Source: Blastococcus colisei (GTDB lineage Bacteria > Actinomycetota > Actinomycetes > Mycobacteriales > Geodermatophilaceae). From it: 64,000 nt of DNA. The stretch covers positions 682,001 through 746,000 of the forward strand of contig NZ_VFQE01000001.1 in the NCBI RefSeq assembly GCF_006717095.1. The letters are read 5' to 3'. Position 1 is the first letter of the stretch. Each line of letters opens with the position of its first letter. Both the position numbers and the translations under genes were made by a program. This document shows positions 1 through 64,000 of this stretch, piece by piece. The notes beneath the pieces are model-generated. The model did no database searches and was not told the origin of the DNA. It saw only the letters and a program-made list of their open reading frames with translations.

Positions 1-636
1 GACGTCGTCCTGCCGGTCGCCGCGGCGCCGGAGAAGGCGGGAACCTACCTGGACTGGGAGGGCCGTCCGCGGGCCTTCGACGCCACCTTGCACGGCACCG
101 GCCGGCTGACCGACGGTCGCGTCCTGCAGGGGCTGGCCGACGAGATGGACGTCGACCTGCGGCTGCCCACCCCCGAGGCGGCGCGCGCGGAGCTGGCCGC
201 GCTCGGGGCCGTCCGCCGGCCCGGCAACGGCCGTGCCCGCCCGACCCAGGGGCTCGAAGTCCCGCCGCCCGCTGCGCCGTCCCTCGGCGCCGACCAGGCC
301 CTGCTGGCCTCGTGGCGGCAGCTGATCGACGCCGGAACCCTGCAGCGCGACGAGCCGGAGCTCGCCGGCACGGCGCGCCCACCGGTGGTCCGGATCGGCC
401 CCGACGCCGCCGGCCGGCTCGGCGTCGTCGACGGCGACCGCGTCACCGTGAGCGGCGCGACCGGCTCGATCACCCTCCCGGTGCGGATCACCCCGATGCC
501 CGACCAGGTCGTCTGGCTGCCGATGAGATCACCGGGCAGCGACGTCCGCTCCGACCTCGGCACCGGCCCCGGCGGCGTGGTGCGACTGGCCGTGTCGTCG
601 CCCGCCACGACGACCCCGGTAGGAGGCGCGCAGTGA
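1..636 (+). CDS. nuoG: NADH-quinone oxidoreductase subunit G, C-terminal part (truncated by window edge)
   Basis: The reading frame is open from base 1 and ends in TGA at 634-636, giving the last 211 residues of the large peripheral-arm subunit of complex I. The opening segment ([20 protein letters not shown]) is the usual molybdopterin-oxidoreductase-like stretch, and the last ~90 residues look like the dinucleotide-binding fold found at the C-terminus of this family ([20 protein letters not shown]). The iron-sulfur N-terminal domains lie outside the window. Its stop overlaps the nuoH start by one base (TGATG), which together with the following nuo genes fixes the identity. An internal ATG at 88 is not the start. 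Confidence 0.93.
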
Positions 637-2096
637 TGTACCTGGCCAGTCCTGACCAGCCGACGCTCGAGGACTTCGGGAACGACGTCTGGTGGATCGT
701 GCTCATCAAGATCCTGGGCGTCTTCGTGATCCTGGTCCTGCTGACGCTGTTCGCCATCGTGTTCGAGCGCAAGGTCGTCGCGCGCATGCAGCAGCGGATC
801 GGCCCGAACCGGGTCGGCCCCCGCGGCTACCTGCAGAGCCTCGCCGACGGGCTGAAGCTGGCGTTCAAGGAAGACATCATGCCGGCGCTGGCGGACAAGC
901 CGGTGTACTTCCTGGCCCCGGTGATCGCGACCATCCCGGCCTTCGTGGCCTTCTCGGTGATCCCGATGGGCCCCTCGGTGAGCATCTTCGGCGAGGTCAC
1001 GCCGCTCCAGCTCACCGACGCCCCGATCGGCGTGCTGATCATCCTCGCCTCCTCGGCCATGGGCATCTACGGCATCGTGCTGGGTGGCTGGGCGTCCGGC
1101 TCGACGTACCCGCTGCTGGGCAGCATGCGCAGCGCCGCCCAGATGATCAGCTACGAGATCGCGATGGGCCTGTCCATCGTGGCCGTGTTCCTCTACGCCG
1201 GCACGATGTCCACCTCGGAGATCGTGGCCGCCCAGGCCGACGGCAACCAGCTGGACTTCTTCGGCTGGGAGTTCACCGGTCCCAGCTGGTACGGGGTGCT
1301 GCTGCCGGTCTCCTTCGTCATCTACGCCATCGCCGTCGTCGGCGAGACCAACCGGGCGCCGTTCGACCTGCCCGAGGCCGAGAGCGAGCTCGTCGGCGGC
1401 TTCCACACCGAGTACTCGTCGCTGAAGTTCGCGCTGTTCTTCCTGGCCGAGTACATCAACATGGTCACCGTCTCGGCGCTGGCGGCGACGCTGTTCCTCG
1501 GCGGCTGGCGGGCGCCGTGGCCGATCTCCATCTGGGACGGCGCCAACACCGGCTGGTGGCCGCTGCTGTGGTTCTTCCTCAAGGTCGTCGCCGCGCTGTT
1601 CGTCTTCATCTGGCTGCGCGGCACGCTGCCTCGGCTGCGTTACGACCAGTTCATGCGTTTCGGGTGGAAGGTGCTCGTCCCGGTCGCGCTCGTGTGGATC
1701 CTCATCGTCGCCACGATGCGCACCGTCTCCCGCGAGGCGGACCTCTCCACCGGCGAGGTCGCGCTCTACGTCGGCGTGCCGGCCGCGGTGGTGGTGCTGG
1801 GGGTCCTGCTGATCGCCAGCCGGGCCAGCAACCGGGACACCCGGCTCGCCGCCGTCGAGGCGGCCGCCGGCTCCAACCACCCGACCGAGCCCGAGGTCCT
1901 GCCCCCGACCGGACCGCGTCGCCGGCCCACCGGTGGCCCGAGCCGGGCCGAGGGCGGTTTCCCCGTGCCGCCGATGGACCTGAAGGTGCCGCCGTCCCCC
2001 CGGCTGCGGCGCCAGCCGGTGGGCAGCGACGGCTCGCCCGTCGTGAGCACCGGGCGGCGTGGCACCACCACTGTGGAGGAGGACGGCGATGTCTGA
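636..2096 (+). CDS. nuoH: NADH-quinone oxidoreductase subunit H
   Basis: Membrane subunit forming the junction with the quinone-reducing arm of complex I. The start ATG at 636 overlaps the nuoG stop and follows GTAGGAGGC. The 486-residue product has about eight or nine hydrophobic segments up to residue ~390 and the conserved loops [20 protein letters not shown] (about residues 46-65), SYEIAMGLS, and [20 protein letters not shown] with its conserved acidic cluster. The last ~90 residues form a hydrophilic Pro/Arg/Gly-rich tail that bacterial NuoH normally lacks in this length; I read it as a disordered cytoplasmic extension. The 3' end overlaps nuoI by 8 bases. Confidence 0.96.
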
Positions 2097-2712
2097 GCGC
2101 ACCCCGGCGGCCCGCCGAGGCGGGGAGGTGGCGCGTCCCTCGACCGATCACCTGGCCAAGCCGAAGGTCCGTGACAGCCTGCTGCCCGCGCCGGTGCAGG
2201 GCTTCGGCGTCACCTTCGCGCAGATCTTCCGCAAGGTGACCACCGAGCAGTACCCGTTCGAGCCCAAGGTGACCAAGCCGCGCTACCACGGTCGGCACGT
2301 GCTCAACCGGCACCCGGACGGCCTGGAGAAGTGCGTCGGCTGCGAGCTGTGCGCCTGGGCCTGCCCGGCCGACGCGATCTACGTCGAGGGCGGCGACAAC
2401 ACCGAGGACGCCCGCTTCTCCCCCGGCGAGCGGTACGGCGCGGTCTACCAGATCAACTACCTGCGCTGCATCTTCTGCGGGCTGTGCATCGAGGCCTGCC
2501 CGACCCGGTCGCTGACGATGAGCAACGACTTCGAACTGGCCGACGACAACCGCCAGGACCTGATCTACACCAAGGAGCAGCTGATGGCGCCGCTGCTGCC
2601 CGGCATGGAGCAGCCGCCGCACCCGATGCGGCTCGGCGACGACGAGAAGGACTACTACCTGCGGGTCCCCGGCTCCTCACCCGCCGAGCCGGTGGCGGAG
2701 GAGCGAGTATGA
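2089..2712 (+). CDS. nuoI: NADH-quinone oxidoreductase subunit I (2x[4Fe-4S])
   Basis: Peripheral subunit carrying the two tetranuclear clusters that pass electrons to the last cluster before quinone. The 207-residue product has the two motifs [12 protein letters not shown] (Cys 82, 85, 88, 92) and [12 protein letters not shown] (Cys 127, 130, 133, 137), so all eight ligands are present. I use ATG 2089, with GGAGGAGGA 4-13 bases upstream, and not an in-frame ATG 30 bases earlier that sits inside nuoH and has no such site. The C-terminus is a short acidic/proline tail. The stop overlaps the nuoJ start as ATGA. Confidence 0.96.
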
Positions 2713-3524
2713 CCGAGACTCTCAGCGGCGCCGAGACCGTCGTCTTCTGGGTGCTGGGGCCGATCTCGCTGGCCGGAGCCCTGGGCATGGTGTTCAGCCG
2801 GAACGCGGTGCACTCCGCGCTCTGGCTGGTCAACACGATGCTGTCGCTCGGCGTCTTCTACGTCGTCCAGGAGGCGCCCTTCCTGGGCGCGGTGCAGATC
2901 ATCGTCTACACCGGCGCGATCATGATCCTCTTCCTCTTCGTGCTGATGCTGGTCGGCCGCGACTCCTCGGACTCACTGGTCGAGACCCTCCGCGGCCAGC
3001 GGGTGGCGGCCACGCTGGTCGGTATCGGCTTCGCCGCGCTCGTGGGCGCCGGGATCGCCCGTGCCACGCAGGACCTCCAGGTCATCGGCCTCGAAGCGGT
3101 GCAGGGCAGCGCGGCCGGGGGCAACATCGAGGCGATCGCCGAACTGCTCTACACCCGCTACCTGCTGGCCTTCGAGGTCACCGGCGCGCTGCTGATCGTG
3201 GCCGCCGTCGGTGCGCTGATCTTCACCCAGATCGAGCGGACCCCCGGCAGCCGGCGCGGCCAGAAGGAGCTCTCGCGGGCCCGCTTCCTCACCGACCGCC
3301 CGCAGACCGTGTCCGGTCCCGGCGTCTTCGCCCGGGCCAACTCGGTCGCGGTGCCGGCGATCCTCCCCGACGGCAGCCAGTCGGAGGACAGCTTCGCGAC
3401 CGGCATCGCGCCCTCCCAGCCCGACGAGATGCTCCGGCCCACGGGCCGCGAGCAGCTCGGTTCCCCGGACGCGGCGCTCGGGTCCACGGCACCGACTCTC
3501 GAGGACGGCGGGCGGACACGGTGA
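2709..3524 (+). CDS. nuoJ: NADH-quinone oxidoreductase subunit J
   Basis: Membrane subunit of complex I. The first ~170 residues hold five hydrophobic segments, including the conserved helix [20 protein letters not shown] with its pi-bulge region. ATG 2709 overlaps the nuoI stop as ATGA. At 271 residues it is longer than the common ~170-200: about 90 residues after the last helix (from roughly residue 180) are hydrophilic and low in complexity. A 73-bp gap separates it from nuoK, the largest spacer inside the membrane-arm genes up to nuoL. Confidence 0.94.
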
Positions 3525-3597
3525 GCGAGCGGGCGAGCGAACCCAGGAACAGAGCACGCGGCGGCATGTCGACGACGAGCGCCGGCGAGGAGACGCC

Positions 3598-3897
3598 ATG
3601 ACGCTGAGCTACTACCTCGTGCTCGCCGCGATCCTGTTCACGATCGGCGCCATCGGGGTCCTCGTGCGGCGCAACGCGATCGTCGTCTTCATGTGCGTCG
3701 AGCTGATGCTCAACGCCGTCAACCTGACGCTGATCACGTTCGCCCGGTCCACCGGCACCGTGGACGGGCAGATCATCGCCCTCTTCGTGATGGTCGTCGC
3801 GGCCGCCGAGGTGGTCATCGGTCTCGCGATCATCATGTCGATCTACCGGACCCGCAGGTCCGCCTCGATCGACGACGCCAACCTGCTGAAGTACTGA
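3598..3897 (+). CDS. nuoK: NADH-quinone oxidoreductase subunit K
   Basis: Small membrane subunit of 99 residues with three hydrophobic helices, the family's normal length. Helix II carries the conserved glutamate ([13 protein letters not shown]) and helix III a second one ([13 protein letters not shown]), both used in proton transfer in this family. The site GCGAGGAGACGCC precedes ATG 3598. The preceding spacer (3525-3597) begins with GAGCGAGCGGGCGAGCG, the same kind of AGCG-rich low-complexity sequence seen at 24.4 kb. Confidence 0.96.
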
Positions 3898-3916
3898 CGG
3901 CGAGACGGGGACATCT

Positions 3917-5839
3917 GTGTCTGAGACGCTGCCCGCCGACGGGCTGCTCGGCTGGTCGTGGCTGCTGATCGCGCTACCACTGGCCGGCGCCGCGGTGCTG
4001 CTCCTGGGCGGCCGCCGCACCGACCGCTGGGGCCACCTGCTGGGGACGGCGACCGTCGTCGCCTCCTTCCTCCTCGCGGTGCTGTGCACGATCCAGCTCG
4101 CCGGCCTGGAGGAGCGGTCGGCCGACGTCGACCTGTTCACCTTCATCTCCACCGGTGAGCTCGACGTCCGGGCGGGACTGCTGTTCGACCCGCTGTCGGC
4201 GATCTTCGCGCTGCTGATCACCGGTGTCGGCTCGCTGATCCACGTCTACTCGATCGGCTACATGGCGCACGACCCCGCGCGCCGCCGGTTCTTCGCCTAC
4301 CTGAACCTGTTCGTCGCCGCGATGCTCCTGCTCGTCCTCGGCAACAGCTTCGTGGCCCTCTACGTCGGATGGGAGGGCGTCGGTCTGGCGTCCTACCTGC
4401 TGATCGCCTTCTGGTACACCCGCCCGGCCGCGGCCACCGCGGCCAAGAAGGCGTTCATCATGAACCGGGTCGGCGACGTCGGGCTGGCCCTGGCGATCTT
4501 CATCATGTTCGCCCAGCTCGGGACGACGTCCTACGAGGGCGTCTTCGGCGCCGTCGGCACCCTGGCCGGTGGCACGATCACCGCGATCGGGCTGCTCCTG
4601 CTCCTCGGGGCCTGCGGAAAGTCCGGTCAGTTCCCGCTACAGGCATGGCTGCCCGACGCCATGGAGGGCCCGACCCCCGTCTCCGCCCTCATCCACGCCG
4701 CCACCATGGTCACCGCCGGCGTGTACCTGATCGCCCGCTCGGCCCCGATCTACGACCTCACGGAGACAGCGCGGACCGTCGTCCTCGCGATCGGTGCGCT
4801 CACCCTCCTCATCGGTGCCATCGCCGGCTGCGCCTACGACGACATCAAGAAGGTCCTGGCCTACTCGACGGTCAGCCAGATCGGCTACATGTTCCTGGCC
4901 GTCGGCCTCGGGCCGGCCGGGTACGTCGCAGGGCTGGCCCACCTGCTCGCGCACGGCTTCTTCAAGGCCGGGCTGTTCCTCGGTGCCGGCTCGGTCATGC
5001 ACGCCATGAACGACCAGGTCGACATGCGCCGGTTCGGGGGGCTCTGGAAGAAGCTGCCGGTCACCTTCGTCACCTTCGGCCTGGGTTACCTGGCGCTGAT
5101 CGGGTTCCCGTTCCTGTCCGGCTACTTCACCAAGGACGCGATCATCGAGGCCGCTCTGGACCGCGACGACGTCTGGGGCTGGGTGCTCGGCGGTGTCGCC
5201 GTCCTCGGTGCCGGGCTGACCGCCTTCTACATGACGCGGCTGATGCTGATGACCTTCTTCGGCCGGGCGCGGTGGGAGGACGGCCATGGCTCGACCCCGG
5301 TCAATCCGCACGAGTCGCCGTCGGTGATGACGGCGCCCATGGTCGTGCTGGCCTTCGGGTCGGTGTTCGCCGGCGCCCTGCTCGTGTCGGTCTTCCCGCT
5401 CTCGGGCTGGCTGGAGCCGGTGTTCGGCGAGCCGGCGGAGGCCGCGCACGTGGTCGCCCCGGCGCTGATCGGCCTGGTCGTGACCGTCGTCATGCTCCTC
5501 GGCGTCCTGGCGGCCTGGCTGTTCGTCGGCCGCCGCGAGGTGCCGGTGACCGCGCCGGTCCGGGTCTCCCCGGTCACGCGGGCGGCCCGCAACGCCCTCT
5601 ACGCCGACACGGTCAACGAGTCGCTGTTCATGCGGCCCGGCCAGTGGCTCACCCGGGCCCTGGTCTGGGTGGACAACCGCGGTGTCGACGGCGCCGTCAA
5701 CGGCCTGGCCGCCACGCTCGGCGGCTCGTCGTCGCGGCTGGGCCGGGCGCAGACCGGCTTCGTGCGTTCCTACGCCCTGGGCATGCTCGGCGGCGCCGTG
5801 CTGGTCGCGGGCGCCCTGCTGGCGGTGACGGCGGGATGA
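3917..5839 (+). CDS. nuoL: NADH-quinone oxidoreductase subunit L (antiporter-like)
   Basis: Largest antiporter-like proton-pumping subunit of complex I, 640 residues, starting at GTG 3917 with GACGGGGACA just upstream. It is almost entirely hydrophobic. Landmarks are FVALYVGWEGVGLASYLLI with the conserved glutamate of helix 5, KSGQFPLQAWLPDAMEGPTP with the helix 7 lysine, and HAATMVTAGVYLIAR. The C-terminal ~100 residues are consistent with the lateral helix and last membrane anchor. It is spaced 19 bases after nuoK and 34 bases before nuoM. Confidence 0.96.
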   Translation: MSETLPADGLLGWSWLLIALPLAGAAVLLLGGRRTDRWGHLLGTATVVASFLLAVLCTIQLAGLEERSADVDLFTFISTGELDVRAGLLFDPLSAIFALLITGVGSLIHVYSIGYMAHDPARRRFFAYLNLFVAAMLLLVLGNSFVALYVGWEGVGLASYLLIAFWYTRPAAATAAKKAFIMNRVGDVGLALAIFIMFAQLGTTSYEGVFGAVGTLAGGTITAIGLLLLLGACGKSGQFPLQAWLPDAMEGPTPVSALIHAATMVTAGVYLIARSAPIYDLTETARTVVLAIGALTLLIGAIAGCAYDDIKKVLAYSTVSQIGYMFLAVGLGPAGYVAGLAHLLAHGFFKAGLFLGAGSVMHAMNDQVDMRRFGGLWKKLPVTFVTFGLGYLALIGFPFLSGYFTKDAIIEAALDRDDVWGWVLGGVAVLGAGLTAFYMTRLMLMTFFGRARWEDGHGSTPVNPHESPSVMTAPMVVLAFGSVFAGALLVSVFPLSGWLEPVFGEPAEAAHVVAPALIGLVVTVVMLLGVLAAWLFVGRREVPVTAPVRVSPVTRAARNALYADTVNESLFMRPGQWLTRALVWVDNRGVDGAVNGLAATLGGSSSRLGRAQTGFVRSYALGMLGGAVLVAGALLAVTAG

Positions 5840-5873
5840 CCGCGAACTCCACGGATCGAAAGGCGTCCCGACG

Positions 5874-7478
5874 GTGACCGATTTCCCCTGGCTCCTGCTG
5901 ATGATCGCCGTCCCGGCGATCGGGGCGGCCATTGTCGCCGCGCTGCCCAGGGGCCGCGACGAGCTCGCCAAGCAGCTCTCGCTGGGCGTGAGCCTGGTGG
6001 TGCTGCTGCTCGCCGTCCTCACCACGGTCGCGTTCGACGCCGGCGGCGACCGATTCCAGCTGACCAGCTCCTGGACCTGGATCGCGGACTTCGGGGTGTC
6101 CTTCGCCCTCGGCGTCGATGGCATCGCCGTGGTGATGCTGTTGCTCATCGGGGTGCTCGTGCCGGTGGTGATCGGCGCGTCCTGGCGGGACGAGCTGCCC
6201 GGCGGCCGGTCGATGACGGCGTACTTCGCCTGGCTGCTGCTGCTCGAGGCGTTCATGGTGGGCGTCTTCGTCGCCACCGACGTCTTCCTGTTCTACGTCT
6301 TCTTCGAGGCGATGCTCGTCCCGATGTACTTCATCATCGGGAGCTTCGGCGGGCCCCGGCGGCAGTACGCCGCGGTGAAGTTCTTCCTCTACAGCCTCGT
6401 CGGCGGGTTGATCATGCTGGCCGCCGTCATCGGCCTGTACGTGGTCAGCAACAGCCAGCTCGGGGAGGGCACGTTCGCCTTCGACGCGCTGCGCCAGCTC
6501 GAGATCGACCCGGGGGTGCAGAAGCTGCTCTTCCTCGGCTTCTTCATCGCCTTCGCGATCAAGGCGCCGCTGGTGCCGTTCCACACCTGGCTGCCCGACT
6601 CGGGTTCCGAGGCGCCGATCGGTGGCGCGGTGCTGCTGGTCGGCGTCCTGGACAAGGTCGGCACGTTCGGGTTCCTGCGCTACTGCCTGCCGCTGTTCCC
6701 CGACGCGTCCCGGTTCTTCGCGCCGTTCGTGCTGGTCCTGGCGGTCGTCGGCATCCTCTACGCCGCCCTGCTGGCAATGGGCCAGAGCGACATGAAGCGC
6801 CTGGTGTCCTACACCTCGATCTCGCACTTCGGCTTCATCGCGCTCGGCATCTTCGCCTTCACCACCGAGGCCGCCACGGGCGCGGTGCTCTACATGGTCA
6901 ACCACGGCATCGCGACCGGCTTGCTGTTCCTCGTGGTCGGGATGCTGATCGCCCGCGGCGGATCCCGGCAGATCGGCGACTACGGCGGCGTCGCCGCGAA
7001 GGCCCCGCTCCTAGCCGGAACCTTCCTCCTCGCCGGCCTGGCCTCGCTCGCGCTGCCGGGGACCAACAGCTTCGTGAGCGAGTTCCTCGTGCTGATCGGC
7101 TCGTTCCCGCGGGAGCCGGTGTTCACGATCCTCGCGACGGCCGGGATCATCCTGGCCGCGCTCTACATCCTGCTGATGTACCAGCGGACGATGCACGGGC
7201 CGGCCCGCGGGGTGCTGCTACCCGACGTGCACGCCGGAGACCCGGCACCGCAGCCGGAGCCGGCCCGTGGCGGCGCTTCGGCGGCCACCGCGACGGTGAC
7301 CGCGCCCGCCCCGGCCCGCGGCGGCCGGCTCCTCCGGGACCTCGACCGGCGAGAGCTGGCGGTGGTGACGCCCCTCGTCGCGCTGATCATCGTGCTCGGT
7401 TTCTACCCGCAGCCACTGCTCGAGCTGATCGAGCCGGCCGTCAGCGCCACCATGAGCGACCTCGGAGGGACCGACTGA
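5874..7478 (+). CDS. nuoM: NADH-quinone oxidoreductase subunit M (antiporter-like)
   Basis: Second antiporter-like subunit, 534 residues, GTG start at 5874 preceded by GAAAGG. Family landmarks include FFEAMLVPMYFIIGSFGG with the helix 5 glutamate, KAPLVPFHTWLPDSGSEAPI with the helix 7 lysine, and LVSYTSISHFGFIALG. Between the penultimate and last membrane helices (about residues 440-490) there is an Ala/Pro/Arg-rich hydrophilic insert that is longer than in most NuoM proteins as I know them. The stop overlaps nuoN by one base (TGATG), so the two are translationally coupled. Confidence 0.96.
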   Translation: MTDFPWLLLMIAVPAIGAAIVAALPRGRDELAKQLSLGVSLVVLLLAVLTTVAFDAGGDRFQLTSSWTWIADFGVSFALGVDGIAVVMLLLIGVLVPVVIGASWRDELPGGRSMTAYFAWLLLLEAFMVGVFVATDVFLFYVFFEAMLVPMYFIIGSFGGPRRQYAAVKFFLYSLVGGLIMLAAVIGLYVVSNSQLGEGTFAFDALRQLEIDPGVQKLLFLGFFIAFAIKAPLVPFHTWLPDSGSEAPIGGAVLLVGVLDKVGTFGFLRYCLPLFPDASRFFAPFVLVLAVVGILYAALLAMGQSDMKRLVSYTSISHFGFIALGIFAFTTEAATGAVLYMVNHGIATGLLFLVVGMLIARGGSRQIGDYGGVAAKAPLLAGTFLLAGLASLALPGTNSFVSEFLVLIGSFPREPVFTILATAGIILAALYILLMYQRTMHGPARGVLLPDVHAGDPAPQPEPARGGASAATATVTAPAPARGGRLLRDLDRRELAVVTPLVALIIVLGFYPQPLLELIEPAVSATMSDLGGTD

Positions 7479-9016
7479 TGTTCGAGGCCCCTGACCTCTC
7501 CTTCGCCGCCCTGGCGCCGCTGCTGTTCATCTTCGGTGCGGCCTGCGTCGGCGTCCTCGTCGAGTCGTTCTGGCCCCGCGACACCAGGCACCCCGTGCAG
7601 GTGGCCGTGGCCCTCGTGGGAACGCTCGGCGCGCTGGGAAGCACCCTGCTGCTCGCCGGCCGCCGTGAGGTCACCGCCGACGGCGCCCTCGCCGTCGACG
7701 GCGCCGGGCTGTTCCTCCAGGCGACCATCGCCGGTCTCGGCGCACTGGCGATCCTGCTGTTCGCCGAGCGGGCGCTGGACCCCGCGCGGTCGGCGTTCGT
7801 GACCTCGGCCGCCGTGCCGGCGGGCAGCCCGCGTGACCGGGAGCTGCTCACCTCGACCCGGGTGCAGACCGAGGTCTACCCGCTGGCCACCTTCGCCATC
7901 GGCGGCATGATGCTGTTCGTCACGTCCAACGATCTGCTGATCATGTTCGTCGCGCTCGAGGTGCTCAGCCTGCCGCTCTACCTGATCAGCGGGATGGCCC
8001 GCCGGCGACGGCTGCTGTCCCAGGAGGCGGCGGTCAAGTACTTCCTCCTGGGCGCCTTCGCGTCGGCCTTCTTCCTGTACGGGCTGGCGCTGGTCTACGG
8101 GGCCACCGGCAGCGTCCGGCTCAGCGACATCCGGGACGCATCCCTCGCCGACGGCACCGACGTCCTGCTCGTCCTGGGGCTGGCGCTGCTCGTCGTCGGG
8201 TTGCTGTTCAAGGCCAGCGTCGCCCCGTTCCACACCTGGACGCCGGACGTCTACCAGGGCGCACCCACGCCGGTCACGGCATTCATGGCGGCGTGCACGA
8301 AGGTCGCCGCGTTCGGCGCGATCCTCCGCCTGCTCTACGTGGCCTTCGGCACCGCCGAGTGGACGTGGCGGCCGCTGATCTACGGGGTCGCGATCGTCTC
8401 CATGGTCGTCGGGTCCGTGCTCGCCCTCACCCAGACCGACCTCAAGCGCATGCTGGCCTACTCCTCGATCGCGCACGCCGGGTTCCTCCTCACCGGCGTC
8501 ATCGGGCTCGGGGCCGGCGGGGAGGGCTCGGGCCTGGCGGCCACGATGTTTTACCTGCTGGCCTACGGGCTGACGACGATCGGCGCCTTCGCCGTCCTCA
8601 CCCTGATCCGGGACGGCGACGGAGAGGCCGGCCATCTCTCGCAGTGGGCCGGCCTGGCCGCCCGCTCGCCGCTCACCGCCGCGGTGATGACGCTGTTCCT
8701 CCTCGCGCTGGCCGGTATCCCGCTCACGTCGGGGTTCACCGGCAAGTTCGCGGTGTTCCGGGCTGCCGTCGAGGACGGCGCGTGGCCGCTGGTCCTGGTC
8801 GCCGTCCTGGCCAGCGCCGTCGCCGCGTTCTTCTACCTGCGGGTCATCGTGCTGATGTACTTCTCGCCCCCCGCAGCCGACGGGCCGACGGTGGGCGTCC
8901 CGGGTCTGCCCACCACGGTCGTCCTGGCGATCACCGCCACGACGACCCTGGCGCTGGGCATCGTGCCCGGGTCGGTGCTCGACCTCGCGGAGCAGGCGGC
9001 TATCTTCGTCGGTTGA
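7478..9016 (+). CDS. nuoN: NADH-quinone oxidoreductase subunit N (antiporter-like)
   Basis: Third antiporter-like subunit, 512 residues, usual length. ATG 7478 overlaps the nuoM stop. Landmarks: FVALEVLSLPLYLISGMARR with the helix 5 glutamate, KASVAPFHTWTPDVYQGAPT with the helix 7 lysine, and LKRMLAYSSIAHAGFLLTG. It closes the nuo operon, and its stop overlaps the start of the downstream polyprenyl synthase (TGATG), so the quinone side-chain enzyme appears to be expressed with complex I. Confidence 0.96.
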   Translation: MFEAPDLSFAALAPLLFIFGAACVGVLVESFWPRDTRHPVQVAVALVGTLGALGSTLLLAGRREVTADGALAVDGAGLFLQATIAGLGALAILLFAERALDPARSAFVTSAAVPAGSPRDRELLTSTRVQTEVYPLATFAIGGMMLFVTSNDLLIMFVALEVLSLPLYLISGMARRRRLLSQEAAVKYFLLGAFASAFFLYGLALVYGATGSVRLSDIRDASLADGTDVLLVLGLALLVVGLLFKASVAPFHTWTPDVYQGAPTPVTAFMAACTKVAAFGAILRLLYVAFGTAEWTWRPLIYGVAIVSMVVGSVLALTQTDLKRMLAYSSIAHAGFLLTGVIGLGAGGEGSGLAATMFYLLAYGLTTIGAFAVLTLIRDGDGEAGHLSQWAGLAARSPLTAAVMTLFLLALAGIPLTSGFTGKFAVFRAAVEDGAWPLVLVAVLASAVAAFFYLRVIVLMYFSPPAADGPTVGVPGLPTTVVLAITATTTLALGIVPGSVLDLAEQAAIFVG

Positions 9017-10092
9017 TGACCGGAGCCCGTGCCGCAGTCGAGGGCACCAACCCCGAGGTCCAGGGCGGCAGCCCCCAGGCGCAGCGCCGGATCTCCACCC
9101 CCGCCTCGACCATCGGTCCCTGGCTGCCCGAAGGGGCGCTCGGTGCGTCGCTGGCCGACGGACTGGCCCGCGTGGAGTCGGCGCTCGTCGCGGCCGTCGG
9201 CAGCGAGCACGCCTTCATCCGGGAGGCGGCCGGGCACCTGATGTCGGCCGGCGGGAAGCGGTTCCGGCCGATGCTGGCGCTGCTCGCCGCCCAGTTGGGG
9301 GATCCGGATGCCCCGGGAGTCACCGAGTCGGCGGTCGTCTGCGAGCTGACCCACCTGGCGACGCTCTACCACGACGACGTCATGGACGAGGCCGCCGTGC
9401 GGCGGGGGGCGCCCAGCGCCAACAGCCGGTGGACCAACAGCATCGCGATCCTCACCGGCGACCTGCTCTTCGCCCGGGCATCGGACCTGCTGGCCGATCT
9501 CGGCCCGGAGGCGGTGCGCATCCAGGCGCAGACGTTCGAGCGGCTGGTCACCGGACAGATCCGGGAGACCGTCGGGGCCGAGCCCGGTGTCGACCCCATC
9601 GCGCACTACCTCGACGTGCTGGCCGACAAGACCGGCTCCCTGGTCGCCACCTCGGCCCGCTTCGGGGCGCGTTTCGCCGGGCTCGAGGAGTCGCTCGTCG
9701 CCGCCCTCACCGCCTTCGGCGAGGAGGTCGGCGTGGCGTTCCAGCTCTCCGACGACCTGCTCGACATCGTCAGCCAGGGCGGCACCTCGGGGAAGTCGCC
9801 CGGCACCGACCTGCGCGAGGGGATCGCGACGCTGCCCGCCCTGTTCGCCCTAGCCGGCGACGACCCGGCCGACGCCCGGCTGCGCGAGCTGGTGGCCCGG
9901 CCGGTCACCGACGACGACGAGCACGCCGAGGCCCTGGCGCTGCTGCGGTCCTCCACGGCACTGGAGCGCGCCAACGAGGTCCTCTCGCAGTACGCCGACC
10001 GGGCCCGCGCCCGGCTGGACGCCGTCCCCTCCGGGGACGTCCGGAACGCCCTGTCGGCGCTCTGCGACTACGTGGTCACGCGTACGAGCTGA
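9016..10092 (+). CDS. Polyprenyl diphosphate synthase (probable menaquinone side-chain enzyme)
   Basis: Trans-isoprenyl diphosphate synthase, 358 residues, condensing isopentenyl diphosphate onto an allylic primer. Both aspartate-rich motifs are intact: the first is DDVMD (Asp 120, 121, 124) followed by the arginines of VRRG, the second is DDLLD (Asp 246, 247, 250). GGKRFRPML near residue 79 is the primer-site signature. ATG 9016 overlaps the nuoN stop, so I exclude an upstream in-frame start lying inside nuoN. Mycobacterium tuberculosis has a homologue (grcC1) just before htpX, and htpX is nearby here too. Product chain length cannot be read from sequence; coupling to nuo favours the menaquinone tail. 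Confidence 0.9.
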   Translation: MTGARAAVEGTNPEVQGGSPQAQRRISTPASTIGPWLPEGALGASLADGLARVESALVAAVGSEHAFIREAAGHLMSAGGKRFRPMLALLAAQLGDPDAPGVTESAVVCELTHLATLYHDDVMDEAAVRRGAPSANSRWTNSIAILTGDLLFARASDLLADLGPEAVRIQAQTFERLVTGQIRETVGAEPGVDPIAHYLDVLADKTGSLVATSARFGARFAGLEESLVAALTAFGEEVGVAFQLSDDLLDIVSQGGTSGKSPGTDLREGIATLPALFALAGDDPADARLRELVARPVTDDDEHAEALALLRSSTALERANEVLSQYADRARARLDAVPSGDVRNALSALCDYVVTRTS

Positions 10093-10104
10093 GAAAGGAC
10101 CCCC

Positions 10105-11319
10105 ATGCCCCCCACCGCTCGCACGCTCGCGGCGGGACCCTGCATGGGGGCCGCCCTCCTGCTAGCCGCGTGCTCCGCAGGCTCCGCCGACGACGACGGC
10201 GCGAACCAGGTCTCCACCCCGCCGACGACGTCCCCGCCGACCGGCGCGCCGGGGCTGGAGGTCACCGTGGTCGCCGACGGTCTCGACCACCCGTGGGACG
10301 TCGCCCAGACACCTGACGGCACGCTGCTGGTCGATGAGCGTGCCGGCGGCCTCACCGCCGTCCTGCCGGACGGCACGGTGCGCGAGATGTCCGCTGACTT
10401 CGGCGACCTGTACGCCCGGGGCGAGACGGGCCTCATGGGTCTGGCGGTCGACCCGGGCTTCGCCGAGAACCGGCGGTTCTACACCTGCCAGGGCGTCACG
10501 GACGGCGGCCCGGACGGCGGCCCCTCGATCGAGGTGATCGCCTGGACGGCCGCCGACGACTGGAGCACGGCCACGCGCGTGGCCGATCCGCTGGTCCCCG
10601 GCATCCCGGCCAACGAGCAGTCGGGCCGGCACGGCGGCTGCCGCGTGGAGTTCGGCCCGGACGGTGCCCTGCTGATCGGTACCGGGGACAACGCCGTCGG
10701 CACCAACCCGCAGGACCTCGGCACGCTGGCCGGCAAGGTGCTGCGCGTCGACCCGGAGACCGGCGAGCCCGCCGAGGGCAATCCGTTCGCCGACCGGGCC
10801 GATCCCGAAGCGGCCTACATCTGGACCTACGGCCACCGCAACGTCCAGGGCTTGGCGGTGCGCCCAGGCACCGGCCAGGTGTTCTCCGTGGAGCACGGGC
10901 CGGACGTCGACGACGAGGTGAACCTCCTGCAGGCCGGTGCGAACTACGGCTGGGACCCGGTCGGCTCCGGGCGGTACGACGAGAGCGTTCCGATGACCGA
11001 CCCCGCGCTCCCTGCGGCCGTGCCGGCGGTGTGGTCGTCGGGCGATCCCACGATCGCGCCCAGCGGTGCGACCTTCCTCGAGGGAGAGCAGTGGGCCGAC
11101 TACGCAGGGCTGCTGCTGCTCGGCGTGCAGAAGGACACCGGCGTGCTCGCTCTGCGGCTCGACGACCAGGGCCGGCTGGTCGAGCAGTTCCGCATCCCGG
11201 AGCTCGAGGAGACCTACGGGCGGATCCGCACCCCGCAGCTCGGCGCCGACGGCGCGCTCTACGTGACCACCGACAACGGGGACGCCGAGGATGTGCTCCT
11301 GAGGGTCACGCCCCGCTGA
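10105..11319 (+). CDS. PQQ-dependent sugar dehydrogenase-like lipoprotein
   Basis: 404 residues, ATG 10105 with GAGAAAGGA upstream. The N-terminus has a signal segment ending in LLLAAC (Cys 23), a lipobox, followed by an acidic Ser/Thr/Pro linker, so the protein should be anchored outside the membrane. The rest matches the glucose/sorbosone dehydrogenase beta-propeller family: DGLDHPWDVAQTPDGTLLV, GETGLMGLAVDPGF and YGHRNVQGLAV are typical blade strands. Known members oxidise sugars with PQQ; substrate and cofactor are not provable here. It stands alone, 12 bases after the polyprenyl synthase and convergent with korB. Confidence 0.85.
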   Translation: MPPTARTLAAGPCMGAALLLAACSAGSADDDGANQVSTPPTTSPPTGAPGLEVTVVADGLDHPWDVAQTPDGTLLVDERAGGLTAVLPDGTVREMSADFGDLYARGETGLMGLAVDPGFAENRRFYTCQGVTDGGPDGGPSIEVIAWTAADDWSTATRVADPLVPGIPANEQSGRHGGCRVEFGPDGALLIGTGDNAVGTNPQDLGTLAGKVLRVDPETGEPAEGNPFADRADPEAAYIWTYGHRNVQGLAVRPGTGQVFSVEHGPDVDDEVNLLQAGANYGWDPVGSGRYDESVPMTDPALPAAVPAVWSSGDPTIAPSGATFLEGEQWADYAGLLLLGVQKDTGVLALRLDDQGRLVEQFRIPELEETYGRIRTPQLGADGALYVTTDNGDAEDVLLRVTPR

Positions 11320-11328
11320 GCGCGCCTC

Positions 11329-11344
11329 CTGCTCACGCGAGCAG
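11329..11344. terminator. Short stem-loop between convergent genes
   Basis: CTGCTC (11329-11334) pairs with GAGCAG (11339-11344) over a four-base loop, placed between the sugar dehydrogenase stop and the korB stop. There is no T-tract, so a role as a bidirectional terminator is only a guess. Confidence 0.25.
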
Positions 11345-11385
11345 CAAGTCCGCGCCGCGCGCCGCGGCAGTCATCACGTGGACTC

Positions 11386-12477
11386 TCAGGCCTCGACGGT
11401 CCAGGTGTCGCCGCCGGCCAGCAGCGCATCGAGGTCGGCCGGCTCCTGGACGCGAGCGACGTCGAGCTGCTCGGCCATCATCGCGTCGTACGTCGGCTTC
11501 TGCACCGACCGGAAGACGCCCATCGGCGTGTAGCGCAGATCCTGGCTCGAGAGCCGGGACAGGGCGAACGCGTAGGCCGGGTTCTCCCGATGCGCGTCGT
11601 GCACCACGATGTCGGACTCGTCGACCTGGTTGGTCTCGGCGATCCGCAGCCCGCCGAAGTCGTCGCGCACCACGCACGAGGCGCCGTCCGGACCGAACAC
11701 CAGTGGCTTGCCGTGGTCCAGCGGGATCGACCACTGGGTGCCGGTGGCCGGGTCCTTGAGCAGCTCGAATGCGCCGTCGTTGAAGATGTTGCAGTTCTGG
11801 TAGATCTCCACCAGGGACGTGCCCTGGTGCTCGGCGGCCTGCCGGAGGACCTCGGTGAGCCCCTTGCGGTCGGAGTCCATCGCCCGGCCCACGAAGGTGG
11901 CGTCGGCGCCCAGCGCCAGCGACACCGGGTTGAACGGGGCGTCGATCGAGCCCATCGGCGTGGACTTGGTGACCTTCCCGACCTCGGAGGTGGGGGAGTA
12001 CTGGCCCTTGGTGAGGCCGTAGATCCGGTTGTTGAACAGCAGGATCGTCATGTTCACGTTGCGGCGCAGGGCGTGGATCAGGTGGTTGCCGCCGATGGAG
12101 AGCGCGTCGCCGTCGCCGGTCACGACCCAGACCGAGAGGTCGGGACGGGAGGCGGCCAGGCCGGTGGCGATCGCCGGCGCGCGGCCGTGGATCGAGTGCA
12201 TCCCGTAGGTGTTCATGTAGTACGGGAAGCGCGACGAGCAGCCGATCCCGGACACGATGACCATGTCCTCGCGGGCGATGCCGAGGCTGGGCAGGAAGCT
12301 CTGGACCGCGTTGAGGATGACGTAGTCCCCGCACCCGGGGCACCAGCGCACCTCCTGGTCGGTCTTGAAGTCCTTGCCCTTGAGTTCGGTCTGCTTGGGA
12401 CCGTGGGCCTCGACCGAGTGCGCGATCGCGTCGGCGACGGGGCCTTCGGCCGGCATGCCGAGTTCGACGGTGGTCAC
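11386..12477 (-). CDS. korB: 2-oxoacid:ferredoxin oxidoreductase, beta subunit
   Basis: Thiamine-diphosphate-binding subunit of a 2-oxoglutarate-type ferredoxin oxidoreductase, 363 residues. RWCPGCGDY (Cys 46 and 49) is the family's N-terminal cysteine motif, and GDGDALSIGGNHLIHALRRN (from Gly 121) is the ThDP/Mg motif. The start is GTG (12477-12475), overlapping the korA stop as GTGA, so the two subunits are translationally coupled. The complex would decarboxylate 2-oxoglutarate (or a related 2-oxoacid) to the CoA thioester and reduce ferredoxin. Substrate preference is inferred from the family and not from visible residues. Confidence 0.93.
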   Translation of the reverse strand: MTTVELGMPAEGPVADAIAHSVEAHGPKQTELKGKDFKTDQEVRWCPGCGDYVILNAVQSFLPSLGIAREDMVIVSGIGCSSRFPYYMNTYGMHSIHGRAPAIATGLAASRPDLSVWVVTGDGDALSIGGNHLIHALRRNVNMTILLFNNRIYGLTKGQYSPTSEVGKVTKSTPMGSIDAPFNPVSLALGADATFVGRAMDSDRKGLTEVLRQAAEHQGTSLVEIYQNCNIFNDGAFELLKDPATGTQWSIPLDHGKPLVFGPDGASCVVRDDFGGLRIAETNQVDESDIVVHDAHRENPAYAFALSRLSSQDLRYTPMGVFRSVQKPTYDAMMAEQLDVARVQEPADLDALLAGGDTWTVEA

Positions 12478-14453
12478 TGGAGCTCTCCGTTCGCGGTGGC
12501 GCCGATGGTCTCGGGGGTCCCTGTGCGGTCGATGACCTCTTGGATGACGGCGGCCAGCTCGGCCGCCCGGAAGGGCAGGCCGCGGACCTGGGTGTGGCTC
12601 TCGACGTCGACCAGGTACTTCGCCCGCAGCAGCATGGCGAGCTGGCCGAGGTTCATTTCAGGGCAGACCACCCGGTCGTAGCGGCGCAGGATCTCCCCGA
12701 GGTCGTTCGGCATCGGGTTGAGGTGGCGCAGGTGCACCTGCGCGACCGCGCGCCCGGACCGGCGGATCCGCCGGCAGGCGGCACCGATCGGACCGTAGGT
12801 GGACCCCCAGCCGATGACGGCGACGCGGGCGTTCCCGTCGGGGTCGTCGACCTCGGTCGGCGCCAGGCTGTTGGCGATGCCGTCGATCTTGGCCTGGCGG
12901 GTGCGGGTCATGAAGTCGTGGTTGGCCGGGTCGTAGGAGATGTTCCCCGTCCGGTCGGCCTTCTCCAGCCCGCCGATGCGGTGCTGCATCCCCGCGGTTC
13001 CCGGGATGGCCCAGGGTCGCGCGAGAGTCTCCTCGTCGCGCAGGTAGGGCAGGAAGACGCCCTCCTCGCCGTCGGCGGCCTTCCCGTTCGGTTCCGTCGC
13101 GAAGTCCACGCTGCCGGTCAGGTCGGGAAGGTCGTCGATTGCCGGGACGGCCCAGGGCTCGGCTCCGTTGGCCAGGTACCCGTCGGACAGCAGGATGACC
13201 GGCGTCCGGTAGGTCAGCGCGATCCGGGTCGCCTCGAGGGCGGCGTCGAAGCAGTCACCGGGCGAGCGCGGGGCGATGACCGGGACCGGGGCCTCGCCGT
13301 TGCGGCCGAACAGGGCCTGCAGCAGGTCCGACTGCTCGGTCTTGGTGGGCAGGCCCGTCGAGGGACCGCCGCGCTGGACGTCGACGATGACCAGCGGCAG
13401 CTCGGTCATGACTGCCAGGCCGATGGTCTCGGCCTTCAGGGCCACACCCGGCCCGGACGTCGTCGTGATGCCCAGCGCGCCGCCGAAGGAGGCACCCAGC
13501 GCCGCGCCGATGCCGGCGATCTCGTCCTCGGCCTGGAAGGTGCGCACGTTGAACGACTTGTGCTTCGACAGCTCGTGGAGGATGTCCGACGCCGGGGTGA
13601 TCGGGTAGGCGCCCAGGAAGATGGGCAGTCCCGACCGCTGGCCGGCCGCGACCAGGCCCAGCGCCAGCGCCTGGTTCCCGGAGATGTTGCGGTAGCGACC
13701 AGGCGCCATCGGGGCGGGCTTGATCTCGTAGGAGACCGCGAAGGCCTCCGTCGTCTCCCCGTAGTTGTAGCCGGCCCGGAAGGCCGCGATGTTCGCGGCG
13801 GCGATCTCGGGCTTGCGGCGGAACGTGCGCTCGAGGAAGCGGATCGTGCCCTCGGTGGGCCGGTGGTACATCCAGGAGAGCAGGCCGAGCGTGAACATGT
13901 TCTTCGAGCGCTCGGCCTCCTTCTTGCCGAGGCCGGATTCCTTCAGGGCGTCGGTCGTCATGGAGGTCAGCGGGACGCTGACGGTCTGCCAGCCCTCCAG
14001 CGACCCGTCCTCGATCGGGTTGGTCGCGTAGCCGACCTTCGCCAGGTTCCGTGGGGTGAACTCGTCGGAGTCGAGGATGAGCAGGCCGCCACCGGGAAGG
14101 TCGATGAGATTCGCCTTCAGCGCGGCCGGGTTCATGGCCACGAGGACGTCGGGAGCATCGCCCGGCGTCATGATGTCGTGGTCGGCGAAGTGCAGCTGGA
14201 AGGAGCTGACGCCCGGCAGGGTCCCCGTCGGCGCCCGGATCTCGGCCGGGAAGTTCGGCAGCGTCGACAGGTCGTTGCCGAAGCTCGCCGTCTCGCTGGT
14301 GAACCGGTTGCCCGTGAGCTGCATGCCGTCGCCGGAGTCACCGGCGAGCCGGATGACGACGCGATCGAGTTCGACGACGCTCTTCACCAGCCCGCCCGTC
14401 GCCGCACTGGTCAGCGGCTCGCCGTCCGCCGTGGTCGGGGTGAACGCAGTCAT
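12474..14453 (-). CDS. korA: 2-oxoacid:ferredoxin oxidoreductase, alpha subunit (gamma-alpha fusion)
   Basis: 659 residues. The first ~200 residues are the gamma-type domain ([20 protein letters not shown]), followed by the alpha pyrimidine-binding domain ([19 protein letters not shown], then [20 protein letters not shown] with the cofactor glutamate) and a C-terminal transketolase-like domain ([20 protein letters not shown]). The open frame runs 94 codons further upstream, but ATG 14453 has GGAGG at 14464-14468 (read on the minus strand) and the extra codons look non-coding. It is divergent from htpX across a 175-bp spacer containing the inverted repeat CTCCCTC/GAGGGAG. Confidence 0.94.
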
Positions 14454-14628
14454 CAGTGGTGTACCTCCACCGGCCGAGGTTACGTGCGTGTGTCGGCGGC
14501 CGGGTTGTGGATCCGGACACCACGATCTCTCTGATCCTCCAACCGGGCGTCGGTCTCCCTCATTCCGACGAGGGAGAGGTCGCACCCGCCCGGGGAACGG
14601 CGTCCCGCGGCGCGGCGTTGGACCGGAC

Positions 14629-15501
14629 GTGCAGCGCTGGAACAACGGACTCAAGACCGCCGTCCTCCTGGGGGCCATGGGTGGGCTGATCCTGGCCATC
14701 GGGGGCTTCGTCGGCGGTCGCGGCGGGCTGTTCATCGCGCTCGTGATCGCGCTGGGCGTGAACGGCTACGCGTACTTCAACTCCGACAAGCTGGCGCTGC
14801 GCGCGATGCGGGCGTTCCCCGTCACCGAGACCCAGGCGCCGCAGCTGTACGCGATGGTGCGCGAGCTGGCGACCGAGGCCCGCCAGCCCATGCCGCGGCT
14901 CTACGTCAGCCCGACCAATCAGCCGAATGCGTTCGCCACCGGCCGCAATCCGCGCAACGCGGCCGTGTGCGTCACCCAGGGCATCCTCGAGCTGCTCGAC
15001 CGTCGCGAGCGGCGGGGTGTGCTCGCCCACGAGCTCTCGCACGTCTACAACCGCGACATCCTGATCAGCTCCGTGGCCGGCGCGATGGCCACGGTCATCA
15101 CCTACCTGGCGCACATGGCGATGTTCGCGTCTCTGTTCGGCGGGCGGTCCGACGACCGGGGCGGGGGGAACGCGCTCGGGGGGCTGCTGCTGGTCTTCCT
15201 CGGGCCGCTGGCGGCCGGCCTGGTGCAGATGGCGGTCAGCCGCAGCCGCGAGTTCCAGGCCGACGCCTCGGGCGCGGTCCTGTCGCAGGACCCGCTGGCG
15301 TTGGCGTCGGCGCTGCGCAAGATCGAGCGCGGAGCGACCGCGCTGCCGCTGCCGCAGGACGACCGGCTGGTCACCCAGAGCCACCTGATGATCGCCAACC
15401 CGTTCCGCGGCCAGGGGATGGCCTCGATGTTCGCCTCCCACCCCCCGATGCCGCAGCGGATCGCGCGGCTGGAGGAGCTGGCCCGGGAGCTCGGCCGCTA
15501 A
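14629..15501 (+). CDS. htpX: Membrane zinc metalloprotease HtpX
   Basis: M48-family protease involved in membrane-protein quality control. 290 residues from GTG 14629; the longer open frame upstream overlaps divergent korA and is rejected. Two N-terminal membrane helices (about residues 12-52) are followed by the zinc site HELSH (His 134, Glu 135, His 138) and two more hydrophobic stretches. [12 protein letters not shown] supplies the third ligand (Glu 208). No strong ribosome site precedes the GTG, so the exact start is less certain than the identity. The 3' end overlaps the convergent DUF559 gene by four bases. Confidence 0.93.
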
Positions 15502-16472
15502 TTGTCGGTTGACCTCGGCCACGGTGACCCACTGCCGGACATTCTGGCTCCAGGAACGTCCGCCACGGGGACACCGTGGACGCGCGTGCGGTAAGCGGCC
15601 GCGACCTGCGCGCCGCATGCCGTCGGACGGCGGGTGATGTCGGCATAGCTGAAGCGCAGGACGACCCACCCCAGGGCGGCCAGGGCGGCGTCCCGCCGGA
15701 GGTCGCGCTGCCACGCCTCGCGGTCGGCATGGAACGCCGCCCCGTCGAACTCGACGGCCAGCCTGACTTCCGGCCAGGCCGCGTCGACGTGCACGGTCCC
15801 GGCCCCCAGCCGGATCTCGTGCTGGAGCACCGGTGACGGCAGACCGGCGGCGAGGAGGGCCTGCAGGCCGAGGCGCTCCAGGTGGCTCTGCTGTCCGGCC
15901 GCAACTGCCCCGAGCAGCTCGCGGAGAGCGGCGAGTCCGGGGAGCCGGGGCACGAGGCCGAGCTCCGACTCGACACCGGCCGGGTCGAGACGCCGTTCCC
16001 TGGCGGCGCGGAAGACCGCCTGCTGCGCCAGGTCGGTGTAGCCGCGGCTGTGCCGACCCTCGTGAGCATCGCCCCAGGTGTCCACCAGCGCCCGCGCGAT
16101 GGACGTGGCCGCGAGACCACTCGCGATGACGATGCCGGTAGGGCGCGCGCTGCGGTGGATGCGCAGCCACCGGGTGCTGCGGACGCGATCGCGCTGGACC
16201 GTGACGTCGAGCCGGGTCAGCCCCTCGTCCACCAGGCCGTGCGCGTGCAGGGCGCTCGCGTGGCGCAGAACGCCGCCGGTGTATCCCGTCGCGGCATGGG
16301 CCCGGACGGTCCAGTCGTCGCGCCACTCGGGCAGCGTGACCCAGCCGGGGTGCAGGCGGACGAGCCGACCGGACGCGAGCCACCGCCGGACGGTGCGGTC
16401 CGTCGCGGCCCTCGACAGCGTGGCGGCGGAAGCGGTTCGGCAGGGGCCCAGCAGGGCGGCGAGGTCGTGCAC
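15498..16472 (-). CDS. DUF559-type protein with N-terminal winged-helix (AbiEi-like) region
   Basis: 324 residues. The first ~90 residues resemble the winged-helix N-terminus shared by AbiEi-type antitoxins ([20 protein letters not shown]), and the C-terminal ~110 resemble the DUF559 nuclease-like fold ([20 protein letters not shown] followed by [14 protein letters not shown]), whose acidic residues could form a Vsr/PD-(D/E)XK-type site. Proteins of this layout are abundant orphans in actinobacterial genomes and their role is not established. No cognate toxin or modification gene is adjacent. The 3' end overlaps htpX by four bases. Confidence 0.7.
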
Positions 16473-16604
16473 CGGGTCAGGGTGCCGCCCGGGCCCTCGG
16501 CGGCGCGGACATCGAGCCGGCGGCTGTGGACAGTGCGCGCACGGTGTCCCTCAGGCGGACATCCGGGATGCGGCAATGTCCGACTGAGGGTCACCGTGGC
16601 CGGG

Positions 16605-17096
16605 CTAGCGGTAGTTGTCGAACTGCAGGGCGACGTCGAGGTCGGCGCCGCGCAGCAGCTGCTGCACCGCCTGCAGGTCGTCCCGCTTCTTGCCGCTGAC
16701 GCGGAGCTGTTCGCCCTGGATCTGCGCCTGGACCCCCTTCGGGCCCTCGTCGCGGATCAGCTTGGCGATCTTCTTGGCGACGTCGCTCTCGATGCCCTGC
16801 TTGATCTTGGCGCCGATCTTGTAGGTCTTGCCCGAGGCCTGCGGCTCGCCGGCGTCGAGCACCTTGAGCGAGATGTTGCGCTTGATCAGTTTCTCCTTGA
16901 ACACCTCGAGCGCCGCGGCGACGCGTTCCTCGGTGTCGGCCTGGAGGCTGACGCCGTCCTCCCCGGCCCACGCGATGGTGGCGTTGGTCCCGCGGAAGTC
17001 GAAGCGCTGCGAGAGTTCCTTGCCCGCCTGGTTGAGGGCGTTGTCGACCTCCTGGCGGTCGACCTTGCTCACGACGTCGAAGGACGCGTCGGCCAT
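16605..17096 (-). CDS. yajQ: YajQ-family nucleotide-binding protein
   Basis: 163 residues, the family's normal size, beginning [20 protein letters not shown]. It contains [12 protein letters not shown] near residue 30 and [19 protein letters not shown] near the C-terminus. YajQ proteins are small two-domain RNA-recognition-like folds; some bind cyclic di-GMP in other bacteria (established for Xanthomonas relatives, not for this protein). ATG 17096 follows GGAAGGAGAAAAGCC on the minus strand, which decides it over a longer in-frame start that would run through the tRNA-Tyr gene. M. tuberculosis also has yajQ in the grcC1-htpX neighbourhood. Confidence 0.94.
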
Positions 17097-17188
17097 GGCT
17101 TTTCTCCTTCCGCTGGGCGGACCGCGTCCCGGGGGGTTTCCGAGGACGTCGTCCGCCGTTCTTGTACGCTGCTCCGGTACCACCGCAG

Positions 17189-17270
17189 GGCGGGTTGCCC
17201 GAGTGGCCAATGGGAGCGGACTGTAAATCCGTCGGCTTAGCCTACGAAGGTTCGAATCCTTCACCCGCCA
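17189..17270 (+). tRNA. tRNA-Tyr (GTA)
   Basis: Acceptor arms GGCGGGT (17189-17195) and ACCCGCC (17263-17269) pair fully, with discriminator A at 17270. The anticodon loop CTGTAAA (17221-17227) presents GTA. The long variable arm marks a class II tRNA, as expected for tyrosine. CCA is not encoded. It lies divergent from yajQ, 92 bases away. Confidence 0.96.
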
Positions 17271-17281
17271 CGCCCGGTACG

Positions 17282-17313
17282 ACGGCCCCCGACCCCTCCA
17301 GGTCGGGGGCCGT
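17282..17313 (+). terminator. Intrinsic terminator-like hairpin after tRNA-Tyr
   Basis: ACGGCCCCCGACC (17282-17294) is perfectly complementary to GGTCGGGGGCCGT (17301-17313) with a six-base loop, a 13-bp GC-rich stem. No long T-tract follows, which is common in high-GC actinobacteria. It sits between tRNA-Tyr and the 3' end of the convergent pilus-like gene and could serve both. Confidence 0.7.
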
Positions 17314-17321
17314 TCGCGCGC

Positions 17322-17753
17322 TCAGGGCAGGGTCGGCGCGCGGGCGCTCGCAGTCGCGGTGCGCTCCAGGGGCTCGCCGCCCAGGAACAGCCAGCCGAAG
17401 GCGATGTCGACGTAGCGGGTGCACCGGACGGTGACCTCGGCGCCGTCGGTCTCGACCGCCCAGGAGTCCAGCGCGGTTCCTCCGTCGGCCAGCTGATCGG
17501 CGACGGCGGCCTGTGCGGTCGCCCGGGTGAACGGCAGGCCGTTCCCCAGCCCGTTCGTGTAGACGACGGCCTCGTCGGCGCGGTTGGCCGCAGCCAGTGC
17601 GGCGCCGTCGCACACCGACTGCACCTCCTGCTGCTCGAGGAACGCGTCGGACGCCGCGATGGCCCCGAACGCCATCAGCGCGGCCACGGTCCAGCAGACC
17701 AGCACGAAGGGCAGCGTCGACCCCCGCTCGGGGTTCCGGACGTCGCTGCGCAC
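17322..17753 (-). CDS. TadE/TadG-like pilus assembly protein
   Basis: 143 residues. After a short basic start, GSTLPFVLVCWTVAALMAFG forms one N-terminal membrane segment preceded by the Gly-Ser turn typical of Flp-pilus minor pseudopilins, and QSVCDGAALAAANRA follows, the signature seen in TadG-like and 'helicase/secretion neighbourhood' TadE-like proteins. The rest should lie outside the membrane and holds two more cysteines at most. No tad ATPase or prepilin peptidase gene is in this window; if a tad cluster exists it lies elsewhere. The first codons are near 17753, beside the DnaA-box-like cluster. Confidence 0.72.
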   Translation of the reverse strand: MRSDVRNPERGSTLPFVLVCWTVAALMAFGAIAASDAFLEQQEVQSVCDGAALAAANRADEAVVYTNGLGNGLPFTRATAQAAVADQLADGGTALDSWAVETDGAEVTVRCTRYVDIAFGWLFLGGEPLERTATASARAPTLP

Positions 17754-17778
17754 CCGGGCACTCTAGGCAGCGGAACGG

Positions 17779-17865
17779 TTGTCCACTGCCTGTGGACAGG
17801 ATCTGTGGACACTGTGGACACCCGATCGGGTGGCGGCTTGGAGAAGCGACCGGGCCTGTGGACGA
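17779..17865. promoter_or_regulatory. Cluster of five DnaA-box-like 9-mers
   Basis: Within 87 bp between two divergent genes are TTGTCCACT (17779-17787), TGTGGACAG (17791-17799), TGTGGACAC (17804-17812), TGTGGACAC (17813-17821) and TGTGGACGA (17857-17865). Against the actinobacterial DnaA box TTGTCCACA (reverse complement TGTGGACAA) four match 8 of 9 and the last 7 of 9; none is perfect. The first is inverted relative to the others. This is not next to dnaA or gyrB here, so if functional it would be a DnaA-binding or titration site or a DnaA-regulated promoter, not obviously oriC. The count is direct, the function is inference. Confidence 0.4.
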
Positions 17866-17904
17866 CGGCCGCGGCAGGTGGTCCGGCCCCGCCAGACTGC
17901 CGCC

Positions 17905-18189
17905 ATGTCCATCGAGATGCCGCCGGCCGAGGTCCACGCCCTCGCCCACACGTTGCGCGGGGCCGCCGCGGACGCCGAGGAGATCGCGCCCCGGCTGGCT
18001 CGGCCGGGAAACGTGGGGGACGTCCTGCTGCCGGGGGTGGAGGCGTTCCTCGACGGCCAACGAGCGGTCGGGCGGGCCCTGGCCGGAGAGCTCGGCTGGC
18101 TGGCCGCGACGGTCGCCGCCGTCGCTGACTCCTGGATGGCGCTGGACCGGGCGCTGCTCGCATCCCGTGGCCGGTCGGGTGCCGAATGA
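17905..18189 (+). CDS. Small helical protein, WXG100-like size, function unknown
   Basis: 94 residues from ATG 17905, chosen because upstream codons of the same frame run through the DnaA-box-like spacer. The sequence is almost entirely Ala/Leu-rich helix with a central glycine/proline break (RPGNVGDVLLPGVEAF) and ends in SWMALDRALL. Length, helical character and tandem coupling (ATGA overlap at 18186-18189) to a large partner resemble WXG100/ESX-type small proteins, but the W-x-G turn is not clear. No type VII secretion ATPase is nearby. I do not recognise a family with confidence. Confidence 0.6.
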   Translation: MSIEMPPAEVHALAHTLRGAAADAEEIAPRLARPGNVGDVLLPGVEAFLDGQRAVGRALAGELGWLAATVAAVADSWMALDRALLASRGRSGAE

Positions 18190-20381
18190 CCGTCGAGATG
18201 CCGGACCCGGTGCCCCTCGACATGCCGCCCGGCGAGCCGGCCGCCGTCGACGACCTGGTCCGCGACGTCACCGGAGCTGCGTACTGGCTGGCCGTGCTGG
18301 CCGATCAGCTGTCGGGCCCGGCGGCGTCGGCCCCGGCATGGCTGGGCGCCGACGCGGTGGCGGCCGCGACCCAGCTGGCTCGCGTCGCCGCCATCACCCG
18401 CGGGTCCGCGGACGCGGTGCGGGCCACCGCCGGCCGGCTGAGCACCCACGGGGCGCTGCTGCGCGACACACGGCGCGAGGTGACCGCCCTCCGCGAGGAG
18501 CAGGACGAGGACTTCCGGGTGGCGTGGCAGCGCCTCGGGCAGAGCGAGGACCTGCGGCTGGCCGTGCTGACCGGCTCGTCCGCCTGGGTGGGGGTGGTGG
18601 CCGAGCTCGAGGCGGCGGAGTCCCGTCGTCGGCGGCGGCACGCACTCGTGCTCGAGGAGCTCGCGGACGACGCCGCCGCGACGGTCCGTGAACTGGCCGA
18701 CGCCGGCCGGCTGGTGGGCGCCACCGGGCGGACGGGCGACGGTGGCCGCGTGCTGGCGTACCTGGCGGCGGAGCTGCCCGGGTGGGGGCATCCCGAGCTG
18801 GCCGGCCGGGGTCGTGCGCTGGCCGACGCCATGATGGGCGAAAGCCTCACCCCGGAGGAGCGCGCGGCCCTCGCCTCGGACTCCGCGAGCCTGGCCGGGA
18901 ACCCCGTCTTCGCCACCGCACTCGTCCGGGGGCTGGGGGAGGTGGGCGTCGGCCTGCTGCTGCAGCTGCTCGGTCAGGACCCCGACGGTCCCGACAACCC
19001 GCTGGCGGGTGTCCTGGCATCAGCCCTCGGTGCCGCGACGCCGGGCCCGTCCGCGCACGACGGGGTGGCTGCCGTGCTCGGAGCCACCTACGTCCGCGCC
19101 GACGAGCGCATCGGCGCCGCCGCGACGGCTGCCGGGATGGCGGCCGTGCTCCTCGCGGGGGCCGGTTCCGCCGGGCTCCGGCCGGCAACCGCGGGGGAGT
19201 GGGCGCGGCAACTGCTGGTCCGCGAGCACGTCCAGAAGATGCCGGCCGGAACGGTGCCCGTGGCGTGGCCCTCCGAGGCGGCCGATCCGGTGGCGGTGGC
19301 GGTGCAGTTCGTGGCGCGGAGCGGCGACCCGGAGGCCGCAGCCGCTCTCCTCGGGGACGAGCGGGTCTGGGAGGCGCTGCTCGTACGGTTCTGGGGCGAC
19401 GGCGGAACGGCTCTCGGCGACCTGGTCGCCGAGGCCGGGCGCGAGAGCGGCCCGGCCGGGGACCGGGCGGTGCGGCTCGGGCTGGAGACGATCGGGGCGG
19501 GGCTGGTCGAGGGGGACCCGGCCGACTGGACGGTGGACCGGGACGTCGTCGCGGCGGTGTCCCCGGCGTTGGGCGATGCGGTGGCCGCTCACGTGGACCT
19601 CGCGGCGAACGCCCTCGGGGCCGTGGCATCCGACGATGGGGCATCCGACGGCGTGGCATCCGACGGCGTGGCCTCCGGCGGCGGCGGCGGAGAAGCGAGC
19701 GGGGACCTGCTGAAGGGCCTGGGCTACCTGACGGTGGACCGGCAGGCCGCGGCTGCCGTGGAGGGTGCCCTCTCGGAGTGGGCCGGCATGCAGTCGCACG
19801 ACCTGGCGGGGAGCAGTCGCGCACACCCGCTGCCCGCCGTCGCCGTCCCCGCCGCCTACCTCGCCGTCCAGGAGTACGGGCAGCGGTTGAACCACGCGCT
19901 GGACGGGTTCGAGCTGCAGGAGGAGGCCGAGAACAAGGAGCGGCTGTGGAACTGGACCGCTGGGTGGGTGCTGGAGGTGGTCTCCTACGTGCCGGTCAAG
20001 CCCGTGGCTGTCGCCGCCGACGTCCTGGGCGCGTACGGCCCACTCTTCCTCGACATGGACGGGACGTTCGAGCAGCTCCCGGACCGGGGACTGCGCCACG
20101 ACGCCGACATGGCCGGCGCGAATGCACTCGCCGCGCTGCCGCCGGACCTGACGGCCCGGGCGGACGCCGTACGGGCGCAGGCCGAGGCGTCCTACCGGCG
20201 GACGGCGGGGTGGCTGGGCGATCCGGTGGCCCCGACGTCGCCGGAGAAGGACTGGGTCGGTGCCACCCTCGACCTCCTGACCGGAGGGATGGCCGACATG
20301 GGGATCGACGAGCTGCGCGACCGTGCGGAACGCGAGGGCGCCCACGGCCGCTTCGGTGGCCTGCTGCCCGGGCGGCGCTGA
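18186..20381 (+). CDS. Large alpha-helical protein with WXG-like N-terminus, function unknown
   Basis: 731 residues, translationally coupled to the preceding 94-residue gene by ATGA. Residues ~18-130 form long helices with a WLG turn (APAWLGADAVAAATQLAR), reminiscent of the helix-turn-helix hairpin of WXG100/LXG proteins. The middle (about 200-600) is Ala/Gly/Leu-rich without motifs I recognise. Residues 480-499 are a short tandem repeat (VASDG-type). The C-terminus (DWVGATLDLLTGGMADMGID) could be the variable end of a secreted effector, but no toxin catalytic motif or immunity gene is visible. No signal peptide and no convincing membrane helix. Related actinobacterial proteins of unknown function are likely. 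Confidence 0.65.
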   Translation: MTVEMPDPVPLDMPPGEPAAVDDLVRDVTGAAYWLAVLADQLSGPAASAPAWLGADAVAAATQLARVAAITRGSADAVRATAGRLSTHGALLRDTRREVTALREEQDEDFRVAWQRLGQSEDLRLAVLTGSSAWVGVVAELEAAESRRRRRHALVLEELADDAAATVRELADAGRLVGATGRTGDGGRVLAYLAAELPGWGHPELAGRGRALADAMMGESLTPEERAALASDSASLAGNPVFATALVRGLGEVGVGLLLQLLGQDPDGPDNPLAGVLASALGAATPGPSAHDGVAAVLGATYVRADERIGAAATAAGMAAVLLAGAGSAGLRPATAGEWARQLLVREHVQKMPAGTVPVAWPSEAADPVAVAVQFVARSGDPEAAAALLGDERVWEALLVRFWGDGGTALGDLVAEAGRESGPAGDRAVRLGLETIGAGLVEGDPADWTVDRDVVAAVSPALGDAVAAHVDLAANALGAVASDDGASDGVASDGVASGGGGGEASGDLLKGLGYLTVDRQAAAAVEGALSEWAGMQSHDLAGSSRAHPLPAVAVPAAYLAVQEYGQRLNHALDGFELQEEAENKERLWNWTAGWVLEVVSYVPVKPVAVAADVLGAYGPLFLDMDGTFEQLPDRGLRHDADMAGANALAALPPDLTARADAVRAQAEASYRRTAGWLGDPVAPTSPEKDWVGATLDLLTGGMADMGIDELRDRAEREGAHGRFGGLLPGRR
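19623..19682 (+). repeat. In-frame 15-bp tandem repeat (four imperfect copies)
   Basis: Four consecutive 15-bp units starting at 19623, 19638, 19653 and 19668 follow the pattern GTGGCATCCGACGGC. They encode VASDD, GASDG, VASDG and VASGG. The last copy is the most divergent and runs into a Gly-rich stretch. It is a likely site of copy-number variation between strains. Confidence 0.75.
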
Positions 20382-20384
20382 CGG

Positions 20385-20408
20385 CGTCACCCACTCCAAT
20401 TGGTGACG
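20385..20408 (+). terminator. Stem-loop after the 731-residue gene
   Basis: CGTCACC (20385-20391) pairs with GGTGACG (20402-20408) over a 10-base loop, starting three bases after the stop codon. There is no T-tract. The stem overlaps the putative promoter of the next transcript. Confidence 0.35.
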
Positions 20409-20428
20409 TGCCGTGGAAGTCTGATAAC
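20400..20428 (+). promoter_or_regulatory. Candidate promoter for the RGVRWS micro-gene
   Basis: TTGGTG (20400-20405) and GATAAC (20423-20428) are separated by exactly 17 bases. A start near 20435 would leave a ~155-base leader before the micro-gene, containing the long-range inverted repeat CCGTCAC (20450-20456)/GTGACGG (20489-20495). Both hexamers deviate from consensus, so this is a candidate only. Confidence 0.3.
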
Positions 20429-20593
20429 ACAGAGCGACGACGCGACTGTCCGTCACCCGGTCGTGATCTTCGGTGCTTGTCCGATCGAGTGACGGGAAGC
20501 AATGTCTCCCGCGCGGTCCGTACTGAACGACGCTCTGCCCCCGCGCGTAGGTGGCTGCCGCAAGTCGCAGTCAGTCATGCCTGAGGAGGCGCT

Positions 20594-20683
20594 ATGAGCA
20601 GCAACGTGCGTGGAGTTCGCTGGAGCCGTGGGGTTCGTTGGAGCCGTGGAGTTCGTTGGAGCCGCGGCGTTCGCTGGAGCTGA
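20594..20683 (+). CDS. 29-residue micro-protein of tandem RGVRWS repeats
   Basis: ATG 20594 to TGA 20683 follows GAGGAGG at optimal spacing (20583-20589). After MSSNV the whole product is four exact copies of Arg-Gly-Val-Arg-Trp-Ser, encoded by four 18-bp units at 20609, 20627, 20645 and 20663. The DNA units differ from one another, but every difference is at a third codon position and silent (Arg CGT/CGC, Gly GGA/GGG/GGC, Arg CGC/CGT), which is strong evidence of selection on the peptide. A perfect 9-bp hairpin follows four bases after the stop. The product is very basic (eight Arg) with four Trp, has no signal peptide or membrane helix, and lies just before a GGDEF-EAL gene. I know no function for it. 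Confidence 0.8.
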   Translation: MSSNVRGVRWSRGVRWSRGVRWSRGVRWS

Positions 20684-20686
20684 ACT

Positions 20687-20708
20687 CCCGGGGGCCAGAG
20701 CCCCCGGG
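20687..20708 (+). terminator. Intrinsic terminator-like hairpin after the micro-gene
   Basis: CCCGGGGGC (20687-20695) is perfectly complementary to GCCCCCGGG (20700-20708) over a CAGA loop. It begins three bases after the micro-gene stop, so the micro-gene probably has its own short transcript, or the hairpin attenuates reading into the downstream GGDEF-EAL gene. Confidence 0.65.
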
Positions 20709-20766
20709 CGTGAGGCCCTTCAGTGAGGGGTCCCCGAACGACCGACCCATTAGGGTCACGAGGGGG

Positions 20767-20794
20767 TTGTCCGGCGTCTTCGCGCTGTTAGCCT
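20767..20794 (+). promoter_or_regulatory. Candidate promoter for the GGDEF-EAL gene
   Basis: TTGTCC (20767-20772) and TAGCCT (20789-20794) are spaced by 16 bases, about 37 bases ahead of the likely GTG start. The -10 fits only loosely. Confidence 0.3.
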
Positions 20795-20830
20795 CGTCGC
20801 GCCCATCTTCCCCGGGGAATGCAGGTAAGA

Positions 20831-23368
20831 GTGGCCCAGCAGGACGCCCGCGCGCCATACCGGCCGCCGTTGTTCCGCAATCCCTGGACGGTTGCGTGGC
20901 TGGCCTTCGCGTTGGCCGTTCCCGTGTCCCTCGCGGTGCTGTGGTCGGCTCCGGTGAGTGCCGAGCTGCCCTTGGTCCTCGCGCTCTTCTGCGCTCTCGC
21001 GGCCGCCGAGTGGTTCAGCGTCCACGTCGAGTTCCGGCGGCAGGGCTTTTCCGTCTCGGCGGCCGAACTGGCCTTCGTGATCGCGCTGGTCGAGATCGGT
21101 GGTGCCTGGACCGCGGTGGCCCGGGCGGCGGCGGTCGGTTTCGTCCTGCTCGCGCAGGGCTTCCCGCGGGCCAAGGTCGTCTTCAACATGGCCGTGGTGG
21201 CCCTCGAGGTCAGCGTGGCCGTCGCCGTCCTCACCTGGCTCCCCGTCGGTGACATCTCCTCGCCGGCCACGTGGCTCTCCTACCTGGTCGCCGTCCTGGC
21301 GGCCAGCGCGGTCGGGGCCCTGTTGACCGCAGGCGCCATCACGTGCACCCAGGGGTATCCCGGCCGTGCACTGTGGGCCAGCCTCCTCGTGACCGTGGTG
21401 ATCATCGGCCCGGTGTCCGTCCTGGTCGGCCTCACGATCCTGGTGGTCGTCGACGTGAGCTCCTGGGCGTGGCTGATGGTCGCTCCGCTGATGCTGGCGC
21501 TCGTGCTGCTCTTCCGACGGTTCGCCGCGGTCTCACGCGAGGGGCAGACGCTGGAGCAGGTCTATGAATTCGCGCGACGGGTGGAGCAGGTCTCGCCCGA
21601 CGAGGAGGGCACCCTCCAGATCGTGCACGCGGTCCGCGAGCTGCTGAACGCCGAGCGGGTGGCACTCTGGCTGCCGCCCTATCTGGACGAAGAGCCTCGA
21701 ATGGTCGTCTCCGCGGAGAACGGGGCGGTCTGGTACGACGGCCCCGGCGACCCCGACGACGTCTTCCGCCGCCGCGCAGTGGCCTCGGAGGATGGCCCGG
21801 TCCGGGTGTCTCTCGACCGCGCGGACGAGGAGGAGACGGCCGCGCTGGCCCGGCGTGGTGTCTCCGATCTGCTCGGCGCCTCGGTGACGACCGCGGCCGG
21901 CGAGCCCGGTTACCTCGAGGTCTGCGACCGGCGCAGCGACGTCATCACCTTCGCCGACAGCGACCGCGCCGCCCTCGACTCGATGCTCACCCACGTCAAC
22001 GCGGCGATCCGGCACCAGCAGCTGCTGACGCAGATCCGCTACGACGCCGACCACGACCGACTGACCGGGCTGCCCAACCGCCAGCGCCTGGCAGCCGAGA
22101 TCGACGAGCTCCTCGCCGCCGACCCGGTCAGCGCACGGGCTGGGCTGATCCTGGCGGCGCTGGGCAACTACACCGAGGTAACCGACACCCTGGGTCACGC
22201 CGCGAGCGACGAGCTGCTGCTGGTCACCGCCGGCCTGCTGCGCGAGCACGCCCCGCCGTCGGCACGGCTGGCGCGGATGGAGGGCGAGCAGTTCGCCGTC
22301 CTGCTGCCCGGGCTCTCCCTGCAGGCCACCGAGCGCGCCGCCCGGCGGCTGCGGGAGGCGGCGTCGACGCGCGCCCGCGTGGCGGGTCTGGACCTGGAGG
22401 TCACGCTGACGATCGGGGTGGCCGCCGCACCGGTGCACGGCCCCGACTCCGGGATGCTGATGCAGCGGGCCGACGTCGCTCTCCTCGCGGCGGCCGAGTC
22501 CGGTGGGGTGGCCAGCTACCACCCGGTCCTCGACCAGCAGAGCCTGCGCCGGCTGCAGCTGGGTACCGAACTCGAGCAGGCGATGGCCGACGGGCAGATC
22601 AGCGTCGTCTTCCAGCCGATCATCGATGCCCAGACCTCCGACATCGTCTCGGTGGAGACGCTCGTGCGGTGGGCGCACCCGCGCTACGGGGCGATCGCGC
22701 CGGACGACTTCATCCACCTCGCCGAGCAGATCGGCCGCATCGGAGCGGTCACCGACCACGTGCTCGACCTCGCGCTGGCCCGCTGCCGGCGCTGGCTGGA
22801 CCAGGACATCGCGCTGTCGGTCGCGGTGAACCTCTCGGTGCACTGCCTCACCGAGCCCGACCTCGTGGCGCGGGTGCGGCGCGCGCTGCAGCGGCACCGC
22901 GTGCCGGGGGAGCTGCTCACCCTCGAGCTGACCGAGGGCAGCGTCGTCGACGACTCGGTGCGCGACAGCACGGTGCTCGCGGACCTGCACGGGCTGGGCC
23001 TGCGGCTCTCCATGGACGACTTCGGCACCGGCTACTCGTCGCTGTCGCAGCTCCGTCAGCTGCCGATCGACGAGGTCAAGATCGACAAGTCCTTCGTGCT
23101 GGGGATGTCCACCAGCCAGGGGGAATCGTTCATCGCCCGCTCGATCATCGAGCTGGCTCACAACCTGGGCCTGCGTGTCGTGGCCGAGGGTGTGGAGGAC
23201 GAGCTGACCCGCAACCTGCTGGCGGAGATGGGGTGCGACAAGCTGCAGGGCTTCCTGGTCAGCCGGCCGCTGCCCGACGACCGCCTGGAGAGCTGGCTGC
23301 TGGCCCGCACAGGTGTCCGGAAGGCTGCGCCGGGGGCCATCCACCGGCGCCTCTTCGTCCGGACCTGA
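20831..23368 (+). CDS. Membrane-bound degenerate GGDEF / intact EAL protein (cyclic di-GMP phosphodiesterase)
   Basis: 845 residues from GTG 20831, preferred over ATG 20819 because CAGGTAAGA sits just before it. The first ~235 residues hold seven or so hydrophobic segments (a MASE-like sensor), then a GAF-like region (about 250-390, VRELLNAERVALWLP). The GGDEF domain follows DHDRLTGLPNRQRL, but its signature reads EGEQF (484-488), lacking the first Gly and the catalytic Glu, so cyclase activity is unlikely. The EAL domain has ETLVRW (Glu 609), NLSVHCL, ELTEG, DDFGTGYSSL (Asp 729, 730), KIDKSFV and VAEGVE, so all main metal and catalytic positions I can check are present. Expected role: cyclic di-GMP hydrolysis regulated by the membrane and GGDEF domains. 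Confidence 0.9.
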   Translation: MAQQDARAPYRPPLFRNPWTVAWLAFALAVPVSLAVLWSAPVSAELPLVLALFCALAAAEWFSVHVEFRRQGFSVSAAELAFVIALVEIGGAWTAVARAAAVGFVLLAQGFPRAKVVFNMAVVALEVSVAVAVLTWLPVGDISSPATWLSYLVAVLAASAVGALLTAGAITCTQGYPGRALWASLLVTVVIIGPVSVLVGLTILVVVDVSSWAWLMVAPLMLALVLLFRRFAAVSREGQTLEQVYEFARRVEQVSPDEEGTLQIVHAVRELLNAERVALWLPPYLDEEPRMVVSAENGAVWYDGPGDPDDVFRRRAVASEDGPVRVSLDRADEEETAALARRGVSDLLGASVTTAAGEPGYLEVCDRRSDVITFADSDRAALDSMLTHVNAAIRHQQLLTQIRYDADHDRLTGLPNRQRLAAEIDELLAADPVSARAGLILAALGNYTEVTDTLGHAASDELLLVTAGLLREHAPPSARLARMEGEQFAVLLPGLSLQATERAARRLREAASTRARVAGLDLEVTLTIGVAAAPVHGPDSGMLMQRADVALLAAAESGGVASYHPVLDQQSLRRLQLGTELEQAMADGQISVVFQPIIDAQTSDIVSVETLVRWAHPRYGAIAPDDFIHLAEQIGRIGAVTDHVLDLALARCRRWLDQDIALSVAVNLSVHCLTEPDLVARVRRALQRHRVPGELLTLELTEGSVVDDSVRDSTVLADLHGLGLRLSMDDFGTGYSSLSQLRQLPIDEVKIDKSFVLGMSTSQGESFIARSIIELAHNLGLRVVAEGVEDELTRNLLAEMGCDKLQGFLVSRPLPDDRLESWLLARTGVRKAAPGAIHRRLFVRT

Positions 23369-23434
23369 ACCGTCCGACCCCCTGCCCGGCGCGGGCCGCG
23401 GGTCAGGTACAGTTCTCGACGGCTCTTCGAGCAC

Positions 23435-23507
23435 GCCCCTTTAGCTCAGTCGGCAGAGCGTCTCCATGGTAAGGAGAAGGTCTACGGTTCGATTCCGTAA
23501 AGGGGCT
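23435..23507 (+). tRNA. tRNA-Thr (GGT)
   Basis: Acceptor GCCCCTT (23435-23441) pairs with AAGGGGC (23500-23506), discriminator T. The anticodon stem TCTCC/GGAGA encloses loop ATGGTAA with anticodon GGT (23468-23470). CCA is not encoded. First gene of a tRNA-Thr, tRNA-Met, rpmG block conserved in actinobacteria. Confidence 0.95.
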
Positions 23508-23554
23508 CTGTGGCCAGCCGGTCCTGTCGCGAGACCGGGCCGCACGGTCATCCC

Positions 23555-23628
23555 GGCGGTGTAGCTCAGCCTGGTAGAGCAAGCGGCTCATAATCGCTGT
23601 GTCACCGGTTCAAGTCCGGTCACCGCTA
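23555..23628 (+). tRNA. tRNA-Met (CAT), elongator type
   Basis: Acceptor GGCGGTG (23555-23561) pairs with CACCGCT (23621-23627) with a G-U first pair; discriminator A. The anticodon loop CTCATAA carries CAT (23589-23591), closed by AGCGG/TCGCT. It lacks the three consecutive G-C pairs of the anticodon stem that mark initiator tRNA. CCA is not encoded. Confidence 0.94.
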
Positions 23629-23633
23629 CTCCC

Positions 23634-23660
23634 GACGGACCCCGCACTCCGGGGTCCGTC
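23634..23660 (+). terminator. Terminator-like hairpin after tRNA-Met
   Basis: GACGGACCCC (23634-23643) is perfectly complementary to GGGGTCCGTC (23651-23660) with a seven-base loop, ending the tRNA-Thr/tRNA-Met transcript before rpmG. Confidence 0.65.
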
Positions 23661-23724
23661 ACCGTGTCGGCAGCCGCCGCCGCGATGCACTACACCTGCA
23701 ACGACAAGGCTAGGAGCACTCCTC

Positions 23725-23889
23725 ATGGCAGCAACCGACATCCGTCCGAAGATCACCCTGGCCTGCCAGGAGTGCAAGAACCGCAACTACATCACTCGCA
23801 AGAACCGGCGGAACGACCCCGACCGGCTCGAGTTGATGAAGTACTGCCCGCGTGAGCGCAAGCACACGCTCCACCGCGAGACCCGCTGA
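23725..23889 (+). CDS. rpmG: 50S ribosomal protein L33
   Basis: 54 residues from ATG 23725, preceded by TAGGAGC. The sequence fits bL33 along its length ([20 protein letters not shown], ending KHTLHRETR). The first CxxC pair (ACQEC) is present, but the second pair is reduced to a single Cys: the motif reads KYCPRERKH where zinc-binding paralogues have CPxC, the fourth position being GAG (Glu). It should therefore bind zinc poorly or not at all. Neighbour order tRNA-Met, rpmG, MaoC matches other actinobacteria. Confidence 0.95.
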
Positions 23890-23921
23890 CGCGGGTCCAC
23901 AGCTGAGCCGAGGGCGGGAGC

Positions 23922-24368
23922 ATGGCGCTGGACCGGGAGCTGGTCGGGCGCAGCTACCCGCCCTCAGCCGTCTACGAGGTCGGCCGGGCGAAGATCGCCG
24001 AGTTCGCCACCGCGATCGGTGCGGACGACCCGGTCCACCGCGACGCCGATGCCGCGCGTGCCGCCGGCCATCCTGACGTCGTCGCGCCCCCCACGTTCGC
24101 CATCGTGGTCAGTCTCGAGGCCGCCTTCGTCGTGCTGAGCGACCCCGACGTCGGTATCGACTACAGCCGCGTGGTCCATGGCGAGCAGAAGTTCGCCCAC
24201 CACCGGCCGATCCGGGCGGGTGACCGGCTGGTCGCGACGACCACCATCGACGCGGCCCGGACCGTGGCCGGCAACGACATGCTGACGGCGCGGGTCGATC
24301 TCGCCACCGAGGACGGCGAACCCGTCTGCACCGCGACCTCGATGCTCGTGGCCCGGGGGGAATCGTGA
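23922..24368 (+). CDS. MaoC-like dehydratase, FAS1-type N-terminal domain (HadA-like)
   Basis: 148 residues, ATG 23922 after GGGCGGGAG. It is the hot-dog-fold partner subunit seen as HadA in mycobacteria: YEVGRAKIAEFATAIGADDP and VVAPPTFAIV near the N-terminus, VVHGEQKFAHHRPIRAGDRL in the middle. The catalytic Asp/His of the hydratase-2 motif is expected in the partner (24526-24939). Together they would dehydrate 3-hydroxyacyl thioesters. A role in fatty acid elongation is inferred from the mycobacterial pair; this organism need not make mycolates. Confidence 0.82.
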   Translation: MALDRELVGRSYPPSAVYEVGRAKIAEFATAIGADDPVHRDADAARAAGHPDVVAPPTFAIVVSLEAAFVVLSDPDVGIDYSRVVHGEQKFAHHRPIRAGDRLVATTTIDAARTVAGNDMLTARVDLATEDGEPVCTATSMLVARGES

Positions 24369-24371
24369 GCG

Positions 24372-24520
24372 GACAGGGGCGTGAGCATCGCAGCGAGCGA
24401 CCGAGCCGACAGCGAGTGAGCATCGCAGCGAGCGCCAGCGAGCGAGGAGCGGAGCGAGCGCGGAGGCGAGTAACGGCAGAGCGAGCGAGGAGCGGAGCGC
24501 CCCGCGGGAGCGAACGGGGG
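24372..24520 (+). repeat. Low-complexity AGCG-rich spacer with internal repeats
   Basis: The spacer between the two MaoC genes is built from short repeats. GTGAGCATCGCAGCGAGCG occurs at 24381-24399 and again at 24416-24434, and the 20-mer AGCGAGCGAGGAGCGGAGCG occurs at 24437-24456 and 24480-24499. Smaller GAGCGAG units fill the rest. I see no open frame or hairpin that explains it. Similar GAGCGAG strings occur at 3525-3545 and around 28605. Confidence 0.85.
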
Positions 24521-24525
24521 GTGTC

Positions 24526-24939
24526 GTGAGCACGACAGTCGAGGTGGGCGCGGAGCTGCCCGAGCAGGTCTTCCGCATCACCCGTGCCGATCTCGTCCGC
24601 TACGCCGGGGCCTCCGGCGACTTCAACCCGATCCACTGGAACGACCGCGTCGCGACCGCGGTGGGGCTGCCCGGGGTCATCGCGCACGGCATGTTCACGA
24701 TGGCGCTGGCCGGCCGGGCGGTGACCGCCTGGACCGGTGACCCGTCCGCGGTCGTCGAGCAGCACGTCCGCTTCGGCCGGCCCGTCGTCGTCCCCGACGA
24801 CGACGAGGGCGCCGAGGTGACGGTGCGCGGCACGGTCGGCTCGCTGCTCGACGACGGCCGGGTCCGGGTCGACCTCACCGTCACGACCGGCGGCGAGAAG
24901 GTGCTCTCCCTGGCTCGCGCGATCGTCCGTCTGGCATGA
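24526..24939 (+). CDS. MaoC-family dehydratase (HadB-like)
   Basis: 137 residues, GTG start at 24526. ASGDFNPIHWNDRVA (about residues 28-42) is the hydratase-2 motif with catalytic Asp and His, followed by GVIAHGMFTMALAGRAVTAW. It should be the catalytic half of a heterodimer with the gene at 23922. The 157-bp repeat-filled spacer between them is unusual for subunits of one enzyme. The stop overlaps the next start as ATGA. Confidence 0.88.
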   Translation: MSTTVEVGAELPEQVFRITRADLVRYAGASGDFNPIHWNDRVATAVGLPGVIAHGMFTMALAGRAVTAWTGDPSAVVEQHVRFGRPVVVPDDDEGAEVTVRGTVGSLLDDGRVRVDLTVTTGGEKVLSLARAIVRLA

Positions 24940-26366
24940 GGGGCCGGCGGCCGGTCGTCCTGGTCGCTGCCGGCGTGTTGATCCTGTCCGGCTGCACGTC
25001 CTTCGCCGAATCGGTGACCGTGGCGCCGCCTGCGGCCACGGAGCCCACGCCGGAGGCCGTGGAGGAGGGCTGCCCTGCTGCACGGGCCGAGCCCGACCCT
25101 GACCGGCCCGAGACAGCCCTCGACTTCCGGCTCGCGGACGACGGGCGGAGCGTCACCGGCACCGAGACCGTCGTCTTCACCCCGGACATCGACGTCCGGG
25201 AGCTGGTCTTCCGGCTCGTACCCAACGGTCCGGACTCCGCGCCGGCCGGTAACCGGCTGGTCGTCGAGGACGTCCGGGGGGACGACGTCGCCGGCGGCCG
25301 GTACGAGGCCGCGGGAGCGGCCGACCCGGGCGGGCTCTACGTGGTGGAGCTCGAGGAGGCGCTGGCGGCGGGAGAGTCCACCGAGCTGTCGCTGGACTTC
25401 TCGCTGACCCTCGGCAGTGGCGCGTTCGATCGGTTCGGCGTCGCCGGGGGCACCTCCTGGTGGGCGAGCGGTGCGCCGCTGCTCGCCTGGGAGCCCGGCG
25501 TCGGCTGGGCCCGCGACCCGTTCGTGGCGCTCAGCGGGGAGACCACGGCCAGCCCGGTCGCGGACACCGTCGTCACCGTCTCGGCTCCGGAGGAGCTGAC
25601 GGTGCTGATGACCGGCGCTCAGGCCGAGCCCTCAGCCCCCCGCGACGGGCGGCGGATCTGGACATCGCGGGAGCCGGTCGCCCGCGACGTCGCGGTCGCG
25701 GCCGGGCCGTTCACCACCACGGGGACGACGACTCCGGGCGGTACCCGGGTGACGACCGGCGTGCTGCCCGGCGCCGAGGTCCCCGGCGACGTCCTCAGTG
25801 CCTGGACGGTGGCGGCTATCGCCGACCTCGAGGCGTTCCTCGGCCCGTTCCCCTACCGGACGCTGACAGTGGCGCTCCTGCCCGACCTCGGCGGCGGCAT
25901 CGAGTACCCGAGCATGATCCTCGAGGCCACCCCGAGCCGGGAGGTCCTCGTCCACGAGGTGGCCCACCAGTGGTTCTACGGGATGGTGGGCAACTCGCAG
26001 TTCCGCGACCCCTGGCTCGACGAGGCATTCGCGTCCTGGGCCGAGGCCGTCGTCGACCCCGGCTCGGGTCTCGTCACCGAGCAGGCGCTGACCCTGCCCG
26101 GGCCGGTCGGCGCCGCCATGGACGAGTTCGAGACCTCGGGCAGCTACTTCCGGCTGGTCTACGACAAGGGCGGCGCGGCCTTGCTGGCGGCGCAGCGGGC
26201 CGTGGGGGACGCGGCCTTCGACGCGGCGATCAGGTGCTACGTCGATGCGACGGCATGGAGCATCGCCACGCCGACCGACGTCCATCGGGCGCTGGCCGAC
26301 CTGCCGGGCGCGCTGGCCGTCCTCGAGGACGCCCAGGCCCTCGGGGAGGACGACGCCCCGCGCTGA
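24936..26366 (+). CDS. M1-family zinc metallopeptidase, lipoprotein
   Basis: 476 residues. The signal segment ends in LILSGC (lipobox), then a Thr/Pro linker, so the enzyme should sit on the outer face of the membrane. HEVAH (His 340, Glu 341, His 344) is followed after 18 residues by Glu 363 in WLDEAFASWAE, the exact gluzincin spacing. GIEYPSMI takes the place of the substrate-binding GAMEN motif of classic aminopeptidases. A tyrosine for transition-state binding may be YDKGGAALL. ATG 24936 overlaps the MaoC stop. Substrate unknown. Confidence 0.86.
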   Translation: MRGRRPVVLVAAGVLILSGCTSFAESVTVAPPAATEPTPEAVEEGCPAARAEPDPDRPETALDFRLADDGRSVTGTETVVFTPDIDVRELVFRLVPNGPDSAPAGNRLVVEDVRGDDVAGGRYEAAGAADPGGLYVVELEEALAAGESTELSLDFSLTLGSGAFDRFGVAGGTSWWASGAPLLAWEPGVGWARDPFVALSGETTASPVADTVVTVSAPEELTVLMTGAQAEPSAPRDGRRIWTSREPVARDVAVAAGPFTTTGTTTPGGTRVTTGVLPGAEVPGDVLSAWTVAAIADLEAFLGPFPYRTLTVALLPDLGGGIEYPSMILEATPSREVLVHEVAHQWFYGMVGNSQFRDPWLDEAFASWAEAVVDPGSGLVTEQALTLPGPVGAAMDEFETSGSYFRLVYDKGGAALLAAQRAVGDAAFDAAIRCYVDATAWSIATPTDVHRALADLPGALAVLEDAQALGEDDAPR

Positions 26367-26384
26367 GACCCCCGGGGCGGGTCG

Positions 26385-27635
26385 CTATTCGGCGGAGGCC
26401 AGCAGCCGCTGCATCCGCGAGACGCCCTCGACCAGGTCGTCGTCGCCGAGGGCGTAGGACATCCGCAGGTAGCCGGGTGTGCCGAAGGCCTCGCCCGGGA
26501 CGACGGCCACCTCGGCCTCCTCGAGGATGATCTCGGCGAGCTCGACGCTGGTCTCCGCCGTCCGCCCGGCGATCGGCCGCCCCAGGAGGCCCTTCACCGA
26601 CGGGTAGACGTAGAACGCGCCCTGCGGCTCGGGGCAGGCGACGCCGGGGATCTCCCGCAGCATCGACACGATCGTCTGCCGACGGCGGTCGAACGCCTCC
26701 CGCATGGTCGCGACGGCCGACAGGTCGCCGGTGAGGGCAGCGACCGCGGCGGCCTGGGAGACGTTCGCGACGTTGGAGGTCGCGTGCGACTGCAGGTTCG
26801 TCGCCGCCTTCACGACGTCGGTCGGCCCGAGGATCCAGCCCACCCGCCAGCCGGTCATCGCATAGGTCTTGGCGACGCCGTTGACGACGACGCAGCGCTC
26901 TGCGAGCTCGGGGACCACCACGGGCATCGAGGGTGCGGTCACCCCGCCGTAGGTGAGGTGCTCGTAGATTTCGTCGGTGAGCACCCAGATGCCGGCGTCC
27001 AGGGCCCAGCGGCCGATCTCCTCGACCTGCTCGGCGGGGTACACCGCGCCGGTGGGGTTGGACGGCGAGCAGAAGAGCAGCACCTTCGTGCGGGGTGTGC
27101 GGGCGGCCTCGAGCTGGGCGGCCGACACCAGGTACCCGCTCTGCTCGTCGGCCACGACCGGCACCGGGACGCCGCCGGCGAGCCGGATCGCCTCGGGATA
27201 GGTGGTCCAGTACGGCGCGGGCAGGAGAACCTCGTCGCCCGGGTCGAGCAGCGCGGCGAAGGCCTCGTAGACGGCCTGCTTGCCGCCGTTGGTCACCAGG
27301 ACGTTCGCCGGGGTGGACTGCAGGCCGGAGTCACGCGCCGTCTTCGCGACGATCGCGTCCTTCAGCGCGGGCAGGCCGCCGGCGGGGGTGTAGCGGTGCA
27401 TGGCCGGTTGGCGGCAGGCGGCGACCGCCGCCTCGACGACGTAGTCGGGGGTCGGGAAGTCCGGCTCCCCGGCGCCGAACCCGATGACCGGCTTGCCGGC
27501 GGCCTTGAGCGCCTTGGCCTTGGCGTCGACGGCCAGCGTGGCCGATTCGCTGATCGCGGCGATCCGGCGCGAGATGCGGCTCGTGCCCGTGGGGGCGGCG
27601 GACTGGCTGGCGGACTCCGAGGAGACGGCGGTCAT
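26385..27635 (-). CDS. aspC: Aspartate aminotransferase (PLP fold type I)
   Basis: 416 residues. PLP-enzyme landmarks in order: [35 protein letters not shown] with the cofactor Asn, [11 protein letters not shown], and [15 protein letters not shown] where Lys 256 forms the Schiff base, then the C-terminal Arg region [10 protein letters not shown]. The variant resembles the actinobacterial and thermophile-type aspartate aminotransferases. The start ATG 27635 overlaps the upstream reductase stop as ATGA. In Streptomyces an aspC homologue is also found just before secE. Substrate assignment rests on that and overall similarity. Confidence 0.9.
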
Positions 27636-28273
27636 GCCCCCATCGTGTCAAAGTCGGCCGGGCCGCGACGGAGCAGCACGTGGGCGACCGACCGCGACGG
27701 CGCGAACTCCACGCGGGTCCAGCCGCCCAGGGCGTCCCCGAGGTCGCCGAACAGCCGCTCACCGGCGCCGAGCAGCACCGGCACGACGACGACGTGCAGC
27801 TCGTCGAGCAGCCCCGCCTGCAGGTACTGCCGGACCGTGGAGACGCCGCCGCCGAGCCGCACGTGCCGACCGCCCGCCGCCTCTCGTGCGCGGTCCAGCG
27901 CCGCCTCGATCCCGTCGGTGACGAAGTGGAAGGTCGTCCCGCCGACCATCGCGACCGGGTCCCGCGCATGGTGGGTGAGCACGAAGACGTCGTGGTGGAA
28001 CGGCGGGTCCTCGCCCCACCACCCCCGCCACTCGTCATCGGGGTCCCCCGAGCCGCCGACCGGGCCGAACATGTGGCGGCCCATGATGGTGGTTCCGATC
28101 CCCTCGGTCCCGCGGTCGGAGTACCGGCGGTCCACCTCCGGCGCGTCCGCGGCGAACATCCATTCGTGCAACTGCTCGCCGCCGACGCCGAGTGGGTCGT
28201 CCATGTCCTGACGCGGCCCCGCGCCGTACCCGTCGAGGGAGATCGAGAAGTTGTGCACCCGCAGTTCGGCCAT
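27632..28273 (-). CDS. Dihydrofolate reductase / RibD C-terminal family protein
   Basis: 213 residues from ATG 28273 ([20 protein letters not shown], the usual first residues of this family). An ATG 11 codons upstream (28306) is possible, since neither has a strong ribosome site. Family landmarks are the N-terminal strand above, [14 protein letters not shown] with the glycine loop for [25 protein letters not shown] and [17 protein letters not shown]. These YyaP/YwjB-like reductases are NADPH-dependent, but their substrates are mostly unknown. It is coupled to aspC. Confidence 0.8.
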
Positions 28274-28334
28274 GGAGGGTGGACCCGCCGGGATGGGCGA
28301 ACTCATCGCCTGCGGGTCGCCTCGCCCGGGACGT

Positions 28335-28364
28335 TGGCTGCCGGTGCGTGCGGTCCCGTACACT
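28335..28364 (+). promoter_or_regulatory. Candidate promoter for tRNA-Trp and secE-nusG
   Basis: TGGCTG (28335-28340) and TACACT (28359-28364) are separated by 18 bases, about 105 bases before tRNA-Trp and divergent from the reductase gene. The region 28365-28470 shows no open frame of note. Confidence 0.3.
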
Positions 28365-28470
28365 TGCCGTCCTGGGGCAGCTGACCCCGCCACCGGCGTG
28401 CCCCGGAACCTCCCCGAGGCTCCGTGCTGTCGTGGTGAGGCGGGCGGTCCCGGGCCCCTCCCAGGGGACT

Positions 28471-28546
<76 letters not shown>

Positions 28547-28619
28547 CCGCACGGCAGGTACCGACCGACCATGCGGCCGCTCATCCGAGCGGTCACCACC
28601 ACGAGGCGAGCGAGGCGCA

Positions 28620-29147
28620 GTGAGCGACGAGAAGCCGGGACGCGAGGACGACCCTCGCGACGCCGAGCTGACCGACGAGCAGCTCGATCGCGAGACGCCG
28701 GGGGTCGACGACGCCGCGGAGCTCGAGGCCGCCGAGGACGAGCTCGCCGCCGAGGCGGAGTCCGACGAGGACAAGGTGGTCACGGCCCGGGCGACCGGCG
28801 AGCGCAGTCGTCGCGGTCGCATCACCGCCGACGGCGACGACGAGGACGACGAGGCGCGGCCCACGCGGGCGCGCCGCCCGGCCGGTGCCCGTCCGGCCAC
28901 GCGCGAGGGTGGTGGCACCCGCTCCCGGGCCGCAGCCGAGCGGGCCCGCACCGAGAGCGGGCAGAAGCGCTCGCTGGCCCGGTTCCTCCGCGAGGTCGTC
29001 GCCGAGCTGCGCAAGGTCATCTGGCCGGGCCGGCGCGAGCTGATCACCTACACCACCGTGGTCATCATCTTCGTGGCGTTCGTCGTCGCGCTGGTGGCTG
29101 GCCTGGACCTGCTCTTCGCCCAGGGCGTGATCGCCGTCTTCGGCTGA
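28620..29147 (+). CDS. secE: Preprotein translocase subunit SecE with long acidic N-terminal extension
   Basis: 175 residues, GTG start at 28620. The SecE domain is the last ~65 residues: amphipathic helix FLREVVAELRKVIWPGRREL followed by one membrane helix (about 142-168). The preceding ~105 residues are hydrophilic, first Asp/Glu-rich and then Arg-rich, and look disordered; many actinobacteria have some extension but this is long compared with the ~60-residue core. The GTG has only a weak ribosome site (GCGAGGCGCA), so a later start cannot be excluded. The gene pairs with nusG. Confidence 0.92.
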   Translation: MSDEKPGREDDPRDAELTDEQLDRETPGVDDAAELEAAEDELAAEAESDEDKVVTARATGERSRRGRITADGDDEDDEARPTRARRPAGARPATREGGGTRSRAAAERARTESGQKRSLARFLREVVAELRKVIWPGRRELITYTTVVIIFVAFVVALVAGLDLLFAQGVIAVFG

Positions 29148-29272
29148 TCTGTCGTCCCGCGCCTGCCGCCACCTGACAAGGAAGAGACAACACCTGTGAT
29201 CGAGCTTGTGAGATCACCAATGAGCGCAGCACCGTCGGTCACGACGCCGACGAGCGCCAGCGAGGAGAAGTA

Positions 29273-30184
29273 GTGACCGACCCCCGCGAGCCCTTCGAGA
29301 CCGCCACCCCGGTCGAAGGTGCGACCGCCACGGACCTGGACGACGCCCGCCTCGAGCAGCGCGGGACGGCAGACATCGAGACCGGTGCCGGTGACACCGG
29401 TGCCGCCGAGGGCTCGACCGACACCGCCGATCTCGACACCGGCACAGAGGTCTCGGACGTGACGCCGGAGATCGAGGGTGGCGACCCCGACAGCCTCGTG
29501 AGCGACCCGCTGACCGCCCCCGCCGAGGCCTCGGATTTGCCGGCCGCCACCGCGGAGGCGCAGGAGGACGAGGACCCGGTCGAGGCGATGAAGAAGGCGC
29601 TGCGCATCGCCCCCGGCGACTGGTACGTGGTGCACTCCTACGCCGGCTACGAGAACAAGGTGAAGACCAACCTCGAGGCGCGGATCCAGTCCCTGGACGT
29701 CGAGGACTACATCTATCAGATCGAGGTGCCCACCGAGGAGGTCACCGAGATCAAGAACGGCAAGCGCGCGCAGGTCAACCGCAAGGTCCTGCCCGGTTAC
29801 CTGCTCGTGCGCATGGAGCTCAACGACGAGTCGTGGGGCGCGGTCCGCAACACCCCCGGCGTCACCGGCTTCGTGGGTGCGACCTCCAAGCCCTCGCCGT
29901 TGACCATCGACGAGGTCGTCAAGATCCTCGTGCCGGCGACCACGCCGCAGGCCGCGCGCACCACCGGGGCCGAGGCGGCGACCGGTGGCGCCGCCGCAGC
30001 CCCCACCGCCGTCGTCGACTTCGAGGTCGGCGAATCGGTGACCGTCATGGACGGGCCGTTCGCGACGCTCCCGGCCACGATCAACGAGATCAACGCCGAG
30101 CAGCAGAAGCTGCAGGTGCTGGTCTCCATCTTCGGCCGCGAGACGCCCGTCGAGCTGTCGTTCACCCAGGTCGCGAAGATATAG
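29273..30184 (+). CDS. nusG: Transcription termination/antitermination factor NusG
   Basis: 303 residues, GTG 29273 preceded by GCGAGGAGAAGTA. The NGN domain starts near residue 116 ([20 protein letters not shown]) and contains [14 protein letters not shown] and [11 protein letters not shown]; the KOW domain near the C-terminus reads [19 protein letters not shown]. The first ~110 residues are an acidic Thr/Asp/Ala-rich extension without structure I recognise. Between NGN and KOW is an Ala/Thr-rich linker. It lies 125 bases after secE. Confidence 0.95.
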
Positions 30185-30282
30185 GCCCCCTCGCCCCTAC
30201 GCCTCGCACGCTCGGCGCGGGCCCCTGCGAGGGCCTTCCAGCCAAGACCACAGCCCCACGTTCACGACGAAGAAGGAAAGTC

Positions 30283-30714
30283 ATGCCCCCCAGGAAGCGG
30301 TTGACCGCGGTCATCAAGCTCCAGATCAACGCCGGTGCGGCGACCCCCGCCCCGCCCGTGGGTCCGGCGCTCGGCCAGCACGGCGTCAACATCATGGAGT
30401 TCTGCAAGGCCTACAACGCCGCGACGGAGTCGCAGCGTGGCAACGTGATCCCGGTCGAGATCTCGGTCTTCGAGGACCGGTCGTTCACGTTCGTCACCAA
30501 GACCCCGCCGGCCGCGCGCATGCTGCTCAAGGCCGCCGGCGTCGAGAAGGGCTCGGGCGAGCCGCACAAGACCAAGGTCGCCACGGTCACCCGTGACCAG
30601 GTCCGCGAGATCGCCACCACCAAGATGGCCGACCTCAACGCCAACGACCTCGAGCAGGCCGAGAAGATCATCGCCGGCACCGCCCGGTCGATGGGCATCA
30701 CCGTCACCGGCTGA
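30283..30714 (+). CDS. rplK: 50S ribosomal protein L11
   Basis: 143 residues, ATG 30283 after GAAGGAAAG. The N-terminal domain has [20 protein letters not shown], and the C-terminal RNA-binding domain includes [20 protein letters not shown]. It forms the stalk base with L10 and is the thiostrepton-site protein. The 98-base spacer from nusG holds a partial hairpin (CTCGC near 30192 with GCGAG near 30227). Confidence 0.97.
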
Positions 30715-30771
30715 GCAACCGCTCCAGCCCGCACTCGTGGGAGGGCCTCGCCAGGCCCGTTCACCACATGA

Positions 30772-30789
30772 CCGGGGCGCACGCCCCGG
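30772..30789 (+). promoter_or_regulatory. Hairpin abutting the rplA ribosome-binding site
   Basis: CCGGGGC (30772-30778) pairs perfectly with GCCCCGG (30783-30789) over GCAC, and GAGAGGAAAC follows directly as the rplA ribosome site. It could act on rplA translation. L1 is known to repress the rplKA mRNA in other bacteria, but the L1-binding fold itself is not evident here. Confidence 0.4.
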
Positions 30790-30801
30790 AGAGGAAACAC
30801 C

Positions 30802-31521
30802 ATGGCGAAGCACGGCAAGAAGTTCCGCGCAGTGGCCGAGAAGGTCGACCGCGACAACCTGTACTCCCCGCTCCAGGCCGCCAAGCTGGCCAAGGAGACG
30901 TCGACGACGTCCTACGACGCCACCGTCGAGGTGGCCATGCGGCTGGGCGTCGACCCGCGCAAGGCCGACCAGATGGTCCGCGGCACGGTCAACCTGCCGC
31001 ACGGCACCGGCAAGACCGCCCGCGTCATCGTCTTCGCGACCGGTGACAAGGCTGCCGAGGCGGAGGCCGCCGGCGCCGACGTCGTCGGCTCGGACGACCT
31101 GATCGAGCGCATCCAGGGCGGCTTCCTGGACTTCGACGCCGCGATCGCGACGCCGGACCAGATGGCCAAGGTCGGCCGGATCGCCCGCATCCTCGGCCCC
31201 CGCGGCCTGATGCCGAACCCGAAGACCGGCACCGTGACCCCCGACGTCACCAAGGCCGTCAACGACATCAAGGGCGGGAAGATCAACTTCCGCGTCGACA
31301 AGCAGGCCAACCTGCACCTGGTCATCGGCAAGACCTCCTTCGACGAGGCCAAGCTGGTCGAGAACTACGCCGCGGCCCTCGACGAGGTCCTCCGCGCCAA
31401 GCCCTCCTCGGCCAAGGGTCGGTACCTGAAGAAGGTCACCGTCTCCACGACCATGGGCCCCGGCATCCCGGTCGACCCGAACCGCACCCGCAACATGCTG
31501 GTGGACGAGCCCACGTCTTGA
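30802..31521 (+). CDS. rplA: 50S ribosomal protein L1
   Basis: 239 residues, ATG 30802 after GAGAGGAAACACC. Family landmarks: [40 protein letters not shown] and [19 protein letters not shown]. Usual length. Its stop codon is embedded in the first bases of the dispersed palindromic repeat at 31520. Confidence 0.97.
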
Positions 31522-31581
31522 TGATCAGGTGACCTGATCGTCCGGGGTCCTACCTCACCGTCGACGGTGAGGGAGGACCCC
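31520..31581. repeat. Dispersed palindromic repeat, intact copy
   Basis: About 62 bp starting in the rplA stop. Two adjoining palindromes: GATCAGG TGA CCTGATC (31523-31539) and a 38-bp near-perfect palindrome (31544-31581) running from GGGGTCCT through the centre CACCGTCGACGGTG to AGGACCCC, with one A/G mispair. A second copy lies at 54154-54203 with 47 of 50 bases identical (31532-31581 compared). As RNA it would fold into a very stable hairpin and might end the rplKA transcript, but its second occurrence elsewhere marks it as a dispersed element. Confidence 0.85.
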
Positions 31582-31595
31582 ATGGGACGAGGTAG

Positions 31596-31631
31596 GACGG
31601 CCCCGTTGCGTACCCGCGCGGCGGGGCCGTC
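31596..31631 (+). terminator. GC-rich hairpin between rplA and rplJ
   Basis: GACGGCCCCG (31596-31605) is perfectly complementary to CGGGGCCGTC (31622-31631), with a 16-base loop. It lies directly after the palindromic repeat and may be a terminator or attenuator ahead of rplJL. Confidence 0.4.
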
Positions 31632-31869
31632 GTCCTATCGCGTACTCTTGCTCCCGTTCCCCCCAAGACCGTTGGTCGTCGCACGTCCGCGTGCGATCGA
31701 AGGTCCCGGAGTTCCGGGCGGCCCGCGCAGGAGGACGGTTCGATCGACGGGCGCTCGCCGCCCGCCCCTCGCCCCGTGCGCCCTGCGCCGGGGCGTTCCT
31801 CGTCTCCGGGCCGTCGATCGCCGCAGTCGCGCAACGGCCGGTGGTCGCCCGACAGACGAGAGGAGGCCC
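31632..31869 (+). promoter_or_regulatory. Probable rplJL leader region
   Basis: A 238-base stretch without a supported gene precedes rplJ. A long leader here is expected because L10-(L7/L12)4 represses its own mRNA by binding the leader in many bacteria. I see several GC-rich inverted segments (for example GCACGTCCGCGTGC at 31680-31693) but cannot assign the kink-turn binding site by eye. No convincing promoter found. Confidence 0.4.
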
Positions 31870-32508
31870 ATGCCCACGCAGGCGAAGGCCGCGGTGATCG
31901 ACGAGATCACCGAGCGGTTCCAGAACTCGAGTGCGGCCGTGCTCACCGAGTACCGCGGGCTGACCGTGGCCCAGCTGACCCAGCTGCGCCGTTCCCTCGG
32001 TGAGGGCAGCAGCTACGCAGTCGTCAAGAACACCCTGACGAAGCGGGCGGCGGACTCGGTCGGATTCTCCGACCTCGGCCCGCTGCTCAACGGACCGACC
32101 GCGATCGCCTTCATCGAGGGCGACCCGGTCGAGGCCGCCAAGGCCATCCGTGACTTCGCCAAGGCCAACCCGATGCTCGTCGTCAAGGGCGGCGTCGTCG
32201 ACGGCCGCACGGTCGACGCCGGTGAGGTCACCCGCCTCGCCGACGTCGAGCCCCGTGAGGTCCTGCTGGCCAAGCTGGCCGGCGCGATGAAGGGCAACCT
32301 GACCAAGGCTGCCGGGCTCTTCCAGGCCCCGCTGTCCCAGGTCGCCCGCCTCGCCGCCGCGCTGCAGGAGAAGAAGGCCGCCGACGCTCCGGCCGAGGCC
32401 GCCGACGCTCCGGCCACCGACGACAGCGCTGCTGCTGCTGACACCACCCCCGAGACGGCCGCCCAGGCCACCGAATCCCCGGCCGCCGACGCGGCCAGCG
32501 ACGACTGA
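31870..32508 (+). CDS. rplJ: 50S ribosomal protein L10
   Basis: 212 residues from ATG 31870, preceded by AGAGGAGGCCC; longer in-frame starts lie in the leader. The globular domain is recognisable from [37 protein letters not shown] and [15 protein letters not shown], followed by the helix that binds L7/L12 dimers (about residues 140-170). The last ~40 residues are Ala/Asp/Thr-rich and probably disordered, longer than the typical ~175-residue protein. Confidence 0.96.
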
Positions 32509-32525
32509 CCCAGAAGGAGACAGAC

Positions 32526-32918
32526 ATGGCCAAGATTTCCAGCGCGGACCTGCTCGACGCTTTCAAGGAGATGACCCTCCTCGAGCTGTCCGACTTCGTG
32601 AAGCAGTTCGAGGAGACGTTCGACGTCACCGCTGCTGCTCCCGTGGCCGTCGCGGCCGCCCCGGCCGCCGGTGGCGGTGGCGGTGGCGACGAGGCCGCTG
32701 CCGAGCAGGACGAGTTCGACGTCATCCTCGAGAGCGCCGGCGACAAGAAGATCCAGGTCATCAAGGAGGTGCGCGGCCTGACCTCGCTCGGCCTCAAGGA
32801 GGCCAAGGACCTGGTCGACAGCGCGCCGAAGCCCGTCCTCGAGAAGGTCGCGAAGGACGCCGCTGACAAGGCCAAGGCCGCCCTCGAGGGCGCCGGCGCC
32901 ACCGTCACCGTCAAGTGA
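32526..32918 (+). CDS. rplL: 50S ribosomal protein L7/L12
   Basis: 130 residues, ATG 32526 after AGAAGGAGACAGAC. The N-terminal dimerisation helix ([20 protein letters not shown]), an Ala/Gly hinge with a Gly run near residue 55, and the C-terminal factor-binding domain ([20 protein letters not shown]) are all present. Usual length; 17 bases after rplJ. Confidence 0.97.
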
Positions 32919-32922
32919 AGGA

Positions 32923-32974
32923 CCCCGGCGCCCCCCAGCCCTCGCTCCGCTCGGGCCGGGTCCCTGCGCCGGGG
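32923..32974 (+). terminator. Large hairpin directly after rplL
   Basis: CCCCGGCGC (32923-32931) pairs with GCGCCGGGG (32966-32974), enclosing an inner GC-rich stem. It may work together with the stronger hairpin 40 bases downstream. Confidence 0.45.
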
Positions 32975-33015
32975 CCGTTCCATCGCGTCACGTAGCGGCG
33001 TTTCGCCGCACCACC

Positions 33016-33049
33016 AGGGGCCGTCCTCCCATTCGGGAGGGCGGCCCCT
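33016..33049 (+). terminator. Strong intrinsic terminator after rplJL
   Basis: AGGGGCCG (33016-33023) pairs with CGGCCCCT (33042-33049), and the inner TCCTCCC/GGGAGGG extends the stem to 15 bp over an ATTC loop. It separates the ribosomal genes from the mce operon. The rest of 33050-33283 holds the inverted repeat described separately and no supported gene. Confidence 0.75.
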
Positions 33050-33182
33050 GTCGCGTTCCTCCGGTCAGGTGAACCTCGCCGTCGCGCGGGTGCTAGATGG
33101 AGGTCCGGGTCACAGCAACTCCGTGACGCACGTAACCTGTCGTCCCGGTCGTCGTTACTGGTGAGTAGGTGTGGACGGGATC

Positions 33183-33207
33183 GTCCGGATGCGCGATACG
33201 TCCGGAC
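33183..33207. promoter_or_regulatory. Inverted repeat upstream of the mce operon (candidate operator)
   Basis: GTCCGGA (33183-33189) and TCCGGAC (33201-33207) are exact inverted repeats with 11 bases between them, about 77 bases ahead of the first mce-operon gene. Two-turn spacing between half-site centres would suit a dimeric regulator. It does not match the KstR-type motif I know from mycobacterial lipid genes. Confidence 0.35.
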
Positions 33208-33283
33208 ACAGGAAGATTCCCGGGCTCGTCATGTGGCGAGGCGGGGAACCGGCAGCGCAGCCGGAGCGGAGGGGCAGGTACTC

Positions 33284-34420
33284 GTGGGCGTCGCAGTAGA
33301 GGTCGAGGGGCTGACCAAGTCCTTCGGGAGCCAGAACATCTGGAGCGACGTCACGCTCACCTTGCCGCCGGGGGAGATCTCGGTGCTGCTCGGCCCGTCC
33401 GGCACCGGCAAGTCGGTGTTCCTGAAGTCGCTGGTCGGCCTGCTCAAGCCCGAGCGGGGCTCGATCGTCATCAAGGACACCGACATCGTCCGGACCAGCG
33501 AGCACCAGCTCTACGAGATCCGGAAGCTCTTCGGCGTCCTGTTCCAGGACGGCGCTCTGTTCGGCTCGATGAACCTCTTCGACAACATCGCCTTCCCGCT
33601 GCGCGAGCACACCAGGAAGAGCGAGTCCGAGATCAGGTCGATCGTCCTCGAGAAGATGGACATGGTCGGTCTGCAGGGCGCCGAGGGGAAGCTCCCGGGC
33701 GAGATCTCCGGTGGCATGCGCAAGCGCGCCGGCCTGGCCCGGGCCCTGGTGCTGGACCCCGAGATCATCCTCTTCGACGAGCCGGACTCCGGTCTCGACC
33801 CGGTCCGCGTCGCCTACCTGAACCAGCTGATCGTCGACCTCAACGCCCAGATCGACGCGACGTTCCTGATCGTCACCCACGATATCGGGACCGCGCGGAC
33901 GGTGCCGGACAACCTCGGGCTGTTGTTCCGCCGGAACCTCGTCATGTTCGGCCCGCGCGAGCAGCTGCTGACGTCGCAGGAGCCGGTGGTCCGCCAGTTC
34001 CTCAACGGCCGCCGCGAGGGGCCGATCGGCATGAGCGAGGAGAAGGACGTCGCCCAGGTGGAGGCCGAGATGGCCGCCCTGGAGGCGCGTGGCGGCGACT
34101 CGCACAACGGTGTCGGTCCCAAGGGCGCTTCCGGCGGGGACGCCGTCCCGCCGCAGCTGACACCGACCGAGGGACTGCCCGAGCGCAAGGCCGAGCGTCG
34201 ACGGCAGGAGCGCGTCGCCCGGATGCTGCACGAGTTCGACGGCGAGACGCAGGCGGCCATCAGGAAGTCCCTGCCCGAGGAGCTGCTGGCGAAGGTCGAC
34301 TCCGGTGCCTTCGAGCCGACGCGGGGCACCGGCGGGCGGCACTGGGCTCCCGAACCCGACGCCGGCCCCTCGGGAGCGACCGCCACCGCCGTGCTGCCCC
34401 GGCAGGGCGGTGAGGGGTGA
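33284..34420 (+). CDS. mceG: ABC transporter ATPase of the Mce lipid importer (MceG/Mkl type)
   Basis: 378 residues, GTG 33284 after GGAGGGGCAG. The ATPase core has Walker A GPSGTGKS (37-44), signature SGGMRKRAGLARAL (from Ser 142), Walker B IILFDEPDSGLDP (Asp 165, Glu 166) and the switch His in IVTHD. The SGGM signature and overall sequence match MlaF/MceG proteins that energise YrbE permeases. About 120 C-terminal residues are a charged extension, a feature also known in actinobacterial MceG. It overlaps the next gene by GTGA and so is co-translated with the permeases. Mycobacteria also keep this ATPase gene between rplL and rpoB. Confidence 0.93.
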   Translation: MGVAVEVEGLTKSFGSQNIWSDVTLTLPPGEISVLLGPSGTGKSVFLKSLVGLLKPERGSIVIKDTDIVRTSEHQLYEIRKLFGVLFQDGALFGSMNLFDNIAFPLREHTRKSESEIRSIVLEKMDMVGLQGAEGKLPGEISGGMRKRAGLARALVLDPEIILFDEPDSGLDPVRVAYLNQLIVDLNAQIDATFLIVTHDIGTARTVPDNLGLLFRRNLVMFGPREQLLTSQEPVVRQFLNGRREGPIGMSEEKDVAQVEAEMAALEARGGDSHNGVGPKGASGGDAVPPQLTPTEGLPERKAERRRQERVARMLHEFDGETQAAIRKSLPEELLAKVDSGAFEPTRGTGGRHWAPEPDAGPSGATATAVLPRQGGEG

Positions 34421-35232
34421 CGGCGACCGACAAGCCGCAGGCCCCCGGCCTGCTCGACGGGAAGTTCTCGCCGACCCGCCCGCTGGCGGCCAGTGGCAAC
34501 CTGTTCGCCTTCGCCCTCGACGTCATCCGGAACCTGCCGAAGCGGCCGTTCCAGGTCCGCGAGTTCCTCCAGCAGGCGTGGTTCGTGGCCAGCGTGACGA
34601 TCATCCCCACGGCTCTGGTCGCGATTCCCTTCGGCGCCGTCATCGCCCTGCAGCTGGGGTCCCTCACCCGCCAGCTCGGCGCGCAGTCCTTCACCGGGTC
34701 GGCGTCGGTCCTGGCGGTGCTCCGCGAGGCCAGCCCGATCGTGACCGCGCTGCTCATCGCCGGTGCCGGCGGGTCGGCCATCTGCGCCGACCTCGGCGCC
34801 CGCAAGATCCGCGACGAGATCGACGCCATGGAGGTGCTGGGCATCGACCCGATCCAGCGCCTCGTCGTCCCCCGGGTGCTCGCCTCGATGTTGATCGCGG
34901 TCCTGCTCAACGGGCTGGTCAGCGTGGTCGGCGTCGCCGGCGGCTACTTCTTCAACGTCGTCCTGCAGGGTGGCACCCCGGGGGCCTACCTGGCGTCCTT
35001 CAGCGCGCTGGCTCAGGTCGAGGACTTCTGGTCGGGGGAGATCAAGGCACTGACCTTCGGTCTGATCGCCGGCATCGTCGCCTCCTACAAGGGGTTGCGG
35101 GCCGGAGGTGGGCCGAAGGGCGTGGGTGACGCGGTGAACCAGTCCGTCGTCATCACGTTCCTGCTGCTGTTCGCGGTGAACTTCGTGCTCACGGCGATCT
35201 ACTTCCAGCTCGTTCCGCCGAAGGGGCAGTGA
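34417..35232 (+). CDS. yrbEA: YrbE-type Mce permease, first subunit
   Basis: 271 residues, GTG start at 34417 inside the ATPase stop. An MlaE/YrbE permease with five or six membrane segments and the family hallmark helix SPIVTALLIAGAGGSAICAD followed by GARKIRDEIDAMEVLGIDPI, the coupling segment contacting the ATPase. The 67 bases to the second permease contain no gene. Confidence 0.93.
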   Translation: MTATDKPQAPGLLDGKFSPTRPLAASGNLFAFALDVIRNLPKRPFQVREFLQQAWFVASVTIIPTALVAIPFGAVIALQLGSLTRQLGAQSFTGSASVLAVLREASPIVTALLIAGAGGSAICADLGARKIRDEIDAMEVLGIDPIQRLVVPRVLASMLIAVLLNGLVSVVGVAGGYFFNVVLQGGTPGAYLASFSALAQVEDFWSGEIKALTFGLIAGIVASYKGLRAGGGPKGVGDAVNQSVVITFLLLFAVNFVLTAIYFQLVPPKGQ

Positions 35233-35299
35233 TGGCGCTCGCCTCCTCTACCTCGGCCACGAGCCGCTGCCGCCACTCTCGAGAGGGTGTGCGGTCGGC

Positions 35300-36166
35300 A
35301 TGACGCTGCTTTCTCCTCGGGACCGGATCACGCTCGGCCTGCGGCGGATCAGGCGGGTCGGCCGTCGTCCGCTCGACACGCTCGACGACCTCGGCGACCA
35401 GCTCGGCTTCTACGGACGGGCCCTGGCCTGGACCCCACGGACGCTCAATCGCTACAAGAAGGAGACCTTCCGGCTGCTGGCCGAGGTCACCTTCGGCACC
35501 GGCGCGCTGGCGGTCATCGGCGGGACCGTCGGGGTCATCGCGTTCCTGTCCTTCTTCACCGGCACCGAGGTCGGCCTCCAGGGCTACGCCGCCCTGGACC
35601 AGCTCGGGACGTCGGCCTTCACCGGCTTCCTCTCCGCCTACTTCAACACCCGGGAGATCGCGCCGCTGGTCGCCGGACTGGCGCTGTCGGCCACGGTCGG
35701 CTGCGGGTTCACCGCACAGATCGGTGCCATGCGCATCAACGAGGAGATCGACGCGCTCGAGGTCATGGGTGTGCCGTCCCTGCCGTTCCTGGTGACGACG
35801 CGGATCATCGCCGGCTTCATCGCCGTCATCCCGCTGTACGTGCTGGGCCTGCTCACCAGCTACTTCGCCACCCGGACGATCGCCACCCAGGCCTTCGGGC
35901 AGTCGACGGGGACCTACGACCACTACTTCAACCTGTTCCTGCCACCCGAGGACGTCCTCTGGTCGTTCCTCAAGGTCCTCGTGTTCGCCGTCGTGATCAT
36001 CCTGACCCACTGCTACTACGGCTACCGGGCCAGCGGTGGCCCGGCCGGCGTGGGGCTGGCGGTCGGGCGGGCGGTCCGGTTCTCGATCGTGGCGATCAAC
36101 ATCATCGACCTGTTCCTGTCCCTCGCCATCTGGGGCTCGACGACGACCGTCCGGATCGCGGGGTGA
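35300..36166 (+). CDS. yrbEB: YrbE-type Mce permease, second subunit
   Basis: 288 residues, ATG 35300. Same fold as the preceding permease: an N-terminal amphipathic stretch, then membrane segments with EIAPLVAGLALSATVGCGFT and GAMRINEEIDALEVMGVPSL, the counterpart coupling segment. The two different permeases form the heterodimeric channel typical of actinobacterial mce loci. It is followed after 7 bases by mceA. Confidence 0.93.
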   Translation: MTLLSPRDRITLGLRRIRRVGRRPLDTLDDLGDQLGFYGRALAWTPRTLNRYKKETFRLLAEVTFGTGALAVIGGTVGVIAFLSFFTGTEVGLQGYAALDQLGTSAFTGFLSAYFNTREIAPLVAGLALSATVGCGFTAQIGAMRINEEIDALEVMGVPSLPFLVTTRIIAGFIAVIPLYVLGLLTSYFATRTIATQAFGQSTGTYDHYFNLFLPPEDVLWSFLKVLVFAVVIILTHCYYGYRASGGPAGVGLAVGRAVRFSIVAINIIDLFLSLAIWGSTTTVRIAG

Positions 36167-36173
36167 GCGCACG

Positions 36174-37550
36174 ATGACCGGTTCGAGGGCGAAGGTGATC
36201 CGGGTCCGGCTGCAGGGGCTCGCGTTCCTCGTCGTGCTGGCGATGCTGCTCGGCCTCTCGGTGGCGGCCTACAAGAAGGCCTTCACCGAGGTCGCCCGGG
36301 TGACGCTGGAGACCGATACGGCGGGCAATCAGCTGCAGGAGGCCTCCGACGTGAAGGTGCGCGGAGTGATCGTGGGTGACGTGCGCGAGGTCTCGGCCGA
36401 TGCCGACGGCGCGACGATCGAGTTGGCGATCAAGCCCGAGTACCTCGAGCAGATCCCCGCCGACGTGTCGGCCCGGCTGCTGCCCAAGACGTTGTTCGGT
36501 GAGCGCTACGTGTCCCTCGTGCTCGACGAGGCGCCCGCGCAGGAGCGGCTGGCCGACGGCGACGTCATCGGCCAGGACCGCAGCTCGAACGCGATCGAGC
36601 TGCAGCGCGTCATCGACGACACCCTCCCGTTGCTGCAGGCCGTCCGGCCCGACGACCTCGCCTTCACGCTGGGCGCGGTCGCCGACGCGCTGCGGGGGCG
36701 GGGCGACGACCTGGGCGCGAACCTGGCCGCGACAGGCAAGTACTTCGGCGAGATCAACACCGTCCTGCCGCAACTCCAGGCCGACATCTCGGGCCTGGCC
36801 GACTTCGCCGAGACCTACGAGGGCGCCGCCGACGACCTCCTCGCCGTCCTCGACAACCTGGTGATCACCAACACCACCGTGGTCGACCAGGAGGAGCAGC
36901 TGCGCCGCACCTTCACCGTCGGAGCGAGCTCCGCCAACGTGACGGCGGGGTTCCTCGAGGTGAACGAGCGCAACCTGATCTCGCTCGCCGAGACGTCCCG
37001 ACCGGTGCTCGGTCTCTTCGCCGAGTACTCGCCGGTCTACCCGTGCCTGCTGGAAGGGCTCGCGCGGTCCGTGCCGCGGATCGGGGAGACCTTCGGCCAG
37101 GACGGCGATCCGGCCCTGAACCTCAACATCCAGTTCACGTTCCCGCCGCGCAATCCCTACCAGCCCGGCGACCAGCCGATCTACGCCGACACCGCGCCGC
37201 CCGACTGCCGGGGGCTGGACGACATCGACGGCGAGATCGCCCAGGCTCAGGCCGGGGAGTACTACTGCCCGTACCCGCCCGACGACGGCGTCGATTCGGT
37301 CGAGAGCGCCGAGCGCCCGGAGCCGGCCTGCTACGAGGGCGGGGCGGACGACGGGGGCAACCCCGACAACGTGCCCGGTGCCCGGGCGGGGGAGTCGTTG
37401 CCCGACGTCCTGGCCGGCTCGACCGCCGAGCTCGACTTCGTCCGGAGCATCCTCGCGTTCCAGTCCGGCGTGCGCCCCACGGACGTGTCCGACCTCGGTG
37501 CAGCCACCCTGGCGCCGATCCTCCGCGGAAAGAGCGTGATGCTGCGATGA
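36174..37550 (+). CDS. mceA: Mce-family substrate-binding protein, MceA position
   Basis: 458 residues, ATG 36174. One N-terminal membrane anchor (about residues 14-34), then the MCE/MlaD domain (VTLETDTAGNQLQEASDVKV, with RGVIVGDV and LPKTLFGERYVSL), a helical region and a low-complexity Pro/Asp/Gly-rich C-terminal part with paired cysteines. First of six Mce proteins expected to assemble as a heterohexameric tunnel carrying lipids. It overlaps mceB by ATGA. Confidence 0.92.
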   Translation: MTGSRAKVIRVRLQGLAFLVVLAMLLGLSVAAYKKAFTEVARVTLETDTAGNQLQEASDVKVRGVIVGDVREVSADADGATIELAIKPEYLEQIPADVSARLLPKTLFGERYVSLVLDEAPAQERLADGDVIGQDRSSNAIELQRVIDDTLPLLQAVRPDDLAFTLGAVADALRGRGDDLGANLAATGKYFGEINTVLPQLQADISGLADFAETYEGAADDLLAVLDNLVITNTTVVDQEEQLRRTFTVGASSANVTAGFLEVNERNLISLAETSRPVLGLFAEYSPVYPCLLEGLARSVPRIGETFGQDGDPALNLNIQFTFPPRNPYQPGDQPIYADTAPPDCRGLDDIDGEIAQAQAGEYYCPYPPDDGVDSVESAERPEPACYEGGADDGGNPDNVPGARAGESLPDVLAGSTAELDFVRSILAFQSGVRPTDVSDLGAATLAPILRGKSVMLR

Positions 37551-38611
37551 CGGGCCAGTTGAGGGGCATGGCCGGCCCACTGATCAAGCTCGTGGTCTTC
37601 GCCGTCGTCACCATGATGGCCGCGTACGTACTGATCTCGACCATCACCAATGCCGGCTACGGCGACCAGCTCACCTACCGGGCGCAGTTCAACGACGTCG
37701 CCGGCCTGGTGGAGGGCGACGAGGTGCGCATCGCCGGCGTCCGGGTGGGCCAGGTGGTGGGCATCGGCCTGGGGGAGGCCACCGATCGGCCGGTCGCCGA
37801 GGTGGAGCTCGAGGTCGGCGCCGACGTCCCGCTGCCTGCTGCCGTCGAGGCGACCATCCGCTACCGCAACCTCGTCGGTCAGCGGTACATCGCTCTCACC
37901 GAGGGCGAAGGGTCCTCCGGGCGGACGCTGGAGGAGGGAGCGGTCATCCCTCTCGCCCAGACCACCGACGCCCTCGACCTGACGGTGCTCTTCGGTGGGT
38001 TCCAGCCCCTTCTGCAGGCCTTGTCGCCCGCGGACATGAACCGGGTGTCGTTCGAGATCATCCAGGTCTTCCAGGGCGAGGGCGGCACGATGGAGAGCCT
38101 GCTGGCTCACGTCGGGTCGCTGACCAACAGCCTCGCCGACCGGGACGAGGTCATCGGCAGCGTGATCGACAACCTGACCACGGTGATGGGGACGTTGGCC
38201 GAGCGCGACCAGCAGCTCTCCGACCTGGTGGTCAGCCTGCAGGAGTTCGTCACCGGGCTGGCCGGGGACCGCGAGGCCATCTTCGACTCCCTGCAGACCA
38301 TCGACGAGCTGGCGGTCTCCACGAGCGGCTTCCTCGAGGACGCCCGCGCGCCGCTAGCTGCCGACATCCAGGCCCTGGGCGACCTGTCCGGGAACCTGGC
38401 CGACACCGGCGACCTGGTGGAGCGGTTCCTGCAGACCGCCCCCGTCAAGCTCGACCTGACGACGCGGACGGCGATCAACGGCAGCTGGTTCAACTTCTTC
38501 ATGTGCAGCGCCGGCGGCACGGTGACCCTGCCCGGGTCCTCGTCGGTCCCGGGCGCGGAGCCGGTCGCCCAGGAGTTCTCGTTCGACAGCGGAGCGGAAG
38601 GGTGCAGCTGA
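37547..38611 (+). CDS. mceB: Mce-family protein, MceB position
   Basis: 354 residues, ATG 37547 overlapping the mceA stop; a longer open frame upstream lies within mceA. N-terminal membrane helix (about 13-32), MCE domain (YRAQFNDVAGLVEGDEVRIA, VRVGQVVGIGL, YRNLVGQRYIALTEG), then a long alpha-helical stretch ending near LTTRTAINGSWFNFFMCSAG, the conserved Cys-containing end motif of Mce proteins. Confidence 0.92.
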   Translation: MTGQLRGMAGPLIKLVVFAVVTMMAAYVLISTITNAGYGDQLTYRAQFNDVAGLVEGDEVRIAGVRVGQVVGIGLGEATDRPVAEVELEVGADVPLPAAVEATIRYRNLVGQRYIALTEGEGSSGRTLEEGAVIPLAQTTDALDLTVLFGGFQPLLQALSPADMNRVSFEIIQVFQGEGGTMESLLAHVGSLTNSLADRDEVIGSVIDNLTTVMGTLAERDQQLSDLVVSLQEFVTGLAGDREAIFDSLQTIDELAVSTSGFLEDARAPLAADIQALGDLSGNLADTGDLVERFLQTAPVKLDLTTRTAINGSWFNFFMCSAGGTVTLPGSSSVPGAEPVAQEFSFDSGAEGCS

Positions 38612-39642
38612 TGGCCCGCCAGTCCAAGAATTTCCGCGACCGCAACCCCGTCGTCGTCGGCGCGGTCAGCCTGACCGTCATCGCAGCGCTGGTGTTCCTC
38701 GCCTTCAACGCACAGTCACTGCCGCTCATCGGGGGTGGCACCGTCTACAAGGCACAGTTCTCCGAGGCCGCCGGCCTGAAGCCCGACGATCCCGTCCGGG
38801 TGGCGGGGGTGAAGGTCGGCACGGTGGAGGGTCTCGCGCTCGAGGACGGCGCGGTGACCGTCGAGTTCCGGGTCAAGGACGCCTTCGTGGGCGATCGCTC
38901 GGAGGCAGCCATCAAGATCGAGACGGTGCTGGGTGCCAAGTACGTGGCCCTGGTGCCCCGCGGCTCGGAACCGCTGGACCCGGACGAGCGCATCCCCGTG
39001 GAGCGGACCGCCTCGCCGTACGACGTGGTCGAGGCCTTCGCCGACCTGTCCTCGACGGTGCAGGAGATCGACACGGCTCAGATGGCCCGCTCCTTCGAGG
39101 TGTTGTCGGAGACCTTCACCGACACCCCCGACGAGGTACGCACGTCCCTGCAGGGACTGGCCCGGCTCTCCGACACCATCGCCTCGCGCGACGCGCAGCT
39201 GCGGGAACTCCTCTCGGCCACCCGTCAGGTGACGCAGGTGCTCGCCGATCGCAACGGCGAGTTCACCCGGCTCATCCTCGACTCCAACACGCTGCTCACC
39301 GAGGTGCAGGAACGCCGGGAACTGATCGACTCCATCCTGACCAACACCCAGGAACTCGCGCAGCAGCTCTCCGGGCTGGTGGCCGACAACCGCGAGACCC
39401 TCACGCCGGCCCTCCAGCAGCTCTCCCGGGTGACCGACATCCTCTCGCGCAACCGGGCGGCCCTGGCCCAGACGGTCGACGAGCTCGCGCCGTTCGTCCG
39501 GGTCTTCACGAACACCCTGGGCAACGGTCGGTGGTTCGACAGCTTCGTCAACGATCTGCTGCCCACGATCGTCGGTACGGCGGTCTGCACCGGGGCCGAG
39601 ACGCCGGTGACCGGCTGCACTGCCACGGAGGGAGGACGATGA
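38611..39642 (+). CDS. mceC: Mce-family protein, MceC position
   Basis: 343 residues, ATG 38611 sharing one base with the mceB stop. Membrane helix at about 14-33, MCE domain (YKAQFSEAAGLKPDDPVRVA, VKVGTVEGLAL, KIETVLGAKYVALVPRG), a helical region with heptad-like Leu/Ile spacing (about 170-300), and a Cys-containing C-terminus (GNGRWFDSFVNDLLPTIVG). It overlaps mceD by ATGA. Confidence 0.92.
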   Translation: MARQSKNFRDRNPVVVGAVSLTVIAALVFLAFNAQSLPLIGGGTVYKAQFSEAAGLKPDDPVRVAGVKVGTVEGLALEDGAVTVEFRVKDAFVGDRSEAAIKIETVLGAKYVALVPRGSEPLDPDERIPVERTASPYDVVEAFADLSSTVQEIDTAQMARSFEVLSETFTDTPDEVRTSLQGLARLSDTIASRDAQLRELLSATRQVTQVLADRNGEFTRLILDSNTLLTEVQERRELIDSILTNTQELAQQLSGLVADNRETLTPALQQLSRVTDILSRNRAALAQTVDELAPFVRVFTNTLGNGRWFDSFVNDLLPTIVGTAVCTGAETPVTGCTATEGGR

Positions 39643-40880
39643 GCGGCGCACTGCAGCGCGGCGTCGCGCTCGCCGCGGCCCTGGTCCTGCTGGCGGCCCT
39701 GGGGTGGACGATCCTGCGGCCGGCCGGTCAGTACCGGGTCACCGCCTTCTTCACCGAGACGGTCGGGCTCTACCCGGGTTCGGACGTGCGGGTGCTCGGC
39801 ATCCCCATCGGCACCATCGACGACATCGTGCCGCTGGGCGACAGGGTGCGGGTCGAGATGAGCATCGACGACGACTACGACATCCCCGCCGACGCCGACG
39901 CCATCGTCCTGGCGCCGTCGCTGGTGTCGGACCGGTACGTGCAGTTCTCGCCGGTCTACGACGGGGGGCCGACCATGGAGCACGGCGCCGAGGTGCCGCT
40001 GGACCGCACCGCCATCCCGGTGGAACTCGATGCCGTGTACGGCGCGCTGGACGAGCTCTCCGACGCGTTGGGTCCCAACGGTGCCAACGCGGACGGCGCG
40101 CTGTCCGACCTGGTCGACGTGGGAGCGGCCAACCTCGCGGGCAACGGCGAGGCGCTGAACCGGACGCTCACCGGCTTCTCCCAGGCCGTGCAGACCCTGG
40201 CGGAGAACCGGGACGACCTCTTCGGTTCCCTGGACAACCTGCAGACGTTCACCAGCGCTCTGGCGACCATCGACGCGCAGGTGGGCCAGTTCAACGCCAA
40301 CATGGCCGCCGTGAGCGACCTGCTGGCCAGCGAGCGGGAGGACCTCCAGGCCGCGATCGCCATGCTCAGCGACGCCCTGGGCGACGTGGCCGGCTTCGTG
40401 CGGGACAACACCACGCTGCTGACGACCAACGTCGACCGGCTGGCCGACGTGACGCTCGTGCTGGTGCAGCAGCGGGCCAAGCTGGCCGAGGTGCTCGACG
40501 TGGCCCCGGCGGCACTGGGCAACCTGGCACGCGCCTACAACCCCGATTTCGGCACGCTGGACACCCGCGACAACGGCCTCGGCTCGCTGAACGCCGAGAT
40601 CGTGGTCTGCGGGGCTCTCGCCCAGCTCGGCCGGGTCGACCTGCAGGTCGACCTGCCACTGCCCGACCCGGCGGCCCCGATCCGGGACGCCACCGAGCAG
40701 ATCTGCGCCCGTCTGCTCTCCGGCGACGCGAACGCCGACGGCAACCTCGACGACCTGAACGCCAACGGCGTACCCGACTACGAGGAACTGCGGCAGGCCC
40801 TCCTCGGCGGTGGCGGTGGCGGTGGCGGTGGCGGCGGCGGCGGACCGCTGCCCGGTCTCCCCCTGGTCGGTGCTCCGTGA
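39639..40880 (+). CDS. mceD: Mce-family protein, MceD position
   Basis: 413 residues, ATG 39639 after GGAGGGAGGACG. Membrane helix at about 5-24, MCE domain (VTAFFTETVGLYPGSDVRVL, IPIGTIDDIVP, LVSDRYVQFSPVY), helical region, then a Cys pair and a short acidic DANADGNLDDLNANG segment. It ends in a run of 13 glycines and PLPGLPLVGAP. It overlaps mceE by GTGA. Confidence 0.92.
   Translation: MSGALQRGVALAAALVLLAALGWTILRPAGQYRVTAFFTETVGLYPGSDVRVLGIPIGTIDDIVPLGDRVRVEMSIDDDYDIPADADAIVLAPSLVSDRYVQFSPVYDGGPTMEHGAEVPLDRTAIPVELDAVYGALDELSDALGPNGANADGALSDLVDVGAANLAGNGEALNRTLTGFSQAVQTLAENRDDLFGSLDNLQTFTSALATIDAQVGQFNANMAAVSDLLASEREDLQAAIAMLSDALGDVAGFVRDNTTLLTTNVDRLADVTLVLVQQRAKLAEVLDVAPAALGNLARAYNPDFGTLDTRDNGLGSLNAEIVVCGALAQLGRVDLQVDLPLPDPAAPIRDATEQICARLLSGDANADGNLDDLNANGVPDYEELRQALLGGGGGGGGGGGGGPLPGLPLVGAP
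40806..40844 (+). repeat. GGTGGC microsatellite encoding 13 glycines near the MceD C-terminus
   Basis: Thirteen consecutive Gly codons, the first nine alternating GGC and GGT, form a hexanucleotide repeat. Such tracts slip readily; length changes in multiples of three would leave the frame intact. Confidence 0.85.
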
Positions 40881-42154
40881 ACCGGCGCGTCCAGCGGGCG
40901 GCTGCGCTGGCGGCGGGGGTGCTGCTGCTCGGCGGCTGCGGCTTCCGGGGTGCGTACTCCCTGACCCTGCCCGGCGGGGCCGACATCGGCGACGACCCGT
41001 ACACCGTCCAGATCGAATTCCTCGACGTGCTGGACCTGGTGCCCCAGTCCGGCGTCCGGGTCGCCGACGTGCCCGTCGGCCGCGTCGAAGCGATCGATCT
41101 CGATCAGGAGGACTGGACCGCGGTCGTGACCGTCTCGGTCAACCGGGACGTCGAGCTGCCGGCCAACGCGGTCGCGGCCATCCAGCAGTCCTCGCTGCTC
41201 GGCGAGAAGTACGTCGAACTGGCCCCGCCGGGCAACGAGGAGCCCGAGGGGCGGCTGGACGACGACTCGCGGATCACCCTCGATCGCACCAACCGCAACG
41301 TCGAGGTGGAGGAACTGCTCGGGGCGCTGTCCCTCGTGCTCAACGGTGGCGGACTCGCCCAGCTGCAGACCATCAACCGGGAGCTCGGCGACGCCCTGGA
41401 GGGCCGGGAAGCCGAGATCAAGGACACCCTCGGCCAGCTCGACACGTTCATCGGCGGGCTCGACGAGCAGAGGGCGGAGATCAACCGGGCGCTGGACCGC
41501 GCGAACGAGCTGGCCACCACGCTCGCGTCCCGCACCGCGACGATCGAGAACGCCCTCGACACCATCGGCCCGGGCCTCGACGTCATCAACCAGCAGCGCG
41601 ACCTGCTCGTGTCGATGCTCGAGGGCCTGGCCCGGCTGGGTGACGTCGGCACGCGGATCATCCAGCAGTCGGCGGCCAACACCGTCGAGGACCTGGAGCT
41701 CCTGCAGCCGATCCTCACCCAGCTGGCGGCGGCCGGCCCGAACCTGGGCCGGTCCCTGGAGCTGCTGCTCACCTATCCCTTCCCCGACAGCTCCCTGACG
41801 GCCCTCAACTACCGGGAGGCGCAGTCGGGCGGGGTGGCGCTGTTCACCAACATGACGGCCACGGTGGACCTCGACCTCTCACACCTGCTGTGCCGGTACG
41901 TGGTCGACCAGGCCGGCGCCGTCCGGCAGCTCCCGCTGGAGGAAGCGCTCACCCAGGGCAGGTGCGGTGTCGAGAGCGGAGGAAGCGGGGGCGGCGCGAC
42001 CGACGGCTCCGGGGGAGCGCAGTCCACCTCGAGGTCGTCGGGTACGCCGTCGCTCCTCGAGGACATCACGGGGCAGCTCGTGCAGCAGGTGCCCGGAGCC
42101 GATCAGCCCGCCGGCCGTCTCGGCCTGCCGTCCGTTCCGGGGGTGACGCCGTGA
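40877..42154 (+). CDS. mceE: Mce-family lipoprotein, MceE position
   Basis: 425 residues, GTG start at 40877. Signal segment ends in LLLGGC (lipobox), as usual for the fifth Mce protein, which is a lipoprotein where the others have membrane anchors. MCE domain: VQIEFLDVLDLVPQSGVRVA, VPVGRVEAIDL, IQQSSLLGEKYVELAPPG; then long helices and a Ser/Gly-rich tail. It overlaps mceF by GTGA. Confidence 0.93.
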   Translation: MNRRVQRAAALAAGVLLLGGCGFRGAYSLTLPGGADIGDDPYTVQIEFLDVLDLVPQSGVRVADVPVGRVEAIDLDQEDWTAVVTVSVNRDVELPANAVAAIQQSSLLGEKYVELAPPGNEEPEGRLDDDSRITLDRTNRNVEVEELLGALSLVLNGGGLAQLQTINRELGDALEGREAEIKDTLGQLDTFIGGLDEQRAEINRALDRANELATTLASRTATIENALDTIGPGLDVINQQRDLLVSMLEGLARLGDVGTRIIQQSAANTVEDLELLQPILTQLAAAGPNLGRSLELLLTYPFPDSSLTALNYREAQSGGVALFTNMTATVDLDLSHLLCRYVVDQAGAVRQLPLEEALTQGRCGVESGGSGGGATDGSGGAQSTSRSSGTPSLLEDITGQLVQQVPGADQPAGRLGLPSVPGVTP

Positions 42155-43425
42155 TCACCCGCGGCACCAAGCTGAAGCTGCTCGCCTTCGTCACCCTGGC
42201 GGTGCTGGGCATGGCCTACCTGGGGTTCAAATACGTCGGCCTCGACCGCGCCCTGCTGGGCGGGGGGTACGAGGTGGCTGCCGACTTCCGCGACTCCGGC
42301 GGCATCTTCGTGAACGCCGAGGTGACCTACCGCGGCGTCGCGGTGGGCCGGGTGACGGACATGGAGCTGGTGGAGGACGGGGTCCGGGTCACGCTGCGGA
42401 TGGACCCCGGTAGCGACCCGATCCCGGCGGACGCCGACGCTGTCGTGGCGACCCGGAGCGCGGTGGGGGAGCAGTACGTCCTCCTGCGACCGCGGAAGGA
42501 GGGCGGGCCGTACCTGGAGGAGGGCGCCATCATCCCGCAGGAGCGCACCAGCATCCCGGTGCCCGTGGAGCAGATGCTGCTCAACATCGACGAGTTCGTC
42601 GGCTCCATCGATCAGGAGAACCTCCGGATCGTCATCGAGGAACTCGGGAGGGCCTTCGAGGGCGCCGGTGAGGACCTGGGCCGCCTCATCGACAACGGCG
42701 ACCTGCTCCTCGCCCGGGCCCAGCAGTCCCTGCCGCAGACGCTGCAGCTGATCACCGACGGGCAGACGGTGCTCGACACGCAGCGCGACAGCCGCTCGGC
42801 GATCCGTCAGTGGGCCGCCGATCTGCGGCTGTTCACCGACACGCTCGTCGAGATGGATCCCGACCTGCGCAGCATCGTCGTCAACGCTCCGGATGCGGGA
42901 GAGGCCCTGGAGGACCTGGTCGAGGGCGCCGGTCCCGGACTGGGGTCACTGGTGCGCAACCTGGACATCCTGAACGGAGTGCAGATACCGCGGCTGGACG
43001 GCATCCGGCAGATGCTGGTCACCTATCCCGACGCGGTCACCGGCGGCTTCACCGTCGTCCGCCGCGACGAGGACGGCGTGCTGCGCTCGCACTTCGGCTT
43101 CGTCCTCAACGCCGGTGAGCCGCACGCGTGCGCGACCGGCTACGTGGCCACCGGGTCGACCCCGAGCCAGGGAGCGGTCGAGAACGTCGACACCGACGCC
43201 ATCGGGTGCGAGGTGGTCAACGGCGTGGACCCGGATCCCGGCGACGGCTACGACGAGAACGGCTCCAACATCCGGGGGGAGCAGAACATCGGCCGGGACG
43301 GCGGGCGGGGCGTCACCACCCCGCAGGAGGAGGTGGAGGGCAGCAGTCCGCTGTCGGCCACGGCGCTCTCCGAGCTGGTGGGTGGGCTGTTGCACGCCAA
43401 TCCGATCGCCACCCTGACGGGTTGA
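42151..43425 (+). CDS. mceF: Mce-family protein, MceF position
   Basis: 424 residues, GTG start at 42151 overlapping the mceE stop. Membrane helix at about 10-28, MCE domain (VAADFRDSGGIFVNAEVTYR, VAVGRVTDMEL, RSAVGEQYVLLRPR), helical segment, then a C-terminal domain with two cysteines (HACATGY, DAIGCEVV). Last of the six MCE proteins. Confidence 0.92.
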   Translation: MITRGTKLKLLAFVTLAVLGMAYLGFKYVGLDRALLGGGYEVAADFRDSGGIFVNAEVTYRGVAVGRVTDMELVEDGVRVTLRMDPGSDPIPADADAVVATRSAVGEQYVLLRPRKEGGPYLEEGAIIPQERTSIPVPVEQMLLNIDEFVGSIDQENLRIVIEELGRAFEGAGEDLGRLIDNGDLLLARAQQSLPQTLQLITDGQTVLDTQRDSRSAIRQWAADLRLFTDTLVEMDPDLRSIVVNAPDAGEALEDLVEGAGPGLGSLVRNLDILNGVQIPRLDGIRQMLVTYPDAVTGGFTVVRRDEDGVLRSHFGFVLNAGEPHACATGYVATGSTPSQGAVENVDTDAIGCEVVNGVDPDPGDGYDENGSNIRGEQNIGRDGGRGVTTPQEEVEGSSPLSATALSELVGGLLHANPIATLTG

Positions 43426-43477
43426 CCTCGGCATGGCCGCTGGCCCCCAGCAGACGACGACAAGGAGAATCGCCCGG

Positions 43478-44134
43478 GTGACGAGCGAAGCGCGGGCACG
43501 TGCCCGGGACGACGAGGTGGCCGTGACTGCCGCCGGTCCCGGCGACGGACCCACTGCAACCACCGACGCCGTCCCCGGTCCATCCGGCGACCGCGAGACG
43601 GCCGGCGGCGCGGGCGACGACCGACGCGACCGGGGCCGGGTCTCCCTCCGGCTCGCGCCGGTGCTCGCGGTCCTGCTCGTCCTGCTCCTGGGCGCGGCGG
43701 CCGTCCTGTGGTTCAGCCGACCCGGCGGATCGCCGGTCCGGACCGGCGACTACGCCGAGGCCCTGCAGGCGGCACGTTCGGGGGTCGTCGACCTCACGTC
43801 GTTCGACTACCTGACGCTGGACGACGACATCGAGCAGGCCCGCAGGGTCACCACCGGTGAGCTGCGCGATGAGTCGGTGGCCCAGCTCGACCAGCGAAGG
43901 CAGGAGATCACCGAACTGCAAGCGGTGGTGAACACCGAGGTCGTCGGCGCCGGGGTGACCCGTGCCGACGGCGAGGACGCCACCGTGCTGCTGGTCATCC
44001 AGTCGACGCAGGAGAGCGCGGCCAGCCCGCAGGCGGAGGTCGTGCGCTACCGCATCGAGGTGACGCTGGAGAAGTCGGACGACCGGTGGCTGCTGTCGGG
44101 GATCAAGGGAACGGAGTCGCCCGGTGATGACTGA
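43478..44134 (+). CDS. Mce-associated membrane protein (first)
   Basis: 218 residues from GTG 43478, chosen because ACAAGGAGAA sits about 10 bases upstream; an in-frame ATG at 43433 has no ribosome site. After ~55 disordered residues comes one membrane helix (LAPVLAVLLVLLLGAAAVLW) and an outside domain of ~130 residues resembling the SnoaL/NTF2-like fold of Mce-associated proteins (ATVLLVIQSTQE...RYRIEVTLEK). Such proteins stabilise Mce complexes in mycobacteria; the role here is inferred from position. Confidence 0.8.
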   Translation: MTSEARARARDDEVAVTAAGPGDGPTATTDAVPGPSGDRETAGGAGDDRRDRGRVSLRLAPVLAVLLVLLLGAAAVLWFSRPGGSPVRTGDYAEALQAARSGVVDLTSFDYLTLDDDIEQARRVTTGELRDESVAQLDQRRQEITELQAVVNTEVVGAGVTRADGEDATVLLVIQSTQESAASPQAEVVRYRIEVTLEKSDDRWLLSGIKGTESPGDD

Positions 44135-44954
44135 CACCCCTGACGACCGCCCACGTCCCACTCCACGGCCCCGTCCCGGTGCCGGCCCCCGCCCGACGCC
44201 GCGTGCCCGGGTCGCCGGCAGCCGCCGCGACCGCGAGGACGGCGCGGACGCCGTCCGTGAATCGGCGCGCCCGGGGTCTGCTCCGCGCTCGGCGGCCGGG
44301 CAGACGGCGAACGGGAGCGCCGCCGGCCGCCCCATGGCTACCGCGCGTCCGAGCACGGCGCGCGATCCGTCGTCCGGTGCGGGCCGAAGGGGAACGTCGA
44401 CCGGAGACAGGAGTACCGGCCGGAGGCTTTCCGCCCTGGTGCTGGTCCTGGCGTTGCTGTGTGCGCTCGCCGCAGCCGGTGCCGGCCTGCTGGCGTGGCA
44501 ACGGCTGAATCCGGCGCACGTCGACGCCGCGATCTTCGCCGCGGCGCGCAGCGGGATCGAGGCCGTCTACGCCTACGACTACGAGGACTCCGAAGGCAGT
44601 GTCGAGGGCAAGCTCGAGGTGCTGACCGGCGACCTCCGTGACCAGTACGAGCGGGACCTGTCCGAGGGCGGGATCATCAGCACCTACGAGCAGGTGTCGG
44701 CGACCACTCGCTACGAGGTGCTCGACGTCGGCCTGCAGCAGGTCAACGAGTCCCAGGACACCGCGACGCTGGTCGTCTTCGGGCAGTACGTCGTCGAGTC
44801 GGTGAACAGCGGCAGCCAGCCGGCCCCGGAGGGGTCGGAGTGCCAGGTGACGCCCAGTGGCGCGCAGTCGTGCACGCAGACGGTGCAGGTCCGGCTCACC
44901 AAGGTGGACGGGAACTGGAGGATCAGCGAGCTGACGCTCCTGACGACCAGCTGA
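44124..44954 (+). CDS. Mce-associated membrane protein (second)
   Basis: 276 residues (GTG 44124 or ATG 44127, with GGAG nearby), overlapping the previous gene by 11 bases. About 100 N-terminal residues are Arg/Pro/Ala-rich and disordered. One membrane helix follows (LSALVLVLALLCALAAAGAG), then a domain similar in layout to the preceding protein, ending VQVRLTKVDGNWRISELTLL. It closes the mce operon, 159 bases before the rpoB promoter candidate. Confidence 0.8.
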   Translation: MMTDTPDDRPRPTPRPRPGAGPRPTPRARVAGSRRDREDGADAVRESARPGSAPRSAAGQTANGSAAGRPMATARPSTARDPSSGAGRRGTSTGDRSTGRRLSALVLVLALLCALAAAGAGLLAWQRLNPAHVDAAIFAAARSGIEAVYAYDYEDSEGSVEGKLEVLTGDLRDQYERDLSEGGIISTYEQVSATTRYEVLDVGLQQVNESQDTATLVVFGQYVVESVNSGSQPAPEGSECQVTPSGAQSCTQTVQVRLTKVDGNWRISELTLLTTS

Positions 44955-45112
44955 GCGAGGCGTCCGTCGGGGCCGGTCGGGAGAAGACGTTCGGCGTGGC
45001 ATTCCGGTGAACCGCCTCCGGCTGGCATCATGGTCGCCGCACGCCCTGCTGCCCCGGCTCGACGGGTCGCGGTCCCCGGGATGTGGCGCCGGTCGCACCG
45101 GCCCTCCCGGCG

Positions 45113-45141
45113 TGGACATCGCGCTCGAGCAGGGGTAAGGT
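45113..45141 (+). promoter_or_regulatory. Promoter upstream of rpoBC
   Basis: TGGACA (45113-45118) and TAAGGT (45136-45141) are spaced by exactly 17 bases, a good fit to the housekeeping sigma consensus of actinobacteria. Transcription from about 45148 leaves a ~190-base leader before the TTG start of rpoB. The rest of the 381-base gap (44955-45335) holds a small hairpin (GCCGGT/ACCGGC near 45087-45101) and no supported gene. Confidence 0.6.
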
Positions 45142-45335
45142 CTCCTGTTGCGCTGCCCTCCTGACTGCCTGCCCGCCGAGACGGGTCACCAGGGGTGCCC
45201 GGGAGCTCTCCGGGACGCCCCGGCGACCACTGCGGACAGAGACGATCGCGGGCAGCCCGCCATTACCGACGACGACCCAGGACGAAACCCGCACAGACCC
45301 GCCCGCACGTCGTGAGGTCCTTGGAAGGACGCATC

Positions 45336-48824
<3,489 letters not shown>

Positions 48825-48913
48825 TCGGCCGCAGGCCGGTCCTCAGGGGCCGGCCTGCGCGCCCACCCATCGATCAGTAATTCCGTAACGAGCCCCGGAA
48901 AGGGGTCATCAAC

Positions 48914-51900
48914 TTGCTGGACGTCAACTTCTTCGACGAGTTGCGCATCGGCCTGGCCACCGGCGACGACATCCGCCAGTGGTCGCACGGTGAGGTGAAG
49001 AAGCCCGAGACCATCAACTACCGGACGCTGCGTCCGGAGAAGGACGGTCTCTTCTGCGAGAAGATCTTCGGTCCCACCCGGGACTGGGAGTGCTACTGCG
49101 GCAAGTACAAGCGGGTCCGGTTCAAGGGCATCATCTGCGAGCGCTGCGGCGTCGAGGTGACCCGCGCCAAGGTCCGCCGTGAGCGCATGGGTCACATCGA
49201 GCTGGCCGCGCCGGTCACCCACATCTGGTTCTTCAAGGGCGTGCCGTCGCGCCTGGGTTACCTGCTCGACCTGGCGCCCAAGGACCTCGAGAAGATCATC
49301 TACTTCGCGGCCTACCTGATCACCACGGTGGACGACGAGGCGCGGCACCGCGACCTGCCGACCATCGAGGCCGAGATCAGCGCGGAGAAGTCCAACCTCG
49401 AGGGCCAGCGTGACGCCAACGTCGAGGCCCGTCAGCAGAAGCTCGAGGCCGACCTGGCCGAGCTCGAGGCGGAGGGCGCCAAGTCCGACGTCCGCCGCAA
49501 GGTGCGCGAGGGCGGCGAGCGCGAGATGCGCCAGCTGCGCGACCGCTCGCAGCGGGAGATCGACCGCCTCGAGGAGGTGCTCGACACCTTCCGCAAGCTC
49601 GAGGTCAAGCAGCTCATCGCCGACGAGGGCCTCTACCGCGAGCTGCGCGACCGCTTCGGTGAGTACTTCGAGGGCGGCATGGGTGCCGCGGCGCTGCAGA
49701 AGCTGCTCGCCGACTTCGACCTCGACGCCGAGGCCGTCTCGCTGCGCGAGACCATCCGCAGCGGCAAGGGCCAGCGCAAGCTGCGTGCCCTCAAGCGGCT
49801 GAAGGTCGTCGCGGCGTTCCAGCAGACCCGCAACTCGCCCATGGGCATGGTGCTGGACTGCGTCCCGGTCATCCCGCCGGACCTGCGCCCGATGGTGCAG
49901 CTCGACGGTGGCCGCTTCGCGACCAGCGACATGAACGACCTGTACCGCCGCGTGATCAACCGGAACAACCGGCTGAAGCGCCTGCTCGACCTCGGGGCGC
50001 CCGAGATCATCGTGAACAACGAGAAGCGGATGCTCCAGGAGTCCGTGGACGCGCTGTTCGACAACGGCCGTCGCGGTCGGCCGGTCACCGGCCCGGGCAA
50101 CCGCCCGCTGAAGTCCCTGAGCGACCTGCTCAAGGGCAAGCAGGGCCGGTTCCGCCAGAACCTGCTGGGCAAGCGCGTCGACTACTCCGGCCGTTCGGTC
50201 ATCGTCGTCGGCCCGCAGCTGAAGCTGCACCAGTGCGGCCTGCCCAAGCAGATGGCGCTGGAGCTGTTCAAGCCCTTCGTCATGAAGCGGCTGGTCGACC
50301 TCAACCACGCGCAGAACATCAAGTCAGCCAAGCGGATGGTGGAGCGCGCGCGTCCCGTGGTCTGGGACGTGCTGGAGGAGGTCATCACCGAGCACCCGGT
50401 GCTGCTCAACCGGGCGCCGACGCTGCACCGCCTGGGCATCCAGGCCTTCGAGCCGCAGCTGGTCGAGGGCAAGGCCATCCAGATCCACCCGCTCGTCTGC
50501 ACCGCGTTCAACGCGGACTTCGACGGCGACCAGATGGCGGTGCACCTGCCGCTGTCGGCCGAGGCGCAGGCCGAGGCGCGGATCCTGATGCTGTCCAGCA
50601 ACAACATCCTGAGCCCGGCCGACGGTCGCCCGATCACCGCGCCGACCCAGGACATGGTGCTGGGCCTGTACCACCTGACGACCCTCGTGGCGTCGCCGGC
50701 CGAGGCCGACGGCGGTCAGCCGCAGTCGTTCTCGTCGACCGCCGAGGCGATCATGGCGTACGACAAGGGTGCGCTGGGTCTGCAGGACCGGGCGCTGATC
50801 CGCCTCGACGAGGTGTTCGGCGTCGACAACGGCGCGGTCAACGAGCCGTGGGAGCAGCCGGAGGACTGGACGCCGGGTGCCCCCGCGACCGTGCTCACCA
50901 GCCTCGGCCGCGTCCTCTTCAACGAGGCCCTGCCGGAGGACTACCGCTTCGTCAACTACCAGGTGCCCAAGAAGGAGCTCGGGGCGATCGTCAACGACCT
51001 CGCCGAGCGCTACCCCAAGGTGCAGGTCGCGGCGACGCTGGACGCGCTGAAGTCCGCCGGGTTCCACTGGGCGACCCGGGCCGGCATCACGATCGCCATC
51101 GACGACGTCGTCACGCCGCCGTCGAAGCAGGCGATCCTGGACCGGCACGAGGACGAGGCCGCCAAGATCGAGCGCCAGTACGAGCGCGGTGTCATCACCG
51201 ACACCGAGCGTCGTGGGGAGCTCATCGAGATCTGGACCCGCGCGCGGGCCGAGGTCAGCCAGGCGATGGTGGACAACTTCCCGACCACCAACCCGGTCTG
51301 GGTCATGGTCAACTCGGGCGCCCGAGGCAACATGATGCAGATCAGCCAGATCGCCGGTATGCGCGGTCTGGTCGCCAACCCGAAGGGCGAGATCATCCCG
51401 CGGCCGATCAAGGCCAACTTCCGGGAGGGTCTGTCCGTGCTGGAGTACTTCATCTCCACGCACGGTGCCCGCAAGGGTCTGGCCGACACGGCGCTCCGTA
51501 CCGCGGACTCCGGGTACCTCACCCGCCGGCTGGTCGACGTCTCGCAGGACGTCATCATCCGCGAGGAGGACTGCGGCACCGACCGCGGCGTGCTCATGCC
51601 GATCGGCACGGTCGTCGACGGCGTGGTCACCCGTGACCCGCACGTGGAAACCAGCGTCTACGCCCGCGCCCTGGCCGCCGACGTGGTGGCCGAGGACGGG
51701 ACGGTCATCGGACAGGCGAACTCCGACCTGGGCGACGTCCTGATCCAGACGCTGATCGACGCGCAGGTGTCCGAGGTCAAGGTCCGCTGCGTGCTCACCT
51801 GCGAGTCCCTGCTGGGGACCTGCGCCACCTGCTACGGCCGGTCGCTCGCGACCGGCAAGCTCGTGGACGTCGGCGAGGCGGTCGGCATCATCGCCGCCCA

Positions 51901-52819
51901 GTCGATCGGTGAGCCCGGTACCCAGCTGACGATGCGCACCTTCCACACCGGTGGCGTCGCGGGTGAGGACATCACCCACGGTCTGCCGCGTGTGGTGGAG
52001 CTCTTCGAGGCCCGCGTGCCCAAGGGCAAGGCGCCGATCGCCGAGCTGGCCGGCTCGATCCGGATCGAGGACGGCGAGCAGTTCCGCAAGCTCACCATCA
52101 CCCCGGACGACGGCTCCGACGAGGTCGTCTACGACAAGCTGTCGCGTCGCTCGCGGCTGCGGGTCGAGGACGGCGCCCACGTCGAGGTCGGCGAGCAGCT
52201 CACCGAGGGTGCGGTCGACCCACACGAGGTGCTGCGGATCATGGGTCCGCGCGAGGTGCAGCTGCACCTGGTCCGCGAGGTCCAGGAGGTCTACCGGTCG
52301 CAGGGTGTGTCGATCCACGACAAGCACATCGAGGTGATCATCCGCCAGATGCTGAAGCGGGTGACCATCATCGACTCGGGTGCGACGGAGTTCCTGCCCG
52401 GTGCGCTGGTCGAGCGGACGCTGTTCGAGACCGAGAACCGTCGCGTCGTCGCCGAGGGCGGCGAGCCGGCCTCGGCCCGTCCGGTGCTCATGGGCATCAC
52501 CAAGGCCTCGCTCGCGACCGAGTCGTGGCTGTCGGCCGCCTCCTTCCAGGAGACGACCAAGGTACTCACCGACGCCGCGATCCAGGGCAAGAGCGACAGC
52601 CTGCTCGGACTCAAGGAGAACGTGATCATCGGAAAGCTGATCCCGGCGGGTACGGGCATCAGCCGCTACCGGAACATCACGGTCGAGCCGACCGAGGAGG
52701 CGCGCGCCGCCGTCTACACGATGGCCGGCTACGACGACGGGCAGTACTACAGCCCGGACGTCTTCGGTCAGGGCTCCGGCGAGGCCGTGCGCCTCGAGGA
52801 GTACGACTGGCGGGGCTGA
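48914..52819 (+). CDS. rpoC: DNA-directed RNA polymerase subunit beta'
   Basis: 1301 residues, TTG start 48914 ([15 protein letters not shown]). The N-terminal zinc site has Cys 60, 62, 75 and 78. The catalytic Mg motif [12 protein letters not shown] begins at Asn 533 (Asp 535, 537, 539). The second zinc site uses Cys 887, 963, 970 and 973 ([12 protein letters not shown]). Residues ~150-240 are the charged coiled region of actinobacterial beta' ([15 protein letters not shown]). It lies 89 bases after rpoB and is followed at once by a perfect terminator hairpin. Confidence 0.97.
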
Positions 52820-52834
52820 TCCCCGGTAGGTGAT

Positions 52835-52872
52835 GAGAGGGCCCCGCAGGCGACCGCCTGCGGGGCCCTCTC
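52835..52872 (+). terminator. Perfect 17-bp terminator hairpin after rpoC
   Basis: The 17 bases GAGAGGGCCCCGCAGGC (52835-52851) are exactly complementary to 52856-52872 over a GACC loop. It starts 15 bases after the rpoC stop and lies just before the IS30-like insertion, so the insertion should not affect rpoBC termination. Confidence 0.85.
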
Positions 52873-52905
52873 GCGTCCCCCGTGCCCGGCGATGATCAGC
52901 TCACC

Positions 52906-54150
52906 CGGGCTCAGTGGGTGGTCGCAACACCCCTGAGCTGACCTGGGGGTCGGGGCATGGCGGAGACGGCGGAGCTGCAGCACCTGCGGCGGGCGTTCTG
53001 GCGAGGTATTCGCGACGGGCGGGCCACGGTGGCGGCGGCGAAGCAGGCCGGTGTGTCGCAGGCCCGTGGGTTCCGGTGGTTCCGCGAGTGTGGCGGGGTG
53101 TCACCTGTCGAACTGAGTGAGCCGAAGGGCCGGTATCTGAGCCTGCCCGAGCGGGAGGAGATCGCCTGCGCGCTGGAGCGGGGGGAGGGGGTGCGGGCCA
53201 TCGCCCGGGGGCTTGATCGTGATGCGGGCACGATCAGTCGGGAGATCCGCCGCAACCGTCCGCCGGGCAGGCCGTATCGCGCCGTGCCGGCGCAGGCCGC
53301 GGCCGAGCAGCGGGCGCGCCGCCCGAAGCGGCACAAGCTCGCTCACCTGCCGCTGCGCGACCATGTGCAGGCCTGGCTGGAGGACAAGTGGTCACCGCAG
53401 GCGATCGCGGCCCGGCTGCGGCTGGACTTCGGTGACGATGAGGCGATGCAGGTCTCCCACGAGACGATCTACCGGTCGCTGTTCATCCAGGGCCGCGGGG
53501 AGCTGAGCCGGGAGCTGACCAAGCACCTGCGCACCGGCCGGGCGCTGCGCAAGCCGCGTAAGCGGGTGGACGGTCGGTCCGATCCCGACCGCCGTATCCC
53601 GGACAAGATCTCCATCCGGGAGCGGCCGGGCGACGCCGATGACCGCGCCGTGCCCGGGCACTGGGAGGGCGACTTCCTGATGGGCAAGAACAACCGCTCC
53701 GCGGTGGGCACCCTGGTCGAGCGCTCGACTCGGTTCACCATCCTGCTGCACCTGCCCGGCCCGCACGACCTGCTCGCCTTCCACGACGCCGTGGTGGCCG
53801 CGATGGGCGGGCTTCCGGCGGAGTTGCGCCGCTCGCTGGCCTGGGACCAGGGCCTGGAAATGCGCAACCACAAGCAGATCAGCATCGCCGCCGACCTGCC
53901 GATCTACTTCTGCGATCCGCACTCGCCCTGGCAGCGCGGCACCAACGAGAACACCAACGGCCTGCTGCGCCAGTACCTGCCCAAGGGCACCGACCTCTCG
54001 GTGCACAGTCCCGCAGACCTCGCCGCCATCGCGGCCTCACTCAACGGCCGGCCCCGCAAGGTCCTCGGCTGGCTCAAGCCCGACGAGGTCATCGGCCCAC
54101 TATTGTCGGGCCATCAATCCACGGGTGTTGCGACCGCTCCGTGAATCCGC
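52906..54150 (+). mobile_element. IS30-family insertion sequence
   Basis: About 1.24 kb containing a single transposase gene. GGTCGCAACACCC at 52920-52932 is exactly inverted as GGGTGTTGCGACC at 54123-54135, and imperfect similarity extends another ~14 bases outward on both sides, giving terminal inverted repeats of about 27 bp. The right repeat overlaps the end of the transposase gene. CTCACC flanks the element on both sides (52900-52905 and 54151-54156), a possible 6-bp target duplication, although 2-4 bp is more usual for the family. The exact ends are uncertain by a base or two. The element looks intact. Confidence 0.82.
52957..54144 (+). CDS. IS30-family transposase
   Basis: 395 residues, ATG 52957 after GGGGGTCGGGGC. 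An N-terminal helix-turn-helix region (FWRGIRDGRATVAAAKQAGV) is followed by the IS30-type second HTH (YLSLPEREEIACALERGEGV then TISREIRRNRPPG). The DDE catalytic domain has Asp 239 (GHWEGDFLMG), Asp 297 (WDQGLEM) and Glu 331 (GTNENTNGLLRQYLPKGTDL), with 33 residues between the second Asp and the Glu, the family's standard spacing. No frameshift or truncation, so it may be active. The stop TGA lies within the right inverted repeat. Confidence 0.93.
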   Translation: MAETAELQHLRRAFWRGIRDGRATVAAAKQAGVSQARGFRWFRECGGVSPVELSEPKGRYLSLPEREEIACALERGEGVRAIARGLDRDAGTISREIRRNRPPGRPYRAVPAQAAAEQRARRPKRHKLAHLPLRDHVQAWLEDKWSPQAIAARLRLDFGDDEAMQVSHETIYRSLFIQGRGELSRELTKHLRTGRALRKPRKRVDGRSDPDRRIPDKISIRERPGDADDRAVPGHWEGDFLMGKNNRSAVGTLVERSTRFTILLHLPGPHDLLAFHDAVVAAMGGLPAELRRSLAWDQGLEMRNHKQISIAADLPIYFCDPHSPWQRGTNENTNGLLRQYLPKGTDLSVHSPADLAAIAASLNGRPRKVLGWLKPDEVIGPLLSGHQSTGVATAP

Positions 54151-54203
54151 CTCACCTGATCGTCAGGGGTCCTACCTCGCGGTCGACGGTGAGGGAGGAC
54201 CCC
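54151..54203. repeat. Dispersed palindromic repeat, copy split by the IS30-like element
   Basis: From 54154 to 54203, 47 of 50 bases match the repeat after rplA (31532-31581). It includes the 38-bp palindrome (54166-54203) centred on GTCGAC, here with an extra central mismatch. The left part of the repeat is missing on this side, but GATGATCAGCTCACC is found at the other end of the insertion (52891-52905), matching the start of the intact copy. Immediately downstream GACGGTGAGGGTGGAC repeats part of the element imperfectly. Confidence 0.82.
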
Positions 54204-54231
54204 GGACGGTGAGGGTGGACGGCGAGCGGGT

Positions 54232-54327
54232 CAGGCGTCGGCGCTTCCCGACGATCTCCTGCAGCGCCCGGACGTGAGCGGCGTAGGCACGCCTGCCCTC
54301 CGGGGTGGGGGAGAACCAGAGCCTCAC
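54232..54327 (-). pseudogene. Remnant of a winged-helix regulator C-terminus
   Basis: Read on the minus strand, one frame gives RLWFSPTPEGRRAYAAHVRA followed by LQEIVGK, which resembles the last ~30 residues of small winged-helix (MarR/ArsR-like) regulators where an 'LTPEGR..' segment precedes the final helix. There is no start, no helix-turn-helix and no stop at the expected place; the frame runs into the palindromic repeat. I read it as a fragment left by rearrangement, with low certainty. The remaining bases of 54204-54366 show nothing else. Confidence 0.35.
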
Positions 54328-54366
54328 CCCACACGGCAGTTGCGATCCCGGGGGAGTCGCGCACCC

Positions 54367-55407
54367 TCAGCCGGCGAGGCGCTTCATGGTCTCCACGGTC
54401 CTCAGGCGGCCCTCGCGGCTGCCGTCCATGGGCTGGAGCATGAGCGTGGTCACGCCGGCCCCGGCGAACGCCGCGATCCGCTCGGCGACGTAGCCCTCGG
54501 ACCCGATCAGCGACGAGGCCCTCACCAGCTCGAGGGGGACGGCGGCCGCGGCCTCGTCCTTCTTGCCGTCGAGGTAGAGGTCCTGGATGGTCTTCGCCTC
54601 CGCCTCGTAGCCGTAGCGGACGGCGAGGTCGTTGTAGAAGTTCTTGCCGCGCGCGCCCATCCCGCCGATGTAGAGCGCCAGCGCCGGCCGCACGAACTCC
54701 AGCAGGGGCTCGACGTCGTCGCCGATCGCCACGGGCACGCCGGTGATGACCTGCAGCTCGCCCAGCGCCGGGTCGCGCCTGGCCTTGCCGGCGGCCAGCG
54801 AATCACCCCACACCGAGGAGGCCTTCTCGGGCACGAAGAAGATCGGCTCCCACGCCTCGGCGATCTCGGCCGCCAGTTCGACGTTCTTCGGGCCGAGGGC
54901 GGCCAGCATGACCGGGATCCGCTCCCGGACCGGGGTGTTGATCAGCTTGAGCGGCTTGCCCAGCCCGGTGCCCTGCTCGGCCGGCAGGGGGACGGTGTAC
55001 TTCTTGCCCTCGTGGGCCAGCCGCTCGCGGCGCCACACCTGGCGGCAGATCTCCACGATCTCGCGGGTGCGCTGGAGGGGGGCGTCGTAGGGGACGCCGT
55101 GCCAGCCCTCGATGACCTGCGGGCCGGAGGCGCCCAGACCGAGGGTGAACCGGCCCCCGGAGACGAAGTCCAGGCCGGCCGCGGTCATCGCGGTGAGCGC
55201 GGGAGTGCGGCTGTAGATCGGGAAGATGGCGCTCAGCAGCTCGACCCGCTCGGTCACCGCCGCCAGGTAGCCCAGCTGGCTGACGGCGTCGAACGTGTAG
55301 ACCTCGGCCACCGCCGCGAGGTCGAGCCCCGCGGACTCGAGGTCGCGGATCTCGGCCGCCGTCTCCTGGAACCCACCGCTGTAACTGGCCTGGATGCCGA
55401 TCCGCAC
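54367..55407 (-). CDS. LLM-class (probably F420-dependent) oxidoreductase
   Basis: 346 residues, luciferase-like TIM barrel. Starting at GTG 55407 (VRIGIQASYSGGFQETAAEI), which has GAGGGA six bases upstream. Landmarks: LDLAAVAEVYTFDAVSQLGY, YSRTPALTAMTAAGLDFVSG, GRFTLGLGASGPQVIEGWHG with the phosphate-binding glycines, and RIPVMLAALGPKNVELAAEI. This layout belongs to the F420-using subfamily common in actinobacteria; the natural substrate is not predictable. It stands alone on the minus strand. Confidence 0.85.
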   Translation of the reverse strand: MRIGIQASYSGGFQETAAEIRDLESAGLDLAAVAEVYTFDAVSQLGYLAAVTERVELLSAIFPIYSRTPALTAMTAAGLDFVSGGRFTLGLGASGPQVIEGWHGVPYDAPLQRTREIVEICRQVWRRERLAHEGKKYTVPLPAEQGTGLGKPLKLINTPVRERIPVMLAALGPKNVELAAEIAEAWEPIFFVPEKASSVWGDSLAAGKARRDPALGELQVITGVPVAIGDDVEPLLEFVRPALALYIGGMGARGKNFYNDLAVRYGYEAEAKTIQDLYLDGKKDEAAAAVPLELVRASSLIGSEGYVAERIAAFAGAGVTTLMLQPMDGSREGRLRTVETMKRLAG

Positions 55408-55490
55408 GTGCACTCCCTCGGTCGCGGCCCCCTCGTCGGCGCCACCGCGCACGCTATCGGCTGCGCCCTGTCGGGCGTCTCGGAGCCGGC

Positions 55491-55706
55491 TCAGAGCGGT
55501 CGGACGGCCCCGATGACCTCGGTGACCACGCGGACACCGTCGACATCCCCGGGCACCCGCGGCGCCGCGGCCGCGTCCGCCAGGTCCACCTTGAGGACGT
55601 AGCCGCTGTCCCGCCGGGCCAGACCGATCCCCACGACCCCCGGCTCGCCGGACAGGCGCTCGGACAGCGTGCTCTTGGCGGCACGCGCCGCGGCCCGGTC
55701 GGTCAT
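55491..55706 (-). CDS. Small protein resembling the N-terminal domain of the neighbouring protease
   Basis: 71 residues from ATG 55706 (MTDRAAARAAKSTLSERLSG); a start 12 codons further upstream is possible. The body (PGVVGIGLARRDSGYVLKVD, then VDGVRVVTEVIGAVRPL) follows the same beta pattern as residues ~30-80 of the serine protease 72 bases upstream of it on the same strand (WVAVGLSPTSAGARVAVRLQ, then EVDVKVIGPVRSLS). I therefore read it as a stand-alone copy of that domain. No signal peptide, no membrane helix. Function unknown; a chaperone, inhibitor or activator of the protease are all possible. Confidence 0.6.
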   Translation of the reverse strand: MTDRAAARAAKSTLSERLSGEPGVVGIGLARRDSGYVLKVDLADAAAAPRVPGDVDGVRVVTEVIGAVRPL

Positions 55707-55778
55707 GCCCTCATGGTGCCCCGCCCCGTGCCGGCGCGACACTCCCGGCGGCCGTGACCTGTGCTGGAACGGCCGCCC

Positions 55779-56786
55779 TCAGGACCCCGACGCCAGTGTG
55801 CGACCGGTGGGGGGAGGGCGGTCCTCGCACCACTCGACGTCGAGGATGGCCAGCACGGTGGAGAGCGGATTGGCGAACGTGACCCCGGTGCCCGCCGCAC
55901 CACCGGTCTCGCTGCCTGCGAAGAGCAGGGCCACCGGCGCCCTGTCCCGGCTGCGCCAGATGACCGAGCCGCTGTCACCCCCGGCGCTGAAGGCCCCCGA
56001 CCGGCCCTCGATCTCGATCTGGTCGTCGAAGCGGTAGATTCCCTGGGGGGAGGACAGAGCGTCGTACTGGACGGCGACGCCGTCCACCTCGACCGCCGTG
56101 ATCCGGCCGCGGGTGTGGCCGGTGGTGCGGCCGATCTTCTCCACGGCCTCGTCCGGATCGACGTCGAGACGGGCGGGAACCGTGGCCAGGAGGGGGCCAC
56201 CGGGGAGATCGCCCGGGGCGACGTCCACGTCCTCGTCGAGGGCCGCGACGGCGGCGTCGACCAGGTTCACCCCGGCCGCCATCGGCTGGAAGCCGGTGAG
56301 CGTCGCCACCCGGTCGGCCGTGCGGCCACCGTCGGACGGACCGGGCTGCAGGACGGCGTCGCCGGCGGACGCGGCGTTGCTCGCGGCGAGGACGTGGTTG
56401 TTGGACAGGATGGCCAGCCCCGAGGCGGTCCGCACGAACCCGCCCAGCGTGCCGGCGGTGACCGAGGCGTGGGCCACCGACAGTCCCGGGCGCAGCGGGC
56501 GGACCCGGCGCTGCAGTTCGCCGGGGGAGCTCAGGGAGCGGACCGGACCGATCACCTTCACGTCCACCTCCTCCGCCGCGACCCGGCCCAGATCGGGCAA
56601 CAGCGCGCGATCGCCGTTGCGCTGCAGTCGCACCGCCACGCGGGCACCCGCGCTGGTGGGGCTCAGGCCCACGGCAACCCACGGCCACGGGGCGTCGCGC
56701 TCGCCGGGCGCGCTGCTGGCCTCGACCGCCGAGGGGAGGCGCTCGAGGATGCGGGCCTTGAGCTCGCGGGCGGCATCGGGATCCAC
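55779..56786 (-). CDS. Trypsin-like serine protease with an N-terminal beta domain
   Basis: 335 residues from GTG 56786, chosen because CCGGAGGACCC precedes it; the open frame upstream is Arg/Pro-rich and unconvincing. Residues ~30-85 form the small domain shared with the 71-residue neighbour. The protease domain has a full triad: His 131 (SNNHVLAASNAA), Asp 177 (NLVDAAVAAL) and Ser 272 (AGGDSGSVIW). There is no signal peptide and no membrane helix, so it appears intracellular unless secreted by another route. Substrate unknown. The 72-bp spacing and shared orientation suggest co-transcription with the small gene. Confidence 0.82.
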   Translation of the reverse strand: MDPDAARELKARILERLPSAVEASSAPGERDAPWPWVAVGLSPTSAGARVAVRLQRNGDRALLPDLGRVAAEEVDVKVIGPVRSLSSPGELQRRVRPLRPGLSVAHASVTAGTLGGFVRTASGLAILSNNHVLAASNAASAGDAVLQPGPSDGGRTADRVATLTGFQPMAAGVNLVDAAVAALDEDVDVAPGDLPGGPLLATVPARLDVDPDEAVEKIGRTTGHTRGRITAVEVDGVAVQYDALSSPQGIYRFDDQIEIEGRSGAFSAGGDSGSVIWRSRDRAPVALLFAGSETGGAAGTGVTFANPLSTVLAILDVEWCEDRPPPTGRTLASGS

Positions 56787-57037
56787 GGGTCCTCCGGCAG
56801 CGGGAAGAGGGGCAGGGGGCACGACGGACGCTAGGCCCGGGGTGCGACGTTCCCGTCCGCCGCGCGGCCTACTCCCCATCCGAGCCGCCGACGGGTAACG
56901 TGCGCCTCCGCTGCCGGGGTCCCCCGGGGAGCGCCGGCCGGCCGGGAAGAGAAGCGGTCGCGGCGTCGTTCCCCCGGGTGTCGTCCGCCCCGGTGGGCGA
57001 CACCCGGCCACCGGCTGCGTGTGTGAGGGACCCGGCT

Positions 57038-57066
57038 TTGACCGGTCTCGCAGGCACGGGTATCGT
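57038..57066 (+). promoter_or_regulatory. Promoter of the rpsL-rpsG-fusA-tuf operon
   Basis: TTGACC (57038-57043) and TATCGT (57061-57066) lie exactly 17 bases apart, the best sigma-70-type promoter in the window. Between the protease start (56786) and this promoter I see no gene or other signal. Confidence 0.7.
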
Positions 57067-57399
57067 GGTCTGCTGTGCCCAGGGTGCCCTGGGCCTGCTC
57101 CCGTTCGCGGTGCGCCTGGGTGACCGGAGGCTGAAGCCTCCAGGTCGCCGGGGACCACCTCCTGGCCCTGGGCCGGAAGGTGGCGGCGCCGAGTCGCGAG
57201 GGGCGACCGATTCCGGTCCGACGTCCATCGGCCGGTCCCGGGAAGGGCGACACGCCCGACCGCGGGGGCCGGACAATGACTGGCGGCCAGAATGGGCCAG
57301 TCCGGGCAGGTCCGGCACGCGGCACCCGAGCAACGCAGCACGACAGCAAGCACCACGCCGATAGCACGACCCAGCGCAGGTAGGAGATCCAGGCCACCC
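57067..57399 (+). promoter_or_regulatory. Long structured leader of rpsL
   Basis: If transcription starts near 57073, about 325 bases precede rpsL. They include GCCCAGGG/CCCTGGGC (57077-57094) and, further on, the inverted repeat GGAGGCT/AGCCTCC (57126-57141). No open frame here has a convincing ribosome site. S7 represses the equivalent operon in E. coli from inside the rpsL-rpsG gap; whether this leader is regulatory is unknown. Confidence 0.4.
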
Positions 57400-57774
57400 A
57401 TGCCCACGATCAACCAGCTGGTCCGCAAGGGCCGCGAGGACAAGGTCGAGAAGACCAAGACTCCGGCGCTGAAGGGTTCGCCCCAGCGCCGCGGAGTCTG
57501 CACGCGCGTCTACACGACGACGCCGAAGAAGCCGAACTCGGCGCTGCGCAAGGTCGCTCGCGTCCGCCTCACCAGTGGCATCGAGGTGACCGCCTACATC
57601 CCGGGCGTCGGCCACAACCTGCAGGAGCACTCGATGGTGCTCGTGCGCGGCGGCCGGGTGAAGGACCTCCCGGGCGTGCGCTACAAGATCATCCGCGGCT
57701 CGCTGGACACCCAGGGTGTCCGCAACCGAAAGCAGGCCCGCAGCCGCTACGGCGCGAAGAAGGAGAAGAGCTAA
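57400..57774 (+). CDS. rpsL: 30S ribosomal protein S12
   Basis: 124 residues, ATG 57400 after TAGGAGATCC. Lys 43 in [13 protein letters not shown] and Lys 88 in [14 protein letters not shown] are the wild-type, streptomycin-sensitive residues. Length and sequence are typical of actinobacteria. The stop shares one base with rpsG (TAATG). Confidence 0.98.
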
Positions 57775-58244
57775 TGCCGCGCAAGGGCCCCGCGCCGAAG
57801 CGTCCGCTCGTCGCCGACCCGGTGTACCAGTCGCCGCTGGTCACCCAGCTGGTGAACAAGGTGCTCGTCGACGGCAAGCGTTCGGTCGCCGAGGCGATCG
57901 TCTACGGCGCCCTCGAAGGCGCCCGCGCCAAGAGCGACACCGACCCGGTCGTCACGCTCAAGCGCGCGCTGGACAACGTCAAGCCGGCCCTCGAGGTCCG
58001 CAGCCGCCGTGTCGGTGGCGCGACCTACCAGGTCCCGGTCGAGGTCCGTCCCTCGCGGAGCACCACGCTCGGCCTGCGCTGGCTGATCCAGTACAGCCGG
58101 GCCCGTCGCGAGAAGACGATGACCGAGCGTCTGATGAACGAGCTCCTCGACGCCAGCAACGGCCTCGGTGCCGCCGTGAAGCGTCGCGAGGACACCCACA
58201 AGATGGCCGAGTCGAACAAGGCCTTCGCGCACTACCGCTGGTAA
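57774..58244 (+). CDS. rpsG: 30S ribosomal protein S7
   Basis: 156 residues, ATG 57774. Begins [20 protein letters not shown] and contains [20 protein letters not shown], the RNA-binding beta ribbon, and ends KAFAHYRW. Translationally coupled to rpsL. Confidence 0.98.
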
Positions 58245-58339
58245 GCACCAGCGCCCGCCGCCGGCGGGACCACCGGGACGCTTCGAGATGTCGTAGCCCC
58301 GGAAGCCCGCACGCGGACCCGAACGAAGAGGAGTAAGAG

Positions 58340-60436
<2,097 letters not shown>

Positions 60437-60538
60437 CACCGACATCGGGCCCTGACCTGGTCAGGCTGCCCGCCGTCACCCAGCACCGCCCCACCCCAGA
60501 GCACGCACCACCTGCGTAACCACGAGGAGAGGAACCCA

Positions 60539-61732
60539 GTGGCCAAGGCCAAGTTCGAGCGGACCAAGCCGCACGTCAACATCGGCACCATCGGGCACAT
60601 CGACCACGGGAAGACGACGCTCACCGCGGCGATCACCAAGGTCCTGCACGACAAGTACCCGAACCTCAACGAGGCGTCCGCCTTCGACCAGATCGACAAG
60701 GCGCCCGAGGAGAAGGCTCGCGGCATCACGATCTCGATCGCGCACGTCGAGTACCAGACGGAGAACCGTCACTACGCGCACGTCGACTGCCCCGGCCACG
60801 CCGACTACATCAAGAACATGATCACCGGCGCGGCGCAGATGGACGGCGCCATCCTGGTGGTCGCGGCGACCGACGGCCCGATGCCGCAGACCAAGGAGCA
60901 CGTCCTCCTGGCCCGCCAGGTCGGCGTCCCCTACATCGTGGTGGCCCTCAACAAGGCCGACATGGTGGACGACGAGGAGATCCTGGAGCTCGTCGAGCTC
61001 GAGGTCCGCGAGCTGCTGTCGGAGTACGAGTTCCCGGGCGACGACGTCCCCGTGGTCCGCGTCTCGGCGCTGAAGGCCCTCGAGGGCGACGCGGAGTGGG
61101 GCGACAAGCTCATGGAGCTGATGAACGCCGTCGACACCGCGATCCCCGAGCCCGAGCGTGAGATCGACAAGCCGTTCCTCATGCCCGTCGAGGACGTCTT
61201 CACCATCACCGGTCGTGGCACGGTCGTCACCGGCCGCGTCGAGCGGGGCATCGTCAAGGTCTCCGAGGAGATCGAGATCGTCGGTATCCGCGAGAACTCG
61301 ACCAAGACGACCGTCACCGGCGTCGAGATGTTCCGCAAGCTGCTCGACCAGGGCCAGGCCGGTGACAACGTCGGTCTGCTGCTGCGTGGCATCAAGCGCG
61401 AGGACGTGGAGCGCGGCCAGGTCGTCGTGAAGCCCGGCTCGATCACCCCGCACACCAACTTCGAGGGGTCGGTCTACATCCTCTCGAAGGACGAGGGTGG
61501 CCGTCACACGCCGTTCTTCAACAACTACCGTCCCCAGTTCTACTTCCGGACGACGGACGTGACCGGCGTGGTGACCCTGCCCGCCGGCACCGAGATGGTC
61601 ATGCCCGGCGACAACACCGAGATGACGGTGGAGCTCATCCAGCCCATCGCCATGGAGGAGGGCCTCCGGTTCGCCATCCGTGAGGGTGGCCGCACCGTGG
61701 GCGCCGGTCGCGTCGTCACGATCAACAAGTAA
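60539..61732 (+). CDS. tuf: Elongation factor Tu
   Basis: 397 residues, GTG start at 60539 after GAGGAGAGGAACCCA. GTP-binding motifs GHIDHGKT (19-26), [12 protein letters not shown] and NKAD, followed by domains II and III ([21 protein letters not shown]-equivalent end region [12 protein letters not shown]). Usual length. Followed by a perfect 12-bp hairpin before rpsJ. Confidence 0.98.
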
Positions 61733-61742
61733 GTCCCTGGTA

Positions 61743-61770
61743 GGCGGCGGCCGCGCGTGCGGCCGCCGCC
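61743..61770 (+). terminator. Hairpin between tuf and the S10 operon
   Basis: GGCGGCGGCCGC (61743-61754) is perfectly complementary to GCGGCCGCCGCC (61759-61770) over GCGT. No T-tract. It probably ends the str operon; the 63 bases from there to rpsJ show no clear promoter. Confidence 0.6.
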
Positions 61771-61833
61771 CACCCCGGGTCACCTGACCCATTCAGCTAC
61801 TCGAACACCGATCGGCAGGAGCAGAAGACAGCG

Positions 61834-62139
61834 ATGGCGGGACAGAAGATCCGCATCCGGCTGAAGGCCTACGACCACGAGGCGATCGATGCCTCGGCGC
61901 GACGCATCGTGGAGACGGTCACCAAGACCGGAGCGCGAGTGGTCGGCCCGGTGCCGCTGCCGACGGAGAAGAACGTGTACGCGGTGATCCGTTCACCGCA
62001 CAAGTACAAGGACTCGTTCGAGCACTTCGAGATGCGCACGCACAAGCGGCTCATCGACATCCTCGACCCGACGCCGAAGACGGTGGACGCGCTCATGCGC
62101 ATCGACCTGCCGGCCTCGGTCGACGTCAACATTCAGTAA
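61834..62139 (+). CDS. rpsJ: 30S ribosomal protein S10
   Basis: 101 residues, ATG 61834 ([20 protein letters not shown]). First gene of the S10-spc ribosomal operon. Also the NusE antitermination factor in other bacteria. Usual length. Confidence 0.98.
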
Positions 62140-62154
62140 GGGCAGTCAGCAGAC

Positions 62155-62820
62155 ATGGCGAGCACATTTCGCGGTCTCCTCGGCGAGAAGCTGGGGATGA
62201 CCCAGGTTTTCGACGAGAACAACCGTCTCGTGCCGGTGACCGTCGTCAAGGCGGGCCCGTGTGTGGTGACCCAGGTGCGCACCCCCGAGGTGGACGGCTA
62301 CTCGGCCCTCCAGCTCGGTTTCGGTGAGATCGACCCGCGCAAGGTGAACCGCCCCGAGGGCGGACACTTCACCAAGGCGGGCGTCACGCCGCGGCGGCAC
62401 CTGGTGGAACTGCGCACCGAGGACGCCGGCGACTACACGGTCGGCCAGGAGCTGACCGCCGACGTCTTCGACGGCGTGGCCAAGGTCGACGTCATCGGCA
62501 CCAGCAAGGGCAAGGGCACCGCGGGCGTCATGAAGCGTCACGGCTTCAAGGGCCTCGGCGCGTCGCACGGCACCCAGCGCAAGCACCGGTCGCCCGGTTC
62601 CATCGGTGGCGCGTCCACCCCGGGCCGCGTGTTCAAGGGCCTGAAGATGGCCGGCCGCATGGGCGCGGTGAAGACGACCACGCTCTCGCTGGTCGTGCAC
62701 AAGGTCGACGCGGAGCGCGGGCTCATCCTGATCAAGGGTGCTGTGCCCGGTCCGAAGGGTGGCCTGCTCCTCGTCCGCTCCGCGGTCAAGGGTGGCCCCG
62801 TGGGGAGTGACAAGAAGTGA
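62155..62820 (+). CDS. rplC: 50S ribosomal protein L3
   Basis: 221 residues, ATG 62155. Begins [20 protein letters not shown] and contains [20 protein letters not shown] and [20 protein letters not shown], the loop reaching the peptidyl-transferase centre. Its stop overlaps the rplD start as GTGA. Confidence 0.98.
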
Positions 62821-63764
62821 GTCAGTCGATCGACACGCGCACCGACCGTCAGGTCGACGTCCGCACCCCGGCAGGGGAGACCTCCGGCAGCGTCACGCTG
62901 CCCGGTGAGCTCTTCGACGCAGGAGCGAACGTCTCTCTGATGCACCAGGTCGTCGTGGCCCAGCTCGCCGCGGCCCGTCAGGGCACGCACTCGACCAAGA
63001 CCCGCGGTCAGGTCAGCGGTGGTGGCGCCAAGCCGTACCGGCAGAAGGGCACCGGCCGGGCTCGTCAGGGCTCGACCCGCGCACCCCAGTTCGCCGGCGG
63101 TGGCACCGTCCACGGCCCGACGCCGCGGGACTACACCAAGAAGACCCCGAAGAAGATGAAGGCCGCCGCCCTGCGCGGTGCCCTCTCCGACCGGGCCCGT
63201 GAGGGCCGGGTGCACGTCGTCTCCGCATTCGTGGACGGCGACGCCCCGAAGACCAAGGCCGCTCTGGCCACGCTGACCTCGGTCACGCAGGCCAAGCGAG
63301 TGCTGGTCGTGCTCGACCGGGACGACGTCCTCAACTGGGTCAGCCTGCGCAACGCGCCGCAGGTGCACCTGATCGAGGCCGGTCAGCTCAACACCTACGA
63401 CGTGCTGGTCGCCGACGAGGTCATCTTCACCGAGACCGCGCTGGCCGAGTACGTGGCCGGACCGGCCAAGGGCAAGCAGCTGCCGGACGTCTCCACCACG
63501 GAGATCACCGGCGTCCCGTCGGTCGCGCCCGCCGAGGGCGAGGGCACCGTCGAGACGACGACGGCTGCCGAGGCGCCGGCCAAGAAGGCTCCCGCCAAGG
63601 AGACTCCCACCGCGCCAGCCGCCGCCCCCGAGGACGTCGCTCCGGCCACCGCGGAGGAGGCCGCCAAGGCCCCCGCCGAGCTGGCGGACGTCGCCGATGC
63701 GGGTCCTGACGCACAGGCCCCGTCCGAGGACGGCACCACCGAGACCACCGAGGAGAAGGCATGA
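62817..63764 (+). CDS. rplD: 50S ribosomal protein L4 with C-terminal extension
   Basis: 315 residues, GTG start 62817. The L4 body (about residues 1-225) has [20 protein letters not shown], the loop [20 protein letters not shown] that lines the exit tunnel, and [19 protein letters not shown] near the end. A further ~90 residues rich in Ala, Glu, Pro, Thr and Lys follow, with no counterpart in the usual ~205-220 residue protein. The frame stays open without interruption, and the stop overlaps rplW as ATGA, so the tail is part of the gene. Confidence 0.96.
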
Positions 63765-64000
63765 GCGTCCGCGACCCCCGGGACGTCCTGCTCGCCCCGG
63801 TCATCTCGGAGAAGAGCTACGGGCTGCTCGACGGCAACCAGTACACCTTCATCGTGCTGCCCGAGGCGAACAAGACCCAGATCAAGATCGCGGTCGAGCA
63901 GATCTTCGAGGTGAAGGTCCTCTCCGTGAACACGATCAACCGCCAGGGCAAGCGCAAGCGCAGCCGGGGCACGCAGATGGGCAAGCGCAAGAACACCAAG
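63761..64000 (+). CDS. rplW: 50S ribosomal protein L23 (truncated by window edge)
   Basis: ATG 63761 overlaps the rplD stop, and the frame stays open to the end of the window (80 codons, about four-fifths of the protein). [20 protein letters not shown] followed by [20 protein letters not shown] is standard bL23/uL23, with the basic RNA-binding segment [14 protein letters not shown] near the edge. Confidence 0.96.

What the first reader, a model, noticed from the sequence alone, without database searches (positions are those of the whole stretch)
20594..20683. Micro-protein made only of RGVRWS repeats, under apparent selection at the protein level
Seen directly: a 29-codon frame with an optimal ribosome site encodes MSSNV plus four exact copies of RGVRWS. 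The four 18-bp DNA units are not identical, and every difference is at a silent third position, which is hard to explain unless the peptide sequence is maintained. It is followed at once by a terminator hairpin. The product (eight Arg, four Trp) looks like a nucleic-acid- or membrane-binding peptide. W-S-containing tandem motifs occur, as far as I recall, at the ends of some secreted actinobacterial S8 proteases, so it may be a free-standing relative. Function unknown.
Basis: partly seen in the sequence, partly recalled or inferred. Interest (0 to 1): 0.8.

Follow-up and report, generated by a model that had tools for sequence, protein, structure and literature searches.

The report
Repeat microprotein paired with membrane receptor
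A tiny gene made of repeated six-amino-acid units is real, sits next to a membrane receptor of the c-di-GMP signalling system in relatives across a bacterial family, and changes from species to species together with that receptor's sensing part, as peptide signals and their receptors do.

Summary
Confirmed: 20594-20683 encodes MSSNV(RGVRWS)4, unit differences are silent, and a hairpin follows. It is one of 101 related arrays of 2-5 units in Geodermatophilaceae. Units differ between species (65 kinds) but are identical within 89 of 101 arrays; per site, silent differences are 0.40 and replacements 0.011. The gene has a predicted promoter, a folded 5' leader and usually a strong hairpin, and a membrane-GAF-GGDEF-EAL gene lies downstream in 104 of 105 leader hits. 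Among divergent homologues of that gene, the upstream neighbour often carries tandem Trp motifs, frequently on S8 proteases (33 of 75 loci; control EAL genes 2 of 40). The receptor's membrane domain resembles ECF S components. Close relatives with different units diverge from the microprotein through the membrane domain (63% DNA identity) while the catalytic part stays at 95%; same-unit pairs keep 91%. I read the peptide as the specificity-setting ligand of its neighbouring receptor: a polymorphic peptide-receptor pair feeding c-di-GMP. Binding, export and direction of effect are inferred. Ten searches of one open-access library found no description.

The parts
20477..20505 (+). predicted promoter of the microprotein gene: -35 TTGTCC 20477-20482, 17-nt spacer, -10 CAATGT 20500-20505
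   Evidence: Aligned in 33 relatives; in the script a CTTG was found in 91 units, 36-37 nt before the leader in 71 of those 91. Not mapped experimentally.
20510..20596 (+). folded 5' leader (model R1): P1 20511-20516/20541-20546, P2 20552-20558/20567-20573, P3 20577-20581/20588-20592 (4 of the 5 P3 pairs are standard in the window; P3 takes the last GG of the ribosome site)
   Evidence: R1 hits 101 of 112 family genomes (33 of them trained the model). Pair counts on 103 rows: 10 pairs with changes on both sides, shuffled mean 5.6, 0 of 500 shuffles as high; that alignment was fitted to the structure. On the unfitted alignment of 33 rows there was no excess and RNAalifold found P1 only. No Rfam match.
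20594..20683 (+). microprotein gene MSSNV(RGVRWS)4
20687..20708 (+). terminator-like hairpin CCCGGGGGC-CAGA-GCCCCCGGG
   Evidence: stems of 9 or more pairs within 110 nt after the stop in 74 of 102 units against 14 of 102 single-base shuffles
20767..20794 (+). predicted own promoter of the receptor gene: TTGTCC 20767-20772, -10 TAGCCT 20789-20794, within the conserved CGCTGTTAGCCT
   Evidence: most columns of this block are at 90% or more in the 21 regions aligned; the -35 is a consensus reading of the window only
20819..23368 (+). receptor gene: membrane domain - GAF - degenerate GGDEF - EAL (ETLVRW); the start codon is uncertain
   Evidence: Pfam EAL 3.8e-68, GGDEF 1.2e-27, GAF 3.7e-6; downstream on the same strand in 104 of 105 leader hits
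20873..21526 (+). membrane domain of the receptor (residues 19-236), S-component-like fold; hypervariable
   Evidence: fold; variability
21014..21061 (+). beta-hairpin loop between the first two S-component-like helices (residues 66-81), columns most associated with the repeat unit
   Evidence: 8 of 14 variable columns at z>5 against 0-33% in the other eight regions; not corrected for relatedness inside genera

Best explanation
The gene makes a short basic peptide of identical Trp-containing units that acts as the specificity-determining ligand of the membrane domain of the protein encoded next to it, a c-di-GMP enzyme (S-component-like membrane domain - GAF - inactive-looking GGDEF - EAL). 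Ligand and sensing domain vary together as one cassette while the catalytic half is conserved, as in polymorphic peptide-signal loci. Shown by computation: selection on the protein sequence, conserved pairing, predicted separate promoters with a hairpin between them, a predicted fold, and the co-varying block. Inferred: physical binding, whether the peptide leaves the cell (it has no evident signal peptide), whether single units are released by cleavage (most units start with Arg), and that binding changes phosphodiesterase activity and so c-di-GMP.
Confidence: 0.6

Rival explanations
1. Polymorphic self-recognition or antagonism: the Arg/Trp-rich peptide is an antimicrobial or toxic peptide and the membrane domain is its cognate immunity or sensing receptor; diversity is driven by competition.
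For: The same matched variable block would arise; the composition (median net charge +7) resembles cationic Trp peptides (recalled).
Against: The matched domain is fused to a c-di-GMP enzyme, a signalling output; no exporter was seen among the few neighbours scanned with Pfam; in several other lineages the motif is uncharged (GVTWS, GATWS).
Confidence: 0.13
2. The peptide binds c-di-GMP itself, like the 28-residue tandem Arg/aromatic region of Cle proteins, and buffers or reports the messenger in the cytoplasm.
For: Precedent: a tandem [YF]xGP[DE][RK]R peptide binds c-di-GMP (PMC5677366, passages seen); our unit also combines aromatic, Gly and Arg and sits beside an EAL gene.
Against: The Cle motif is absent; Arg/Lys are missing from many Trp motifs in other lineages (not counted); it does not explain why the unit changes together with the membrane domain.
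Confidence: 0.07
3. Leader peptide: its translation controls read-through of the hairpin into the receptor gene, and the product has no role of its own.
For: Short frame, folded leader, hairpin after the stop, receptor gene next.
Against: The receptor gene has its own conserved promoter-like block downstream of the hairpin; unit positions 3 and 6 vary, so no codon apart from Trp and Arg/Lys is near constant; counterparts elsewhere include S8 proteases and small secreted proteins.
Confidence: 0.1
4. Free-standing nucleic-acid- or membrane-binding microprotein, paired with the receptor only by inherited gene order.
For: Basic, Arg-Gly rich; gene order is stable in the family.
Against: Tandem-Trp neighbours recur across the class in different protein contexts, and the unit and membrane domain change as a block.
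Confidence: 0.1

Closest known systems
Polymorphic peptide-signal loci (agr of staphylococci, comQXPA of Bacillus; recalled, no call)
   Same: A signal-peptide gene and the sensor part of the adjacent receptor diverge together while the catalytic part stays conserved
   Different: Receptor is a c-di-GMP enzyme with an S-component-like membrane domain and not a histidine kinase; tandem-repeat peptide without evident signal sequence; no dedicated processing enzyme recognised
5TMR-LYT / S-component-fold receptors (PMC11109136; start of abstract and passages seen)
   Same: S-component-like membrane domain joined to GAF, GGDEF or EAL domains
   Different: No PF07694 match; a peptide ligand is proposed here, whereas the pyruvate sensors named there detect a small molecule
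S8 proteases with C-terminal Trp repeats beside GGDEF-EAL genes (seen here; no published name found)
   Same: Tandem Trp motif, same neighbour family, same gene order
   Different: Here the repeat stands alone without protease or evident signal peptide, with a six-residue Arg-containing unit
Cle proteins, Arg-rich c-di-GMP-binding peptide (PMC5677366, passages seen)
   Same: Short tandem aromatic/Gly/Arg motif in c-di-GMP signalling
   Different: Different motif; part of a CheY-like protein
Fungal multi-copy pheromone precursors such as alpha-factor, and C-terminal Phr peptides of Bacillus (recalled)
   Same: Identical tandem copies that differ between species, or a short motif at the C-terminus of a small secreted protein
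   Different: No homology; processing not shown

Membership tests
agr/comQXPA-type peptide signalling | signal and sensor domain vary as one block, output domain conserved | tested here: met
   (between species; not within one species)
agr/comQXPA-type peptide signalling | receptor is a histidine kinase | tested here: not met
   GAF-GGDEF-EAL
agr/comQXPA-type peptide signalling | peptide is exported and processed by a dedicated neighbour | tested here: inconclusive
   four flanking window genes scanned with Pfam: none is a known pheromone processing enzyme, but one (24936-26366) has a partial Peptidase_M1 match; other flanks not annotated; export untested
5TMR-LYT receptors (PF07694) | match to PF07694 | tested here: not met
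5TMR-LYT receptors (PF07694) | S-component-like membrane fold | tested here: met
   predicted model pLDDT 85, pTM 0.79; leading rows are ECF S components; a prediction, not a solved structure
Trp-repeat S8 proteases | S8 catalytic domain | tested here: not met
   29-residue protein, no Pfam match
Trp-repeat S8 proteases | tandem Trp motif upstream of this GGDEF-EAL family | tested here: met
Cle Arg-rich region | tandem [YF]xGP[DE][RK]R | tested here: not met
   by inspection of the 65 unit types
Cle Arg-rich region | binds c-di-GMP | not testable with these tools
   needs calorimetry
attenuation leader peptides | downstream gene depends on read-through | tested here: inconclusive
   a conserved promoter-like block after the hairpin argues against it; not measured
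known Rfam RNA family | covariance-model match of the leader | tested here: not met
   no match with E up to 1 in window 20000-21200

The most novel reading that the evidence does not exclude
A widespread bacterial peptide-signalling system wired straight into c-di-GMP: precursors that carry one or many copies of a short Trp peptide (leaderless microproteins, small secreted proteins, or S8 proteases carrying their own signal copies) are sensed by an S-component-fold membrane receptor that has become the input domain of a GGDEF-EAL enzyme, with species-specific signal types that spread as cassettes.
Probability: 0.38. Interest if true: 0.93.

Novelty: categorically new. Interest (0 to 1): 0.85.

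Why it matters
The signals that GGDEF-EAL membrane receptors sense are mostly unknown (recalled). Here the ligand candidate is encoded next door, its variable residues are known, and natural swaps between species already exist, so ligand and receptor specificity can be tested directly. If true, it links peptide communication to c-di-GMP in actinobacteria, gives a role to the unexplained Trp repeats of actinobacterial S8 proteases, and provides a peptide-sensing use of the S-component fold.

Tried and rejected
Upstream second reading frame 20502-20597 (31 aa, overlaps the ATG): rejected as a gene because length changes in the leader break its frame in several relatives (inspection). Long-range pairing of the leader loop GACGC with the region next to the start codon: not pursued, because the partner changes without compensation in aligned rows (inspection; not counted). 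RNAalifold on the first alignment found only P1, with no covariation, and pair counts on that alignment showed no excess; the support for P2/P3 rests on the model-fitted alignment. Attenuation: see rivals.

Distance tests looked like unit-specific co-variation with the membrane domain (within-genus partial r 0.451, p 0.0005; column scan 111 of 585 column-unit pairs in the membrane domain, 19 of 255 GAF, 5 of 138 GGDEF, 10 of 180 EAL). The control showed that the peptide's leader and the non-coding spacer behave alike, so I replaced that claim by the block description. EAL and upstream-leader distances gave small r (up to 0.16), some with p under 0.05. Partial Mantel tests are liberal with related sequences (recalled).

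Weak Trp-motif neighbours among strict negatives (for example L272, L330, L337, L343) were judged by eye and are not counted in 33 of 75. In one search, 13 of 30 Trp-array loci have the GGDEF-EAL neighbour within the fetched flank; of the other 17, by eye, 5 genuine-looking arrays lie in short loci (1.6-2.3 kb, cut by contig ends), 1 (L395) has no neighbour within the flank and 11 look like chance frames. An earlier count said 14; 13 is right. In the control two of the 40 stretches overlap, one is only 2.2 kb long, and of the two hits one (L459) is a genuine repeat and one (L450) looks like chance. The tree is a quick one with 28 open forks; its labels were assigned by eye, and two rows (L262, L264) were labelled S8 although only a truncated array was visible. 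The fold tables list no other membrane family above the S components, but absence from such a list proves nothing; chain identities such as NikM2 are partly recalled. Microprotein family scans: no Pfam match for the window's 29-residue protein, none in NCBIfam for three microproteins. PADLOC and PHROGs were not searched; the microprotein's own structure was not predicted.

Full report
1. The observation. The frame 20594-20683 is as described: MSSNV followed by four RGVRWS units, silent third-position differences only, stop TGA, then a strong hairpin at 20687-20708. The ribosome site is 4 nt from the ATG, closer than usual.

2. A family. Searches of related genomes with the DNA and the peptide led to 33 homologous micro-ORFs. 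A covariance model of their shared 5' leader (R1) hits 101 of 112 genomes of the family; 33 of these trained the model; 92 of 96 genomes at least 90% complete and at most 5% contaminated have it. In a sample of the order 51 of 298 genomes match, all 51 in the same family. A pattern search of named genomes returned Blastococcus, Geodermatophilus, Modestobacter, Klenkia and Trujillonella, that is Geodermatophilaceae (the list holds 80 loci, its cap; one record is titled Bacillus sp. and marked unverified). Of 105 leader hits 102 run into a short frame; three (second leader copies in G114, G118, G131) do not. 101 have at least two Trp six residues apart; G024 has one unit.

3. Selection. In 101 arrays (2 to 5 units; whole proteins 18-42 residues, median net charge +7) the majority unit has Trp at position 5 in 101, Lys/Arg at position 4 in 96, Arg at position 1 in 93 and Gly at position 2 in 77, while position 3 takes 14 different residues and position 6 is mostly G, S, T or N. 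There are 65 distinct majority units. 89 of 101 arrays have identical units in protein, 9 in DNA. Over all unit pairs within arrays pS is 0.403 and pN 0.011 (uncorrected; pairs are not independent). In 14 groups of species sharing a unit, silent differences are 0.41 between species and 0.45 between units of one array, so the units are old and are kept identical by selection.

4. Anatomy. A sigma-70-like promoter (TTGNCC, 17-18 nt, CAATGT-like) is predicted before the leader. The leader can fold into P1, P2 and P3; P3 takes part of the ribosome site. On the model-fitted alignment of 103 rows 10 pairs show changes on both sides against a shuffled mean of 5.6 (0 of 500 as high), and slid versions reach at most 5. 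On the unfitted alignment of 33 rows there is no excess. P1 varies little, so it could equally be a DNA element. Hairpins of 9 or more pairs follow the stop in 74 of 102 units against 14 of 102 shuffles. The next gene has a conserved promoter-like block CGCTGTTAGCCT after the hairpin in the 21 regions aligned. The microprotein gene therefore looks like a transcription unit of its own.

5. The neighbour. A membrane-GAF-GGDEF-EAL gene lies downstream on the same strand in 21 of 21 regions (68-85% identity in the 20 relatives) and in 104 of 105 leader hits (identity 44-100%; estimated gap from the stop to the gene start, median 144 nt; the three second leader copies are among the 104; the 105th hit is cut by the contig end). 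Its GGDEF motif is degenerate in the 97 proteins counted (EGEQF and similar) and its EAL motif is ETLVRW in 96 of 97, so I expect a phosphodiesterase or a receptor more than a cyclase (inference).

6. The same pairing elsewhere. In divergent genera of the family the upstream gene is MS(RNGRWG)3RS or a small protein with an apparent signal peptide and GVSWN/GVSWG repeats. In other families it is often an S8 protease ending in up to 23 Trp motifs, or a small protein ending in such motifs. With a fixed rule (at least 3 Trp with similar preceding residues) 33 of 75 homologous loci with at least 250 nt upstream score on the same strand and 3 of 75 on the other; 20 of the 33 carry an S8 motif (83 loci examined, 8 with too little upstream sequence; some come from the same genomes). 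Of 40 EAL genes without this input domain 2 score, in a larger window; Fisher p 5e-6. Searching with a Trp repeat instead, 44 of 197 class genomes match and 13 of 30 fetched loci have the GGDEF-EAL neighbour. The window's genome has a second such pair: an S8 protease (Pfam 1.1e-43) with (SGVTW)13, its stop 4 nt before the ATG of a GAF-GGDEF-EAL paralogue. On a tree of 94 input domains neighbour types cluster (23 changes; shuffled mean 51) and the leaderless type needs at least 3 changes; the Geodermatophilaceae group is sister to a group of four with secreted or truncated repeat arrays (labels by eye).

8. The co-varying block. Among 97 species the membrane domain is the fastest part: mean difference 0.556 against 0.274 GAF, 0.154 GGDEF and 0.121 EAL. 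A distance test tied unit differences to the membrane domain, but the control showed the same for the peptide's leader and the non-coding spacer. The reason is a block. For same-genus pairs with EAL differing by under 5%, the membrane domain differs by 0.131 if the unit is the same (20 pairs) and 0.471 if it differs (266 pairs); four-fold silent differences rise from 0.319 to 0.487 in the membrane domain and from 0.254 to 0.294 in EAL. Along the DNA, the clearest pair (G031/G062) has 86-98% identity in the 600 nt before the micro-ORF, 45-70% over the next 900 nt, 66-87% to about +1400 and 91-100% from there to +2900; other close pairs show the same drop, some with lower identity upstream. Summed up: with at least 94% identity downstream (+1500 to +2600), 26 different-unit pairs have 63% (0.55-0.79) in the middle (0 to +900) and 80% upstream (-300 to 0); 5 same-unit pairs have 91% (0.81-0.96) and 84% (pairs share species and are not independent). 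The columns most associated with the unit lie in the loop between the first two S-component-like helices (8 of 14 variable columns at z>5); in S components this loop covers the substrate site (recalled).

9. Interpretation. A short peptide gene and the sensing half of the adjacent receptor vary together between more conserved flanks; such a mosaic is what polymorphic signal-receptor loci look like (agr, comQXPA; recalled). The most economical reading is that the repeat peptide is the ligand that sets the receptor's specificity. Identical tandem units that differ between species would fit a multi-copy precursor cut after Arg, or a multivalent ligand. How a peptide without signal sequence would reach an outward-facing site is open; it may be exported otherwise or act from inside. 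Antagonism with cognate immunity would leave the same mosaic and is the main rival.

10. Novelty. Ten searches of the held open-access library found no description of the microprotein, the Trp-repeat/GGDEF-EAL pairing or the polymorphic block; only listings were seen except for passages of the two papers named (PMC5677366; PMC11109136). Subscription literature was not searched.

Noticed in passing
L136 4446-4530 (-), L112 5715-5806 (-), L129 6101-6176 (-): Second copies of the conserved 5' leader element in three genomes (G114, G118, G131) lie 0.6-2.2 kb upstream of the first; in L136 and L112 they precede a 70-77 residue protein with a hydrophobic stretch and not a Trp-repeat frame.
   Followed up: partly
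20380-20470: Conserved inverted motifs of the type GTCACC..GGTGAC lie upstream of the predicted promoter in many aligned relatives; a regulator site is likely but unidentified.
   Followed up: partly
window 24936-26366: A gene with a partial Peptidase_M1 match lies 1.6 kb downstream of the receptor gene and is found at the same place in 12 of the 21 regions; whether it could process the peptide is unknown.
   Followed up: no
L344 upstream of the GGDEF-EAL homologue (G387): The neighbour there is a small protein with an apparent signal peptide, made of tandem GASLT repeats, the same layout without Trp.
   Followed up: no
L459 (G419 contig C4): An EAL gene without detectable homology to this input domain has a GHNWSG repeat frame upstream on the same strand; the pairing may extend to other input domains.
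   Followed up: no
G000 whole genome: 27 EAL-domain matches at E<=1e-20 in this genome, a large c-di-GMP repertoire.
   Followed up: no
24392-24499: An AGCG-rich simple repeat lies between the MaoC-like gene and the next one.
   Followed up: no
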